Positions 1 to 64,000 of a stretch of 64,000 nt of DNA are shown here, piece by piece. Under the pieces are notes generated by a model. That model was given only the letters and a program-made list of their open reading frames with translations. It ran no database searches and was not told where the DNA came from. Numbering within the stretch: position 1 is the first letter of the stretch; each line of letters begins with the position of its first letter. A program made the translations under genes and the position numbers. Origin of the DNA: Medicago truncatula (taxonomy: Eukaryota > Streptophyta > Magnoliopsida > Fabales > Fabaceae); NCBI RefSeq assembly GCF_003473485.1, contig NC_053045.1, positions 63,179,994 through 63,243,993 on the forward strand, in the 5' to 3' direction.

Positions 1-229
1 GTTTTCATATATGTACGACATTGACACTTTAGATTGAATGTGTATCGGGTGCCTAACACGATGCCAATGCATGTGGTACATCCAATCATTTCTATTTTAT
101 CAAATTATTACCAATGTCAACTTGTATTTTCTTGCTGATCGACTTGATAGATTTCTCAAATCATACGAATTATAGTTATTTGATTGATTTGATTGTAAAA
201 CATCGTATTTTAAAAGTGAAACATATCAG

Positions 230-1644
<1,415 letters not shown>

Positions 1645-4632
1645 GACAAATTCAATGCAAAGCCTTCTCAGCTATATATGTAAAAGTTTTGTTATTTCTC
1701 TTTGATAAAATTGACAGGATCTCATCTATATAATCTTATGATCTCTTGAAAAATATCAATAAAGGTGTTAGTTGATCATATATGGCTGGAACTGTTAAAT
1801 AAAGGTGTTATTGGTTTCATGAATATTTGGAACCAAATCAAATCAACAAAATTCTGACACAACAAGGCAATTAACCAACAAAATAATGGCAATAAAGAAT
1901 GGAAAAAGAATAAGCCAACACAAAATTTACATGGTTTTCAGTCAAGAGACCTACTCATTGGGGGATTTGGATTCTCACCATTCAGATTTCTCTCAAGTGA
2001 AATGTTGTATTTTAATGATAGAGGTTGAAAATGGAGAAACACTACAAGAATTTCTTTAATTAGTGACAAATTCAAAATTGTATTACGGACGGATTTAGAT
2101 CCTCAATAATTCAGAAAAAACTCTCAATAATATTAATGACGGAATAAATCCTCAATAATTCAGAAAATTACACACAAAATAATAATAATAATAATAATTG
2201 TATTAGTATTAATATTACTAGCAAAAAAATCCACGAGTATCGTTAATGACCAACCTGCCTTGAATTATTGGCGGATTTGTTTTGCCAATAATGATAACAT
2301 AGATAATATTAGATTACTTGCGGATTTTTTTTTGTTGAAGGATTGAAAAAAATAATATTTCATTGAGTAAAAAATATCACTTATCTTTTTTTTTTTTGCT
2401 TTTGCATTGGTTTCCGACCCATCAATTGGGCGACTAATCCGACTTGTGCGTAGAGGCATGCGCAATGGTCAAGCGTTGTTTCCCCTGCGAATCGAATTCG
2501 GTATTTCCCAGATACGTCTTTGGAAGGAGCTCATTGCCACCAGAGCCCAAATAATATTGTTCAAAAATATCACCTATCTACATGTAATAGAGTATGGATT
2601 AAAGTCTATAATCTTTCATTGAGATTGATTGAACATTCATAATTCATAATTGTTTGTGGGTAAAAGAGGATGAAAGTTTTAAGAAAATTTATATGAGAGT
2701 AATTTTAGTATTATTATAAAAAAAAATTGTGAAAAAAAAATTATTATAAAATTTTAAGTACTTGGGTGTAAGAGAAAATACTTAGAAAAATATTCATTTT
2801 CTTCTCTCCTCTTCTCACGTGAATAAACCGCACGCTTCTTCTCAAAACAAATTGGACGCCTCTTCTTCTTCTCACTAGTCGAGTCGTCACTCTCTCTCAG
2901 AAATGCCGTTGAGCTCTCACTCACTCTAAGCCAAGGTAAGCCAATTCATTTTCTAATTTCTCCTTCCATCTCCAATTTCTTGTTTTAGGGTTTTAGGATT
3001 GGGAATTGTTTTAGGGTTTCAGAATTTTGGAATTGGGAATTGGGAATTGGACTTGTACCATTGTGGATTATGGTGCAATGTTTTATTTTTACTTTTAACC
3101 TGTTGGACAGACACGATACGATGTTCTTCTTGTCTATACTTTTTAGCAAACAGTACATGTCACATATTGGAATTGATTGTGAACACTATAGAACCAACAA
3201 CATATTGGAATTGTTTATGATAATTGCTTATTGTTCAGAATTTGCTTATTGTGTACAAAATTGCTTATTGTTCAGAACAAGAACAAGTCACTGTGACTAT
3301 CGATTAATATTACTTTAGTTAATGTGTAATTTTAGCAGCTTAATCTCAAATGAATGTCCAAAATTGGTTACAGCATATAACTACGTTGTAGTATTTGTAT
3401 TATTACCACTACAAAGAATCCATATTCAAACATGCTTGTGTATCTTGAGAGTCGTGGCGATAGCTCAAAAATAAACAAATTCACGATTAGGCGACTTCTA
3501 ATATAAATTCATTGAACTTATGATTCTCAATAAACCATAAAACATATTTTTTGTGGAAGTAAGTATCCTAAAGAACAAAATCTAAACTAATATTTGCCAG
3601 CCATATAATCAGCTAGAATCATAATAATATTAGGAACATCTTCCAATACCCCTGGTGGTGATTTATAAAATTGAATTTCCCAATAGTTTTAGTTTGAATT
3701 AAAAGTTTTTTCTCACATATAAACTCTTCTCTTATACTAATATATTTAAAACACAATTTTTTGCATTATTTTTTGGTAGATAACTTTCTTTCTGTACTTT
3801 ATTGGAAGAGATAAAATAACCGTAATTTTTTATGAAATGCTTTTACAATTTCTTAAGATGGTCTAATAGGTATACATTTAATTTTGTATAAAAATTTATA
3901 CAAAACATACACAAAAGTGAAAGTGGTATGTACAAAAGAAACTATAACTTTTTAGTGAAGGACAAAATCAATCACTTGAAGTCAATTTTAGTGTACTGCC
4001 CAATATTCACATTCATCGTCTATAAAAATTGACCTCCAGCGTCCATAAATGTCAAAATTGATGGGCGAACGATGTGATCAGAGTTTCAACTTTAACTCAT
4101 CCACTTATATACTTGAGTTTTCAATGAATGTTGTCATTTCATCTATCAACAGAAAATATTGACTTCTAGTGACAGATTTTATTTGTCAAATTTATTTTTG
4201 CCATATTTTTTCGAAAACAAAACTTCTTGTATGAATATTCATAACATATCTTATATTTTTGGAAAGATCTGGTAATTTGAAAAGACAAAAAATCCGAATA
4301 TTTGGTCTTTATGAGGGAATAAATGGTATTTTAGGTAATTTCATGTTTTGGGAGTATCAAATTATCTTTTCTTTTGTATTTCTAAGTTTTGCTGGACCAG
4401 TCTGTTTGGGCCCATGAAATTATATGGCTTTGTCATTTCATTACAATTTACAATGCAATCTTGAAAGAAAAGAAAGAAGAAGAAAAAATCAGCAGTGTTA
4501 TTTGTTCCTCTTCGCCGTTACAGGAAGGAAGCAAATAACAAATAGCAGCTTTTTTGTTCCGAAGAGAAGATATTTCCTTTCATAGCAATCAAAATTAGGC
4601 TTTTGTGAAGCGCACATCTAAACCCAGCCACT
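1645..4632. other. Intergenic stretch between the beta-glucosidase and ferredoxin genes
   Basis: AT-rich, with no convincing coding region. It holds one tRNA-like repeat (about 2400-2565, listed separately). Around 2800-2937 there is a CT-rich stretch followed by a good donor (AAG/GTAAGCC near 2936) and a 'ttttagggtttt' stretch, which looks like an untranslated first exon with its intron. No following exon could be matched to it. The short open frames at 2999-3318 have no recognisable features and sit in this intron-like text. Confidence 0.6.
2400..2565 (-). repeat. Possible tRNA-derived SINE-like repeat
   Basis: On the - strand there is a GCTCTGGTGGCAATGAGCTC stretch resembling an RNA polymerase III box A region, then about 40 bases on an AATTCGATTCGCAGGGG stretch resembling box B. 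Part of the box A side recurs at about 56700-56750. The short + strand open frame over this region is a by-product. I could not define target duplications, so limits are approximate. Confidence 0.4.
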
Positions 4633-7143
4633 ATGCTAAACCTCAATTCACGACGACTAGCTAGAGCAGCAATTTCCATCGCTAAACACTTCTCTACAAG
4701 TAATAATTACTTCTACTATTTCATTTTGTTAATTAGTTAATGACCTTAATTCATTTTTCATCTTTCTTTCTTTCTTTTTCACAGGGAATTATTATACATC
4801 CATGTGTAGAGCTGGATATTCTCGAACCACCCCTAATCATTATGATTGCCTTCAACCTTCGGTTAGTATCCTGCAATTGTAGTTTAACTATTCCAAATAT
4901 TGTTGCCAAATAGTGGCTATTGTGAAGCTATAGCTTAGTGGAATTTTAACAAACCACTATTTTCCGCAATCCTCTCTTGTTTCTTTCCAGTCCGGTAATA
5001 TTAAGAAAGATTTAGAGATTAATGAGTTGGACCGAAATATGGTTTATGATAGATCATTATGACGTAATTTGATCCATGTAGCCGACCCCACTTAGTGGGA
5101 TAAGGCTTGGTTGTTGTTGTTGTTGTTTATAGACATTTTAATAATGACAATTTGGTTGGAAAATGTTTGGTATGCTTAAATTTTAGAAAATGTAGATAGA
5201 TATGCATGATTGCGTATGCTTTGGATTACTAGAAAATAGATCTAATAAACCTTTACTTTCTTATGATATTCATTCATGCTTAATCCTGTTTCACTCGTGT
5301 AATATTTTGTGTATTATGTTTTTACAGTTTCAGCAGAGTTCATTGTTTAATTTATACAAAGGAGCCATGTTTAAAAAGCATAATTTCCTATCTACAACGA
5401 CTTCTAACAACACTGCTGAGGATGGGAGCGAAGAAATTGAAACGTAAGTTTTCTTTTTGGTTGAGATGACAGATTCTGTGGGAGTATATTATACTTCTGC
5501 AAATATGTCAGCATTCAAAAACACAATTACGGTTGTGTGCATATTTTACAACTTACAGTTTTGGATGCGGAAGCAATGTTGATAATCTAGATCAGTAATT
5601 TGTCCATTGAATTTTTTGAGGTTACCGGCACAGTAACACTTAACAAAAGCCATTGCAAAGATTTACAGCATGGTAAATTTATTTTTGACACACCAAAGAT
5701 GAGTTCATCATAAAGCATATTCAATACCAAGTCTCAACAAACATGAAAGACTTGATAACAGCGTTATGAACTATGAAGTTGTTCGATAACTGTAAATGCT
5801 AGGAATGTTTTGTCACACAAGTATTGGGGTCTGACACTCTGGTTTACCATTACATGCATGTTAGCATCTCAATTTTCTAGATTCCGCCCTCTCAGCCATA
5901 GGGTTATGATATCTGGGAAGGAGTTGGGTTGATTCTAGAATCCAACACTTAAAACAAAAATGGAAACAATATCAATATTTGAACATAAGTTGTTGCTGGC
6001 TTGCTGCTTTCTCTTATGTCTGAAATGATTTCCATTCCGTGTCTCACGTCCAATGTTGAGAATCCTCGTAAGTATCAAATGCCCAACTGGCTTTTCACTG
6101 ATTGTGACCTGTGAACGTTAACCTTGCTCAGGATAGATTATGCAATTATTGTTGTACCTTGCTCGTATATTCTATTTGATGTCAGTTGTGCATCATGTGA
6201 GTGTAACTGATCAAATTACTAGTTAAATATAGATTGGAGTAGTAGCATTTTTGGTTAAGTACATCAGGGCACCATATCTTCATTTTAGAAAACATTACTT
6301 GTCATTTTTCTGATATGCTCCTTACTCTTCAAGACAACATTATGCAGGATATCTGTCACTTTTGTTGATAAGGATGGTGAGGAAAAGCTTATAAAAGTCC
6401 CTATTGGAATGTCTATGCTAGAAGCTGCTCATGAAAATGACATTGAACTTGAAGGTATGAACTTTTGTTATTACCATTTTTACTCTTTTGTCTCTAAATT
6501 GATGGTCTTGTTCTTGTGGATACGTCTCTGGTTTTTGTGGACACATATTATTTCATCAATGTAACTACAGTGGTATCGTCAATGTAAAATCTTTCATTCT
6601 TACTACATACATATTGTGTTGCCTTCTTAACGATAGAGACATCAGTTCATGTCAATTTGCATCTCCAATTTTCTCCTATCAACATTTAATTTCTTACTTA
6701 ATGTTATTGCAGGAGCATGTGAGGGCTCACTTGCGTGTTCAACTTGCCATGTTATAGTTATGGTACAACATGGGTGATATATGGAGTAAATTGCCGTTTG
6801 AGATTAATTTTATTATTTTCCTGAAGTGTTGTTTTCAACTTACTTGCAGGATGTAGAATATTACAATAAATTAGAAGATCCTACTGACGAGGAAAATGAC
6901 ATGTTGGATCTTGCTTTTGGGCTTTGTGAAACGTGAGTTTTCTTATGCATGGAACTTGGAGTTTAATTTTCATGTTCTATTTATGTTCCTCCCAGATTCT
7001 TCGTTGACTAATTTGGAGAGTTATGCAGATCACGTCTCGGTTGCCAAGTAATTGCTACACGCGAACTTGATGGAGTTCGTTTAGCTCTTCCTGCTGCCAC
7101 TCGCAATTTTGCTGTTGATGGTTACGTGCCGAAACCACACTAG
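4633..7143 (+). CDS. MFDX: Mitochondrial adrenodoxin-type [2Fe-2S] ferredoxin
   Basis: Single-electron carrier of the mitochondrial matrix. In plants, MFDX proteins pass electrons from adrenodoxin reductase to Fe-S cluster assembly and biotin synthesis. Seven exons: 4633-4699, 4785-4861, 5328-5443, 6348-6454, 6713-6762, 6850-6932 and 7029-7143, giving 204 residues in one unbroken frame. The start is the first ATG of a basic, Ser/Arg-rich presequence (LNSRRLARAAISIAKHFST). The ferredoxin core begins near ISVTFVDKDG. The cluster ligands are visible as C-x5-C-x2-C (ACEGSLACSTCH) with the fourth Cys in GLCET, and the SRLGCQV segment follows, as in adrenodoxins. The length fits plant MFDX1/2. Intron 2 carries a LINE tail (about 4990-5130). 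An AATAAA lies near 7364. Chloroplast ferredoxins differ in cluster spacing and transit peptide, so this is the mitochondrial type. Confidence 0.94.
4990..5130 (+). mobile_element. RTE-type LINE 3' end inside ferredoxin intron 2
   Basis: The stretch ATGTAGCCGACCCCACTTAG followed by TGGGATAAGGCTTGG and then (TTG)n is the well-known 3' terminus of plant RTE-clade non-LTR retrotransposons. The text before it reads as the broken end of the LINE ORF (ELDRNMVYDRSL-like). It is 5'-truncated to about 140 bases and lies in sense orientation. A related but more decayed copy lies in intron 1 of the phospholipase gene. Confidence 0.65.
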
Positions 7144-7934
7144 TTTTTCCTGGAAGTTTTTTGTGTGTAATGCAAAGAATGCGGCTATCTCAGTTTTGTA
7201 GCTTCACGCCGAGTTAGATAAATGAGCTTTTATTGATCTTAGGCATTTTTTGGTACTGAGTAATCATGGTGGAATTTCGACGATACAATTGCTTACCAAT
7301 AAACTACTTGTACTGTATTATTTTGTTATTGTACCAGTGGGTGAAACACTTTCTGACTCTAAATAAATGAAAGATGAAAAGAAAGCAGGCTAGAGTATTT
7401 GGACGTTCTTGTATTCAAGAATATTGATTCAAAACAACCGATAGTTTTAATTTATTATACTTGTTATGTTTCCACATGGTTTGGAGTTGAATTTGTCTAA
7501 GAAAGTAAGTTTCAGGAAAGCCACTATAAGTGACCACTCTTTGGAGAACTCTCAACCACGTGGGGATATTATATTACGCATGAAGTATCTTGGATTGTCA
7601 TTCCTCGTGATTTTTGCCAATGTGTTGGAAACAAAGACAACAAACAGGTATTTGAGTTGCCTGATGTTGTTGGAAAAGGTTTCATGAGGTCCATTTTCCA
7701 CCAAGCAAAGGGTCATGAGAGTATGAATGCTGACTTAATGAAGGGATAACAGATGAGCGTTACTAATTGAGGGGGAAAAGGAAGAGTAAGTGGTGGTCAG
7801 TAAGCATAAGTTTTAATAATTTGATCAAATGATACGTATCAAAGTTATGAGAATGACAACTAAATTGAATTATTATGTTAACACAATTGTAGCTTCTTAA
7901 GAAAAAAATCTTCAGGTTATATACAATTGTCACA
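7144..7934. other. Ferredoxin 3' flank, no gene seen
   Basis: 3' UTR and flanking DNA. Open frames at 7466-7687 (+) and 7763-7975 (-) lack domain features and a gene context. The 9-bp target duplication of the next element lies at its right edge (7926-7934). Confidence 0.6.
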
Positions 7935-8887
7935 GGTGTGTGTTCACATGGGAAGGTTGATTCCTTTCCCACCATGGGAAATTTTTTTTAAACCACTAGA
8001 TTGAAAGGGAACATTAATCTTACTATAAACTATCCACACTATATCTTTCTTTTTATTGTCTTCTCATGAACCACCAATAGACCCACCACCGATTCCAAGA
8101 GTCAACCCTAAACCATTGATTTCAGCCTAAATCTTTTCTGCTCATCATCTTCATCCTCTTCCCAATCCCCCACCCAAAAAAAAAAAAACAATTTCATTAT
8201 CTTCTCAAATCCAAAAGTTAAAGAGCATATATCTTGGCTATTGTTCCTAAATCAAATGACCTTTAACCCATTTTCTAAATCCAGTTATCTTTAACCCATT
8301 TTTCCTGATTCCAACAAGCTTCAATCTTATTTAACGGAAGCTTCTGCAAGCTTTTACTATTGACGTTTTGTGTTTTTAGATAAAGTTGGTACTGAGAAAT
8401 GAGTTTTTCTTGAGAATTTGGGGGGTTTACGTAATCTTCAACATTTAATTAAAAAATATATTCCAGGATTGCAAAAAAGGGGCCAAATCAATGGAGTCAA
8501 AAAAAGTAATTTTTTTTAAGCTTTTAACACATGATGGCGTAGATAATCATATATTGCATTGTATGTTCCATGGAATTTTTAAGGTTAAAACATTTATGAT
8601 TTTGTCAATTTTTCAAGATCTCATCTTATCCTTGAAGATGATTTTATCATCTCTATCATTTGCCATTGAATATGTTGGCTGGGGGTATTGATAGCAGAAA
8701 GTTTTTTTTTTTGTTTGAGAGAGAAGCAGAAAGCTATGTCTGTCAATAATATGAGAGGTTGATGACAGTGAGAAAAAATATAGTATAGACAGTCTATAGT
8801 AAGATTAATGTTCCCTTTTAATCTAGTGGTTTAAAAAAACTTTCTCATAGTGGGAAAGAATTCCTCTTTCCCATGTGAAATGTCACC
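7935..8887. mobile_element. Mutator-like non-autonomous TIR element, 953 bp
   Basis: Long terminal inverted repeats of about 115-120 bp: the left arm 7935-8052 matches the reverse complement of about 8770-8887, with the shared words TTCACATGGGAA, AAACCACTAGATT and GGGAACATTAATCTTACTATA. The ends begin GGTG. It is flanked by a perfect 9-bp direct repeat ATTGTCACA (7926-7934 and 8888-8896), the target-site size of the Mutator superfamily. The inside has no transposase; the open frame at 8491-8691 has no recognisable domain. Confidence 0.85.
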
Positions 8888-8896
8888 ATTGTCACA

Positions 8897-10780
8897 AACA
8901 CATAATTTCAGATTAAAAGTCAAATTTAACTTTTTGTTTATAAAATTGCGCAAAGTAAATGACATTGAACTAGAAGACAGTTGAAGTTAGAGAGTAGGGG
9001 AAAGATGGTACAAGAGATGATGGAGTTTCACTACATATTTCTATTTTTAGTACCACTACATATATATAGAATTTCCTCATTCACTAAATATTGGGTTAAT
9101 TTGAGAAATTTATTTGTTTCTTTTTATATAAATCTATTTAATTTTTTTATTGTATAAATTACATTTTAACTGACATATAGGTGGTGTCTTTAACCCCTAT
9201 TCAATTGGCTGGTTATAATTGAAATGAATTACTACAAGAAAAGTTTTAAAACAGGAATTGATATCTGTAAAAACCTGCATGAGATGCAGTTCAAACGTGG
9301 ACCAAATGCATAAATGTTCAGGAAGTGGCTAAATGCATAAATGTTGATGAAAAAACAAAATAATTAATAACTGTGTGCAGTGCAGATAAAACAGTGTGCT
9401 GAAAATGAATTGAGGATGGGCCTTTTGGTCCCTGTTGGTCAAGAAACAAAGATAAAGTATGAAATACGTAGGATTAATCAAACGGATGATATGTGAACAG
9501 TGGAAACAGACAACAGCAGGTGAAGGAGTTAAATCCCTCAATGAAAAGCCAATGACAGATTACATGAATATTGCTATTCAATGCTCTCTGCAAATCCCAA
9601 CGAATACCCCAACTCCCACCTGTCCCACAACTATTAAATGTAAAGAAAGTTTCCTTTCCCACTAGTTACTCCATTTTTGTATATTCATGTCAACTATTTC
9701 CAAGAGCAAGACAACCAGGACATGCTTAATTGGTTCAGATGAATTTATTACTTGTATAAAGTTCAATATCACGGAATTTGCATTAGTATATCTACATTTC
9801 CCCTTATGGATTCATATCTTAATTAGTACTCACCCTCTTATTCACTTCCTCTTTAATTGATGTTTCCTTCTTTGAAATCATGTTACCAACTTTCACCATT
9901 GCTAATTACTATGTTCCAAAAAACATCCACAATACTGAATTCTTATTGCTTATTCTTTTTAACACCAAACAACTGTGAGAAGAGAAGAAGAAGACGTGGA
10001 GAAGAAAAGATGGAGGCAGGGGTCAAACGGTCATTGCGCGCGAAACCAGACTCATTAAGGACAAAAATGTCATTTCCCTTGCCATCTGCTGATGTGTCTT
10101 GACAAAACTCCATTCATCAAATGCCACGTACCTAATTACCCTCCACCTCGGCAAATTTTTGTAATTAGGACGAATTTTCAAATGATTAGTAATTACAGGG
10201 GCAAACTGGGAGGATTAGTAAGCTCAGGATGAAAAATCAAATAGCCTATAATTACATGGATGAAAAGCATATTTAAGCCTTTTATTTTTTTCAGTGTTGA
10301 ATTGGAAATGTTATGTGTTTATTAAGTAGCACATGAGACCTATTATGCATCTAAAATGAGGAGTTTTATTGTGGACGATCTAAGTGCACATTTTAAAAAA
10401 ACCAAAAATATATACACTTTACAATGTAGAAAGAATTTTTTGTAATTTTTTAGAATTTAAATACACAATTTTTTTTGGGATAATAAACATTCGATTTTTT
10501 TAGACATAATTACTATGTATAGATTTTTACCATGTGCCGTAAAGGTACATGTTAACTAAAGAGACAATGTTACTCTTTACAAAATTGACAATTAGTCTTA
10601 TATCTTTTTAACATAATTTTTTCTCTCTTGGCTAACAAATCAATATTACTCATCAAAAACTTGTGCTACGTACGATCAAATCAACGTATTCATATTGTAA
10701 CCAAAAAAAATAAAAAATCAACGTATTCATACAAACCTTGGGTTGGAATTACTACCTAAAAATACATACATATCACATAA
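8897..10780. other. Gene-free stretch with a solo transposon terminus
   Basis: No supported gene. About 9470-9790 resembles 17700-18000 (see findings). Text from roughly 10060 to 10278 ends as ATATTTAAGCC and on the opposite strand begins GGCTTAAATATGCTTTTCATCC, the terminus type of the foldback elements elsewhere in this window, but no matching left end was found. The open frames at 9459-9665 and 9857-10102 look fortuitous. Confidence 0.5.
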
Positions 10781-11183
10781 GGCTCTTTTGATCCCTTAAT
10801 TTATTTTTTGGTTTCGTTTTGGTTCCTTAACTATTAAAAGTTTCGTTTCGGTCCCATAACTTATTTTTTGGTTTCATTTTGGTCCCTTAACTATTAAAAG
10901 TTTCGTTTTGGTCCTTTAACTTACTTTTTGGTTTCGTTTTGGTCCCTTAACTTATTTTTTGGTTTCATTTTGGTCCCTTAACTCTAATACATTCATCCTA
11001 ACATAAAGGACCAAAGTGGTTGACAGAGGATGAGTTAAGGGACCAAAACAAAACCAAAAAGTAAGTTAAAGGATCAAAACGAAACCAAAAAGTAAGTTAA
11101 GGGACCAAAACGAAACTTTTAATAGTTAAGGTACCAAAACGAAACCAAAAAATAAGTTAATGGACTAAAAGAGTAATTAAGCC
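10781..11183. mobile_element. Foldback MITE with internal direct repeats, 403 bp
   Basis: The left half is a run of CTTATTTTTTGGTTTCGTTTT/GGTCCCTTAACT modules and the right half is their inverse complement, so the whole element can fold into one long hairpin. The ends are GGCTCTTTTGATCC and, on the other strand, GGCTTAATTACTC. A perfect 10-bp direct repeat TATCACATAA flanks it (10771-10780 and 11184-11193). No coding capacity. Confidence 0.85.
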
Positions 11184-11193
11184 TATCACATAA

Positions 11194-12599
11194 TTATACC
11201 TCATAAATGTCTTATCTAATTTAGTCCCAAGTGATGTGACATTAACAAAGATCTACCGAGGAGTTCAAATATTCATTTAAGATGACATGTCATATCTGAT
11301 ACTACTCGGTTGCAATTTTAGAGATTTATATTTGTCAAAATCTATAAAATTTAATACTCCTCGTTCCATATTAGATAACCTAGTTGACTCCGACACACGT
11401 ACTAATGCATATGTTTTATCTTTGATATATTCAATTCTCTATTAAGAAAAATTATGAAAATTTAATATTTTAAAAATATTCATCGAGACGAATCCAAGAT
11501 CTTATATGATATTATTTATCTTTATGAATTTTTAAAAATAAATGATCAAAGTATGTTAAGTCAATAATGTATATTATGAAATAGGTAGGGACGGAGGGAG
11601 TAAATATTTTGGAATGAACATAATACTCACAATTTCAAAGATGAATTTGTTTATTCGATTCTACTTTTTCTTAACATCTAACAATATTTCTATTTTTGGT
11701 AATAAGTCTAGGAATACAATACTCTCAACCCTCAACTGCATTGCATTAGTCAACTATACTTGTTTTCTTGGAGTATAAAGTCTAGAAATTAAATAATACT
11801 ACCTCCATCTCTAATTATAGGATCCTTTTGAAAAAATAACGGAATTAAAATAATGCATATTTGTATTAAATATGTTTGTAATTATTATTGTTTTTACAAT
11901 TTTATCTTTTAAGAGAGATGGTTGGTTTATGTTTTCAACATGTTATTTATTGCTGATTGAAGAAAAAAATGTATAATAAATAGGGGCATGTATGTAAAGA
12001 AATAATTAATGTAGTTGGAAATAGCAAATGGATCTTATAAAAATGGACAAAAAAAAAATTCTCAAAAGGATCTTATAATTATGGACGGAGATAGTAATAC
12101 TAAACACTCAACTACATAACATAAGTCAACAATTCTTGGGGTATTTAGTCTCTGAATATATAACACTCAAATGAATGATTTATGACTTATGTACAATACT
12201 CTCTTTGTATAAAACTTCTTTCTGTAGTGGTCGAAATTTGAACCTCAAAACTTACATATATTATACATTATCCTTAGTTACGTAACACGTATATACACTG
12301 GAACTAAACAATTTATAAAAAATAGTAGTAGTAGTAGCATTTTTCAAAGTCACATGCAGATGGATGCGTTGAATATCTGTCGTGATGCGTAGCAATCCGT
12401 ACTTGGTAGAAGTAAATACGTCTGTTCAATTTTATTGAATGCAATTAACCACCATTCACAACCACATTCACTATCACTCATGTTATATATTATGGGGCAA
12501 ATACTCACCTTTCCTTGCCAACCTTCTCACAATTACTCTTCTACTACTATTACTATTATCATCTTTCTTTCTATCTATCCTTCCTTCTTAGTTTTAACA
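11194..12599. other. Upstream region of the P450 gene, no other gene seen
   Basis: AT-rich DNA. Two stretches of the 'ctccctccgtcc' type (about 11370-11600 and 11800-12095, the second ending 'ggacggagatagta') resemble decayed Stowaway- or Mariner-like MITEs, but I could not define both ends. The last 150 bases before the P450 start are CT-rich, leader-like sequence. Confidence 0.45.
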
Positions 12600-14393
12600 A
12601 TGGAGTTCATAGACGTTATAATGTTCCTTTTCGCCCTCGCCTTTCTTAGGTGGTGGTGGCGCCGTTGGTCAAAGACCGGGGGCGGCACTAAAAACCTACC
12701 ACCGGGAGTTCCGGGTTGGCCAATCGTTGGCAATCTTTTCCAAGTTATCCTCCAACGCCGTCCTTTCATCTACATAGTTCGTGATTTACGTTTAAAATAC
12801 GGTCCAATTTTCACAATGCAAATGGGTCAACGCACCTTGATTATAGTCACAGAGGCTGACCTCATCCATGAAGCCCTAATCCAACGAGGCCCACAGTTTG
12901 CAAGCAGGCCTAAAGACTCTCCCATTCGTCTCATCTTCAGCATGGGAAAGTGTGCCATCAACTCTGCTGAATACGGCCCACTCTGGCGCTCCCTCCGCCG
13001 CAACCTTGTGACGGAGATGATATCACCACTTAGAGTAAAACAGTGCAGTTGGATCAGAAAATGGGCCATGGAAGCTCACATGAGAAGGATCCAAAATGAA
13101 GCACATGAAAATGGTTTTGTTGAAGTGATGAGTAATTGCAGACTCACCATTTGTAGCATTCTTATATGTCTATGTTTCGGTGCAAAAATAACAGAAGAAA
13201 GAATCAGAGATATTGAGAGTGTTCTCAAAGAAGTCATGCTCATTACGCTTCCTAAGCTTCCAGATTTTTTACCGGTTTTAACACCATTATTCCGCGGACA
13301 TGTGAAGGAAGCGAAGAAGCTGAGGAAGAAACAGCTGGAGCTTATAGCGCCGTTGATAAGGAAACGGAAAGTTTACGTGGAAAGTGATGGAAAATGTGGA
13401 GATCCCGAAATGGTAACTTCCGACTAATCATAACTAACTTTTAACTACTTTGTATTTGGTACTACAAATTTTGGAGGTAATATAATTAACTCTCTTTGAC
13501 CATTTATGTCGAAAATATAAACAAAAATTGGTCAAATAAAGTTAATGTGCTTGTCTAGATTAAACATCAACTTTTTTTTAATTAATCTTTGCATATGTTT
13601 GAGACCAAATTAAAATTTGTTATATGTATTTTAAAGAATATTGAACTAATTCTAATTAATATGCAACTATATGTGACAGGTGAGTGCCATTGGTGCTGCT
13701 TATGTGGATTCATTGTTTGGTTTGGAAGTGCCTAGTAGAGGGATATTGGGAGACGAGGAATTGGTTACGCTCGTGTCAGAGATTATCAGTGCTGGTACTG
13801 ACACGAGCGCAACGGCCATTGAATGGGCTTTGCTTCATTTAGTGATGGATCAAGAGATTCAAGAGAGGTTGTATAGAGAAATTGTTGATTGTGTTGGAAA
13901 ATGCGGTATTGTCATGGACAGTGACGTTGAAAAAATGCCTTATCTATGTGCAATTGTGAAGGAAACTTTCCGGCGTCATCCTCCTAGCCATTTTGTGCTT
14001 TCGCACGCGGCTACGGAGGAGACAAAGCTTGGTGGATACACTATTCCGGCAGATGCTAGTGTGGAGTTTTACACGGCTTGGTTGTCAGAAAATCCAAATA
14101 CCTGGAAGGATCCGGATGTGTTTCGACCCGAGAGGTTTTTGAATGGGGATGGGGTTGATGTTGATATTACAGGAACTAAAGAGATGAAGATGATGCCGTT
14201 TGGTGCTGGGAGGAGGATTTGTCCAGCATGGACATTAGGGACTTTGCATATAAACATGTTGTTGGCCAAAATGGTTCTTGCTTTTAGGTGGTTGCCGGTT
14301 CCAAATTCCCCACCCGACCCAACAGAGACATTTGCTTTCACTGTTGTTATGAAGAATCCTCTCAAGGCAGTTATTGTTCCTAGATCAATTTAA
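12600..14393 (+). CDS. CYP77B: Cytochrome P450, CYP77B type
   Basis: Membrane-bound haem monooxygenase of the endoplasmic reticulum. CYP77 enzymes oxidise fatty acids in mid-chain or form epoxides and are tied to cutin and flower/seed surface lipids. Exons 12600-13412 and 13680-14393 join in phase 0 to give 508 residues, the usual length. ATG 12600 was chosen over the upstream ATG at 12435 because it opens directly on the membrane anchor (MEFIDVIMFLFALAF) followed by the LPPGVPGWP hinge. Visible motifs: I-helix AGTDTS at 309-314, ExxR at Glu366/Arg369, PERF at 421-424, and haem loop FGAGRRICPA with Cys452. The residue two after the Cys is Ala, where most P450s have Gly. As I recall, this is shared with Arabidopsis CYP77B1, as are the KCAINSAEYG and SHAA stretches, which argues against CYP77A. 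No lesion is seen. Confidence 0.93.
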
Positions 14394-14642
14394 GTTGTTA
14401 CACTTACAAATACTTTATCATTTACATGGTATTATTTTCTTTTGCATATTGCAATGCTAGTAATTTGTTAACTAAATTAAGAGTATTTAGTACTCCATAA
14501 GACTGGTAATTCAGGGGTTTGTTCATTGTTTATTTTTCTTTTTGGTGGTGATTAATATTGCTGGTTTAAATGTATAATACTAGTATCAAATTATTAATTT
14601 TTGTTTATGTAACAAGATTCCATGTGTGTGTGATGCATGAGA

Positions 14643-14680
14643 ATATCTAAATTAGCTAGCTGGCTGGCTAATTTAGATAT
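14643..14680. repeat. Perfect hairpin, 14-bp arms
   Basis: ATATCTAAATTAGC at 14643-14656 is the exact inverse complement of GCTAATTTAGATAT at 14667-14680, with a 10-base loop. It lies about 250 bases after the P450 stop. It could be a chance inverted repeat or a tiny foldback remnant; no function is inferred. Confidence 0.7.
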
Positions 14681-14702
14681 ATAAATAAACATAATCAGTT
14701 AA

Positions 14703-14703
<1 letters not shown>

Positions 14704-14754
<51 letters not shown>
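14704..14754. repeat. (TA)n microsatellite
   Basis: About 25 uninterrupted TA units. The open frame starting at 14702 is an artefact of this repeat. Confidence 0.95.
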
Positions 14755-14758
<4 letters not shown>

Positions 14759-14828
14759 GATGAGAATATTATATGTACATCATGTTCGTGGATCCCTTCT
14801 ATCCTGTTGTCTATCGTAATAAATAAAT

Positions 14829-16505
14829 GGTTTAAATATGTAAATCGTCCCTGTAAGTTCGCGTGTTTTTTTGTTTTCGTTTCTGTAATTTTTTTTGTTC
14901 TAAAATAAACCTTGTAAGTTGTTAATTTATTGGTTTTGGTCCCTAACGTCTGTTAAAAAAATGATGTGCTGGCAAACGGACGCCGACGTGGCAAAGGCTG
15001 ATATGGTGTTTGTGGCTTACGTGGAAAGACAGAATGATAAATGAGTAATTTGAGGGATTAAAACCAAAAACGCAAATGTTCATAGGGACGAAATTGAAAA
15101 TACGTAAATATCAAAATTTCAAATTTAAAATCAAGATATTCTTCTTCTTCTTCCCTCATTGTCTTCTTCATCTTCATCACCATATTCATAAATCATTAAC
15201 ACCAAACCCAGGAAAAGAAAGAAAAAAACAAACAGATTTTTTTAAAACAAAACTCATAATCATCAATCAACAACAACAAGACCCACACTTTTCATCAACA
15301 CATTAAAACATCACAAACTCTCTTCATCAATTACATAAAAAACACAAAATTACACAATTCAAACACATGTTCAAATTATAAAGTTGAAAATGGCTCTGCT
15401 TTCTCTCCCTTTGTCACAATGAAACAACCTTTTCTCTTCATCTTCTCCATAGAAGAAGTCTCAAACCCAACAACAACAACAACAACAACAACAAGCTCAA
15501 TCTCCTTCCTTTCTCTTACCCGTGATTGAAAACGCCGCATCTTTTCCACTGTGACCAGAATTGAGAAATCGATTCAAAGATCATGGATTCTACGATTTCA
15601 CGATTAATAGGAGTGATTATACACGATTGCACCCAAAAAATGATTATGTGATAGATTCGTTATTAGTTTGATATTTCAAAAGGATAAGCCATGGATCACT
15701 CAGCTTACTGTTGTTGCTTGTTTGTCTCTTGCTGCTAAAATGGAAGAAACCCATGTACCACTTCTTTTGGATTTTCAAGTATTTGTATGTTGAAATGCCC
15801 CTTTCCACAACCTGGCGTTTTCAACATATGAAAATTTGAGAAATTAAGGTTTGAATTTGAATGTGAGTGAGAAAAGATGAAAGGGGATCTGACTATTTAT
15901 GTATAGTAATTGGTAGCGATCTGGAGGAATAAGAGGGAATTGTGGAAAAAAAGAGAGATAAAAAAGATGTATTCTTGCCTTTATTATCTACAAACTTTAT
16001 GAATGGCTTTGCAATCAATTGCAACAAACATCACTAAATTAATCAAACTTAAGTAGCATACAATGTTTCAACTTAACATTACAAATCAAAACACACATAT
16101 GATTGAGTAATGGAATTAGATGACATTGTTGAAGGATATGGGTTTTGGTTCAAAGGCGCAAGAAATGGGATAGATTGGGGAAAGTTTGAGCGGAAGAAGA
16201 AGACTGAAATTTGAAAGGATGAAGACATAACGTTTTTTTTTTTTTTAATTTCATCCCTGTGTCAATTTACGTTTTTGATTTTAGTCCCTGTATTTTAACA
16301 ACTTATCATCTCTCATTCCATCTCATCAACTTTGCCAACACGTGTGCTCCGTAAGCCACCATGGTGTTTTTGTTGACGGAAGTTGACGGCAAGGACCTTT
16401 TCTAAAAGGTTATCAAAATACAGGGTTTGTTTTAGAACAAAAAAACTTACAGGGAAGAAAACAAAAAATGCGCGAAATTACAAGGACCATTTACATATTT
16501 AAGCC
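14829..16505. mobile_element. Mutator-like TIR element, 1,677 bp, with about 1.1 kb of unique interior
   Basis: Terminal inverted repeats of about 270-280 bp: left arm 14829 to about 15105, right arm about 16230-16505. Shared words include TTAAATATGTAAAT, TTTTTGTTCTAAAA and GTGGCTTACG. The ends read GGTTTAAATATG and, on the other strand, GGCTTAAATATG. A perfect 9-bp duplication TAAATAAAT flanks it (14820-14828 and 16506-16514). The interior (about 15110-16220) is not repetitive within the window and is richer in C and A, with (CAA)n near 15470. It holds no long open frame or transposase, so it may be captured host sequence. Confidence 0.85.
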
Positions 16506-16514
16506 TAAATAAAT

Positions 16515-18641
16515 GGTTAATCAATCAACAGCAAAGAAGAAGATAGTAGTAAATTTAATTTAGTTTTTTATAGGCATTTTTACGCGACGAGTAGAAGGTA
16601 TTGTTACGAGTAGAGAATTAATTATTGTTATTGTGCAAAATGGTACATGATAAAAGAAACTCATACAGATTAAAGGGTTCCTAGTCGGTTTGATTCGACT
16701 TTGGAACAAAAATTTCAAATAAAAAAATAGTTTATTTTGGGTAAAATTGTTAATCATAATAGCAATCTTATCTCATGAAACATGAGCCAGTCCAAATTGA
16801 TAAAAAAAAAGTTATTTTGGTTTCGATTGAATTGGTATATTTAAAACTTCAATAGAATTATGTAAAAAGTTAACTTTTTTTTTAAACACAATATATTTAT
16901 TATACTATTAGAATAAGTACATAAGTATCATATATGTTTAACTCAATAGAGACATTACATAATATATGTACTCTACTTATTCATTTTATCAGATGATAAT
17001 TAAATTACTTGAAAAAAAATCCATAAGTTGCAATGAGAAAAATAATATATAATGATTAAAAAATAAATGATTGCAATAGTAACATATTGTGAAGTAATAT
17101 AAATATTATAATAATATAATTGTTTGGCTAGCTTCTGAGATAATATAGGTGCAAAAGGATAATCAATACACAAGATCACTTAGATTAAATGTTAAAAATC
17201 TCTTCCAATTTAATAAAAGGTTATATAAGTCTAGGAATTCAATTGTGCCAAATCATTTGAAAGATGATTTTATCATCTATTGCAATTCTATTTAGCTTGA
17301 AGGATCGATCGTTGCAGTTGCACGTAAAAGATATCCTTTTAAAAAATACATGAAATCAATATTCAAACTTTAAACCTTAGTTCAACTCGATTTAGACCAA
17401 GATATAAATCACTAACCCACTTAATTTAAAATCTTCAAATTTATCAGGTTATTCATTTTATTCTTATACCCAAACTAAATAAAGGATAGTCTATTATCCA
17501 AACATGCATAATAAAATAAGTAACTTTATCTTAAAATTTATACATTTTATATTAAAAACATAATTTTGTAATAAATTATTGTTATTTAAAAAAAATATAT
17601 CATTTTCTTGAACCTTTTTTTTATTTTTATTTTTTTATCATTTTTAGTTATCTTAGACAAATCCATAAATAAATACTCATAAAAAACCATTTCTGAACCT
17701 ACTTTGACCAAAGCCCTGCATTGAAAAGCAGTCGTGATGATGATGTCCATAAATTGTTTTATTGATTACAACCTGCAGTTTCAACCAATCCCTCAATTCC
17801 CACCTGTCCCACAGAGTTATTGTTAAAAGTTAGAAGTAAATAAAAGTGGCCCGCTTGTTATTTTGGAGCTCTATTATTTTCATGTTGCCTCCTTCTTGTT
17901 TGTTGTTTCCAATAGGAGGAGATAACCGGGGCACGTTCGTTACTTACACCTCAATTCATTGCATGTATGTATAAAGCTCAATATCATGAAATCTTTTAAA
18001 AAAGTTGTTCGAATTTGCAGTTATATTAAACACTTTAGGGTGTTTTTGATTATTAGAAAGAGAAAGAGTAATACAATGTAAAACGGGGGAGAGCAAGTGC
18101 GAAAAATGGAATTTTTTATATGTTTATTTGGTACAAGGAAAAAGAAAAGAAATAAAAGCGAAAAATCTCCATTTTATATTATAAAAATAAAAGAAAGAAA
18201 AGCAAAATAAATATGTTATTACCTCTTTAAATAGAATATGATAAAGGATGTGTTGCCCTAGTTCTTACGACCTATTGATTTGACTTAAAAGACACTACCA
18301 AAAAAAATATATTTTATGTGTAATTTTGGATGTCCCTTTATCTAAAGTAAGTTAATTTATTCAAAAACATTTTGATTAGATGACACATTTTAATTAGATG
18401 ACACAAGACTTTTATATATTAACTAAGATTCTATTTCGAAATCAATTTTGGATATGTAAGAACATTAAAACTTATGGAGAGAGTTAATTTTTTATTTGAG
18501 TCTTACAAAATTTGAAAGATTAGTCTCCGCAGTTGCGTGCAGATGATATCAATTTTACACCAAACAAAAAAGGTTAATAGAGTGCACAAAATTTATAAAA
18601 TTGCTAAGAGATTGCTTTCTAACATGAGTGAATTTTTTAAT
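16515..18641. other. Gene-free AT-rich stretch
   Basis: Very AT-rich, with no supported gene. About 17700-18000 (CCCACCTGTCCCACA, then TATAAAGCTCAATATCATG) resembles 9560-9780. Open frames at 16560-16757 (-) and 18537-18749 (+) have no domain features; the second runs into a SINE. Confidence 0.5.
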
Positions 18642-18775
18642 CTCCACGAGGTTAGCTCAGTTGGTAGGAATATTGCATATTATATGCAGGGGTCGGGGTT
18701 CGAACCCCGGACACTTCACTTCTCCACAATTAAATTGTGTGAGCTCTAGCCACTAGACTACTTGACCAAAAAAAA
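18642..18775 (+). mobile_element. tRNA-derived SINE
   Basis: Box A-like TTAGCTCAGTTGG near 18652-18664 and box B GGTTCGAACCC at 18697-18707, then a non-tRNA tail (CACTTCTCCACAATTAAATT, then a GAGCTCTAGCCACTAGACT block) and an A-rich end. The same head and tail occur at 52999-53137 and, inverted, at 46335-46478. A clear target duplication was not found here. Confidence 0.8.
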
Positions 18776-18786
18776 TCTCATTTTTT

Positions 18787-19372
18787 TTAACGATCAATCT
18801 CATCGTTAAATAGAAAAAATTTGAGATGCATTTTTAATATAAAAATAAGAATAAAATAGTTCAATTGTGAGATTGATAACACGTGAGAAATATGAAAGAA
18901 AAAATTGAGAGAATTCATAAATGATAAATCGATATAATAATGGGGTCGAAAAAGTTTTTTTTTTTTAGGGAATGGGGTTGAAAAAGTTATTATTAATAGC
19001 AATAAATATTATATATAGGAATAAAAAATGAAGGGAAACTCCTTGAGGATCACAAATCCAAACTGATGGACACCAGTTAATGAATCAATTGTTTATAAAT
19101 AATGGTCATCCGAACTAAACCGAACATCTGTTTGCTAAACTCAAAATAATCGAATCAAAATTGAATTGTTTGCCTTTTAAACCGAATTGAACTATTCTAA
19201 ACTGTACAAATTTTTTATTATTGATACCGTTAAAAAAAAAGAAAAAATAGAATTTTAGAATTTTTAAAACCGAACTGAATTGTTTTGAACCTGTTTCAAA
19301 TTAAATTGAACCAAACCGAACTGTTTTAGTTCAGTTTCAAATTTTTTGGTTTTTTTTCCATCCTTGATAAAA
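18787..19372. other. MAPDA upstream region
   Basis: No gene seen. About 19090-19360 holds short internal repeats of the AACCGAACTG type, a low-complexity or decayed-repeat stretch. The left target duplication (TTGATAAAA, 19364-19372) of the next element closes it. Confidence 0.45.
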
Positions 19373-19598
19373 GGCTAAATTACCTTTTTGGTCCTCTAAC
19401 TATTTAATTGGTATCAGATTGATCCTCTAACTAAAAATTGATTTATTTCGATCCTCTAAGTTTCTCACTGTTACTACATTTATCCTTTCTGTTAGTTTTA
19501 TTAAAATAAACGTTAGAGGATCGAAATAAATCAATTTTTAATTAGAGGATTAATCCGATACCAATTAAATAGTTAGAGGACAAAAAGATAATTAAGCT
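19373..19598. mobile_element. Foldback MITE, 226 bp
   Basis: A near-complete palindrome: TTTTTGGTCCTCTAACTATT and what follows in the left half return as their inverse complement in the right half (ATAGTTAGAGGACAAAAAG). The ends are GGCTAAATTA and AGCTTAATTA. A perfect 9-bp direct repeat TTGATAAAA flanks it (19364-19372 and 19599-19607). It lies only about 100 bases upstream of the MAPDA start, within the likely promoter. Confidence 0.85.
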
Positions 19599-19705
19599 TT
19601 GATAAAATTATTGTATTTAGAAGCATAGAAAAAGTTGCATGTTCAACTTTGTAAAAATTAAAAACTATTTTAACTTTCATGACCTTGTGTGGTTGATGAT
19701 GAGTG

Positions 19706-22660
19706 ATGACCAAGATACAAGACGCAAGAAAGAGTGAGATGGAGTGGTGTATGTCAATTCCAAAGGTAGAATTGCATGCTCACCTCAATGGATCCATCAG
19801 AGACTCCACACTTCTGTATGTTTCAACTCTTTTGCTTTTTCGACCCTGTTTTCCAACACTCTCAATTTTACTTTTTTCTTTTTCTTTTTCCCAGCGAACT
19901 TGCTAAAGGTTTGGGTGACAAGGGTCTCATTGATTTCTCCCTAGTCGAGCATGTTATCCTCAAAAGTATGTATTTCCTTTCCATCACAACTCTTTTACCG
20001 TTTCTTTAACTTTATTCGAAGGTGTTGAATTTGTTGGACATGATTCTTTTCCGCTCTTAATACACACTTTCTGGATTTTGAAAGACCTTAATCCTCTCTT
20101 GCTGTTCATTTGTTTCCTTAATTAATTCACTCTTAAATTAAAGAGTAAGTAGTCATTTTGAATTTTGAATTTGTGAATAGTTGTTGTTATAGTCTATGAA
20201 TGTATCAAAACTACAACGTCGTACATGAATGTGTGTTTTGTTGGTTAGTTTGGTCTATATGAGCTTACTAACAAAAGACACATTCAACCATGTTTTTGCA
20301 TTTTCGATACATTTAGGGGAGTAACACCACTTCACACAATTAGGGACCAACATCTCTGTTTACTCCAAATTAAATGGCCTGTTTTTTCCAGCATTGATTA
20401 GAGAGAAATTAGATAGCCCATGTAGTTAAGGTGTTGACTCATCCAAGTTGCTGATTGCAACTGATGGAAAAATACTCGATTGCTTTTGTTAAGGCTTATT
20501 ATGGGTTTGTAAATACAGATGATCGTTCATTATCTGAGGTATTCAAGCTGTTTGACGTAATCCACATTCTTACAACTGATCATGCGACCGTTACAAGAAT
20601 TACGAAAGAAGTATGTTTGCTTGATTAGTGCCTATTGTCAGTATTCTATTGATCCAAATTTATTGCATTTGCATTATGGTAGCAACTTCTATATGCAGGT
20701 TGTTGAAGATTTTGCATCAGAGAATGTTGTGTATGTGGAGTTGAGAACTACTCCAAAGGTAAATAAAGGATCTCAGTCGTTAATATTTTTTGTGTGCTTG
20801 TCTCCATGAATTTGTGAAGAAAATATTTTCTTAATTTCATGCAGAAAAATGAGTCCAAAGGAATGAGCAAACGCTCTTATATTGAAGCTGTACTTGAAGG
20901 TCTAAGAGCTGTCAGTTCGGTTCATCTGGGTTTTATTCCTCTCAGCGAGGAGATTAAAAACCATTCAAACCCTATACTCTCAGCCTCAGCTACAGATGAT
21001 AGAAGTAATGAAAATACTAGGAAAAAAGTCTTTGTTAGGCTTCTCTTAAGCATTGACCGGAGGGAGACAACGGAAGCAGCAATGGAAACTGTGAGTGTAA
21101 TACACAAATAATTTGGGCAAACTTAAGGCTGTTTATTACTTCCTTTGAATAATTTGCTTCTTTGCTGCAGGTCATGCTTGCGCTGGAAATGAGGCATTTT
21201 GGGGTTGTTGGAATTGACCTCTCTGGGAATCCAGCTGTTGGTGAATGGTATATCATTTTGACCTAGATTCCACTATAGCATTTACTTCAAATATTAGAAG
21301 TCAATGCTTGAGCTCAAAATTCCTGGTTATCATTTGCAGGGTTACATATTTGCCAGCACTAAAATTTGCTCGAGAACAAGGTCTTTATGTAACTCTTCAC
21401 TGTGGAGAGGTGTTTTAGTATTTTCCTGTACCTGTTACTATTGTTGTTTCCCTGGCTGGTTTGTTTTTATAACTTAAATGTTTTTAGGTGCCTAACTCGA
21501 GGGAGATACATGATATGCTTGACTTTCTTCCTGAAAGGATTGGACATGCATGTTTCTTTGAGGAGGAACACTGGAGAAAGCTGAAATCGTCTAAAATTCC
21601 GGTTAGACTTGCAATACCTTTAGTTACATAAATGATAAATCAAAATAGTAGTGATGTATTGTGATTTGTCTGGCAACAAGAAGAAATTTTCCCTGTAAAT
21701 AATCAAACAATTAAACGGTTCTGCACATTCCAAACTTTATTTTGTCAATTTTGAAGTTTTATTTGATCTGGAAAAGTGGAAGTGAAACTCAATGATGTCT
21801 CATTTCTACTGATCATCCGGTGGCTAAGTTTGAATGCTTCATATGATATTGTTTCTTTCCAATTTATTAAATGCCAAGTTACATATATTCTATATCATTT
21901 TCACAATTTTCAGGTTGAACTTTGTTTGACATCAAACATTAGGACATTGTCCGTTCCATCAATAGATGCTCATCATTTTGGTAGGTTCTTTAGTTTATAT
22001 TTGTTAAATTGAAAATCACAAATATAAAATTAATAAAAGAACCTCGTTGTATTGTCAACTTCATTCGAGATTTTAGAGTAGAAATGGTTCTGTACTTTGA
22101 AGAAAAAATGTTTTCTTTTTGTTAATATATGAGAGAATTTGTGTACAAAATACCCGTTTTAACCTTTTCTGTTTACCCTCTTCAAGCTAAATTTCCTCTA
22201 AAGAGCCTCAGAGAACCAGAAAAGTACATTTTCTCATCGAGCGAAGTTAAACCCCATTCTGATATCATTCTACTCAGTTGTAGATTAGACTTTGATCAAG
22301 GAATAATGTTCAATCATCGTTTCTTAATATCATGCTTTTGTTGATGCAGTGGATTTGTATAATGCAAAACATCATGTAGTCCTGTGTACTGATGACTCTG
22401 GTGTGTTCTCCACCAGTCTCTCCAACGAATACAAAATTGCTGCTTCTTCATTTGGTAAGTTTGACTTCACTCTTGCATTCAATAGACTTTAAACTAATGT
22501 ATAATAAACTTTGCTGACTACTTGTTGATTGTGATATATAGGCCTTGGAAGGAAGGAGATGTTTGAGCTATCAAAGAATGCTGTTGAATTCATATTTGCA
22601 GATAATATGGTAAAGGAGGATTTAAGAAATATTTTTAGTTTAGCAGCAAAGAATCTGTAG
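19706..22660 (+). CDS. MAPDA: N6-methyl-AMP deaminase (adenosine deaminase-like)
   Basis: Zinc aminohydrolase that deaminates N6-methyl-AMP from RNA turnover to IMP in the cytosol, keeping the modified base out of new RNA. Eleven exons: 19706-19815, 19895-19965, 20519-20610, 20699-20758, 20845-21090, 21171-21247, 21340-21409, 21488-21601, 21914-21980, 22350-22454 and 22542-22660. Phase is kept throughout, giving 376 residues (Arabidopsis MAPDA is about 355). Metal and catalytic motifs are in order: HAHLNGS (HxH zinc ligands), TLHCGE (His plus catalytic Glu), RIGHACF (His) and CTDDSG (Asp-Asp). The RTTPK and LLLSIDRRET stretches are also typical. An alternative start is the ATG at 19739, which matches the usual N terminus more closely; the 11 extra residues before it are uncertain. 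A foldback MITE lies just upstream. No break is seen. Confidence 0.94.
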
Positions 22661-25179
22661 CTGTAGGTAGAATGCCATACATGAGGATTGTGTGGATGTG
22701 TATTTAGGTCATTCGATGTTATGATGCTTACTGGGCATACAGTAAGGGACACAACTAACTGCTGGTATGTTAGTAGACAATGAGTTAACAAGGTTGTTTG
22801 GGGCTGGTGGTACTAAAGAATAGATTGAAATTGGTTATTGATTGAAAATTATCTTTTATAAATCAGGCATTTAAGTGATTGTTCTAGGAGGTTAATTCAG
22901 TGGCTAGTGAAATTGGAATGGTCAAGTCAAGTCATTAGGCATTAGATATGCGTTGATAAAGTGGCTGCTTATGCTATTAGCCAATTTTATATTTGACCAC
23001 TTGAGATGGGGGGCTATGAATTAGTCCATATTAATAATATTATTATGCCCATGCAATACGGCAAAAGACCTTATTCAAAAAATACAGCAAAAGACTTTTT
23101 TTCCTGGGGCTGGAAGGTTGGAATTAAGTAGGCCAAAGCATGGATGCCTAGGTACAGAATTTCCATGTCTGTTAAGTTGTTTTCTTTTTTGACAGATATG
23201 TAAAGTTCTTGGTCTTTAATCACCACATCTTACTATCTTAGGAATAGTCTATTTGCTATCCGTATATGAATTTGCCATGAAAATATGTAAAGATAAATAG
23301 AGTACAACAAAATATTAGAGTACACAATTCAATGTGGTTAAAATCCTTTAACAAGTCTTGAGTTTAATTTTATGGTCTCACTAACACTCTTTAAAGATTA
23401 CAAATAAAAAATTATTATTAAAAAATAAAGTATTTTGATTTTCAATGCAAACTTAGCGTTTAAAGTTCTCAAAGAGCATCCAAAAGATAGTCATTAAAGA
23501 TTCCTTACTTTAGAATGCAAAAGATCTCAAATAAAATCAAATAGAAAAAGTTTAATTAAGGAAAAGTTAAACTTATCAAATCCAATATAAAATCCAGTCG
23601 GCCATCGATTAATCTTTTAAAAGTACATAAAAAAATTGGTTACATGGGTGCTTCTGGTAAGTTGGAATTAAGTGGAAACATCAGCCAACAAAATGACATT
23701 TATTAATTAAAAATGTATATGCAAATATATGTATATTATATATTATTAGCGTATAATGAGCATAAGAATCAATCTGTGTTTAATTTTTTTTTGGTACAAA
23801 TCTGATTTTAATTTTTTTTTTCATAAGAAAACTTATCTTAATCAATGACTTCTACTATAAAAATTTATTAGATGAGTTTAATTCATATACACTATTAACA
23901 AATTACAATCAATTTAAAAAAAAAAATTACAATCAATTAAATATGGGGTTTTAAAATTATTTATGTTTTTAGGTGTATATAGACTTAAAATAATTTTTTA
24001 TGTTTTTTATGTAAAAGTTATGGATTCGATTTTATATTTGATGAAGGGATGCCGTAAAATCTACTTATTTTCTGATCCACAACAATGTTTTTTTTAGGGT
24101 TTGATTTTTTGTACAAGGATTTGAACATAGATGAACAAGCTAAATCTATTTTCGGGTTTGGATTTGAACATAGATTCTGGTTGTTTGGATAGACAATTGG
24201 ATTGAAGTTATAGTGGGAGAAAATAGTGTCGTTGTTATTACTCAGAAAGAAGGAAAATTGTTGTTGTAAAAAGGGTTGTTGTTGTTATCACTGAGAAAGA
24301 AAGAAAAAAGGGGTTGTTGTTGTTGTTTGAGAGATTATGAAAATTATGAAGATAGGTTGAAGATGAATATGTTTTGCTATCTTTTTTCTTTTTTTTTTTG
24401 CACATATTGAATTTTATTTTTCTGAGTGGATTGAAGGTATTGATGAAGATGTTTTGCTTTCTTTTTTCATAAGATGAAGATAAAGTTTTTAATTCACGTG
24501 CCCTTCCATATTTTTTTTCTTTTTGACTTATTTAATTTCATTTATATATATGGCATATTTATTTAAATTTTATTAAAAAAAAAAACACATTTGGTATGCC
24601 ATGTAGGCGACCAAGTCAACATTGACGTTTTACAAAAGGGATAGATATGAGAGGTCACTTTTAGAAGATCAAAATTGCAACCTTTATAAATTTAAGGGAC
24701 GAAAAGTGTGTTTAAACCTAAATAATATTTAAAAAATAAGTGAAAAAGTGAAGAGAGGAGAGAACGATAAATAATCAATGATATAAAAAAAGTAACATTA
24801 ATCCTTGAAACGACCTATAATTTAAGATATTTATTTTAGATAAATTTATTACATTAGCTAGTTTTCTTAATTTTGATTAGGAAGTATTAATTAACTTGTA
24901 AACATCTCACCAACATTGCTTCTTTGGTTCGTTCTCTCATTTTCCTGTGCGTTCCAAACTGGAGAGAGAGAGCACGTTACCATTCTCTGCATGCTCCTCA
25001 CTCCCTCAAATCTTCATTCATTCGCAGATTCATCGACCTTCATTCAATCATCAATCACTAATTGCCATTCATCAACAATCAAATTCAACACAAAATCCGA
25101 AAACTCACCGATCAATCTAAAATCAACTTCACTTTCATCCACTCGATGGCAGCGTAACTGATTCGATCGGAAATTGACA
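22661..25179. other. Intergenic stretch before the phospholipase gene
   Basis: 3' flank of MAPDA, then AT-rich repeats. About 24590-24703 ends GTGTGTTTAAACC and on the other strand starts GGTTTAAACACACTTTTCGTCC, a terminus of the foldback/Mutator-like type. The 500 bases before it are rich in TTG and GAAAGAAAG. No left terminus was found, so it is listed as a truncated element only. About 24900-25179 is leader-like sequence of the phospholipase gene. Confidence 0.5.
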
Positions 25180-28100
25180 ATGTCTTGGGGATTAGGTTGG
25201 AAGAGACCTTCGGAAATCTTCCACCTCACTCTCAGCTATGGCAACGATGATCCACCAGAGTCTCTCGCTCGAACATCAACCTCTTCCCGTTCTTCATCAG
25301 CCTCATCTTCATCCTCATCCTCTTCAGCTTCCTCAATTGTATCTCAAGATCAGGACCTCGGTTTTCGCATCGAGTTGGATTGGTCATCATCGGAGGATGA
25401 AGATCAGGTTGCTCTTAAGCTTCAATCGCAACTCATGGTGGCGTTACCGATGCCGCAGGATACTGTTGTAATTGAGCTGACGCCTCGTGAAGAGGATGAA
25501 GATGCGGTGGATTTGGTTATGAAGGTTGTTAAGAGAAGAGATCCGCTTAGAGCTATTACCATGGCTAAGGCTGTTAATTCTGGTCAACAGACTGATGGCA
25601 CTGGTGTTTTGACACGATTGTTGCGTTCTGATTTGGTTTCAACGGCGCCGGAAGTTGTTGATGCTGGAGTTCCCGGTAGTGGTGGTGGTCATCATTGGAC
25701 GAGTCTTGCTGTGCTTAGTATTTGTGGCTGTGGCTTGTCGGTGAGCTTTATTTTCTCGTTATTCAATGCTAGTTCAAGTTCAAGTTTTGATGTGCATTTT
25801 ATTGTTGCTTTGGTTGGTGCAGTTTCTTATGATATGATTTTATGCAATCTGTGTGTTTTTAATTTTATTAGCATGTAGTTTACGAACGACCACAATAGAT
25901 TTTACCTTTGCAACTCATGTGTATAATTTTGTAAATCTGATGGTTGTTGATTGATACGGCATGTAGAGAGAAGACTATGGATTCTGTAGTAAGAAGAGTA
26001 GATAAGATGCATGGTAGTCAAATCACTAGAGGCATAGGAAGAGTTAGAAAAACTATAAGAGAAACTGTTATGTTAAGAATGATCTAGAGATTAATGAGCT
26101 AGATAGAAATATGTTATATGATAGAACATTATGGCGTCATTTGATTAATGTAGATGCTTGGTTGTTGTTGTTGTTTGATGGCTGTTGATTGATATGCATA
26201 ATTTCCAAAATTTAAGGAATTAGTCAGTCTTGTTTTGTTTATTCTCTGGTTTATTGCTAAGTAACATGAAATATTTGTGGTTTATTCTTATGTTTGCTTG
26301 CCTGTTATCTCCTCCTTGGTGCTTTTGAAGTGCATTGAATTTTATAATTTATGCGCGGATGTCAAATACGATTGAGTTGGACCAGGGATGTTTTAAACAC
26401 TATATTTGTGTACAGGTATTTCCAGTAGAGCTTACACAATTGCCGCACATTGAAAAACTTTATCTAAATAACAACAAGCTGGCCGTTTTACCACCCGAGC
26501 TTGGTGAGCTAAGAAGCTTAAGAGTGCTTAGAGTTGACAACAACATGCTTGTCTCTGTACCTGGTAGGCTTCTCGTCAGGATTTCTACCATGCAAAGATA
26601 GTAGTAAATCAGTTGTTTTCATATGTGCTTTGTAGAAGTAGAAAGAGTTTCGCATTCTCTAATAAGTGTGTGTTTGCAAGTTGTATTTTGGAGGGTTAAG
26701 CTTATATTTTAATATATTTGATATTTTAAAAAAATTGAAAAAACAATATAATACAATAGAATATCATATCATGTTGTTCTTTTAATTTTTTTTAAATATC
26801 AAATGTATATTAAAATATAGACTTAGTCCTCCAAAACCCTCCAAAAACCAACTCGCAAACCTACCCTAAGTGAACTGAGCAATGTTAGGTTTAGAAAGAT
26901 TTTCACATCCTCCAACAGCAGGACCTGAAAGTAATGAGCAATGTTAGGTTACATGAAGCTACCAACTGAAAACAAACATTGGTTGCATTGAGTAAGGGAA
27001 GTTCTGGGCCCTACTTAATGCAGCAATGCATTAAAAATGACCTTGTTGATTCCAGGCCCACATACAATGTCCGGCCCTGTAGTATTTACTTTGAGATATT
27101 TCCTAAAGTATTTTGAGGTTTTAAGAATAGTGTTTCTTGCTTTTATCTGATAATTTTTGCTTCTTGAGCAGTGGAACTTAGACAGTGTGTGGAATTGGTG
27201 GAGTTGTCATTGGAACACAACAAGCTTGTTCGGCCTCTTCTTGACTTCAGGTTTTTGGGTTATATGGTTTTTGCGAATTTGTTTGGACTTCATGTATTCT
27301 TCTGGTCTTACTGTTGCCATGTATGATAGGGCTATGGCTGAACTACGTGTTCTTAGGCTATTTGGAAATCCTCTTGAGTTTCTTCCGGAAATTTTGCCCC
27401 TGCACAAACTTCGTCACCTTTCTCTTGCAAATATTAGGATTGTTGCAGATGAAAATTTGAGATCAGTAAACGTGCAAATAGAGGTAGCATTTTGTAAACT
27501 AACTGGACTATTTTATGACATTAAAACATATTACATATTCAATTAAACATAATTTTTCTGTCATGGCAGGTTGAAAACAATTCTTATTTTGGTGCATCTA
27601 GGCATAAACTTAGTGCTGCCTTCTCTCTTATATTCCGTTTTTCTTCTTGTCATCACCCTTTATTAGCATCTGCTCTCGGAAAGATTATGCAAGACCAAGG
27701 AAATAGAGAATTTGTAGGTAAAGATGAGAATGCAGTGAGGCAGCTCATAAGCATGATAAGCAGTGACAACTGTCACGTGGTATGTTTTAATGGGTGTATA
27801 GGTCACCAAGTTTTAAATTTTTTATTCTGTTGTTATATTTGATCATAATGATTATTCTTAATATTTTACAGGTCGAACAAGCTTGCTCTGCTCTTTCGGC
27901 TCTTGCCTCTGATGATTCTGTTGCACTGCAGCTGATGAAGGCAGACATCATGCAACCAATTGGAATAGTTCTGAAATCTGCAGGCCGGGAAGAGGTTATA
28001 TCTGTATTGCAAGTTGTGGTTCAGTTGGCTTTCACATCTGATATTGTTGCTGTGAAGATGTTGACCAAGGATGTTTTGAAATCATTGAAAATCTTATGTG

Positions 28101-29161
28101 CATATAAAGATCCAGAGGCAAGTTAGTTTCTTTTTGTTATAATGATTTAATTGATTCCATACAAGTTTAATATAACATTTTTTGTCTTCACTTTTAATTA
28201 GAGAACTGCCATATTTTCAGTTCGTTTTTAACTGTTTCATGTACAAATCTTTGACAACAAGTGACGAAGCAAGAACAGAGTGGTTGTTTTGTAATTAAAA
28301 GTGAACAAAATTAAAACACTAAACAATCTGAAATCAAACAAATCCTTTATTGTACGATCTTTTAATTTAAAACTTTACTCCATAGGTGCAAAGGCTAGCT
28401 CTGTTAGCTGTTGGGAATTTGGCCTTTTGTCTGGAGAATCGTCGCATCCTTGTTACTTCTGAAAGCTTGCGAGAACTTCTCTTACGCATGGCTGTTGCAA
28501 CTGAACCACGTGTTTATAAAGCTGCAGCACGTGCTTTGGCAATTCTTGGTTTGCCTCTGGATATAAGTTTATCTATGTTTTTCAGGATGTTTTATTCTGA
28601 TTATTGAATGGGTTAATTCATTCTTGCATTTGTTGTAGGAGAAAATGAAAACCTGAGGCGTGCAGTAAGAGGGAGACAAATGGCAAAGCAAGGGCTTCGC
28701 ATACTCTCAATGGATGGAGGTGGGATGAAAGGTCTAGCAACCGTGCAAATGTTAAAGGAAATTGAAAAGGGAACTGGAAAACGAATACATGAGTTGTTTG
28801 ATTTAATATGTGGTACATCAACGGGTGGCATGCTAGCTGTTTCCCTTGGGATGAAGTTAATGACTTTAGAAGAATGTGAAGACATATACAAGAATCTTGG
28901 TGAGCATGTTGCTTTAAAATGTCACATTTTATTTTTAAATTTTATGGATCTATTATATGGCCTTCCTTTTTTGATAAGCTGATTCAATTTTTAATCAGGG
29001 AAACATGTTTTTGCTGAGCCTGTTCCTAAGGACAATGAAGCTGCAACTTGGAGAGACAAGTTAGATCAACTTTATAAGAGTTCATCACAAAGTTTTAGAG
29101 TTGTTGTTCATGGATCAAAAGTATGCACTTTTTTCTTTGTTTTTTGCACCGTCAGTTTTTT

Positions 29162-29203
<42 letters not shown>

Positions 29204-32200
29204 CAATTAGCTCCTCTGTTTTATGTCGAGTAGTTTATGTTATATTGAAGGCGGTGTGTTAGAAGTTAAGCACCTATAGTTTGAGAGAGAATTCTCTGAA
29301 TGAATGAGTTACAAGTTACAAAAATTAGTTGGAATTAGTTATAAATTCGACTAACCGATAATTGTGTCACTTTTTTTTTTAGAACTAACTGGCTATAAGT
29401 CTATAAAAGAATTCAAAAGAGTCTATAACAGTGTATTAGAAGTTAAGCACCGATAGTTTGAGAGAATTCTCTGAACTGTCTCTGAATGAAAGAGTTACAA
29501 GTTATACAATAATCAGTTGGAGTTAGTTAAATTTGACTAACTGATAATTGTGACACTTTTATTTTTAAGAACTAACTGGCTATAAGTCTAGCAGAATTCA
29601 AAAGATTATAATATAGAAGCAGCTAGAAATTGCTGCATGAGCATGATAGATCTGCTACAGTACACAAATTACACTGTAATTCCACCTCAAACTCAAGGTG
29701 GTCGATCAAGTGCAAACTTATCAAACACCATGAGTCTGTCTCAGATTAGTAAACTGTAGTGGGGAGATGGGCTTAGTGAGAATGTCTACATTTTGATCAG
29801 CAGCGTGGAAATGATGTACTATGAGATTCCTAATTGACTACTTATGAAGCACTGTATTATGTAATAGGGATACAATAACTTAAGTTGTCACAATAAGTGA
29901 TAGGAGTTTGGAAATTCACTTTTAAACTCAGTAATCAAGGATGGCACCCACAAAATTTCTGCAAGCAGTGCTGACAATGTTGCTGTATTTTGCCTCTAGT
30001 GGATCCAGTTACCATTGTTTGCTTTTTAGACCACTAAGATCTTCAGTTTGGTCTAATCACGACCATTCACCTCTCACTGCAACGGCTCACCTCTCCTAGG
30101 AGTAGCTTCGTGCTCACTGTGCAGTACTACCTCAGTACCACTGCAGAAATGGTGATTTCGAAATAAAATCTAAGATGGATACATGATCCAGATGTGGTCT
30201 TGCAGTCATAAGGATCTCATTCTCAATATGTGTCAGTTCAGAGAAGGCAATAACTGACAGGGAAGACCTTGAAGTATAGTTTCTAGATGAGTATGTTCAA
30301 CAAACCCGAGAGCGTCGATGTGAGCTATGATCTACTCAAGATATTAGCACAAGGTATGATAAACTTTTGTGATATTTTTTTATCCATTTCACAACAGGCA
30401 AGCCTTTAATGTTGTCTACACAAGAAAGAAATTGTGGATTTGTTCACAAACTTTCTATGAATGGATACAATGAACCACTGGTGGGAGCATGGATTCTGAT
30501 AGCAAAGAAGCCATGTGAAGAGCATTGAGTCCTGTTTCCTTTCAGAATATTCAGGATTGATTCTTCCAAGATTGCAGTCTGCTTCAGTCAAGAATAGTGG
30601 AGGAATTGAATGACTCACTACATACTTCTTAAGTATGGACCTCTGGTGACACCTTCATCTCTTTCTTCCATGTGAGAAATTTTTTCTCATCAAGTTTGAT
30701 AGCGATTTGGCTTGAAAATGCTGTGGGTCAGAGTTGGTAATTTGATTTTTTTAAGGAAGCAATTGGATTGCTGGAGGGAGTCGCTGGTGGTTGATTAAAA
30801 GGAAGCTTCAATACCATATTATAAGTTAAGCAGAAGAGAAAATGAAGAAATTAGTGGAAAGTGAAAAAAATTATTTTCTGAATCTGAAGCCGTGTCTAAA
30901 TTGTATGTATGTCAACGAGTTACAAAAGTTCTACTTATAGAGGACTAGTCAGTTTGAATTAGTTAAAATGAACTAACTAACTAGGAGTGATAAGGTGACT
31001 TGGTGGTTTGGTTTGGGGGAGGGACATAAGCGTTGGAGTGATTTGGAGGTCATAGGTTCAACTCCCTTCACTAATAATATAACATCTGATACTTGTCATT
31101 AAAAAACCCTAAACTAACTGATAGTTTTGTCAGTGTGTTTGAACTAACTGATAGTTTTGTCAGTTTGTTGGAACTAAGTGACTAATAACAAATTTCAACT
31201 ATGACATAAATGCAACTAGAAGCTGCTACACAAGCTAGATAGGTATTAAAAAAGTGCATAATGTATCTTTTTATCTGCAGCTATTAGCTATTTGGACAGC
31301 TATATCTATTATCTATTTATCTATGTATTTCTATGCCCTAAAAGGAGTATTTTGACTTATTGTCTTGCAGCACAGTGCAGATCAGTTTGAGAGGCTATTG
31401 AAGGAAATGTGTACTGATGAGGATGGGGATCTATTAATAGATTCTGCTGTAAAAAATGTGCCCAAAGTTTTTGTTGTATCAACCTTAGTGAGCATGATGC
31501 CAGCGCAACCTTTCATATTTCGCAACTATCAGGTGTGAATCTAATATTTTTTGTTGATGTTTATACTGACTTCTCAATTACACTTGTCCATGGTTGCTGA
31601 TATATTGTTTATTTACAATCTTTAATTCTCTTGCCCGCTCACTTTACAATCTTTAATTCTCTTGCCCGCTCACCCTTTCTGCTTTTACAATCAACAATTG
31701 CAGTACCCTGCTGGAACACCAGAGGTGGCTCTTACAGCATCAGATAGTGCAGGGATCGCCGTGTTAACATCACCTATGAATGCACAAGTTGGCTATAAGC
31801 GCAGTGCATTCATTGGAAGTTGTAAGCATCAAGTGTGGCAGGCTATCAGAGCATCGTCTGCTGCTCCATATTATCTTGATGATTTTTCTGATGGTACTAA
31901 TGGCTCTGCTGTTGTTTGCATGAAGTTGCCTGTTTTTAAGATTTGTTATTTCCTCTTCTGTGTTGTTTTTGACATGCATCTCTTCATCCTTGCAATGGCC
32001 TTAAGATGTCAACCGCTGGCAAGATGGAGCAATTGTGGCAAACAATCCTACGATTTTTGCGATAAGAGAAGCACAACTTCTGTGGCCTGACACAAAAATT
32101 GATTGTCTGGTTTCCATAGGATGTGGTTCTGTTCCAACTAAGGTATCTAATCTTTGTTTTAAATCTGTAATAAGAAAAAAGAAGATCGAGGACTTTTGTA

Positions 32201-35051
32201 GTTATTCCAGTGTCCCATTTTCTTCTACACTTCCTTAAACATGACAGTTAGAAAGAATTTGATTATTAAATTTTATTCTAAGAAACTTGTCATTGATACA
32301 TTTATTATTGTACATTTATACTGCTGTAGATACGGAAAGGTGGTTGGCGGTATATGGATACTGGACAAGTGTTGGTTGAGAGTGCATGCTCTGTTGATAG
32401 GGTGGAGGAAGCTTTAAGTACATTACTACCTATGCTTCCTGAGATGCACTATTTTCGTTTCAATCCAGGTATCCTGCTTGCGTTTTGAATGGAATAACCT
32501 TCATTTGCCTTCATCCAATTCATTTGAATCAATTTTCAGAAATTTATTATTCTCTTTCAATTTCAACTTCATTTTTTTTCTCTGTTTAATGAAGAAGTGT
32601 CATGAAACAGTTGCTACTCTTCGGAAGAACTTTATTCTCAGTACATTTTCTTTGGGTTTTGCCTCACAGTTGATGAACACTGCGATATGGAACTTGATGA
32701 GACAGATCCAACTATCTGGCTAAAGCTGGAATCTGCAGTTGAAGAATATATACAACAGAATCATCTGGCATTTGAAAATGCCTGCGAGAGATTGCTTCTT
32801 CCTTTCCAACATGAGGAGAGGTGGTCCGAGAATCTGAAAACTAAGTTGCCCAAGACAAAGGAGTCAATTGAGGGTATTCTGGATCATATATTTTCTATGA
32901 TGTAAAATTTCACTTTCATTAATCCCCCCCCTTAAATATTAAGATTTTTTTATCCTGTTTATCAGGTGCAAATGGGCCCACTTTAGGGTGGAGGCGTAAT
33001 GTTCTACTTGTTGAAGCTTCACATAATCCAGATTCTGGAAGATCGATCCACCATGCCCGGGCACTTGAGTCATTTTGTGCTCGTAATGGCATACGACTAT
33101 CCCTCATGCAAGGTTTGTCTGGGACTGTAAAGACAGTGCCATCATCTACATTCCCAACTCCATTTGCGTCACCTCTGTTTACAGGAAGCTTCCCTTCAAG
33201 TCCACTTTTCAACAGTCCTGATATTGGTCATAGAATTGGACGAATTGACCTGGTCCCTCCTTTAAGTTTAGATGGTCAACAGGGAAAAGCAGTTGCATCA
33301 CCTCCATTGTCTCCTCGAGGACTTAGACAGCTCTCTTTGCCTGTCAAAACATTGCATGAGAAATTGCTGAATTCCCCACAAGTGGGTGTTATCCATTTGG
33401 CTCTTCAAGCTGACTCAGATGGCTTAATTATTAGGTACTTGTTACTATGTTTTATGAATCCCCGTTTGTGGTAAACAGTTATTTTTCGACGTACGGATGG
33501 AAAGCTGATAATGCTGCCCTTTTATTTAGTTGGCACAATGATGTATTTGTGGTGGCTGAACCTGGAGAGCTTGCTGAGAAGTTTCTACAAAATGTAAAAT
33601 TCAGTTTGCTGTCAACAATGAGGAGCCATCGCATAAAGGGTGCATCTCTCCTGGCCAATATTTCTACTATTTCTGATTTAGTTGCCTTTAAACCTTATTT
33701 CCAAATTGGAGGCATTGTTCACCGATATCTAGGCCGTCAAACCCTGGTATATTTATGTCCTTTGTGCTTCTTATAAGGTTTTGAAATTATTTTAGAAGCT
33801 TGAGGTGGATATCTCTTATGTAGGTAATGGAAGATAATCAAGAAATTGGTTCGTATATGTTTCGTAGGACTGTCCCTTCTATGCAGTTATCAGCTGATGA
33901 TGTACGATGGATGGTATGTGCTCTGCTCCCACTTTTAATTTTCTAATAGTCCCTCTGGATGTACATTTTGATGGAGCTTCACTTAAACTATTAGGGCACT
34001 CTTATTGGATATTATACATCGTTCTATTTCATCATTCTGATCTTGAGGTTTATGGTATTGAATGTTAGTCCCTTGATTATCCCTGGCCTTCTATGGGTGA
34101 ATATATTGGGAACCTAACACAGTCCTTTTTTTTTCCATAAAATTTTGAGCAATCCTACTCTATGGATTATAATTTCTTTGACAATAGCATTGGCTGATTT
34201 TTAAAGCATCTGGACTGTGTGGGTATTGTAGGCCTGTAAGGATGATCTACTGCCATTATTTTGGCGATTATAGTCTGTTTTTTTTAGTCAAATCGTTTTC
34301 TTATCACATACTTTTCTTGGAACAATCTTTGTTTTGAAGAAGAATGGCCATATCACAATAATTGCTTTGCATAGCTTCTTAATATCGTTGAGAACCATGT
34401 TTTCCTTTTTTATGCTTTCAATTTATGATGTACCGGAGTTTGTGTTGTATGCTGTCTCTGTTCTTCAGTACAACAGCATTTTTGCCGGTGTAGGAAGTAA
34501 AAGGGAGAGAAATTGCTAGTCATTTGGAGCTTTGGATCCTCTGTCATATATGTGAAAATGCTCTAACTCATTTCTGTTTTATCCTTTTATTGATATAATG
34601 TGTAATCTAGGTTGGAGCTTGGAGAGACAGGATAATTATATGCACAGGAACGTATGGACCTACTCTTGCTCTACTCAAGGCCTTTCTGGACTCCGGTGCC
34701 AAGGCTGTTATATGTCCTTCAAATGAACCCCCTGAGCCTCAGTTGACGACCTTGGATGGTACCAATGAGTTGAATGTGATGGAAAATGGGAAGTTTGAAA
34801 TAGGAGAGGATGAAGCTGACGACGAAAACATACCTGCCAGTCCGGTAAGCGACTGGGAAGATAGTGATGCTGAGAAAAATGCGGACTGCACTTCTTTTTG
34901 GGATGATGATGAAGAGGAACTGTCACAATTTATTTGTCAGTTGTATGAATCATTATTTAGGGAGGGTGCTGGTGTTAATGTTGCCTTGCAACATGCCCTT
35001 GCCACTTATCGAAGAGTGGGGTATGTGTGCCATCTCCCTGGCGTACAATAA
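25180..35051 (+). CDS. pPLA-I: Patatin-related phospholipase A with LRR and armadillo-like domains (pPLA-I type)
   Basis: Acyl hydrolase of membrane phospho- and galactolipids, acting through a Ser-Asp dyad; the Arabidopsis counterpart (At1g61850) is linked to basal jasmonate and defence. Eighteen exons: 25180-25740, 26416-26563, 27172-27250, 27330-27483, 27570-27779, 27872-28117, 28386-28548, 28639-28899, 28999-29120, 31371-31532, 31704-31893, 32006-32142, 32330-32468, 32670-32873, 32966-33434, 33530-33746, 33824-33913 and 34611-35051. They sum to 3,993 nt in one frame (1,330 residues). Domains: Ser-rich N terminus (1-187), leucine-rich repeats (about 188-310), armadillo-like helices (about 315-520), then patatin with oxyanion loop DGGGMKG at 546-552, nucleophile elbow GTSTG at 579-583 (Ser581) and DGA at 772-774 (Asp772). 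An acidic segment (SDWEDSD, WDDDEEE) lies near the end. Intron 6 has a GC donor. Intron 9 (2.25 kb) holds a retrotransposon remnant. Catalytic residues are intact. Confidence 0.94.
25967..26177 (+). mobile_element. RTE-type LINE 3' remnant in phospholipase intron 1
   Basis: Degenerate LINE ORF end (text reading as KTIRETVMLRM, then INELDRNM-like codons with stops) followed by ATGTAGATGCTTGG and (TTG)n. It is the same 3' end as at 4990-5130, with a deletion across the GCCGACCCCACTTAG part. Sense orientation, 5'-truncated. Confidence 0.6.
29167..29200. repeat. (TC)n microsatellite in phospholipase intron 9
   Basis: About 17 uninterrupted TC units shortly after the exon 9 donor. Confidence 0.95.
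29249..31230 (-). mobile_element. Ty1/copia retrotransposon remnant, antisense, in phospholipase intron 9
   Basis: LTR-like arms share TTAGAAGTTAAGCACC / TTATAAGTTAAGCAGA at one end and CTAGAAATTGCTGCA / CTAGAAGCTGCTACA at the other (about 29430-29640 and 30820-31230). The left arm is preceded by a second, tandem copy of its first 175 bases (29249-29425). Between them, the - strand reads ADQNVDILTKP near 29765-29800, the signature end of the copia RNase H region, with stops around it. The right arm is interrupted by a SINE-like insert (about 30985-31108). Only about 1.2 kb of interior is left, so it is a deleted, inactive copy. Confidence 0.65.
30985..31108 (+). repeat. Possible SINE-like insert nested in the copia remnant
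   Basis: A box B-like AGGTTCAACTCCC with a leading GTGACTTGGTGG stretch and a trailing TCATTAAAAAA tail interrupts LTR-like text that resumes with AACTAACTGATAG. Its limits are set only by that interruption. Confidence 0.4.
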
Positions 35052-35241
35052 TTTGTTCTCAATCTCAAAATAAATTAAAATAACGAAAAACAAAGAATGA
35101 GTCTCTGTGTGATAGTATATAGATAAAATTATAGAGTTGATGACCAATTTTGAGGCTTTTAAACATGTACATTGTCATTTGTTACCATATCCCTTTGTTA
35201 GTTTATTTCTTCCCTTGTGCCTATGTGACTAATACATTTGT

Positions 35242-36290
35242 GGCTTAATAACAGTTTTGACCCCCTAAGTATCACGATCTTGCGATTTTAGTCCCTGAAC
35301 AAAATAAATTACAACTCAGCCCTTTAAATATTGTCCCATTTGCAATTTTGGCCCCTCAAGTCAATTTTGACCCATTCAACGCACATGTGGCACCTCATTT
35401 AAGTGAGTAGGATGTCACGTGTGTAATTTTTGAATTAAAAAAAAAATTAAAATTGCCACATATTTGTTTATAGATACAAAAAAAATATTGAGTGATGATA
35501 TGTAAATACCACTCCTCTACCACCCTTATGTGGCATTTTATTTTTTATTTTTTTTTAATTTCAGACCTCTTCTCTTCTCAAACCCCTCTCTCTCTTAATT
35601 GTTTTAAGTTACTACAATTGACCATTAATGAGGTTTATTAGCTTTCTTTGTAATCCACTTATACCATTAAAACAAACAATACCAAATTCAAAAACCAAAA
35701 AGAAATTTGAGACTATACAAGGAAGTAATGGATCATGTAGTTGCAACTGTTTGTATATTGATGAACATATGATCTGTCTCTTCTCCGAGCAACCCACTGC
35801 CTCCCTCCGCCTTATGGCCGCCGGAATTACCGTCTCACTAGAAAATGTCAGAACCAAAAAAAATGATACAGTGCGGGAGAAAAGAAGATCGCCGGCGATG
35901 TGACATTTCTGGATCTGAACAGCTTGAAAACAGGCGGCGGTGGTTATGAGGAAGAAGAGGCGGCGGTGTGGTTGCAACTTTGAAGAGAAGAGGTGGCGAT
36001 TCTGGTGGTGTTAGGGTCGGAGAAGGGTGAGAAGATGACAGAGGGTTGGAGATGGAGTGGCGGTGGTGGTGGTGGTGTTAGTGATCTGTGGAGATGGAGA
36101 AATGAGAGAGAAGAGAGCGAAGGGAAAGACTCGTGTTTGTTTTTCTTGAATTGATAAAATAAATAATAAATAATAATAAATGCCACTGTTGCTGGGTTTT
36201 TCTTACATTAATAAAATAAAAAAATAATAACAAATGCCATTTAGGTGTGTGTATATGGGTGGTAGGGGAAAATGTGTGTTGATGAATATT
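35242..36290. mobile_element. Overlapping fragments of TIR elements
   Basis: 35242 begins GGCTTAATAACAGTTTTGACC, a 'ggtccct'-type terminus with no matching right end. From about 35495, TACCACTCCTCTACCACCCT and ATGTGGCATTTTA are answered in inverse orientation near 36226-36290 (ATGCCATTTAGG, GGGTGGTAGGGG), suggesting a second TIR element around 35495-36290. Its interior is richer in G and C (35780-36060) with tandem GGTGGTGG and coding-like text but no recognisable product, so it may be captured gene sequence. No target duplication was found. Confidence 0.4.
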
Positions 36291-37699
36291 TACTCAAAAT
36301 TATTTTGTACAGGGAAGGAGAAGAGAATGGAGAGGGGGAAATCGATGATGTTTTTTTTCTTCTCTTTTTTCTATTTTCTTTTTTATTTATTTAATTCCAT
36401 AAATCAACTGCTTATAAAAAAATAAGAGCAGTGATAGGTGTACCACCATAGGTGGCACTACACCTTATACCACCCTTATGTGGCACCACAAATAATAATA
36501 AAAAAATTAAATCAATTCCATGTCAAAAAAGAAAAATCAAAGATGAAAAAACTAATTAAAATTTGTGCCGTACCCTACTACCCTCTCTCATTTCAATTCA
36601 TTTTGTTGGAAAATTTCTCTTTCTTCACCACCATTCATTCCTTCAACCCTAGCCGCCGTCTCCTGATCCATCTTCCATTCAACCCTAGCCGCGCCGCCGT
36701 CTTATGCTCCATCTTCCATTACACCCTAGCCGCGCCGCCGTCTCCTGCTCCATCTTCCATTCAACCCTAGCGCGCGCCGCCGTCACCTGCTCCATCTCCG
36801 ACGATCTGTTTCACAGTGTTCCTTTTTCAACTAAGGTATTTTCTTTCATATTCCTCTTCCTCTTGGCTGTTAGATTTTGTGATTTATGTAAGGTCTTGAC
36901 TGAGATCTTGGGTGATCTAATGTTCTTTGGTCCTGGCTAAGATCTAATTTATGTAAGCATTTCTTTGAAACAATTTAAGCATTTCTTTCAATGTTTTATT
37001 GAGTGATAAAGTTTGTTGACAGTCTTTGAAGCTTGGTTTAGTCTCTTGGTAAATTCGTAGATTTCAATTATTAAAGAAAACTGTGTGCGATTTCAATTAT
37101 TCAAAGATAATAAACCTATAGCAGACATAGTTATTAACAAAAAAGATTTTAAAAAACGGTCCTTAGTGCGATTTCGCCGTTAGAAAACGGTCACGGCAGC
37201 CACCGATACCGTTTTCACAGAGTGAACCAAGATCACAGGTGAATTACTAGGTTCTAAATTATAATACTTAGGCAAATTACTATTATGTCTAAACTAAGTA
37301 AATATCGAACTAGTTGAATCCAATTTAAAAAAATATGAATCTAAAATTCAGCAATTCAATTTTCATAGACATTTGAAGCAAGTCATTCATTGATATTCAT
37401 AAGTCAATTCTTAATATTGATAGACAAAAATATTAGTGGATAAAAGCTAGACATAATAGTAGTGGATGTGAACTAAATTATTCAAGATTACATTTGACAG
37501 TTGCATTTGATGGTAAAGTAAATTATCTAAGTTGTGAAGATGACACGCCTTTATATATATATATATATTATAATTTTTTATTTTTACAGTAACAATTCAC
37601 TTGATTAACGATAACAATTGCATCTGTTGTAGTCTTCTCAACCACTAATAACAATTACATCTGTTCCCGTGGTAATTCAACCATTGTCTAGCCAACAAA

Positions 37700-39477
37700 A
37701 TGGTATGTGTATGTGATGAATGTCAATTAGTTTGTTTGATTTCATTAGTGTTTTGTGTTTTTATTAATGCCTTTCCTTATATGTCGCCTTTGGAATTCTT
37801 ATTTATTACAGTTACGTCTCAGGCATGAATGTAAGTCGAAGTATATTACTAAAGTCAACGAGAAGCTTACCGAACTTCAAAGGTCTGAAATTCAGAAAAC
37901 ACCTTTTAAATGGTTATTGAGTTTGCCTAAGAAATTAAAAATATCCGAAAATTTGCTTGAAGAATTGGTGGAAAGATGGGATGATAGGAGTGGGGGGTTT
38001 GCTATACAAGGTCGGATAATACGGTTTACACCTTTAGATGTATGTTTTGCATTAGGACTTCGTATAATAGGTGAAAAGATGAACTTCAAAAATGACCCTA
38101 CATCCACTACGAAAGCAATGTTCGATAATGAAGTCATCAATGTAAAAACAATTTATGCTAAAATTATTAATATGGAACGAGACGAAGATGTTGAGAAGTT
38201 TTGCCGACTTTATTTACTTCTTGGTTTTGCCGAGTTCTACTTTCCAAATTCAAGTGTTAAGGTTGGTGGTTGGTGCCTAAAAATGTTAGACGACTTGAAC
38301 TTCATTGGGAGATACAATTGGGACTTGAACTCCATTAGGTGCCTAAAAATGTTTGCCGACTTTATTTACTTCTTGAGTATTGATTTCAAGTTATGTTGGG
38401 TTACATAAAAAATTGTGAAGTTTAACTTTAATTTGATGTTTAGTTTCTGTCTTCATGTCATATTATGACATGATTATAATTGATCTTTTATTCATTGATA
38501 TTTAGAGCTTGTTAGTAACTGTGACTGAAACAAGTGTAACTCAGATTAAAATGTAGTAATAATTTGTAAGCACTTTTAAATACAGATGATTGTCGTTGAA
38601 TTTGAGCATATCAACTTATAACTCTATATGACATAGGATGAAGTTTTATAGGAGATGAAATAATGTTTGTTTTGTAGGCCACTCTTTGTCTTCATGCCAT
38701 TTTATGGCAACAATTTAATTTAATTTATTTATTTTTATTAAATTATAATAGTCGTATTATATATGTATATATAGGTATGGGCTCTAGAGCATGTACTAGG
38801 ATACGAACGAAGTTATCATGATTCTCCATTGACGTTTCCATGATTTATGAAGGCACGTGGTGTTAGTTTGGTTGGCAAAAATATATCACACTTGCTTGAT
38901 AATTATTTGGTAAGGTTGAATAAATATTATTATTTATATTTATCTATATAAATTTTGTATATAGGGTTTAAGCGGTGTCAATAGTTCATTAATATTTATA
39001 TTGTATCAACCTTGACAGGTTATTGAAGAGTTAAGTGCAACTAAAGAAGAGGTTGCAAATGAAGTTGTGAGGGAGGCGTTAGATCGAGCGCCAAGTGGAT
39101 ATATTAAATGGAGACCAGATCCTATTATCAGTCAGTTAATTGTTAACAATCGCCTGTTGGGGGAAGCAAACAAAGGACTTTCCGCAAGGATATCTCTTCT
39201 TGAATTGGAAACTAGAGAGATGAAGAAGTTATACGGTAGTGCACAATCCAGTTATGTGGACGAAGGTGTCTTCAATGATGAAGGTGTCCACGAGGACGTC
39301 TCCATGGATGAGATTGAAAGAGTTATTGAAAGGGAGGTGGCAAATGTATCATATGATGTAGCACATCATGCATCAAATCTCTTAACTATAATTAAGGACA
39401 AGCCAAGAAACCGTGTAAAAAGTGGGGTTCTGCTTTCCCTATGGGTGAAGGATGGACGCATAAAGAAGAAGATTTAA
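37700..39477 (+). pseudogene. Transposon-associated Ulp1-family N-terminal-domain-like protein, disrupted
   Basis: Proposed exons: 37700-37702 (ATG only), 37812-38408, about 38776-38908 and 39019-39477. The first long exon reads KLTELQRSEIQKTPF, LLEELVERWDDRSGGF and RFTPLDVCFALGL, then a FCRLYLLLGFAEF stretch. This is the pattern of the region N-terminal to the Ulp1 cysteine peptidase in transposon proteins of legumes (DUF1985 or plant-mobile-domain-like). The 38776 exon reads WALEHVLGYERSYHDSPLTFP and then meets an in-frame TGA, most simply a CGA-to-TGA change, before FMKARGV. The last exon is a charged C-terminal part (SARISLLELETREMKKLY). The frame of the first exon also runs into a stop (38406-38408) before the next. 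There is no Ulp1 catalytic domain. Family naming is from memory and moderate in certainty; the broken state is seen directly. Confidence 0.6.
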
Positions 39478-39799
39478 ATTAGTGTAGTGTTTTGATATGA
39501 TTGCAATGTAGATGTTTTTTTATGCTATTTTTTATTTAGTAGGACAATGTCGCACCTATAATATTAATGGAAACACCGTATGTTGTTAGTTATTAACATT
39601 GTTGAACTATCCTACAGTTTAATGAGTCACTGTGCCTGTTATGTAATAAATTTTATTGGGAGGTTTGTTGTTATGTTTTATTCTTTGATATAAAAAATGT
39701 TTGTGTCTTTATTGACAGATAAAATCTTGGCATGTATATATTTTGCATGAGTCAAAGGGCGACTAATACCCATCTTTGACAAGATTTGGTGAAATGTTA

Positions 39800-40700
39800 C
39801 CAAACTTAAGTTTGAAAAGGCTTTTAGTGCATTGTTCAAATGAGATCATGTGTTCGATTCTCGTAAAACAGGATTAGTTACAGCTGAGAGTGATAAACTA
39901 GCCAAATATATGCAATGTATGACCATAATTTTACATATGTGTGACCACTATTTTTTCATACTTTAGAACTTGTCCGTCCTTAGGCGTAATAAATGCGCAT
40001 ATGGTAAAAATAATCATTTCTGGTTGGAAAGGCTTTTAGTGCAGTGTTCAAATGAGATTATGTGTTCGATTCTCGTAAAATTGGATTAGTTACAGCTGAG
40101 AATGATATACTAGCCAAATATATGCCATGTATGACCATAATTTTACAAATGTGTGACCACTATTTTTTCATACTTTAGAACTTGTCCGTCCTTAGGCGTG
40201 ATAAACGCGCATATTGTAAAATTAATTATTTCTGGTTGGAAAGACTTTTAGCGCAGTGTTCAAATGAGATTATGTGTTCGATTCTCGTAAAACATGATTA
40301 GTTACAGCTGGGAATGATAAACTAGCCAAATATATGGCATGTATGACCATAAGTTTACAAATGTGTGACCACTATTTTTTTCATAAATTAGAACTTATCC
40401 GTCCTTAGGCGTGAAAAACACGCATATTGTAAAATTAATTATTTCTGGTTGGAAAGGCTTTTAGTGCAGTGTTCAAATGAGATTATGTGTTCGATTATCG
40501 TAAAACAGGATTAGTTACAACTGAGAATGATAAACTAGCCAAATATATGGCATGTATGACCATAATTTTACAAATGTGTGACCACTATTTTTTCATAAAT
40601 TAGAACTTGTCGTCCTTAGGCGTGATAAACGCGCATATTGTAAAACTAATTATTTCTGGTTGGAAAGACTTTTAGTGCAGTGTTCAAATGAGATTATGAA
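39800..40700 (+). repeat. Tandem satellite, about 212-bp unit, five starts in forward orientation
   Basis: The marker CTTTTAG(T/C)GC starts at 39821, 40033, 40245, 40458 and 40669, giving periods of 212, 212, 213 and 211. Each unit carries TTCAAATGAGAT, GATTAGTTACA, CTAGCCAAATATATG, TGTGTGACCACTATTTTTT and CTTAGGCGTGA. The copies are very alike, which suggests recent amplification. There is no long open frame. Confidence 0.93.
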
Positions 40701-41190
40701 AAAAATGTGGTCAAACATAGCATATTATCCGGAACATTGTAATCACATTTTATCACTGCATTAAAAGCATCTCAAACAATAAACAACAACTTCTTTTTAC
40801 GCGTTACAATTATTTTACACCTAACGACGAACAAATTCAAATATTTGGAAAAATAGTGGTCATATAAATGAAAAAATGTGGTCAGACATAGCATATTTTT
40901 GGCTAACTTTACTTTACCGGCTATAAATATAAACCCGGAACATTGTAATCACATTTAATCACTGCACTAAAAGCATGTCATACAATATTTTATTATTGCA
41001 CTAAAAACATGTCAAACAATAAACAACTTCTTTTATAAGCTTCATGTATTTCACGCCTAAAGACTGACGAATTCTCATATCTGGAAAAATAGTGGTCACG
41101 TAAATAAAAAAATGTTGTCACACAGAGCATATTTTTGGCTAACTATCCTAGAACATGTTATTAAAACTGAAATGTGACCAGATTTTTTTT
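40700..41190 (-). repeat. Inverted, diverged copies of the 212-bp satellite
   Basis: On the - strand, TTAGCCAAAAATATGCTATG, TGACCACATTTTTTCATTTA, GACCACTATTTTTCC and CGTCGTTAGGTGTAAAAT follow in the same order as in the forward units. About two units are present, clearly more diverged than the forward array. Confidence 0.8.
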
Positions 41191-41552
41191 CCTGGAAATT
41201 ATGATAGGGAGAATAGTTATGTACATAAATTCAATACGAATTAATTTATCAGTCTTCTGAACAAGTATAATCTTTTATAGATGACCATCGATAACCAAAA
41301 AAAGTATGTCTTCGTCAAATGTACATCAATATCAATCAACCACAATTAAGTTAGAAAATGTATGTTTAACCGATCAATAAGTCCGCGGGTAACATAGCAT
41401 TATCCAATACAAAACTTCTCTGCTTATTTTCTTCATGAAGCACCAAACGACAAACAATGTCACTGCGAATCCGAAGGATATCCTCCTGTAGATAAGTAAA
41501 TGCTTTTATTTCGATATATATCGATATTTACATATTATTAATTAATCAACAA

Positions 41553-41921
41553 CTAATAAAGGTCTAGATGTTTAAAGGCCACAGTCCTAACGCCTACTCT
41601 AAATCCTAAGCTACTTGCATCCCACCTATGCAATAATTCCTTCAATAAAGTACCATTCATTCCTATATAGGTCTTCATTTCCACCAGATATCGGAATGGA
41701 GTTTTCATAATTCTACTCCTTTGCGCATCAGATAATTTTCGGTTAATATCTACCAACTTATTGGTACGGGGCATTTGAGTCTTTATCTGTGGCTGAAAAA
41801 TGAACATTATTCATTCATTAATGGCATAAAACATAAACAGTTACATACACATTAAACGTCTCATTAATTAAATTGTACTTACACCAACACCACCATCCCT
41901 TTTTCGTTTGTTTTCGTTCAT
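41553..41921 (-). pseudogene. Inverted paralogue of the 37.8-kb coding sequence, truncated
   Basis: Two exons on the - strand: 41921-41883 (ATG, then NENKRKRDGGVG) with donor GTAAGT, and 41792-41553 after a TTTTTCAG acceptor. The second reads INRKLSDAQRSRIMKTPF, then LLKELLHRWDASSLGF, and ends in a stop at the point where the + strand copy goes on as DVCFALGL. About 45% identity by eye to the + copy over some 60 residues, including QRS-I-KTPF, LL-EL--RWD, GF and LD. It is either a truncated decayed copy or a very short (about 92-residue) protein. The leader-like region upstream (42540-42770) with its own intron suggests it was once expressed. Confidence 0.55.
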
Positions 41922-42936
41922 GATGTTGACCTTATCTGTTGTATACAAAAACAATTTCTATCAACAACAATTAAAACACACACAAATGTCCAATTTCTAT
42001 CATAGACATACCGACAAAAATTTATCTGCACTTAACCGTATTTTAACATAGACGTAACCACATTTTTTTTCTTTCAAATTTCCAACACTTTGACCATTTT
42101 TTAACACAAGTGTGACCACAATTCTTTTGATTAAAAATTTGACACTAACTCTATGTGATAACATTTAGAGGAACAACCACAATCAAACTAAAAAAATTGG
42201 GGAAAGCTTAAGATTTTTTACTAACAATATAGGACATGTTTGGCACAACCCAACTAAAGAATGACTTAACTTAAGCAACATAAATTTTCATTCCAGACCC
42301 ATTTGCAATTACCAACAAATCAAATAGTAGCAACAACGCAACATCTTAATTGACAACAACCCATAATGCAACAATCAAACAGTAGCAAATAACAGAGATT
42401 TTAACTTAATTATGAACTAAACATCTAAATACTATCAAGCTTTGTTTAACCCAAAATTATCACTAAATCAGTATCATATCCTAATATGATTAATTTCTTC
42501 ATCATACCCAAATGATTTCAAAATAAATTTTAACCTTCATCAAATACAAGATTCGAGAAAACATAACCTTCAACGGAGAGATTCGGCGACGGAAACTTTG
42601 ACAAAACGCCAACCGTTGAATCGCAGAAGGAGATCGCAGTTGCTTTTGATCGTATTTGTTGGGGAGAGAGCTAATTAAGCTGTCGCGGTTGAGGGAGAGA
42701 TGGAGGCCTCAGAGGAAATGGCGGAGAGAGGGATGGAGAAAGCAGGATTCACTCTCGTAGAGAGAGAGAGGTGAGACACTGATTTTTTTTCTTTTTTAAT
42801 TTTCTAGATCTATTTCTTATTTGTTTTAAGAATTATTTACCATGTCATCAAAGATCAATTTTTTAAAGTATTTTAGCCATGTCATTGGTGGTATGAAGGG
42901 GTGTGTGACATTTGGTGTGTCTATGTATACTTTTCC

Positions 42937-43957
42937 AAAAATAATAATTAATAATCAACTAGATAAACTTAAAGTCAAAGAGAATCTTCCAATAGAGGAA
43001 TTATCAGTAAGCCAGCAAATCAATAGGACCCCCTACCCAAAAAGCACACAACCAAGACAATGAAAGATCAGCCTCTTTTCTATGGCCAATGCATGAAAGG
43101 CGGAGATTAACTTTAAATCAACAGGGATAACAAAAACTAAAGAGAGAAAGAAAAAAAACCATTGAACTCTAGTTGAGCGCCCTTAGATATTTAAATTTGT
43201 CAAGTAGTTTGAAAAAGAAAGATAGGATAAAGGGTGCATGGTGGTGACTAACTAGTATACACACTCTTTGGTTGACTACAATTAATTTTCTTGAGTTCAG
43301 GTAAATATGCTAGTTCTATAATACACAAGTGATATAAATGCAGTATCATAATTCATAAACAAGTTTGTTTCCCATGCTGATTAATAAGTTTTATCGTTGG
43401 GTCAAGCGAGATATTATAAAATTTATTAATTCGGTTGTGAAATATAAACTTGTGCATGATACAACACTATTTTACTTGTGCACCATAGACTTAATCTGTA
43501 AAATGATTTAAACGTTCTCAAAAGTGATTTTTACATTAACTATAAATCGCTAAATTGATATCTAATATTGTAATGATTGGTAATTTTGGTCATTGAAATT
43601 TACAAATAAACAAAAATGTCCTTTAATGGTAAGATGTTGATTAAAAACATATATTAAAGTATTTTAGTAATAACATTCAACTTAAATTTATGATGTAGGG
43701 ATTAGATAATAGCAAGTTATATGTAGAAGGGAGAGAGTATGGTGTCATACTGTCCTATATAACTTTTAAAGTTTCAATTATCATGCTTTTCATAAAGCAT
43801 TCCAATTTAGAAGATGCTCCAAATTGAAAATCAAACATAGGATAATGACCTCAACTATATTTATTTACATGTCTCCTTCATGGATCCAGTTCAAAAGGAG
43901 CTATAAAATCAGTGCAACTGCCACTGTCAGCTTTCAAAACAAAAATTCCAAAATAGA
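42937..43957. other. Stretch between the palindromic element and the small gene
   Basis: No gene seen up to the promoter of the next locus. A TATA-like CTATAAAAT at 43901-43909 lies about 55 bases before the start codon of the 104-residue protein. Confidence 0.5.
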
Positions 43958-44272
43958 ATGAGAATGGGTGCTCTTGCTCCAGTTGCTATAGGCACAAGAG
44001 GCACAATAGGATCTCTAGTCAGAAAGGAAATTGAATACTTCACTAAAGTTGAGTTAGACAAATTTGGAAATTCACAAAAGCCTCAGCCAAACAGCAATGT
44101 GAACATGGTTTCTAGCAAAGCCAAGTCTAGTTTTTTGATGTTGTTAAAGAGGAAGAAGCAAAGAGGTCCAAATGAATTTCTACCAAAAACATGTTCAGTA
44201 ACAGAAAGCAATTATTTCAATAGAGTTCCTGGTTGCAGGTACAGGATCCTTAAGGATCATGACATTAACTGA
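43958..44272 (+). CDS. Small basic plant protein of unknown function, 104 residues
   Basis: A single open frame starting MRMGALAPVAIGTRGTIGSL, with a second possible start at 43964 (MGALAP). It is basic, has no signal peptide or membrane segment, and contains VRKEIEYFTKVELDKFG, LLKRKKQRGPNEFLP, a Cys-Ser-Val block and a C-terminal RVPGCRYRILK. I believe conserved plant proteins with GTRGTVGSL and a RxPGxxYRILK ending exist, but I know no function. Support for a real gene: a TATA-like box at 43901, a favourable position, and a decayed duplicate of its C-terminal end at 45240-45345, in which the RVPG-coding stretch is recognisable. Confidence 0.65.
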   Translation: MRMGALAPVAIGTRGTIGSLVRKEIEYFTKVELDKFGNSQKPQPNSNVNMVSSKAKSSFLMLLKRKKQRGPNEFLPKTCSVTESNYFNRVPGCRYRILKDHDIN

Positions 44273-44430
44273 ATCTATGTGGAGTTATGTTGCTGCATAT
44301 GTTCATGTTGATTTAAAGTTCTTAATGTGTATATATTAAGATCTTTGATTTCTTTGTAATTCTATGATCATGCGCTTTAAATTGATGTTGTTTTGTTTAT
44401 TAATATTTCTTCGAAAGGATCACAAGGATT

Positions 44431-44481
44431 TGAACCCGACGACACGCAATCTTTTGATCTGGATAACATATGCTATGATCC
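44431..44481 (-). pseudogene. tRNA-Trp relic
   Basis: On the - strand, CCAGATCAAAAGATTGCGTG and GTCGGGTTCA match the anticodon arm, variable loop and acceptor 3' side of the intact tRNA-Trp at 45493-45564. The D arm and part of the T arm are lost. It lies at the same distance and order downstream of the small gene as the intact tRNA lies from the gene fragment at 45.3 kb, so both belong to one tandem duplication. Confidence 0.75.
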
Positions 44482-45029
44482 TGTTGTGTTATGTTTTGAT
44501 CATATACATATATATAGATAACATATGCTATGATTTTGTGCATTCCTTTCACAGTTTTCTTAAAGAATCATTGAAGAGAAATGATTATAACACACTCTCT
44601 TTCACAATATTATTCACACACATCCTTTTATTTGTTTTATTTATGAGAGAGATATATAAAGAGGGGGGGAGAGGGACAGAGAGAAGAGAGGGAGAGAGGG
44701 GGTTAAAATTTTAAAAGAGAAACATTCATAGAAATATCATGTTTTCATGAAAGACTTTTTCATTGTAAAAATTTATTAAAAATCTCAACGAATCTATCAA
44801 AATTCAATTTAGTAAACAATCCCTCGTAATTATATAATATTTTTTAATACAACATTACTTTTTTGTTTAAGTTACAAAGAGTCTTAGTTAAATATCACAA
44901 GACTTTTTTTATGTTACAAAGAGTCTTGTTGACTCAATACCTCAAACTTTTTTCATCGTAAAAAAGTCTTTTAAAATCCTAATTAAATACAACACTCATA
45001 ATTAAAAGTATGATCATATTTCACTAACT

Positions 45030-45235
45030 CCTTTTTTTTTAAACGACATATATAATAAAATCACACTAGCACCGGCCGTGCAAGTTGGCGGAAAAAAAAT
45101 ACAATAGGCACCGTAAATATGCGGCGACCGCTACTCTAGAGGGGAGAAAGCAACAAAAAATCCCAAAAGAGAGGAAAAAAAAACACCAAGAATAAACACC
45201 TACGACAACACACAAACCCCCAAAGACCAAACTAA
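45030..45235 (-). mobile_element. Possible L1-type LINE 3' UTR
   Basis: Read on the - strand this is T- and G-rich text with CTCTAGAGTAGCGG and ATTATATATGTCG, then an A-run (the poly-T at 45030-45040). That is the usual look of plant L1 LINE 3' ends. It interrupts the duplicated small-gene/tRNA region. Called by general appearance only. Confidence 0.35.
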
Positions 45236-45239
45236 CGCA

Positions 45240-45345
45240 GTAGAGTTACAGAAAACAATGATTTCAATAGAGTTCCTGGATACAGCTACAGGATCATGAC
45301 ATAAACTGACTCTATGTGGAGTTATATTGCTGCATGTTCATGTTA
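45240..45345 (+). pseudogene. Duplicate 3' fragment of the small 104-residue gene
   Basis: Close copy of 44206-44310: TTTCAATAGAGTTCCTGG, CTACAGGATCATGACAT and CTATGTGGAGTTAT recur, with small deletions. It includes the last about 20 codons and the 3' flank but no start. Confidence 0.8.
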
Positions 45346-45492
45346 TTTTTGTTTATTCATTTGGGTAATTATATGATCAAACAAAAGGATCAAGCACTTG
45401 TCTGTCTATGAATACTTCATGTCCGTTTGCTTCAAAATCTGGAATAGAAATATGGATATTGAAGTGGAAAAAAAAATAAAAAAGGATGGAAT

Positions 45493-45564
45493 TGAACCCG
45501 ACGTGAATCGAACACGCAACCTTCTGATCTGGAGTCAGACGCGCTACCATTGCGCCACGGATCC
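45493..45564 (-). tRNA. tRNA-Trp (anticodon CCA)
   Basis: A 72-nt gene on the - strand starting GGATCCGTGGCGCAATGG and ending in GTCGGGTTCA. The acceptor stem, D arm with box A, anticodon loop CTCCAGA (anticodon CCA), and T arm with GTTCGATTC box B all pair. It matches the nuclear plant tRNA-Trp as I know it. No intron. A T-run typical of polymerase III termination lies downstream at 45468-45480 (on the - strand). Confidence 0.96.
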
Positions 45565-45599
45565 TGTCGTGATACATTTTGGTCATACATATATATATA

Positions 45600-46334
45600 A
45601 TTCTACAACAAACATATGCAACGAATTTAGTTTTTTTTGCTTTGACAAGAACGAATTTAGTTATTGGATAAAAAAAATAGCCGATGAAAGCTTTTATTTA
45701 TTTTTCACCGAACTGGTAAGGCCTTTTATTTTTATTTTTAATTTATGTGTTTTTTAATATAATATATGCGTTTTCTACTTTTTTTTTTTTTTTTTGTTCT
45801 AATATATATATTTGAACACATATTAATGAATTATTAAAATAAAAAATTGCTATTAAATGTTTTTTTTATATATTTTTATATTGTACTGGACTATTTTGAA
45901 AGTGTTCTAATATTTATGAGTATCCTATATTTTATAGAACGTTTGTGTTTGATTATTTATGAAGTTTTCGATTATTGAGTCTTCATGTTTATTTTTATTA
46001 TAGAGTGAACAATTTTAAAACGAAAATGTTGTTTATAGCGAAACTAAATTCGCTAAATTTCACGACCCATGTATTTTTGTTGCTTCCTAATTTTTTTCTA
46101 ACTGCCTGAATGTTTTAGTGGAAGTTTTTTTTTGTTTGTCACCAAATAAATTTCTCTTTCGGGATAACTTCGCATGATATAACAAACCTATTTTAAAAGA
46201 GAGCTGCTATATAGTACGAAAGCTATACGACGAAAATTCACTAACGCTGCAACGCTTGTAGGACAATACTCCTTTTGAATGAATTTGAATTGAATGAATT
46301 GTATTTGGATCATTAAGCAAGATTAATTGTATTT
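45600..46334. other. AT-rich stretch, nothing recognised
   Basis: Low-complexity AT-rich DNA with T-runs near 45780. No gene or delimited repeat was supported until the SINE target duplication at 46326. Confidence 0.5.
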
Positions 46335-46478
46335 TTTTATTTTTTATTTTATCAAGTAATCTAGTGGACAAAGCTCGCATAATTTTAATCGTGGAGAAGT
46401 GGGGTGTCCATAGTTCGAACCCAACCCCCTGCATATAAAATGCGATATCCTTACCAGCTGAGCTATGTTCACGGTGAT
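46335..46478 (-). mobile_element. tRNA-derived SINE (inverted)
   Basis: On the - strand: box A-like ATAGCTCAGCTGG, box B GGGTTCGAACTATGG, then the family tail (CACTTCTCCACGATTAAAAT, CCACTAGATTACTTGA) and an A-rich end. It is flanked by ATTGTATTT at 46326-46334 and 46479-46487. Confidence 0.8.
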
Positions 46479-46899
46479 ATTGTATTTGGAGAAAACTTAT
46501 GTACAATTCCTTAGGTGCTTTTCGTATAGTTCTTAACTAAATTCACTATGATTTCCTCAAACCCATAATTTTTTCAAAGTTTGTTATATCCAAAAATTAT
46601 CCTTATAGTGCGCTTTGCATTAGATTTGAGGTAAAAAAAAAAAAAAAAAAAATCTAATCCAAAGTAGAATCATACAAGGTTCAGTTTGAGTAATTCATTT
46701 AATATATTTTGATTTGATTCAATCCAATTTAATGTGATTTAATTGGTATTGATTGATTTTTTAATATCCAAATTACAATCGTAATTTTTTCATTAATATT
46801 AATACTATAAATAAACAATAAAATAAAGTATTATTTTATACAGTTTTTAATCTTTTAAAAAACTTTTGCACTGTGAATTTGAATTGGTTTGAACTAGTA

Positions 46900-47320
46900 T
46901 GCAAACTCGTGTCAAGTATGGGCTAGAATTTCATGATATTTAAAATATTAAGTAAAGATTTGATATCATTCTCATTTGTCTGGTTGTTCTCTGTGCAATG
47001 GGTCAATCCATGCCAGTGTTGGCTCCCTCGTAAGGCCCAACAATGGTATCATAGCTTAGATTGACTCTGTGGAGAAGCAGAATTGGTTTACGGTGGTAGA
47101 TCTCATATGCAGAGAGTCTCGTACTTGAGGGAGAAATGTTAATGTGTCAAGTGCGAGTTAAAGTCACATTGGATGTAAGAGTAGATGTTGAGTAACATAT
47201 AAGTGTTATGATCCATATACCTAATTTCATAAGGTTTGGGGTGAAGATGTGTTGTCAAACTCACGTGTATTGTTCTCTTTGTTTAATGCGATTATCAAAC
47301 TCGATGCAGAATCTCCCGAA
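46900..47320 (+). mobile_element. TRIM-like LTR element (tiny internal domain)
   Basis: LTR-like 3' end up to about 47041 (GGCTCCCTCGTAAGGCCCAACA), then TGGTATCATAGC at 47044-47055, a one-mismatch match to the primer-binding site complementary to initiator tRNA-Met. About 80 bases later a purine-rich TTGAGGGAGAAA precedes TGTTAATGTGTCAAGTG (about 47137), the start of a downstream LTR. The internal domain is under 100 bp with no coding sequence, typical of TRIMs. The left LTR is truncated and diverged. Confidence 0.65.
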
Positions 47321-47329
47321 AGTCACAAA

Positions 47330-49207
47330 TAAATTGTCTTTTAATTTTTTGATGTCGTTTGTTTGTATTTTTTATCTTAAAATTTAGTTTTTAAATGTCA
47401 TTGTTTTTCATCTGAATTTTTTTATTCAACCTCTATTAATTTAAATTCATCAACTTTTAGACTTTGGCGGCAAGTGGCAATGGAAAATTGCAGATGTGTT
47501 ATGCTGAGTTCAGAAAATACATGTTTATTAGACATTTAAAATCATGTGATATTTCTTAATTGAATTAATTTTTTTAGTAAAGTAATTACCCAAAAATCTC
47601 CAACTCCTTTAACAAACTCATAAAATCACCGATAACTCACACTACTCTCTATACTTTCACGAACATAACGCACAATAATTATTTTTTCCCTTATCTTCTC
47701 TCATGCTCAAATTCCTTTTTCAAATCCGTTATTTTTCCTTCTAATTTCTTTTTTGTCTTCACATAAAGAAAAGAATATAAAACTCTTCATGAAACAATCA
47801 CCAACCAACCTTCTGGAACATGGTGTTCCTCCGCTTGACCTTATTTTACTATGTAACGTGATTACGAACACGAATAGTTGGTCACTTGGTTAAAAAATAT
47901 TAGTGTGTCTCGTGTGAGTCAAAGTTCTATGTTAGGATGGGATATATGGTCAATTTTAAACAACATATAAGTGAGGTGACCCATATTAATGTCTCATATG
48001 TAATTAAAGCTTCACATTGGATAAAAAAAGTAGATGATGAGAAAAATATAAGTGAAATGACCCATATACCTAATGTCTTTAGATTTTGAATAAAAATATG
48101 GTGTGAATCTCACTTTTATGGTTGACTTTACCCTATTGTGATTATACAACCCTGTTTCAACTCCCCCAGGAGTCTAAACATTATGATGGGTGGTTTTGTT
48201 AGTTTTGGATATCTTTTATTTATTTATTTTTTGGATGTCATTTGTTTTGATGCTATTTTTTTTATTCAACATCTATTATTTTAAATTACTTAACTTTTGA
48301 TCTTTGGTGGGATCTGACAATGGAAAATTGTAGATTTGCTATGTTGAATTGACAAAATACATGTCCATTACACATTTTAAGTTAATATGTAGTGTCGCTC
48401 TCACTTGTGTGATTACTCTTAACCTAATATGATGATTCAACTTAGTGTAAACATCCTCTGTGGTCCCAACAATATAAAGAATAATTTTATTAATGTTTGA
48501 ATGTCATTTTATTTTATTTTTTATATTGAAATTTAGTTTTTGGATCTCATTCTCTTTCATGCTGTTTTTTTTATTCAATCTTTATTATTTGAAAATGTGT
48601 TATGCTAAGTTGACAAAATACATGTTTATTATACATTTAAAGTGATGTGATATTTTTATAATTAAGTCTAAATTTTTGGTAATGTAGTTACCCAAAAATC
48701 TTCAAATCCTTCAACAAACTCATATAATTACCGACAACCCATCCTATTCCATTTACTCTCATGGTCAAAACACGCTACATATATTTCCCTTATCGTTTCT
48801 CTCATGTTCAAATTTCTTTTTCATATTCATTCTTTTTCTTCTATTTTCATTTCTCTCTTCCCATCAAAGAAATGAACTTAAATCTCCATTCATGAAACCA
48901 CTTAAACTAACCTATTTAACATGTTGTGATTCTATTTAACCTGATTTGACTATATCACATAATTACAGACACAAATAGTCACACACTTGATTAAGAGTTG
49001 TCAAGTGTGAGTTAGCACTCTACATTGGATGGATGAGTATATTTTGAAAAAACATATAAGTGAGATGACTCATATGTCTAATGCCTTAAGGTTTTATCTA
49101 AAGATGCGGTGTCAATCTCACTTGTATAGTTGATATTGGCCTAATATATGCTTATCCAGCTCAATCTAGGCCCACTCAGGAGTCCTAGAATTATCCCAAC
49201 ATTATGA
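47330..49207. repeat. Two diverged direct repeats with further LTR-like copies
   Basis: About 47390-48180 recurs at about 48530-49190: TTTTTTTATTCAA, ATGTGTTATGCT, ACCCAAAAATCT, CTTATC(T/G)T(T/C)TCTC and a final LTR-like part (CACATTGGAT, ACATATAAGTGA, CATATACCTAATG) occur in the same order. A shorter partial copy lies at 48190-48480. The LTR-like part is the same family as at 47137. No coding sequence. Confidence 0.65.
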
Positions 49208-49216
49208 TAAACTATT

Positions 49217-50016
49217 GACTATTATTTTTCCCACCCTATGACCTTCTCCCGCGCCCTGTAATTTTTCCAAAAATGCCCTTGTGCATTCCGGATTTTAAAA
49301 TCCGGATTCATGTTTACTATTTTGGATTTTATAATCCGGATAATTCTTATGTATAATCAGTCATCAGACTCTCTCACATTTTAACAGTTTTGAGTTTTGC
49401 TTTTTAAAAACAACAAAAAAACTAAGTAAAAAATGCTTAAAACCTGTCAAATAAAATCATAAAAATATAAAAATAGCACCAAAAAATTCTAAAAATCAAA
49501 TAAAACTAATGCAATTTTTTTTGGATTTTTCTAAGAATATGAAAAATGGGTCTAGACGATTGAATTTTGGATTTCTGATTTTCTAGGGAAGTTTCGGAGC
49601 AATCCAATCAAGTAGCCCGAAAATTCGATTTTTGACTAAGAACAGGTAACAATGACCAAAAAATGGAAGGATGATAGTTAGGAAGATTAACATTGTCCCT
49701 AAAATGACTATCCATGTTACAAACATGTTTAGAATTTGTGCTGATAAAGTTCGGATTATATAATTCGAACTGTTTTACCTTGAAAAAGGGTGTTTAGGGG
49801 GTTTCCGGATTATATAATCCGGAAACATCATCTAACACGCCCTATTTTTTGAAGTTTCCGGATTACATAATCCGGAAAAACCCGTAACTCCATTTTTCAC
49901 CCTATAACAAAGGAAAACACCATTCCGGATTATGAAATCCGGAAACTCAAGGGCATTTTTGGAAGAAAAAAAAAAGGGCGCGCGAGGAAACCCACTGGGT
50001 GGGAAAAGTAATAGTC
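49217..50016. mobile_element. TIR element with repeated TCCGGATTATATAATCCGGA-like palindromes, 800 bp
   Basis: The ends GACTATTATTTTTCCCACCC (left) and GACTATTACTTTTCCCACCC (right, other strand) start inverted repeats of about 110 bp that also share CCAAAAATGCCCTTG. A perfect 9-bp direct repeat TAAACTATT flanks it (49208-49216 and 50017-50025). Inside, CCGGATT...AATCCGG palindromes occur near 49290-49345 and 49800-49945. There is no open frame of note. It is inserted in the repeat block described at 47330-49207, which resumes at about 50026. Confidence 0.85.
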
Positions 50017-50025
50017 TAAACTATT

Positions 50026-52998
50026 TTGTTAGTTTGTTGATATCATTTGTTTAAATTTTTCATCTTAAATTTTAGTTATTGGATTTCATCTATCAACCAA
50101 GACCACGTCAAGTGAAAATGGGAGGACGTCACTTTTGAGATTATAAACATATCAGAGTATAACAATATGAACTACCAATCTCCATGATTATCGTACATGA
50201 TTAATTAAGTAGATCAAAATATTTTTAGAAATTTAAAGAGATCAAATTAGTTGTTGCAATAGCAAGCATGAAAAATGTAACAAATAGAGAAAATATAGGT
50301 TTAACGAAACTTTTGAAAATAAGAACGTTGAATTGAAAGTGGTGTGGAAGTTTTGAGAGTATCAAATTAAGCTCCTTAATTATATCTTCATCATTCCTAC
50401 GTTAAGCCATTAGATCTGAAGAGTATCAAAAAGTAAATTTGTGAATTTGGGCAACATATAATGGTGATAAAAAAAACAGTGAATTAGAAAATGGGAAAAA
50501 AAGTGAATAATAAAATTGTTTCAATAAAACAGAAGACAAATTTTAAGAAGAATTTCGAAGTTTTCATATAAATTCCAAAATGGCATGAAAATATTGAGAC
50601 TAAAAACAATATTTATAACAAAAAGAAGCAAGTAGTCAAATCAATTACCCTTAATTTAATAGTGTAATTGCATTAGATTAAATGGTAAAAATGAAGATCT
50701 ATTTTGGTCCCTGACAAAAATGTGTAGGGATCAAATTAGTCATACCCAAATAAAAAGACTGATTTAATGTGTCTTACAAAATCTAATAGAGATAATATAG
50801 TCATTGAATCAATTTTCATAGTTGAATCTTTCACATATATTGTTAATTTAACTAAGTGGCGTTAAAAGTGTTAGTTAAGTGCTCCCTTTAAATTTTGCCT
50901 TGCAAAATTTGTTAAATGCATTTTTGTTGTTATTATTTTAAGTTCATCAGCGAAGTTTCTTCCAAAATCAATGTTCAGCAGGTAAATTATTACATTGATC
51001 ATACATTTATATCGATGAGAAGTTTACTTATATCTATGGGTTTTGTGATATCGTTCGGTTATAAGGAAAACACTTATTTGATCTAAAATTTGAAATACTG
51101 ACAGTTCGATTCGGTTAAGATGATTCATTTAAGAAAATCTGAAAAGATTCACTTTCATGCAGTTTAAATACGACCGTTTTTTGGTTGATCCCATTTATAA
51201 TTGAAAAAATTATATTATACCAAATTAATAATTTATAACTCCATGGTTGACTAATACGAATTTGATGAAAAATTAAAAAGGCTCAACTCACAGCTAATGT
51301 GCAAGTCAATAACATTTGTAAAACAAATTCATGGTTACAATGTAGTTATATCTCGTGATTCTCTGTAACGTACTCATCAGACCGTAAAGCCAAAAGTTAC
51401 ACTATTTATAGTGGAAAATTACAAACCAATATTGCTAATGTACATTGCACCACTACATTTTAATCATTTGATTAACAAATTAGAGGAATAATTGATGGAT
51501 GATAGTAAATGAGTTGCATATATATTAAAAAAATATTTGCACAAATTTTGTTATGCAGCATAGAAATATTTCAGAATGCAATAAAAGAAATAAATGTTGA
51601 GATTTTAAAATTGAAAGACTCATTAAAATTATTGATCATCATATTTGATTGTTTGTTAATTGAAGTTTTTTTATCAATTACAATGATTGGAAATAAATGT
51701 CTTTGACCAACAAATTAACATGAGATGGGGGCAAAAATCATGGACCGTTAACACTTAAAATCTACTTTATCGAGCAAGTAATGATTCTTTTTTTAAGGCT
51801 TATGTTATTTTTTGAAGGCTCATTTCATTTTACTAATACAAATACTATCTCCGTTACATGTACCATTTAATGCATGTGAGTAAATTTTAAATAGATTAAA
51901 TAGATAAATAAATATATTCAATATAAAATTCAAAGTAGCAATGAAACAGACAAATTAAATAATAAACTCTTCCTTACACCAAAAAAATAAATAAAAAATA
52001 AACTCTTCCTTTTTTTTCCTCCAAGAATAAAATAGACCAAATTTTTTGACAGAAACGTTCCTAATAAAATGAAGGCCTATAATTATCGAATAATCTCGTT
52101 TAAAGAATACAACATGTTTTTTTAGATAGATGTGATGACAATGGTCATTAGAAACTCAAACATGTATTTGGAGGAGTCAGAGTTTAAACCATGTCACATT
52201 ATCACCTAACAATTTTAACATTTTGTCAGTTGAGTTAAAACTTGTAGACTATACAGTGGGTTTTTTATTTGACAAAAAAAATAGAACTTTTTGAAAGAAA
52301 AAAAAAAAAACATGTTTTCTTGATGTACAAAATAAAAACATATGCATACATGATACATACATCCTTGAGAAATTAATGATCATTAAAAAATGGTAACAAT
52401 GCAAGAAATAATTAAAGGGCTAACATCATTTTTTTTTCTTTAGTGAAAATGAAAATGGGAGAAGATTTGCATAGGATCTTTGGTGCACTCTTGTTGAGAT
52501 TAAATTACTAACTAAAAGGATTTGAAAAATGTACATATTATTATTTGGATCTTTTTGTTAAGTCTTATTTGGACGGTTATTTTTCATATAAATTCATTTA
52601 TGAATTTTTATTGTCATTTAATCCTTCCTTTAATTTAATTATACATTTTTTTTTGGTACAAATTTAATTATACATTTTATTTGATGATATAAGATTTTCA
52701 TTCCAAGCAAGAGAAGTCAAACACGTTGATTGATTAATTTTTTTACATTAATGGTTGATTCATACTTAGAAACGACAGAAATGGAACATGTGCATAAAAA
52801 TAGAATTTGAATTGTTGATTTAATTTATATCTTTATTCCAAAATAACTTCATCAATAATATACTGCTATAAAGATCAAATCAAATCAATTAAGATCATTT
52901 TCCTAGAAACGTATAAAAAAAAAAACCAATTGAGTATTCATTATTATGTTTGGTTTGAGTCAGTCAATTCACTTACTAACTGAAGATTATAACAATGA
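50026..52998. other. Gene-free AT-rich stretch
   Basis: No supported gene; the 51509-51706 open frame has no features. About 52130-52250 is a tRNA-like repeat on the - strand (AACTCAACTGACAAAATG, then TGTTAGG, then GGTTTAAACTCTGACTCC), related to 57838-57945. The rest is unassigned. Confidence 0.5.
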
Positions 52999-53137
52999 GT
53001 CCCCGTGAGCTTAGCTCAGTTGGTAGGGACAATGCATATTTTATGCAGGGGCCGAGGTTCGAACCCCGGACACGCCACTTCTCCACATTTAATTGTGTGA
53101 GCTCCAACCACTACGCTACTTGACAAAAAAATAAAAA
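52999..53137 (+). mobile_element. tRNA-derived SINE with 10-bp target duplication
   Basis: Starts GTCCCCGTGAGC, box A-like TTAGCTCAGTTGG, box B GGTTCGAACCCC, tail CACTTCTCCACATTTAATTG and CCACTACGCTACTTGAC, then an A-rich end. Perfect direct repeat ATAACAATGA at 52989-52998 and 53138-53147. It is the best-preserved copy of this family in the window. Confidence 0.9.
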
Positions 53138-53357
53138 ATAACAATGAAGTTTGGATGACAAATTTCTAAGCCCAAAGTTTTACCAAACTTCATCAACATG
53201 ACCATGTCGAAAAAGAGTGTCAATCATTTTGGAATAACATTATTTTTATATTTGAATATTTTTGAAAAAAAATTAGAAAGCAATCTCCCAAAAAAAGAAC
53301 AATGTCATTGTTTAATGATTGAATAGTAAAAACGAAATAGAATAGGTGACAACAAGG

Positions 53358-53515
53358 GTACCCATGAAAGAATGGTGGGTAATTTACCCCAACCAATACA
53401 CATTAGTCACATAAGCACATTTTTAAGTTGTATCCATGAACTATCTTGACCCCACCAACAAATTGCTCATTTTCATTGGTTGGTGGATAAATTACCCACC
53501 ATTCTTCAAAGGTAA
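53358..53515. mobile_element. Short MITE, about 158 bp
   Basis: GAATGGTGGGTAATTTACCC and CCAACCAAT on the left return in inverse complement on the right (ATTGGTTGGTGGATAAATT, ACCCACCATTC), with about 60 bases between. No clear target duplication was seen, so its superfamily is open. Confidence 0.7.
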
Positions 53516-53519
53516 TCTA

Positions 53520-55977
53520 GAAAAAACCAATAGAATAATGTGATAAGGATTGATTAAATTGATATTCAACAAGAACATGAAAAGCGTGATCATAAAAATT
53601 GAAATCAGTTTTTATGCCATCAAATATCATCAAAGTCTTAATCAATCATCATTAATGCCTAAAAAAAAAAAATCAATCTCTTATTGTACAAATTAAATTG
53701 TCATTTATTATTTAATATGTAACTTTTTATTTAAAGAAAGAACATCTATTTTTAAAATTTAAAATGTGTATAAAATATAAAAAATTATACCACTATTAAA
53801 ACATTATTATTTTTTCATATTGAACACTTTTTTTATTTTTTAAAAATATTCTTGAAAAATATGATAGAGTAGGGATCTTTTTTCTAAAAAAATAGTCATT
53901 TAAAAAATAATTGGTTAAATGAAATGCTAACTATTGATTGTTTTATTGTAAATGAGTATGATTCAGAATAAAATCAATCTTCCTACACGATAAAAACACA
54001 ATTTTTCACATTGATATGATATAATTTTTTTTCTTCATAAAAAAATATCAAAAAAGAGCTTGAAATTAATTATAACTATATTTTTTTAGTATAAATGTGT
54101 TTTCTTATAATTGCATTTTGTTCATGTAAATGTATAATTCAAAATATTTGCAGTTTATTACTAAATTTTTCATCATGATTCATACACTCAGCATGGACTA
54201 CTTTTTATTTATCATTTGTTTACCATTCCAACATATTTACTAACATCAGCAACACAATTTCGCGAAGAACTCAGCAACAAAATGATTATACATATTATAA
54301 CTTGAATATTTACGATGGACTCCCAAATTCCTCTAAAAAAATAATTAAAAAGCATCATGTTAAACAAAAAAAAAGAAAAAAGAAAACATCTTCCATATTA
54401 AGATCGATGCTTTAGAAAAAAATGTGAACATAAAACCAAACTCAATAATCTTGAATCATCAGAAAATAAAAATTAGGTTAAAATGGAAACACAGACAACG
54501 AAATAAGACGATTTATAGAATACAACAAATTTAATACAAAAATAAAATTACAAAATATTCATTTCCTCGTAAAAAAATATCGTGTGTGGTCATAGATTTT
54601 ATCAAAAAATTTGGCCCCCATAATGGTTTGAGTACGGGAGGTTAATAAAATAAAAGTGAGAGAATGAGAGATTGAAGAGGAGAAAAAAATGAGAAAGTAA
54701 GAGAGTGAGTCAAAAAGGAGAAAATGAGCGGATTAGAGAGATGAGGGAGACACATATTTGGAATGAATAGAAAACTCTTCTATTTTATTTTGATTTAAAA
54801 GAAAAATATTGAAAGAATTCAAAAGAGGAGGAGTAACCTAACCACGATTGTTGCTCAAATAAGAAGAATGAGTTGATTGTTCTTTATATGAGAAATGATA
54901 TGCATGATTTGCTTTTAACAACAATCAATGTGCTGATGTGGATTAATGTAAATGTGGTAGAAACCAATCATGATCAATTGTGAAAACAATTGTGTATTTG
55001 TGTAAGAGCAATTAATGAGGTTAAGCAAGATTGAGTGACAAGTGTACTTTTAAAAAAAAAAAGCACAAATATATATAATAAAGATAAAGATAAAGATATG
55101 AACACTCATAATGAAAAATATGATTAATATATTTTACTTACTCCTTCCCCCTTTTTTTTACCAGAATATGCTTACTCCTTCCTTAACTCGATATTTATGT
55201 GCAATCATAAAATAAAAACAAAAACTTAAATAATGGAAAACTAACTTTCTTTTATACTTAGACCAAATTTGATATAATTAAATCGATTTTGATTTTTTTT
55301 TTTTAAAAAAAAATCAATTTTGATTTGAAGTGTCCAAAATTCAGCTTTCACGTTAACAATTCGATGTCTCGAGTTCGTAGTTTTGATATTAGAAGTTATG
55401 ATTGAACCAATTAGTACATTGGTTCTAATCGAAGAGTATCGGATGGTTCTAATAACTCATGTTTTGATTCAAAAGAGGGGAAAAGTGGGTGATGTAGGTT
55501 TTAATTACATATATATTTTGTTTTCAAATGAAAGGGAAACAATTTTAAAACTAATTTACCTTTTTATCTTTATAATATTACTAAAACTTTCATATTGTTA
55601 TAAAAAAAATTAAATTAAAATTATGGTAATCATAAGGATTAATCTATCTTTCACTTAAAAAAATTGTTCTTTCAAAAATTGTGAAATATTTCTCCATTTT
55701 CCTTCATATTTTTCATCCTCCAAAGTCACCTCTTCCCTTCCCCTCCAAACTCTCAAACAAAACTTAAGATTTCCATTAAGAGGTTGATCTCTCCAACATA
55801 TATTTTTCGATATGTACCTGACATAATTTAAGTTAATGGTAAAATTAGAAGAAAAAGATATTATACAAAATTTGTTATCCAATTTATATACAAATATATG
55901 TTGAAAATATTCAATTATTTGATAGAGTAAAAAAGATATAATTTAAATGACGGGAAAAAATAGAGGAAAAAATATCT

Positions 55978-56029
<52 letters not shown>

Positions 56030-56090
56030 TTAGTTTAGATTTGATTTATTAAAATTAATTCAAGGATTATATAAGATTTAATCAAATATA
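53520..56090. other. Gene-free AT-rich stretch
   Basis: No supported gene; open frames at 55383-55613 (+) and 55655-55882 (-) have no recognisable domain. A purine-rich GAGA stretch lies at about 54650-54750. Confidence 0.5.
55984..56021. repeat. (TA)n microsatellite
   Basis: About 19 uninterrupted TA units. Confidence 0.95.
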
Positions 56091-56690
56091 GGTTTCTCTT
56101 CTACCTTTATAAACTATTATGAATTCAGAAATTGAGAGAATTGAAGAGAAATTAATTATTGACCGGAATGATCATAACATGATCTCAAAGTACACATCAA
56201 GTAATTATACTAATCTAAGAGAACTGAATAACTTGTTCAACAAGTTACGGTTGTAACTAACTATTGAACACCTTCTAAACTAAACAACTAACTTCTATAA
56301 CTATCATAACTAACGCCTATATAAGTTTGATTTATTAGTTTCTCTTCTACCCTTTACAAACTATTCTGAATCAAAAAATTGAGAGAATTTAAGAGAAGAA
56401 TCATGATTGATTTTTACTAATTTAAGAGAATTTTGAGTAACTTGTTCAACAAGTTAGCCTTTGTAACTAACTAATGAGCCCCTCCTAACCGTCACAACTA
56501 ACTTCTATCACTATATATCATAACTAACTCCTATATATAAAGTTAGTAAACCTGTTAGTAGTTGAGTTAAGATGCAGTGAGTGAAGTAGTTTCATTTCAT
56601 CCTTCAATACAAACTATTCCTAGTTAGAGTTATCTCTTTCTCCGATTCCGCACCAGTTCAACCGAAAACTTGTGAACACATCAATGAGTA
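56090..56690. repeat. Tandem-duplicated LTR-like sequence
   Basis: A unit of about 240 bp occurs twice (about 56090-56330 and 56331-56560): GTTTCTCTTCTACC, ATTGAGAGAATT, AACTTGTTCAACAAGTTA and CATAACTAAC recur in order. It is followed by a probable LTR end (GATGCAGTGAGTGAAGTAG to about 56690). It resembles a copia-type LTR with internal duplication. No coding part is attached. Confidence 0.55.
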
Positions 56691-58116
56691 ACAAGCGGAT
56701 ATGTCCTTACAAGGAGTTCTTTGCCACGGGAGCTCAAACAACTTGGTTAAATTATAACTTATTTTATTAATGTTTATTTTACCATTTCAACTTTGATGCC
56801 TCTTTGGTGATATTGACAATAGAAGCAAAAGGTGACTAGGAGGAAAAACAACCCTTTTCAACCAGAGCAACTATCACAGTTGAATCAGACTGAATAGAAA
56901 GTGTATAAAGTATCTTATTGAATAAATGTTTGTATTGCATTATAATTGATCGTATACATGTATACATATCAAAGGAGTGATAAATAGAATTAAATGACTT
57001 GATATAGATGCCTAAATGTGAGCAGCTGTAATATGCTATACACATATGTTGCATGCAATACGATGATTATGGTTATTAATGCATGCATTAATAAATCAAA
57101 TCCCTTTTGATTTGGATTGATATTGCATGTTTCCTTACTAGCATGCGGTCCATTAGAGTGGAGCGTGTCTAGATGCAATGAAATGTTGTTATTTTCTAAA
57201 ATATGAAACTCAGTCCAGAAACTAGAAAACAATTTTGTCCTTAATTAAGTTACAAAATTACCATTCTATTTAAAGTTAGTTTGAATACTGACAAATAGGT
57301 TTTATAGTAAAAAGCAAGTGGATGTAAGTTTTTAATTAGGACTTTCTACTGTACACCCTTAAATTAAGGTGTATCGGCATACCTATTTCATAAATCAATA
57401 AATTAACAATCATTTTTATGTAATATAGAGCTATCTGTCGACTTTTATATTTTAGAAAATATCATTTCATAAAAAAAAAATATAATTTTACTATATACAA
57501 GAATCATACTAAAGTTTTTATTTTATCGCTAAAAAATCATTATTCGAGTAATAAAAATTAAAAAAAAAATTAAATTTTTCTTCGACGACACTTTTGATGA
57601 GTAAAATTTTGTTATTATAATTGTAAATGATAGAAAATAAGTTTTTTTTTTATATAAAAAAAAAGTCATTTAACTATTAGTATAGGTGTATCGATATCTT
57701 CAAATTTTCGAGTGTACCTTAAAAATTGCCTTTTAATTTATTTCTTAGTTGTTAATTCACTTTGACTCCAAATATTTTGAGTTTTTAATTGAAGAATTAT
57801 TTTAAATAATTCAGATGATGGAGAAACCCTTTCTAGACGAAAGCATGGCACATACTATTCAAAACTCACACACACGAAGTCGGAATTCGAACCCTGTCAT
57901 AGCTTCGGCCTAGCAATTTTGTCAGTTATGCTGGAACTTAAATTAAAATTCTTTAACTAACAAATTTGTTCGGTATCTTTTAACTTTAAAATTAATTAAT
58001 TTGATCCTTAACCTTAAAACTGACCAATTTGTTCTCTTAAATTATGCAATTTCATGCAATTATTAAGCTATGAAAATAAACTATCATATTGGTCTATTCA
58101 AAGATTGAGTTGCATT
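56691..58116. other. Gene-free stretch
   Basis: About 56695-56755 is a partial copy of the tRNA-like repeat at 2400-2565 (AAGGAGTTCTTTGCCACGGG). About 57838-57945 holds a second tRNA-like repeat type on the - strand (box B-like GGGTTCGAATTCC). Open frames at 56836-57232 (-) show no domain. Nothing else was recognised. Confidence 0.45.
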
Positions 58117-58208
58117 GTCCTCGTGTGCTTAGCTTAGTTGGTACGGACAATGCATAATATATGCAAGGTCGGGGGTTCAAATTCCGACCACCACCAAACA
58201 AAAAAAAA
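58117..58208 (+). mobile_element. Short tRNA-derived SINE with long target duplication
   Basis: GTCCTCGTGTGCTTAGCTTAG (box A region) and GGGGTTCAAATTCCG (box B) followed at once by an A-run, without the CACTTCTCCAC tail of the other copies. GATTGAGTTGCATT, preceded by As, is present on both sides (58103-58116 and 58211-58224). Confidence 0.85.
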
Positions 58209-58224
58209 AAGATTGAGTTGCATT

Positions 58225-59280
58225 AACGTTAAAGGATCAATGGCGTCGTTCTGCATTCACCAGGGCTGCAATGGCATCGTCTGTAGGTCTCTACATCCGC
58301 CATAAGGATTACAAGCTTGCGCACCAATCCCTTACTCAACATGTATACCATGTTTAAATGCCACAGACAGCCTTATATTTTCCTTTTTTTCATTCATAGT
58401 AATTATTTATTTTGGAAATTTTTTCATTAATAATTTTTTCATTCATAGTAATAATAGTGATTGCATCAATTATGCTGAAATTTGCGTTCACATTAAATGT
58501 CTGCACAATTGTTTCCTAGTTTATAAACAAACAATTATTGCTCCTATATAATTCCTTGTATTCCTTCACTTTTTTTTTTTGTTCATTTTGTTTCTTTTCT
58601 CTTAATTTACCAAAATGAAATTCTTGATGTGCATGTGTCATAGATCGAACAAAGGTTGTTTTTTGTATTGATGGGCTTGTTTGATCTTCATCATGCAAAT
58701 TGTTAATGCTTCTTTTTTTTTTTTTTTTTGCAAATTGTCTCCTGATTTATTTTGCATTTTCTTAATGGTTTAGGGTTATTGTTTAATGTTTAGGGTTTGT
58801 TATTATTCCTGTTGTATCAATGGTTGTTTTTTTAGAGGGGGGTTTGTTCTTCATGATGAACTGTTGAATGCTTCTGTTTCTTTTTTGGCATCTGTAAATG
58901 TTTTATATTCCAATATTTTTATGATTTAGGGTTTAGAGTTTGTGACTGATGTTTTAGATGGAAATAAATTTTATTGCTCAGAGAAACGTTTCCATGTAGT
59001 AGATTTTCTCACCCTGATGAGTTTTGAGTATTGATGGAATATTTTAAGCTCAGATCTAATTGTTTATATTTATTTTTCTATATCTGTTTTTTTCTTCTTC
59101 TTCTTTTTGCTGCTTTCATGATTGGCATGGTTCGATCAATAAATCATAGCGGGGCTGTAATTTTGCGCTTTTATCGGTTTTCAGTGCATGTGCAATTTAG
59201 TTTGATATCTATCCCTCATGCGTTGTTTGTTTTTTATGGTTTTTTTTTTCTTTGTGTTGTATGTGTTTTTTTTTTTGTAG
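58225..59280. other. Upstream region of the kinase gene; first exon not located
   Basis: Contains T-rich, intron-like DNA. An ATG at 58240 opens a short frame (MASFCIHQGCNGIVC) that ends at a possible donor (TGTAG/GTCTCT), but its phase does not fit the exon at 59281. The open frame 59031-59280 is hydrophobic and leads straight into the 59281 exon; its poly-T text and a good acceptor make an intron more likely than a membrane segment. Confidence 0.4.
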
Positions 59281-61490
59281 ATGATGAAAGTGAAGATGAT
59301 TCTAAACATGATCAACTTTTCCTGGGCGTGAAGAAGACTGAAATCAAGGATCCTGGCCATAGAGAGAAGCACGGTAATATCAGTTCGGCTGTTTTTTTTT
59401 ATTTTATTTTATTTTATTTTATTTTATATCAATGGATTAATATTTTCCTGTAAAATCTTTACCCTTTAAGAAAATAAATGAAATTCTAATTAATGTGGGT
59501 GTGTCTTAGAATGGCTATATCAATAAATCAAAAGTTGATAAAAGTACAAAATGACAAGCCTCACTTTTTTTTTTATAAAAAAAAAAATAAAAAAAATAGA
59601 GTTTGTTATTTTGCGGTTTTATAAACATTTGAATTCTGATTATTTTCATTTTTTTATTTTCGTCTCCTTTATTTGTTTGATACATGTGTCATTTTGTTTG
59701 ATTTCTATTCCTCATGTGTTCTTTGTTTTGCATGGATTGTTTTTTGTAGATAAGGTCAAAGTTGATTTGAATGTGAGTGAGAAAAGGGAAGATGATTCTA
59801 AACACTATCAACATTCCTTGGGCATGAAGAATTTGAATTTAAAAGATGAGGTTTCAGCAAATGGAAAAGTTGCAAAGACATTTACTTTAGATGAGCTTGC
59901 AGCTGCAACAGGGAATTTTAGGGCGGGTTACTTTGTTGGTGAAGGAGGGTTTGGCAAGGTTTATAAGGGTTACATCGAGAAAATTAATCAGGTTCGTTAA
60001 AAAATATTCTCTTAAAAGAAATGAAATCATAGAACTTTTGCAATGCCTTACACATTCATGTTGTTTGCCAAGTGGTTTTCATGTTAATTTGAAGCATTTT
60101 ACTGTTGGTGTAGGTTGTTGCAATAAAGCAACTTGACCCTACTGGACTTCAAGGAACCAGAGAATTTGTTGTTGAAGTGTTAACACTTGGTTTGGCAGAA
60201 CACCCAAATCTTGTCAAGTTATTAGGATTTTGTGCTGAGGGAGAGCAGAGGCTTTTGGTTTACGAGTACATGCCTTTGGGATCTTTGGAGAATCATTTGC
60301 ATGGTATGCTATACTGTTACCCTAAATTCTCATTTTTCTTAGTATAATGTAGAGTGCATGTTTTGATTGACGGTGAATTTAGTGAAACCAATGTAGCGGT
60401 GAATTTAGTGAAACCAATGTAGCACTGTGATTTTGTTAACACTCCAAAATGTAACTTTTGCTAATTTCATAATGTCATACCGTGATTCTGCCAATTAATC
60501 TCAGGGTCAATCCAAACATGCAGAGAATAAATTGGCATAAGTATTCTTTGTTTTTGTTGCTTATGTTTTTCATCTTCTTCGTTCTATTAGATCTTTCTCC
60601 CGGGGAAAAACCACTGGATTGGAATACGAGAATGAAAATAGCTGCTGGTGCAGCTAAAGGTTTGGAGTATTTGCATGATAAAATGAAGCCTCCGGTCATA
60701 TATCGTGACCTCAAATGCTCCAACATTTTGTTAGGCGATGATTATCATCCCAAGTTATCTGATTTCGGCTTGGCCAAAGTAGGTCCAACGGGTGATAAGA
60801 CCCATGTCTCAACAAGAGTAATGGGAACATTTGGGTACTGTGCTCCAGATTATGCAATGACAGGTCAATTGACATTCAAGTCGGACATTTATAGCTTTGG
60901 AGTGGCTCTTTTGGAACTCATCACAGGCAGAAAGGCCTTTGACCATAGAAGACCTGTTAAAGAACAAAAAGTAGTCGAATGGGTATGTCAATTATCTTTT
61001 ACCAAACTCTAGTTGGAAATCATATATGTTGTTTATACCTAAGCCTTGCATGTTGTATAAAATATTGAAGTTGTTAAGCTAGAATATAAGTGGTTATCCA
61101 TTAAGCTTCCCATATATCCTATTTAGCACTGAACAAATGTTTCATTGAATAGTTTGATGATGATAAAGGTTGCTGATACATTGTCACATTGCTATGTGTT
61201 TGAGAAAGTTTTTTCTTTTTATGCTAAAATCCTTTCCTTTTGCATCTTTATTCGTTTTGCAGGCAATTCGGTCATTCAAAAAGCAAAAAAGATTCTCAAA
61301 GATGGTGGATCCATTGCTTGAAGGTCAATATCCAGAAAGAGGTCTATACCAAGCTTTTGAAATTGCCTCTAGGTGTGTTCAAGAGCAGCCTAATATGCGG
61401 CCTGTTATAGCAGATGTGGTCACAGCTCTAGATTACATTGTTTCCCAAAATTATGATCCACAAGTTCATCCAATACAAAGCTCGAGATAA
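59281..61490 (+). CDS. Receptor-like cytoplasmic kinase (RLCK VII / PBL27-like), 5' end undefined
   Basis: Serine/threonine kinase of the class that relays signals from cell-surface immune receptors. Exons 59281-59373, 59750-59991, 60114-60303, 60591-60982 and 61263-61490 keep phase and give 380 residues. Motifs in order: [13 protein letters not shown], the P-loop [16 protein letters not shown] (ATP Lys), [11 protein letters not shown] (catalytic Asp), SDFGLA (DFG), [17 protein letters not shown], and RP in subdomain XI. The APE motif reads APD, a conservative change. The first two exons encode acidic, related segments (both with EDDSKH and LG-K), so one exon was probably duplicated. The usual first exon with the Gly/Cys acylation site was not found, so membrane anchoring cannot be confirmed. 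The kinase core has no stop or frameshift. Confidence 0.85.
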
Positions 61491-62290
61491 TTTTCATCTT
61501 CTCCAAGAAGTAATGACGACTCCGAGACAGACAGACAGATTGGGAAACTAGAAAAAGGGGAGTAGAGTTATGAGACATTTACATTGTTATTTTCATTTAT
61601 AGGAGATAACAAGTTCCTCTTAAATATCTAGTATTTCATAAAGAAAAATTCTTCTTTTTAGTTCCATCTTCCTCTTTGTACACGTGAATTACTATTTTGC
61701 ATTAAAGATGCTTCTCATCAGGATTCTTGTTTTTTCTTACTTAAGTGTTCAATCTTTAGCTCCAACTTCTAATCTTGGTATTAATTGAAGTTCATTAACC
61801 ATCAATACATATGTAGTCTCCATCATATATAGCGGCTATAGTGTAGCGGAATTTGAACAAATAAGCATACAATTTTGTTGCAAATGATATAATGAAGTTA
61901 AATTGTTTTTGTGTATGCTATATGCTGTTTTCATAAATGTTATCTTGGAGAACTTATGAAAATAAGATGAAAAAAGCTATTGAAAAATGTCATAAGTTGT
62001 TTTCAAAAGTTCTCCCAAACAGTATCGCAGTCCCGCTTTGTGCTTTGATGTACTAAATTGTATGCTTATTTGATAGACTGGTACTATTGGAGTATAAATT
62101 TTAGGAAGGTATTGTTACTCTTTCAGACATGGGTAAATTGTAAGAGTTAAATTCACCCAAAGCAATCCAAGGATTGTTCATATTAGTTGAATCCCAGCAA
62201 GATTCACCTCTTTTTTTAATTTGTGCATTTGACATGACTAACTCCACATCATACCCAACATTCCCCCCTTCATAACAACTTTTTCAGCAG
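61491..62290. other. Kinase 3' flank, no gene seen
   Basis: 3' UTR and flanking DNA. No repeat ends were defined until the TIR element at about 62291. Confidence 0.5.
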
Positions 62291-62630
62291 TAGGTGCGTT
62301 TAATTTGCTAAAAAATAAGGACATGACAGAACAACTCTAGTTATTCAGTGTTTGATTTGTAAAACTGTTTCAGGTACAAGACAAACTGGAGGGCAAGGGA
62401 CAGGACAAAAACTCATATTTTTGTCCCTCACCAAACCACAACACAACTTTTTGTCCCACGTACAAGTTGTCTAAAATATCAAAATAGCATTTTGTCCTTC
62501 AAAAATCGTATAAAACAAAAAATTACTCAATGCCATAAAAATTTGTCCTGTGCTGTTCTGCCTTGTGTTGTACTATTTTATCTTATACTGTTATGTCCAG
62601 TACTTGCTGTTTTGCAAACCAAACGCACCA
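62291..62630. mobile_element. hAT-like MITE, about 340 bp
   Basis: The left end TAGGTGCGTTTAATTTGC and the right end, on the other strand, TTGGTGCGTTTGGTTTGC form inverted repeats, and GGACATGACAG on the left is answered by GTACTGGACATAACAG on the right. 'GGTGCGTTTGGTTT' is a common terminus of plant hAT-like MITEs. The interior holds GGACAGGACAAA / TTTGTCCTG inverted words. No 8-bp duplication was recognised. Confidence 0.55.
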
Positions 62631-63149
62631 AATTCTTGAATTACTAGCATCTCTATTTGATCAAAGAACAAAGGCCAAATACCATAGAGGGGAAGTTATT
62701 AATTCTTCCTCATTTGAATTAAAATTAGCACTCGAATCCCTATTATTTTGCAATTCTTCCTCCACATATCTCTCCCCATTAATATTAGGATTCTCATCAT
62801 TATCATTATTTGTTAACTCCGAAAATTTGGAACCATTCCCATTGGCTGCTGGTCGGACTTGTAGCCGGTTATCTCCTCGTTATTATTTTACCATATCTTT
62901 ATAATATTAATAAAAAAATTACAATTTATAATTTGGATATCCAAAAATTGATCCAAAATAAAACACATTAAATTGGATCGGATTGGATTTTTTAAATGAG
63001 TCACCCAAAACCGAATCAAACCCGAATATAATTATATCTTTAGATGATGAATTTTCGCCCATCAAAATAGCACCAGGATCATCCCTAATCACAACAACCA
63101 TGACTACATGTGACTGAACTTTCAACACGTTAATGAGTGTGTCCTAGTT

Positions 63150-63935
63150 TATCAGCTCCATTTTATATGGAAAGAAGAAGAAGAACATCAGCTTTGAGGA
63201 AGAACTGGAGACATTGCACAAGGGAATCACGAAGCTCCACAACATTCTACAAGGATCGGAGCCTAACTTCACTCCTGAGGAACACACCACATCATGCTAG
63301 GCGTTTGGTCATGATTTTTTTTTATCGTTTTAGGTCATTGAAATTTTGTATATTATATGTTCAATTTTGATTTTATCATAATGCAGGTCGACAGTGTTCA
63401 ATTTGTGCTCCCCAAATGCTATTCCTTGCTATGACCAAGAGAAATATATAACAAGTATAATGAAACATGTGAAGACTGTGTCACATCAAAAGTCCTAACT
63501 CTCTCATTTGTTTCGCTAATCATATCATATTCATCAAATGCTAGTGATTAATTGTCAGGATAGCCATTTGTTTATGAATCGTGTACAACAAGTAAAGAAA
63601 ATTCAAAGCTACTGTGTCTGTGTGTCCAACATACTAAACTGTAGTTGTTTTCTTAGTCACATGTAGTCATGTATCAATGGTATAGGTACTACATTGACAT
63701 GATTCATTATATGTTTTTCTTATTAATAGGTCTTCCATCTCTGCAAGAAAAGCAAGATGAACCTTTGTTGAGAGAACTGTTCAGAAGATGGTCAAATTAC
63801 AAAATTACGACCAAACGCCTCTCAAGTTTTTTTAGTCCTATCGACAGACACATTGAGCTAAAATTTGGCTTTCCTTCTCTTGAAGAAACCAGATTCTTAT
63901 GCTTTTACCACCTGGTTGGTGATGAGATTCCTTAA
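63150..63935 (+). pseudogene. Cullin-1-like N-terminal fragment
   Basis: Three coding-like blocks match the start of plant CUL1, the scaffold of SCF ubiquitin ligases, in the right order. About 63176-63299 (reading KKKKNISFEEELETLHKGIT, then KLHNILQGSEPNFTPEE), about 63389-63498 (STVFNLCSPNA, then YDQEKYITS) and 63731-63935 (LPSLQEKQDEPLLRELFRRW, then LSSFFSPIDRHI). The first block has an upstream in-frame TAG and no ATG, and ends in a stop (63297-63299). The second block also runs into a stop, and the third stops at 63933-63935 inside what should continue as the cullin repeat. It is either a decayed CUL1 duplicate or a fragment with introns I cannot resolve; the window ends 65 bases later. 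Confidence 0.65.
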
Positions 63936-64000
63936 AAAAGTTGCAATAATATTTTTTCTAAGGATAATACTTAAGTGCGCGAAAATTATTTTCGCACAAC

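Follow-up and report, generated by a model that had tools for sequence, protein, structure and literature searches.

MuDR has target site duplications (TSDs) of 9 bp and intergenic repeats, and VANDALs in general are not known to have terminal inverted repeats (TIRs). According to PMC3440606, the two genes of MuDR are convergent and have their promoters within or next to the TIRs. The passage of PMC13317346 on the Ulp1-bearing VANDAL group calls it 'Non-TIR'; the family described here has terminal repeats. The precedent of VANC, as presented in PMC5735166, is a DUF1985 protein which binds motifs in non-coding tandem repeats. The element described below lies in a stretch of 64,000 nucleotides of Medicago truncatula DNA (the window).

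Borders, ends and copies of the element

The element extends from 36426 to 42936 (6511 bp), exactly where a first-pass annotation had placed it, and has AAAAATAA on either flank. Its borders and ends are as follows:

36418..36425, no strand: 5' target site duplication AAAAATAA, identical to the 8 bp after the element
42937..42944, no strand: 3' target site duplication AAAAATAA, identical to the 8 bp before the element
36426..36545 (inner limit approximate), + strand: left terminal inverted repeat, beginning GAGCAGTGATAGGTGTACCACC; its start is common to the copies and it aligns to the right end
42805..42936 (inner limit approximate), - strand: right terminal inverted repeat, ending ..TATACTTTTCC, from the comparison of copies and the alignment of the ends

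The first-pass annotation implied that other copies with both ends and the same internal order should exist, and four were found in the genome. The ends and order are common to five copies (the window copy and these four), each with its own TSD, and the duplication of about 8–11 bp by which Mutator-like elements (MULEs) are recognized is present in 5/5 of these short copies (8–9 bp). Elsewhere in the family the TSD has 9 bp at C8:33.85 and 8 bp at C8:2.37; none was seen in the flanks of the 10.5-kb copy at C6:29.31. The five short copies differ pairwise by 0.08–0.49%, and the window copy differs from that at C7:48.49 at 5 of 6509 sites. The genome searches scored the best 40 of 132, 150 of 923, 60 of 927 and 40 of 925 candidates.

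The annotation's view of a MULE-type element without transposase is supported (the scan of window frames of at least 95 aa took in 32 of 38). The window element is best explained as a recently mobile, non-autonomous and internally deleted MULE, a reading whose standing, slightly above even, is that of the whole explanation proposed below. This copy probably depends on enzymes made elsewhere.

The left end has 38 matches in the genome at up to 3 mismatches, versus 0 for a reversed control. The terminal inverted repeats expected of a MULE are present, clear in the 12-kb relative and weak in the window. In the 12-kb relative the ends match at 67% over 131 columns (E 2e-6; the slice used in the mirror alignment of this copy is a few bases off at each end), and the local score of 120 bp of the ends is 35 vs 19. 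In the window, the local score is 17 for 60 bp (300 mononucleotide shuffles reach 13 at most), 23 for 120 bp (shuffle maximum 26, hence not significant) and 30 for 250 bp (shuffle maximum 23).

Inverted halves with convergent PMD genes

Between its ends, the window copy contains two leaders, two genes and two satellites:

36652..36797, + strand: tandem array of the left leader, 41-bp unit, 3.5 copies (tandem repeat finder)
37812..38322 (splice border by eye), + strand: left PMD-like gene, main exon, truncated (PF10536 match; a 208-codon version exists in relatives)
38323..38371, + strand: filler from nearby sequence at the internal deletion of the left gene (absent in the C6, C4 and C8 relatives; local repeats D13 and D14)
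38775..38909 (borders by eye), + strand: left gene, second exon with an in-frame TGA (read from the sequence)
39019..39477, + strand: left gene, third exon (open frame 39016-39477)
39812..40698, + strand: left satellite, 212-bp unit, 4.2 copies (tandem repeat finding)
40699..41144, - strand: right satellite, mirror-oriented and diverged (66% over 403 nt to the left units; repeats D4, D6 and D9)
41553..41792 (border by eye), - strand: right PMD-like gene, main exon, truncated (similarity to the C6 right gene and to the left gene)
41885..41921 (by eye), - strand: possible first coding exon of the right gene (MNENKRKRDGG..; read from the sequence)
42540..42780, - strand: right leader region, assigned by position (between gene and end; aligns in part to the C6 relative)

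The inverted plan proposed in the first-pass annotation is confirmed: ends, coding exon and satellite align in mirror order between the halves. The satellite changes orientation at ~40699 (it had been put near 40700), and the coding copies are indeed convergent paralogues, the window PMD exons matching in inverted orientation with 37% aa identity over 70 aa (E 2e-16). When one window half is inverted, satellite matches satellite at E 2e-41, whereas the direct-orientation control, which covers the window halves, gives just four pieces of 37–44 nt (E 8e-5 to 2e-4). The mirror of the 12-kb copy is collinear over the ends (67%/131), the exon (57%/584) and the satellite (62%/947, E 5e-76). The genes face each other in 13/13 loci where both could be placed; the 12- and 23.7-kb copies also have a satellite past the 3' end of each gene, tail to tail. 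Judged by their coordinates, C1:21.59, C2:11.44 and C2:0.205 show a block order or strand at odds with the proposed plan (search limited to the best 40 of 132 candidates). As seen in the longer relatives, the two halves are inverted homologues, each with a terminal repeat and a gene of the PMD family.

MuDR, whose two convergent genes are organized in this way (promoters within or next to the TIRs, PMC3440606), offers an ordinary model, in which terminal repeats drive convergent genes, the second gene is a simple paralogue and the mirrored satellite is incidental. This plan is very unlikely here, because the satellites are themselves inverted homologues (the E value of 5e-76 above), which means that more than the gene was mirrored.

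The annotation had assigned the element to the Ulp1-carrying type. This identity is rejected, since the Ulp1 C48 peptidase domain has no match in 10 frames (E up to 1) or in 61 frames (E up to 0.01), and it is the plant mobile domain (PMD, PF10536) that the coding copies match. The 61 frames are 40 of the 44 listed frames of at least 55 aa in the C8 12-kb region, the other 4 being outside the element, and 21 of 35 from L053. Fuller convergent genes are present in longer relatives of 10.5 (C6), 12.1 (C8) and 23.7 kb (C7). The left and right genes match PF10536 at E 9e-10 and 3e-13, and in the C6 relative they score 38.6 and 50.1 bits, above the curated cut-off of 34.9. Both window genes are truncated: the left one lacks part of the main exon and stays below this cut-off (24.4 bits, E 2e-5), while the right one, cut near 41555, gives no match in a PF10536 profile search. 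The right gene of the five short copies is 95–97% identical in amino acids to the C6 right gene. Similarity of the left and right genes to DUF1985 is weak (E 5e-4 and 3e-4, both below cut-off), and a genome scan for DUF1985 gave one match only, also below cut-off.

The left and right genes share 35% identity over 218 aa, and the mirror is therefore old. The counterpart of the left third exon in the 12-kb relative shares 32% identity with the third exon of the right gene (97 aa). The annotation had left "inverted duplication or fusion" as alternatives; the large-scale inverted plan stands, and the PMD protein tree, with long branches and no clear branching order, favours neither. It is possible, at somewhat less than even chances, that two separate but related MULEs, differing in PMD gene and satellite, lay tail to tail and became fused with loss of their inner ends. 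The low identity of the two genes would agree with this fusion, as would an isolated PMD gene (C8:28.83 Mb) that resembles both, with 41% identity to the left gene (95 aa) and 37% to the right gene (79 aa), so that left and right need not be mutual closest kin. However, the tree gives this fusion no clear branching, and homologous satellites in matching mirror order are also expected of copies of one unit.

Judging from a dN/dS of 0.15–0.42 in 10 pairs of five long copies, the right gene is under purifying selection in these copies. Among four long copies (six pairs, few changes), the left gene has a dN/dS of 0.57–2.56. The near-neutral evolution of the left gene, and the many copies whose genes are broken by internal stops, would suit PMD genes that are captured cargo, carried passively and without function, but the constraint on the right gene makes this unlikely.

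A younger palindrome and a candidate transposase

The 5-kb copy at C8:2374988-2379994 (TSD TTTAATTA) consists of two right halves back to back: both ends are right-type, the gene copies are inverted and the palindrome is 94.9% identical over 2509 columns. Palindromes recur in the family, one old and one young, and the younger one indicates that such inverted joining events do happen.

This copy contains 50 exact inverted stretches of at least 21 nt (2210 bases), and its two same-side ends recall the two TIRA ends described for Mu killer. Both features would suit a silencing locus, where small RNAs from convergent transcription or from a hairpin shut down the family, as with Mu killer. This reading is improbable: in the window copy, no exact inverted stretch of at least 21 nt is found between the halves, the longest being 15 nt. 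The double-stranded RNA suggested in the first-pass annotation is therefore a weak idea for this copy, and a long hairpin RNA was rejected.

The 23.7-kb copy (C7:28573107-28596849) carries an open 745-aa FAR1+MULE+SWIM frame, whose MULE domain (PF10551, E 1.6e-36) was seen in that copy only. A 982-base part of the frame is single-copy as DNA. The stretch immediately 3' of the frame is found at 15 further loci, 12 of which also have other family parts. The 5' side of the frame consists of a 625-bp repeat with high copy number (best 40 of 925 candidates), so that family sequence does not flank the frame on both sides; it may represent the capture of a FAR1-like gene, or an insertion. In the near-twin at C8:33.85, the transposase block is absent and the satellite is unbroken at that place. 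The 745-aa transposase is possibly the family's own. Transposases related to it at 59–61% are present at C5:38.80 Mb and C6:19.57 Mb. Elements with GAGTGGTGATAGG ends were also considered as autonomous partner and rejected: the FAR1/MULE gene of L063 lies outside the nearby element of this kind, which ends after 775 bp (L063:201-975, TSD TAAATTCAT).

Proposed mechanism and comparison with known systems

We propose that two half-elements were joined in inverted order, as again later at C8:2374988-2379994, and that the halves would originally have been separated by a large block containing a transposase of the FAR1/MULE type. By analogy with VANC, the PMD/DUF1985-like proteins may bind short motifs of the non-coding repeats that the element itself carries, and may lift silencing; the left protein with the left satellite, and the right protein with the right satellite, would form two diverged modules. 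The window copy, which has no whole gene, presumably moved in trans. Taken as a whole (mirror MULE, central transposase block, joining of half-elements, VANC-like PMD proteins), this explanation is somewhat favoured. That a single transposon holds two diverged, complete anti-silencing modules mirrored around a transposase, whose protein-target pairs could have coevolved apart, is a tentative and rather doubtful proposal.

The diverged satellites have two 15-nt words in common, GTGACCACTATTTTT and GCTTTTAGTGCAGTG; given the satellite identity of 62–66%, these words could persist by chance. TGACCA words were discarded as a dispersed motif, being few outside the satellites, and thus only the two shared words are put forward.

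If the explanation is correct, VANC-like anti-silencing reaches beyond the VANDALs of Arabidopsis, PMD in transposons gains a testable molecular role, and the two halves are a natural experiment on protein-target coevolution inside one element. The family shows the old and the young palindrome side by side. The latter, at C8:2.37 Mb, resembles Mu killer in its two ends from one side and its inverted duplication; however, Mu killer is a maize mudrA derivative for which silencing has been shown, whereas the window copy is a diverged mirror only.

Like MuDR, the element has TIRs and two convergent genes, but those of MuDR are mudrA and mudrB, whereas here there are two PMD paralogues and a mirrored satellite. 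The Ulp1-carrying MULEs (KIU of Arabidopsis, and others in melon, rice and grapevine) are likewise MULEs with an accessory gene, and differ in the Ulp1 domain, which was not found in the frames scanned here. PMD-carrying MULEs are also present in grasses and Amborella; theirs is a PMD-C fused to the transposase, instead of two separate convergent genes. With the VANDAL/VANC system of Arabidopsis, the family shares non-coding tandem repeats in which short words are conserved, tandem peptide repeats in the accessory protein (here in the right gene of the 12-kb copy) and, possibly, the DUF1985 character of this protein encoded by the element. The family differs from that system in its terminal repeats, its two diverged modules and a DUF1985 score below cut-off, and binding by its proteins is suggested by analogy.

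Short copies and their surroundings

The search covered 430 Mb in 42 contigs (denoted C1 to C8 with a position where named), in which the window is C4:63179994-63243993. The plan described in the first-pass annotation recurs outside the window: both ends and the internal order of this MULE-type element are common to four other copies, each with its own target duplication.

Window 36426-42936: element, 6511 bp, target duplication AAAAATAA at both flanks
C7:48.49 Mb: short copy, whole unit, order unchanged, duplication GATATAAT
C3:4.34 Mb: short copy, whole unit, order unchanged, duplication CTCCAAAA
C1:19.69 Mb: short copy, whole unit, order unchanged, duplication AATACAGAA
C1:27.49 Mb: short copy, whole unit, order unchanged, duplication TACATTCTG

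The window copy differs from that at C7:48.49 at 5 of 6509 aligned sites, and the five short copies are only 0.08-0.49% apart, which indicates that the family is recently mobile. The insertion lies in an ordinary gene-bearing region: among 32 window frames scanned, those outside the element matched cytochrome P450, protein kinase, patatin, glycosyl hydrolase 1 and LRR, once or twice each. At window 10786-11170, a 31-bp unit (TTTTGGTCCCTTAAC..) forms two arrays about 50 bp apart, in opposite orientation.

Mirror halves and PMD genes

Each half of the element comprises a terminal repeat, a gene related to the plant mobile domain (PMD, PF10536) and a satellite. The right half was reverse-complemented and aligned to the left. 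In a 12,073-bp relative (C8:33853872-33865944, TSD TTAATTTAA), three segments come out collinear in this comparison: the ends agree at 67% over 131 columns (E 2e-6), the PMD exon at 57% over 584 (E 5e-18), and the satellite at 62% over 947 (E 5e-76). One more piece (85 columns, E 1e-4) is out of order. Between the window halves, the satellite alone gives a strong inverted DNA signal (66% over 403, E 2e-41), and the PMD exons are similar at the protein level (37% over 70 aa, E 2e-16). The window ends are alike but weakly, their 120-bp alignment scoring no better than shuffles. With the window halves in direct orientation, four segments of 37-44 nt aligned (E 8e-5 to 2e-4).

The proposal that the two genes are paralogous and convergent is borne out. 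Protein searches found both at 13 loci, where they face each other in 13 of 13 cases (the remaining loci have one kind of gene only), and in the relative at C6:29.31 Mb the left and right main exons share 35% identity and 62% similarity across 218 aa; for the third exons of the C8 relative, identity is 32% across 97 aa. Both main exons of the C6 relative score above the curated cut-off for PMD and below that for DUF1985. No other family was matched at E 0.01 by 61 frames from two long relatives, and a sequence search of the right exon against the PDB gave no match.

Neither gene is whole in the window copy, since the left main exon is partly lost compared to relatives, with filler at 38323-38371, and the right gene lacks 2.7-3.7 kb after 41555. 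Also gone is a stretch of about 280 bp at the junction of the satellites, which three of the five short copies retain.

Nei-Gojobori counts clearly indicate purifying selection for the right gene only. Its dN/dS is 0.15-0.42 in all 10 pairs of the copies at C8:33.85, C6:29.31, C4:22.9, C3:13.08 and C6:28.41, and 0.09 to 1.62 (71-180 codons) in the other pairs with synonymous changes. For the left gene, the ratios are 0.57-2.56 (6 pairs of four long copies) and 0.30-0.88 (20 long-versus-short pairs), with few changes in both sets.

A candidate transposase in the 23.7-kb copy

C7:28573107-28596849: long copy, 23.7 kb, resembling the C8:33.85 copy but with more left satellite and a block of 6.3 kb
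C7:28579571-28580200 (locus excerpt L067:672-1300): repeat of about 625 bp, abutting the block on the 5' side of the transposase
C7:28580646-28582880 (L067:1747-3981): open transposase-like frame, 745 aa, with FAR1, MULE (E 1.6e-36) and SWIM domains

This copy was found among the 150 of 923 MULE candidates that were scored. Its left satellite is longer than that of the C8:33.85 copy (5.5 kb read, in two stretches 1.2 kb apart), and it carries a 6.3-kb block with the 745-aa frame. The frame may be the source of transposase for the family, or else a FAR1-like gene acquired by capture. A 982-base part of it is single-copy as DNA (next best 73% over 300 bases), and the closest proteins, at four loci, are 59-62% identical (60 of 927 candidates scored). 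Pieces of the block are present in six of seven other copies examined, in the same order and strand as in C7 as far as the genes and satellites there were known. The sequence just 3' of the transposase occurs at 15 further loci, 12 of which had turned up in other searches with ends, satellite or PMD of the family; the order or strand of the block part misfits at C1:21.59, C2:11.44 and C2:0.205. The joint between block and left satellite has an identical phase in C8:18.96 and C8:26.97, and a different one in C7. Scoring 40 of 925 candidates placed the repeat of about 625 bp at no fewer than 39 other sites, 88-96% identical, and the satellite of C8:33.85 is unbroken at the position of the block. 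On this evidence we regard the block as old; the transposase probably belongs to the family itself, though without certainty.

Related and known elements

C8:2374988-2379994: palindromic copy, 5007 bp, TSD TTTAATTA, two right halves
L063:201-975 and L065:176-1825 (locus excerpts): small non-autonomous elements, related ends (GAGTGGTGATAGG.. / ..TTTTCC), 9-bp duplications
C8:28830900-28832500 (L057): lone PMD gene, frame broken, next to coding sequence that looks Copia-like by eye

The small elements imply that this end type is common to a wider group. Between the lone PMD gene and the left gene, identity is about 41% across 95 aa.

The first-pass annotation had considered double-stranded RNA possible. 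Exact inverted stretches of at least 21 nt are absent between the window halves (longest 15 nt), and the longest in the 12-kb copy is 20 nt. The arms of the palindromic copy are 94.9% alike over 2509 columns around a spacer of about 57 bp, with 50 such stretches totalling 2210 bases. These arms could come from one copied half or from two joined copies, both being possible because family copies differ about equally.

No published element of this plan was recognised in a survey mostly of titles and the starts of abstracts. MuTAnT, a Medicago MULE family, differs in its ends (mask GGGGTTTGCTAGAACA) and its TA-repeat targets (PMC4486113). The palindromic copy is like Mu killer in layout, with two same-side ends and an inverted duplication; Mu killer itself combines a MuDR end present twice with an inverted duplication of mudrA (PMC3440606). 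PMD has been reported in MULEs, where an anti-silencing use by transposable elements was offered as speculation (PMC5418596). VANC proteins, which contain DUF1985, are described in PMC5735166 and PMC10398659 as binding short motifs in non-coding tandem repeats that the element itself carries and as removing methylation, with tandem peptide repeats in their variable parts. A possible VANC-like role of the PMD/DUF1985-like proteins is suggested here by analogy. As in VANC elements, each half pairs such a protein with an adjoining non-coding tandem array; two 15-nt words are kept in both satellite arrays at mirror positions, and tandem peptide repeats like those of VANC occur in the right protein of the 12-kb copy.
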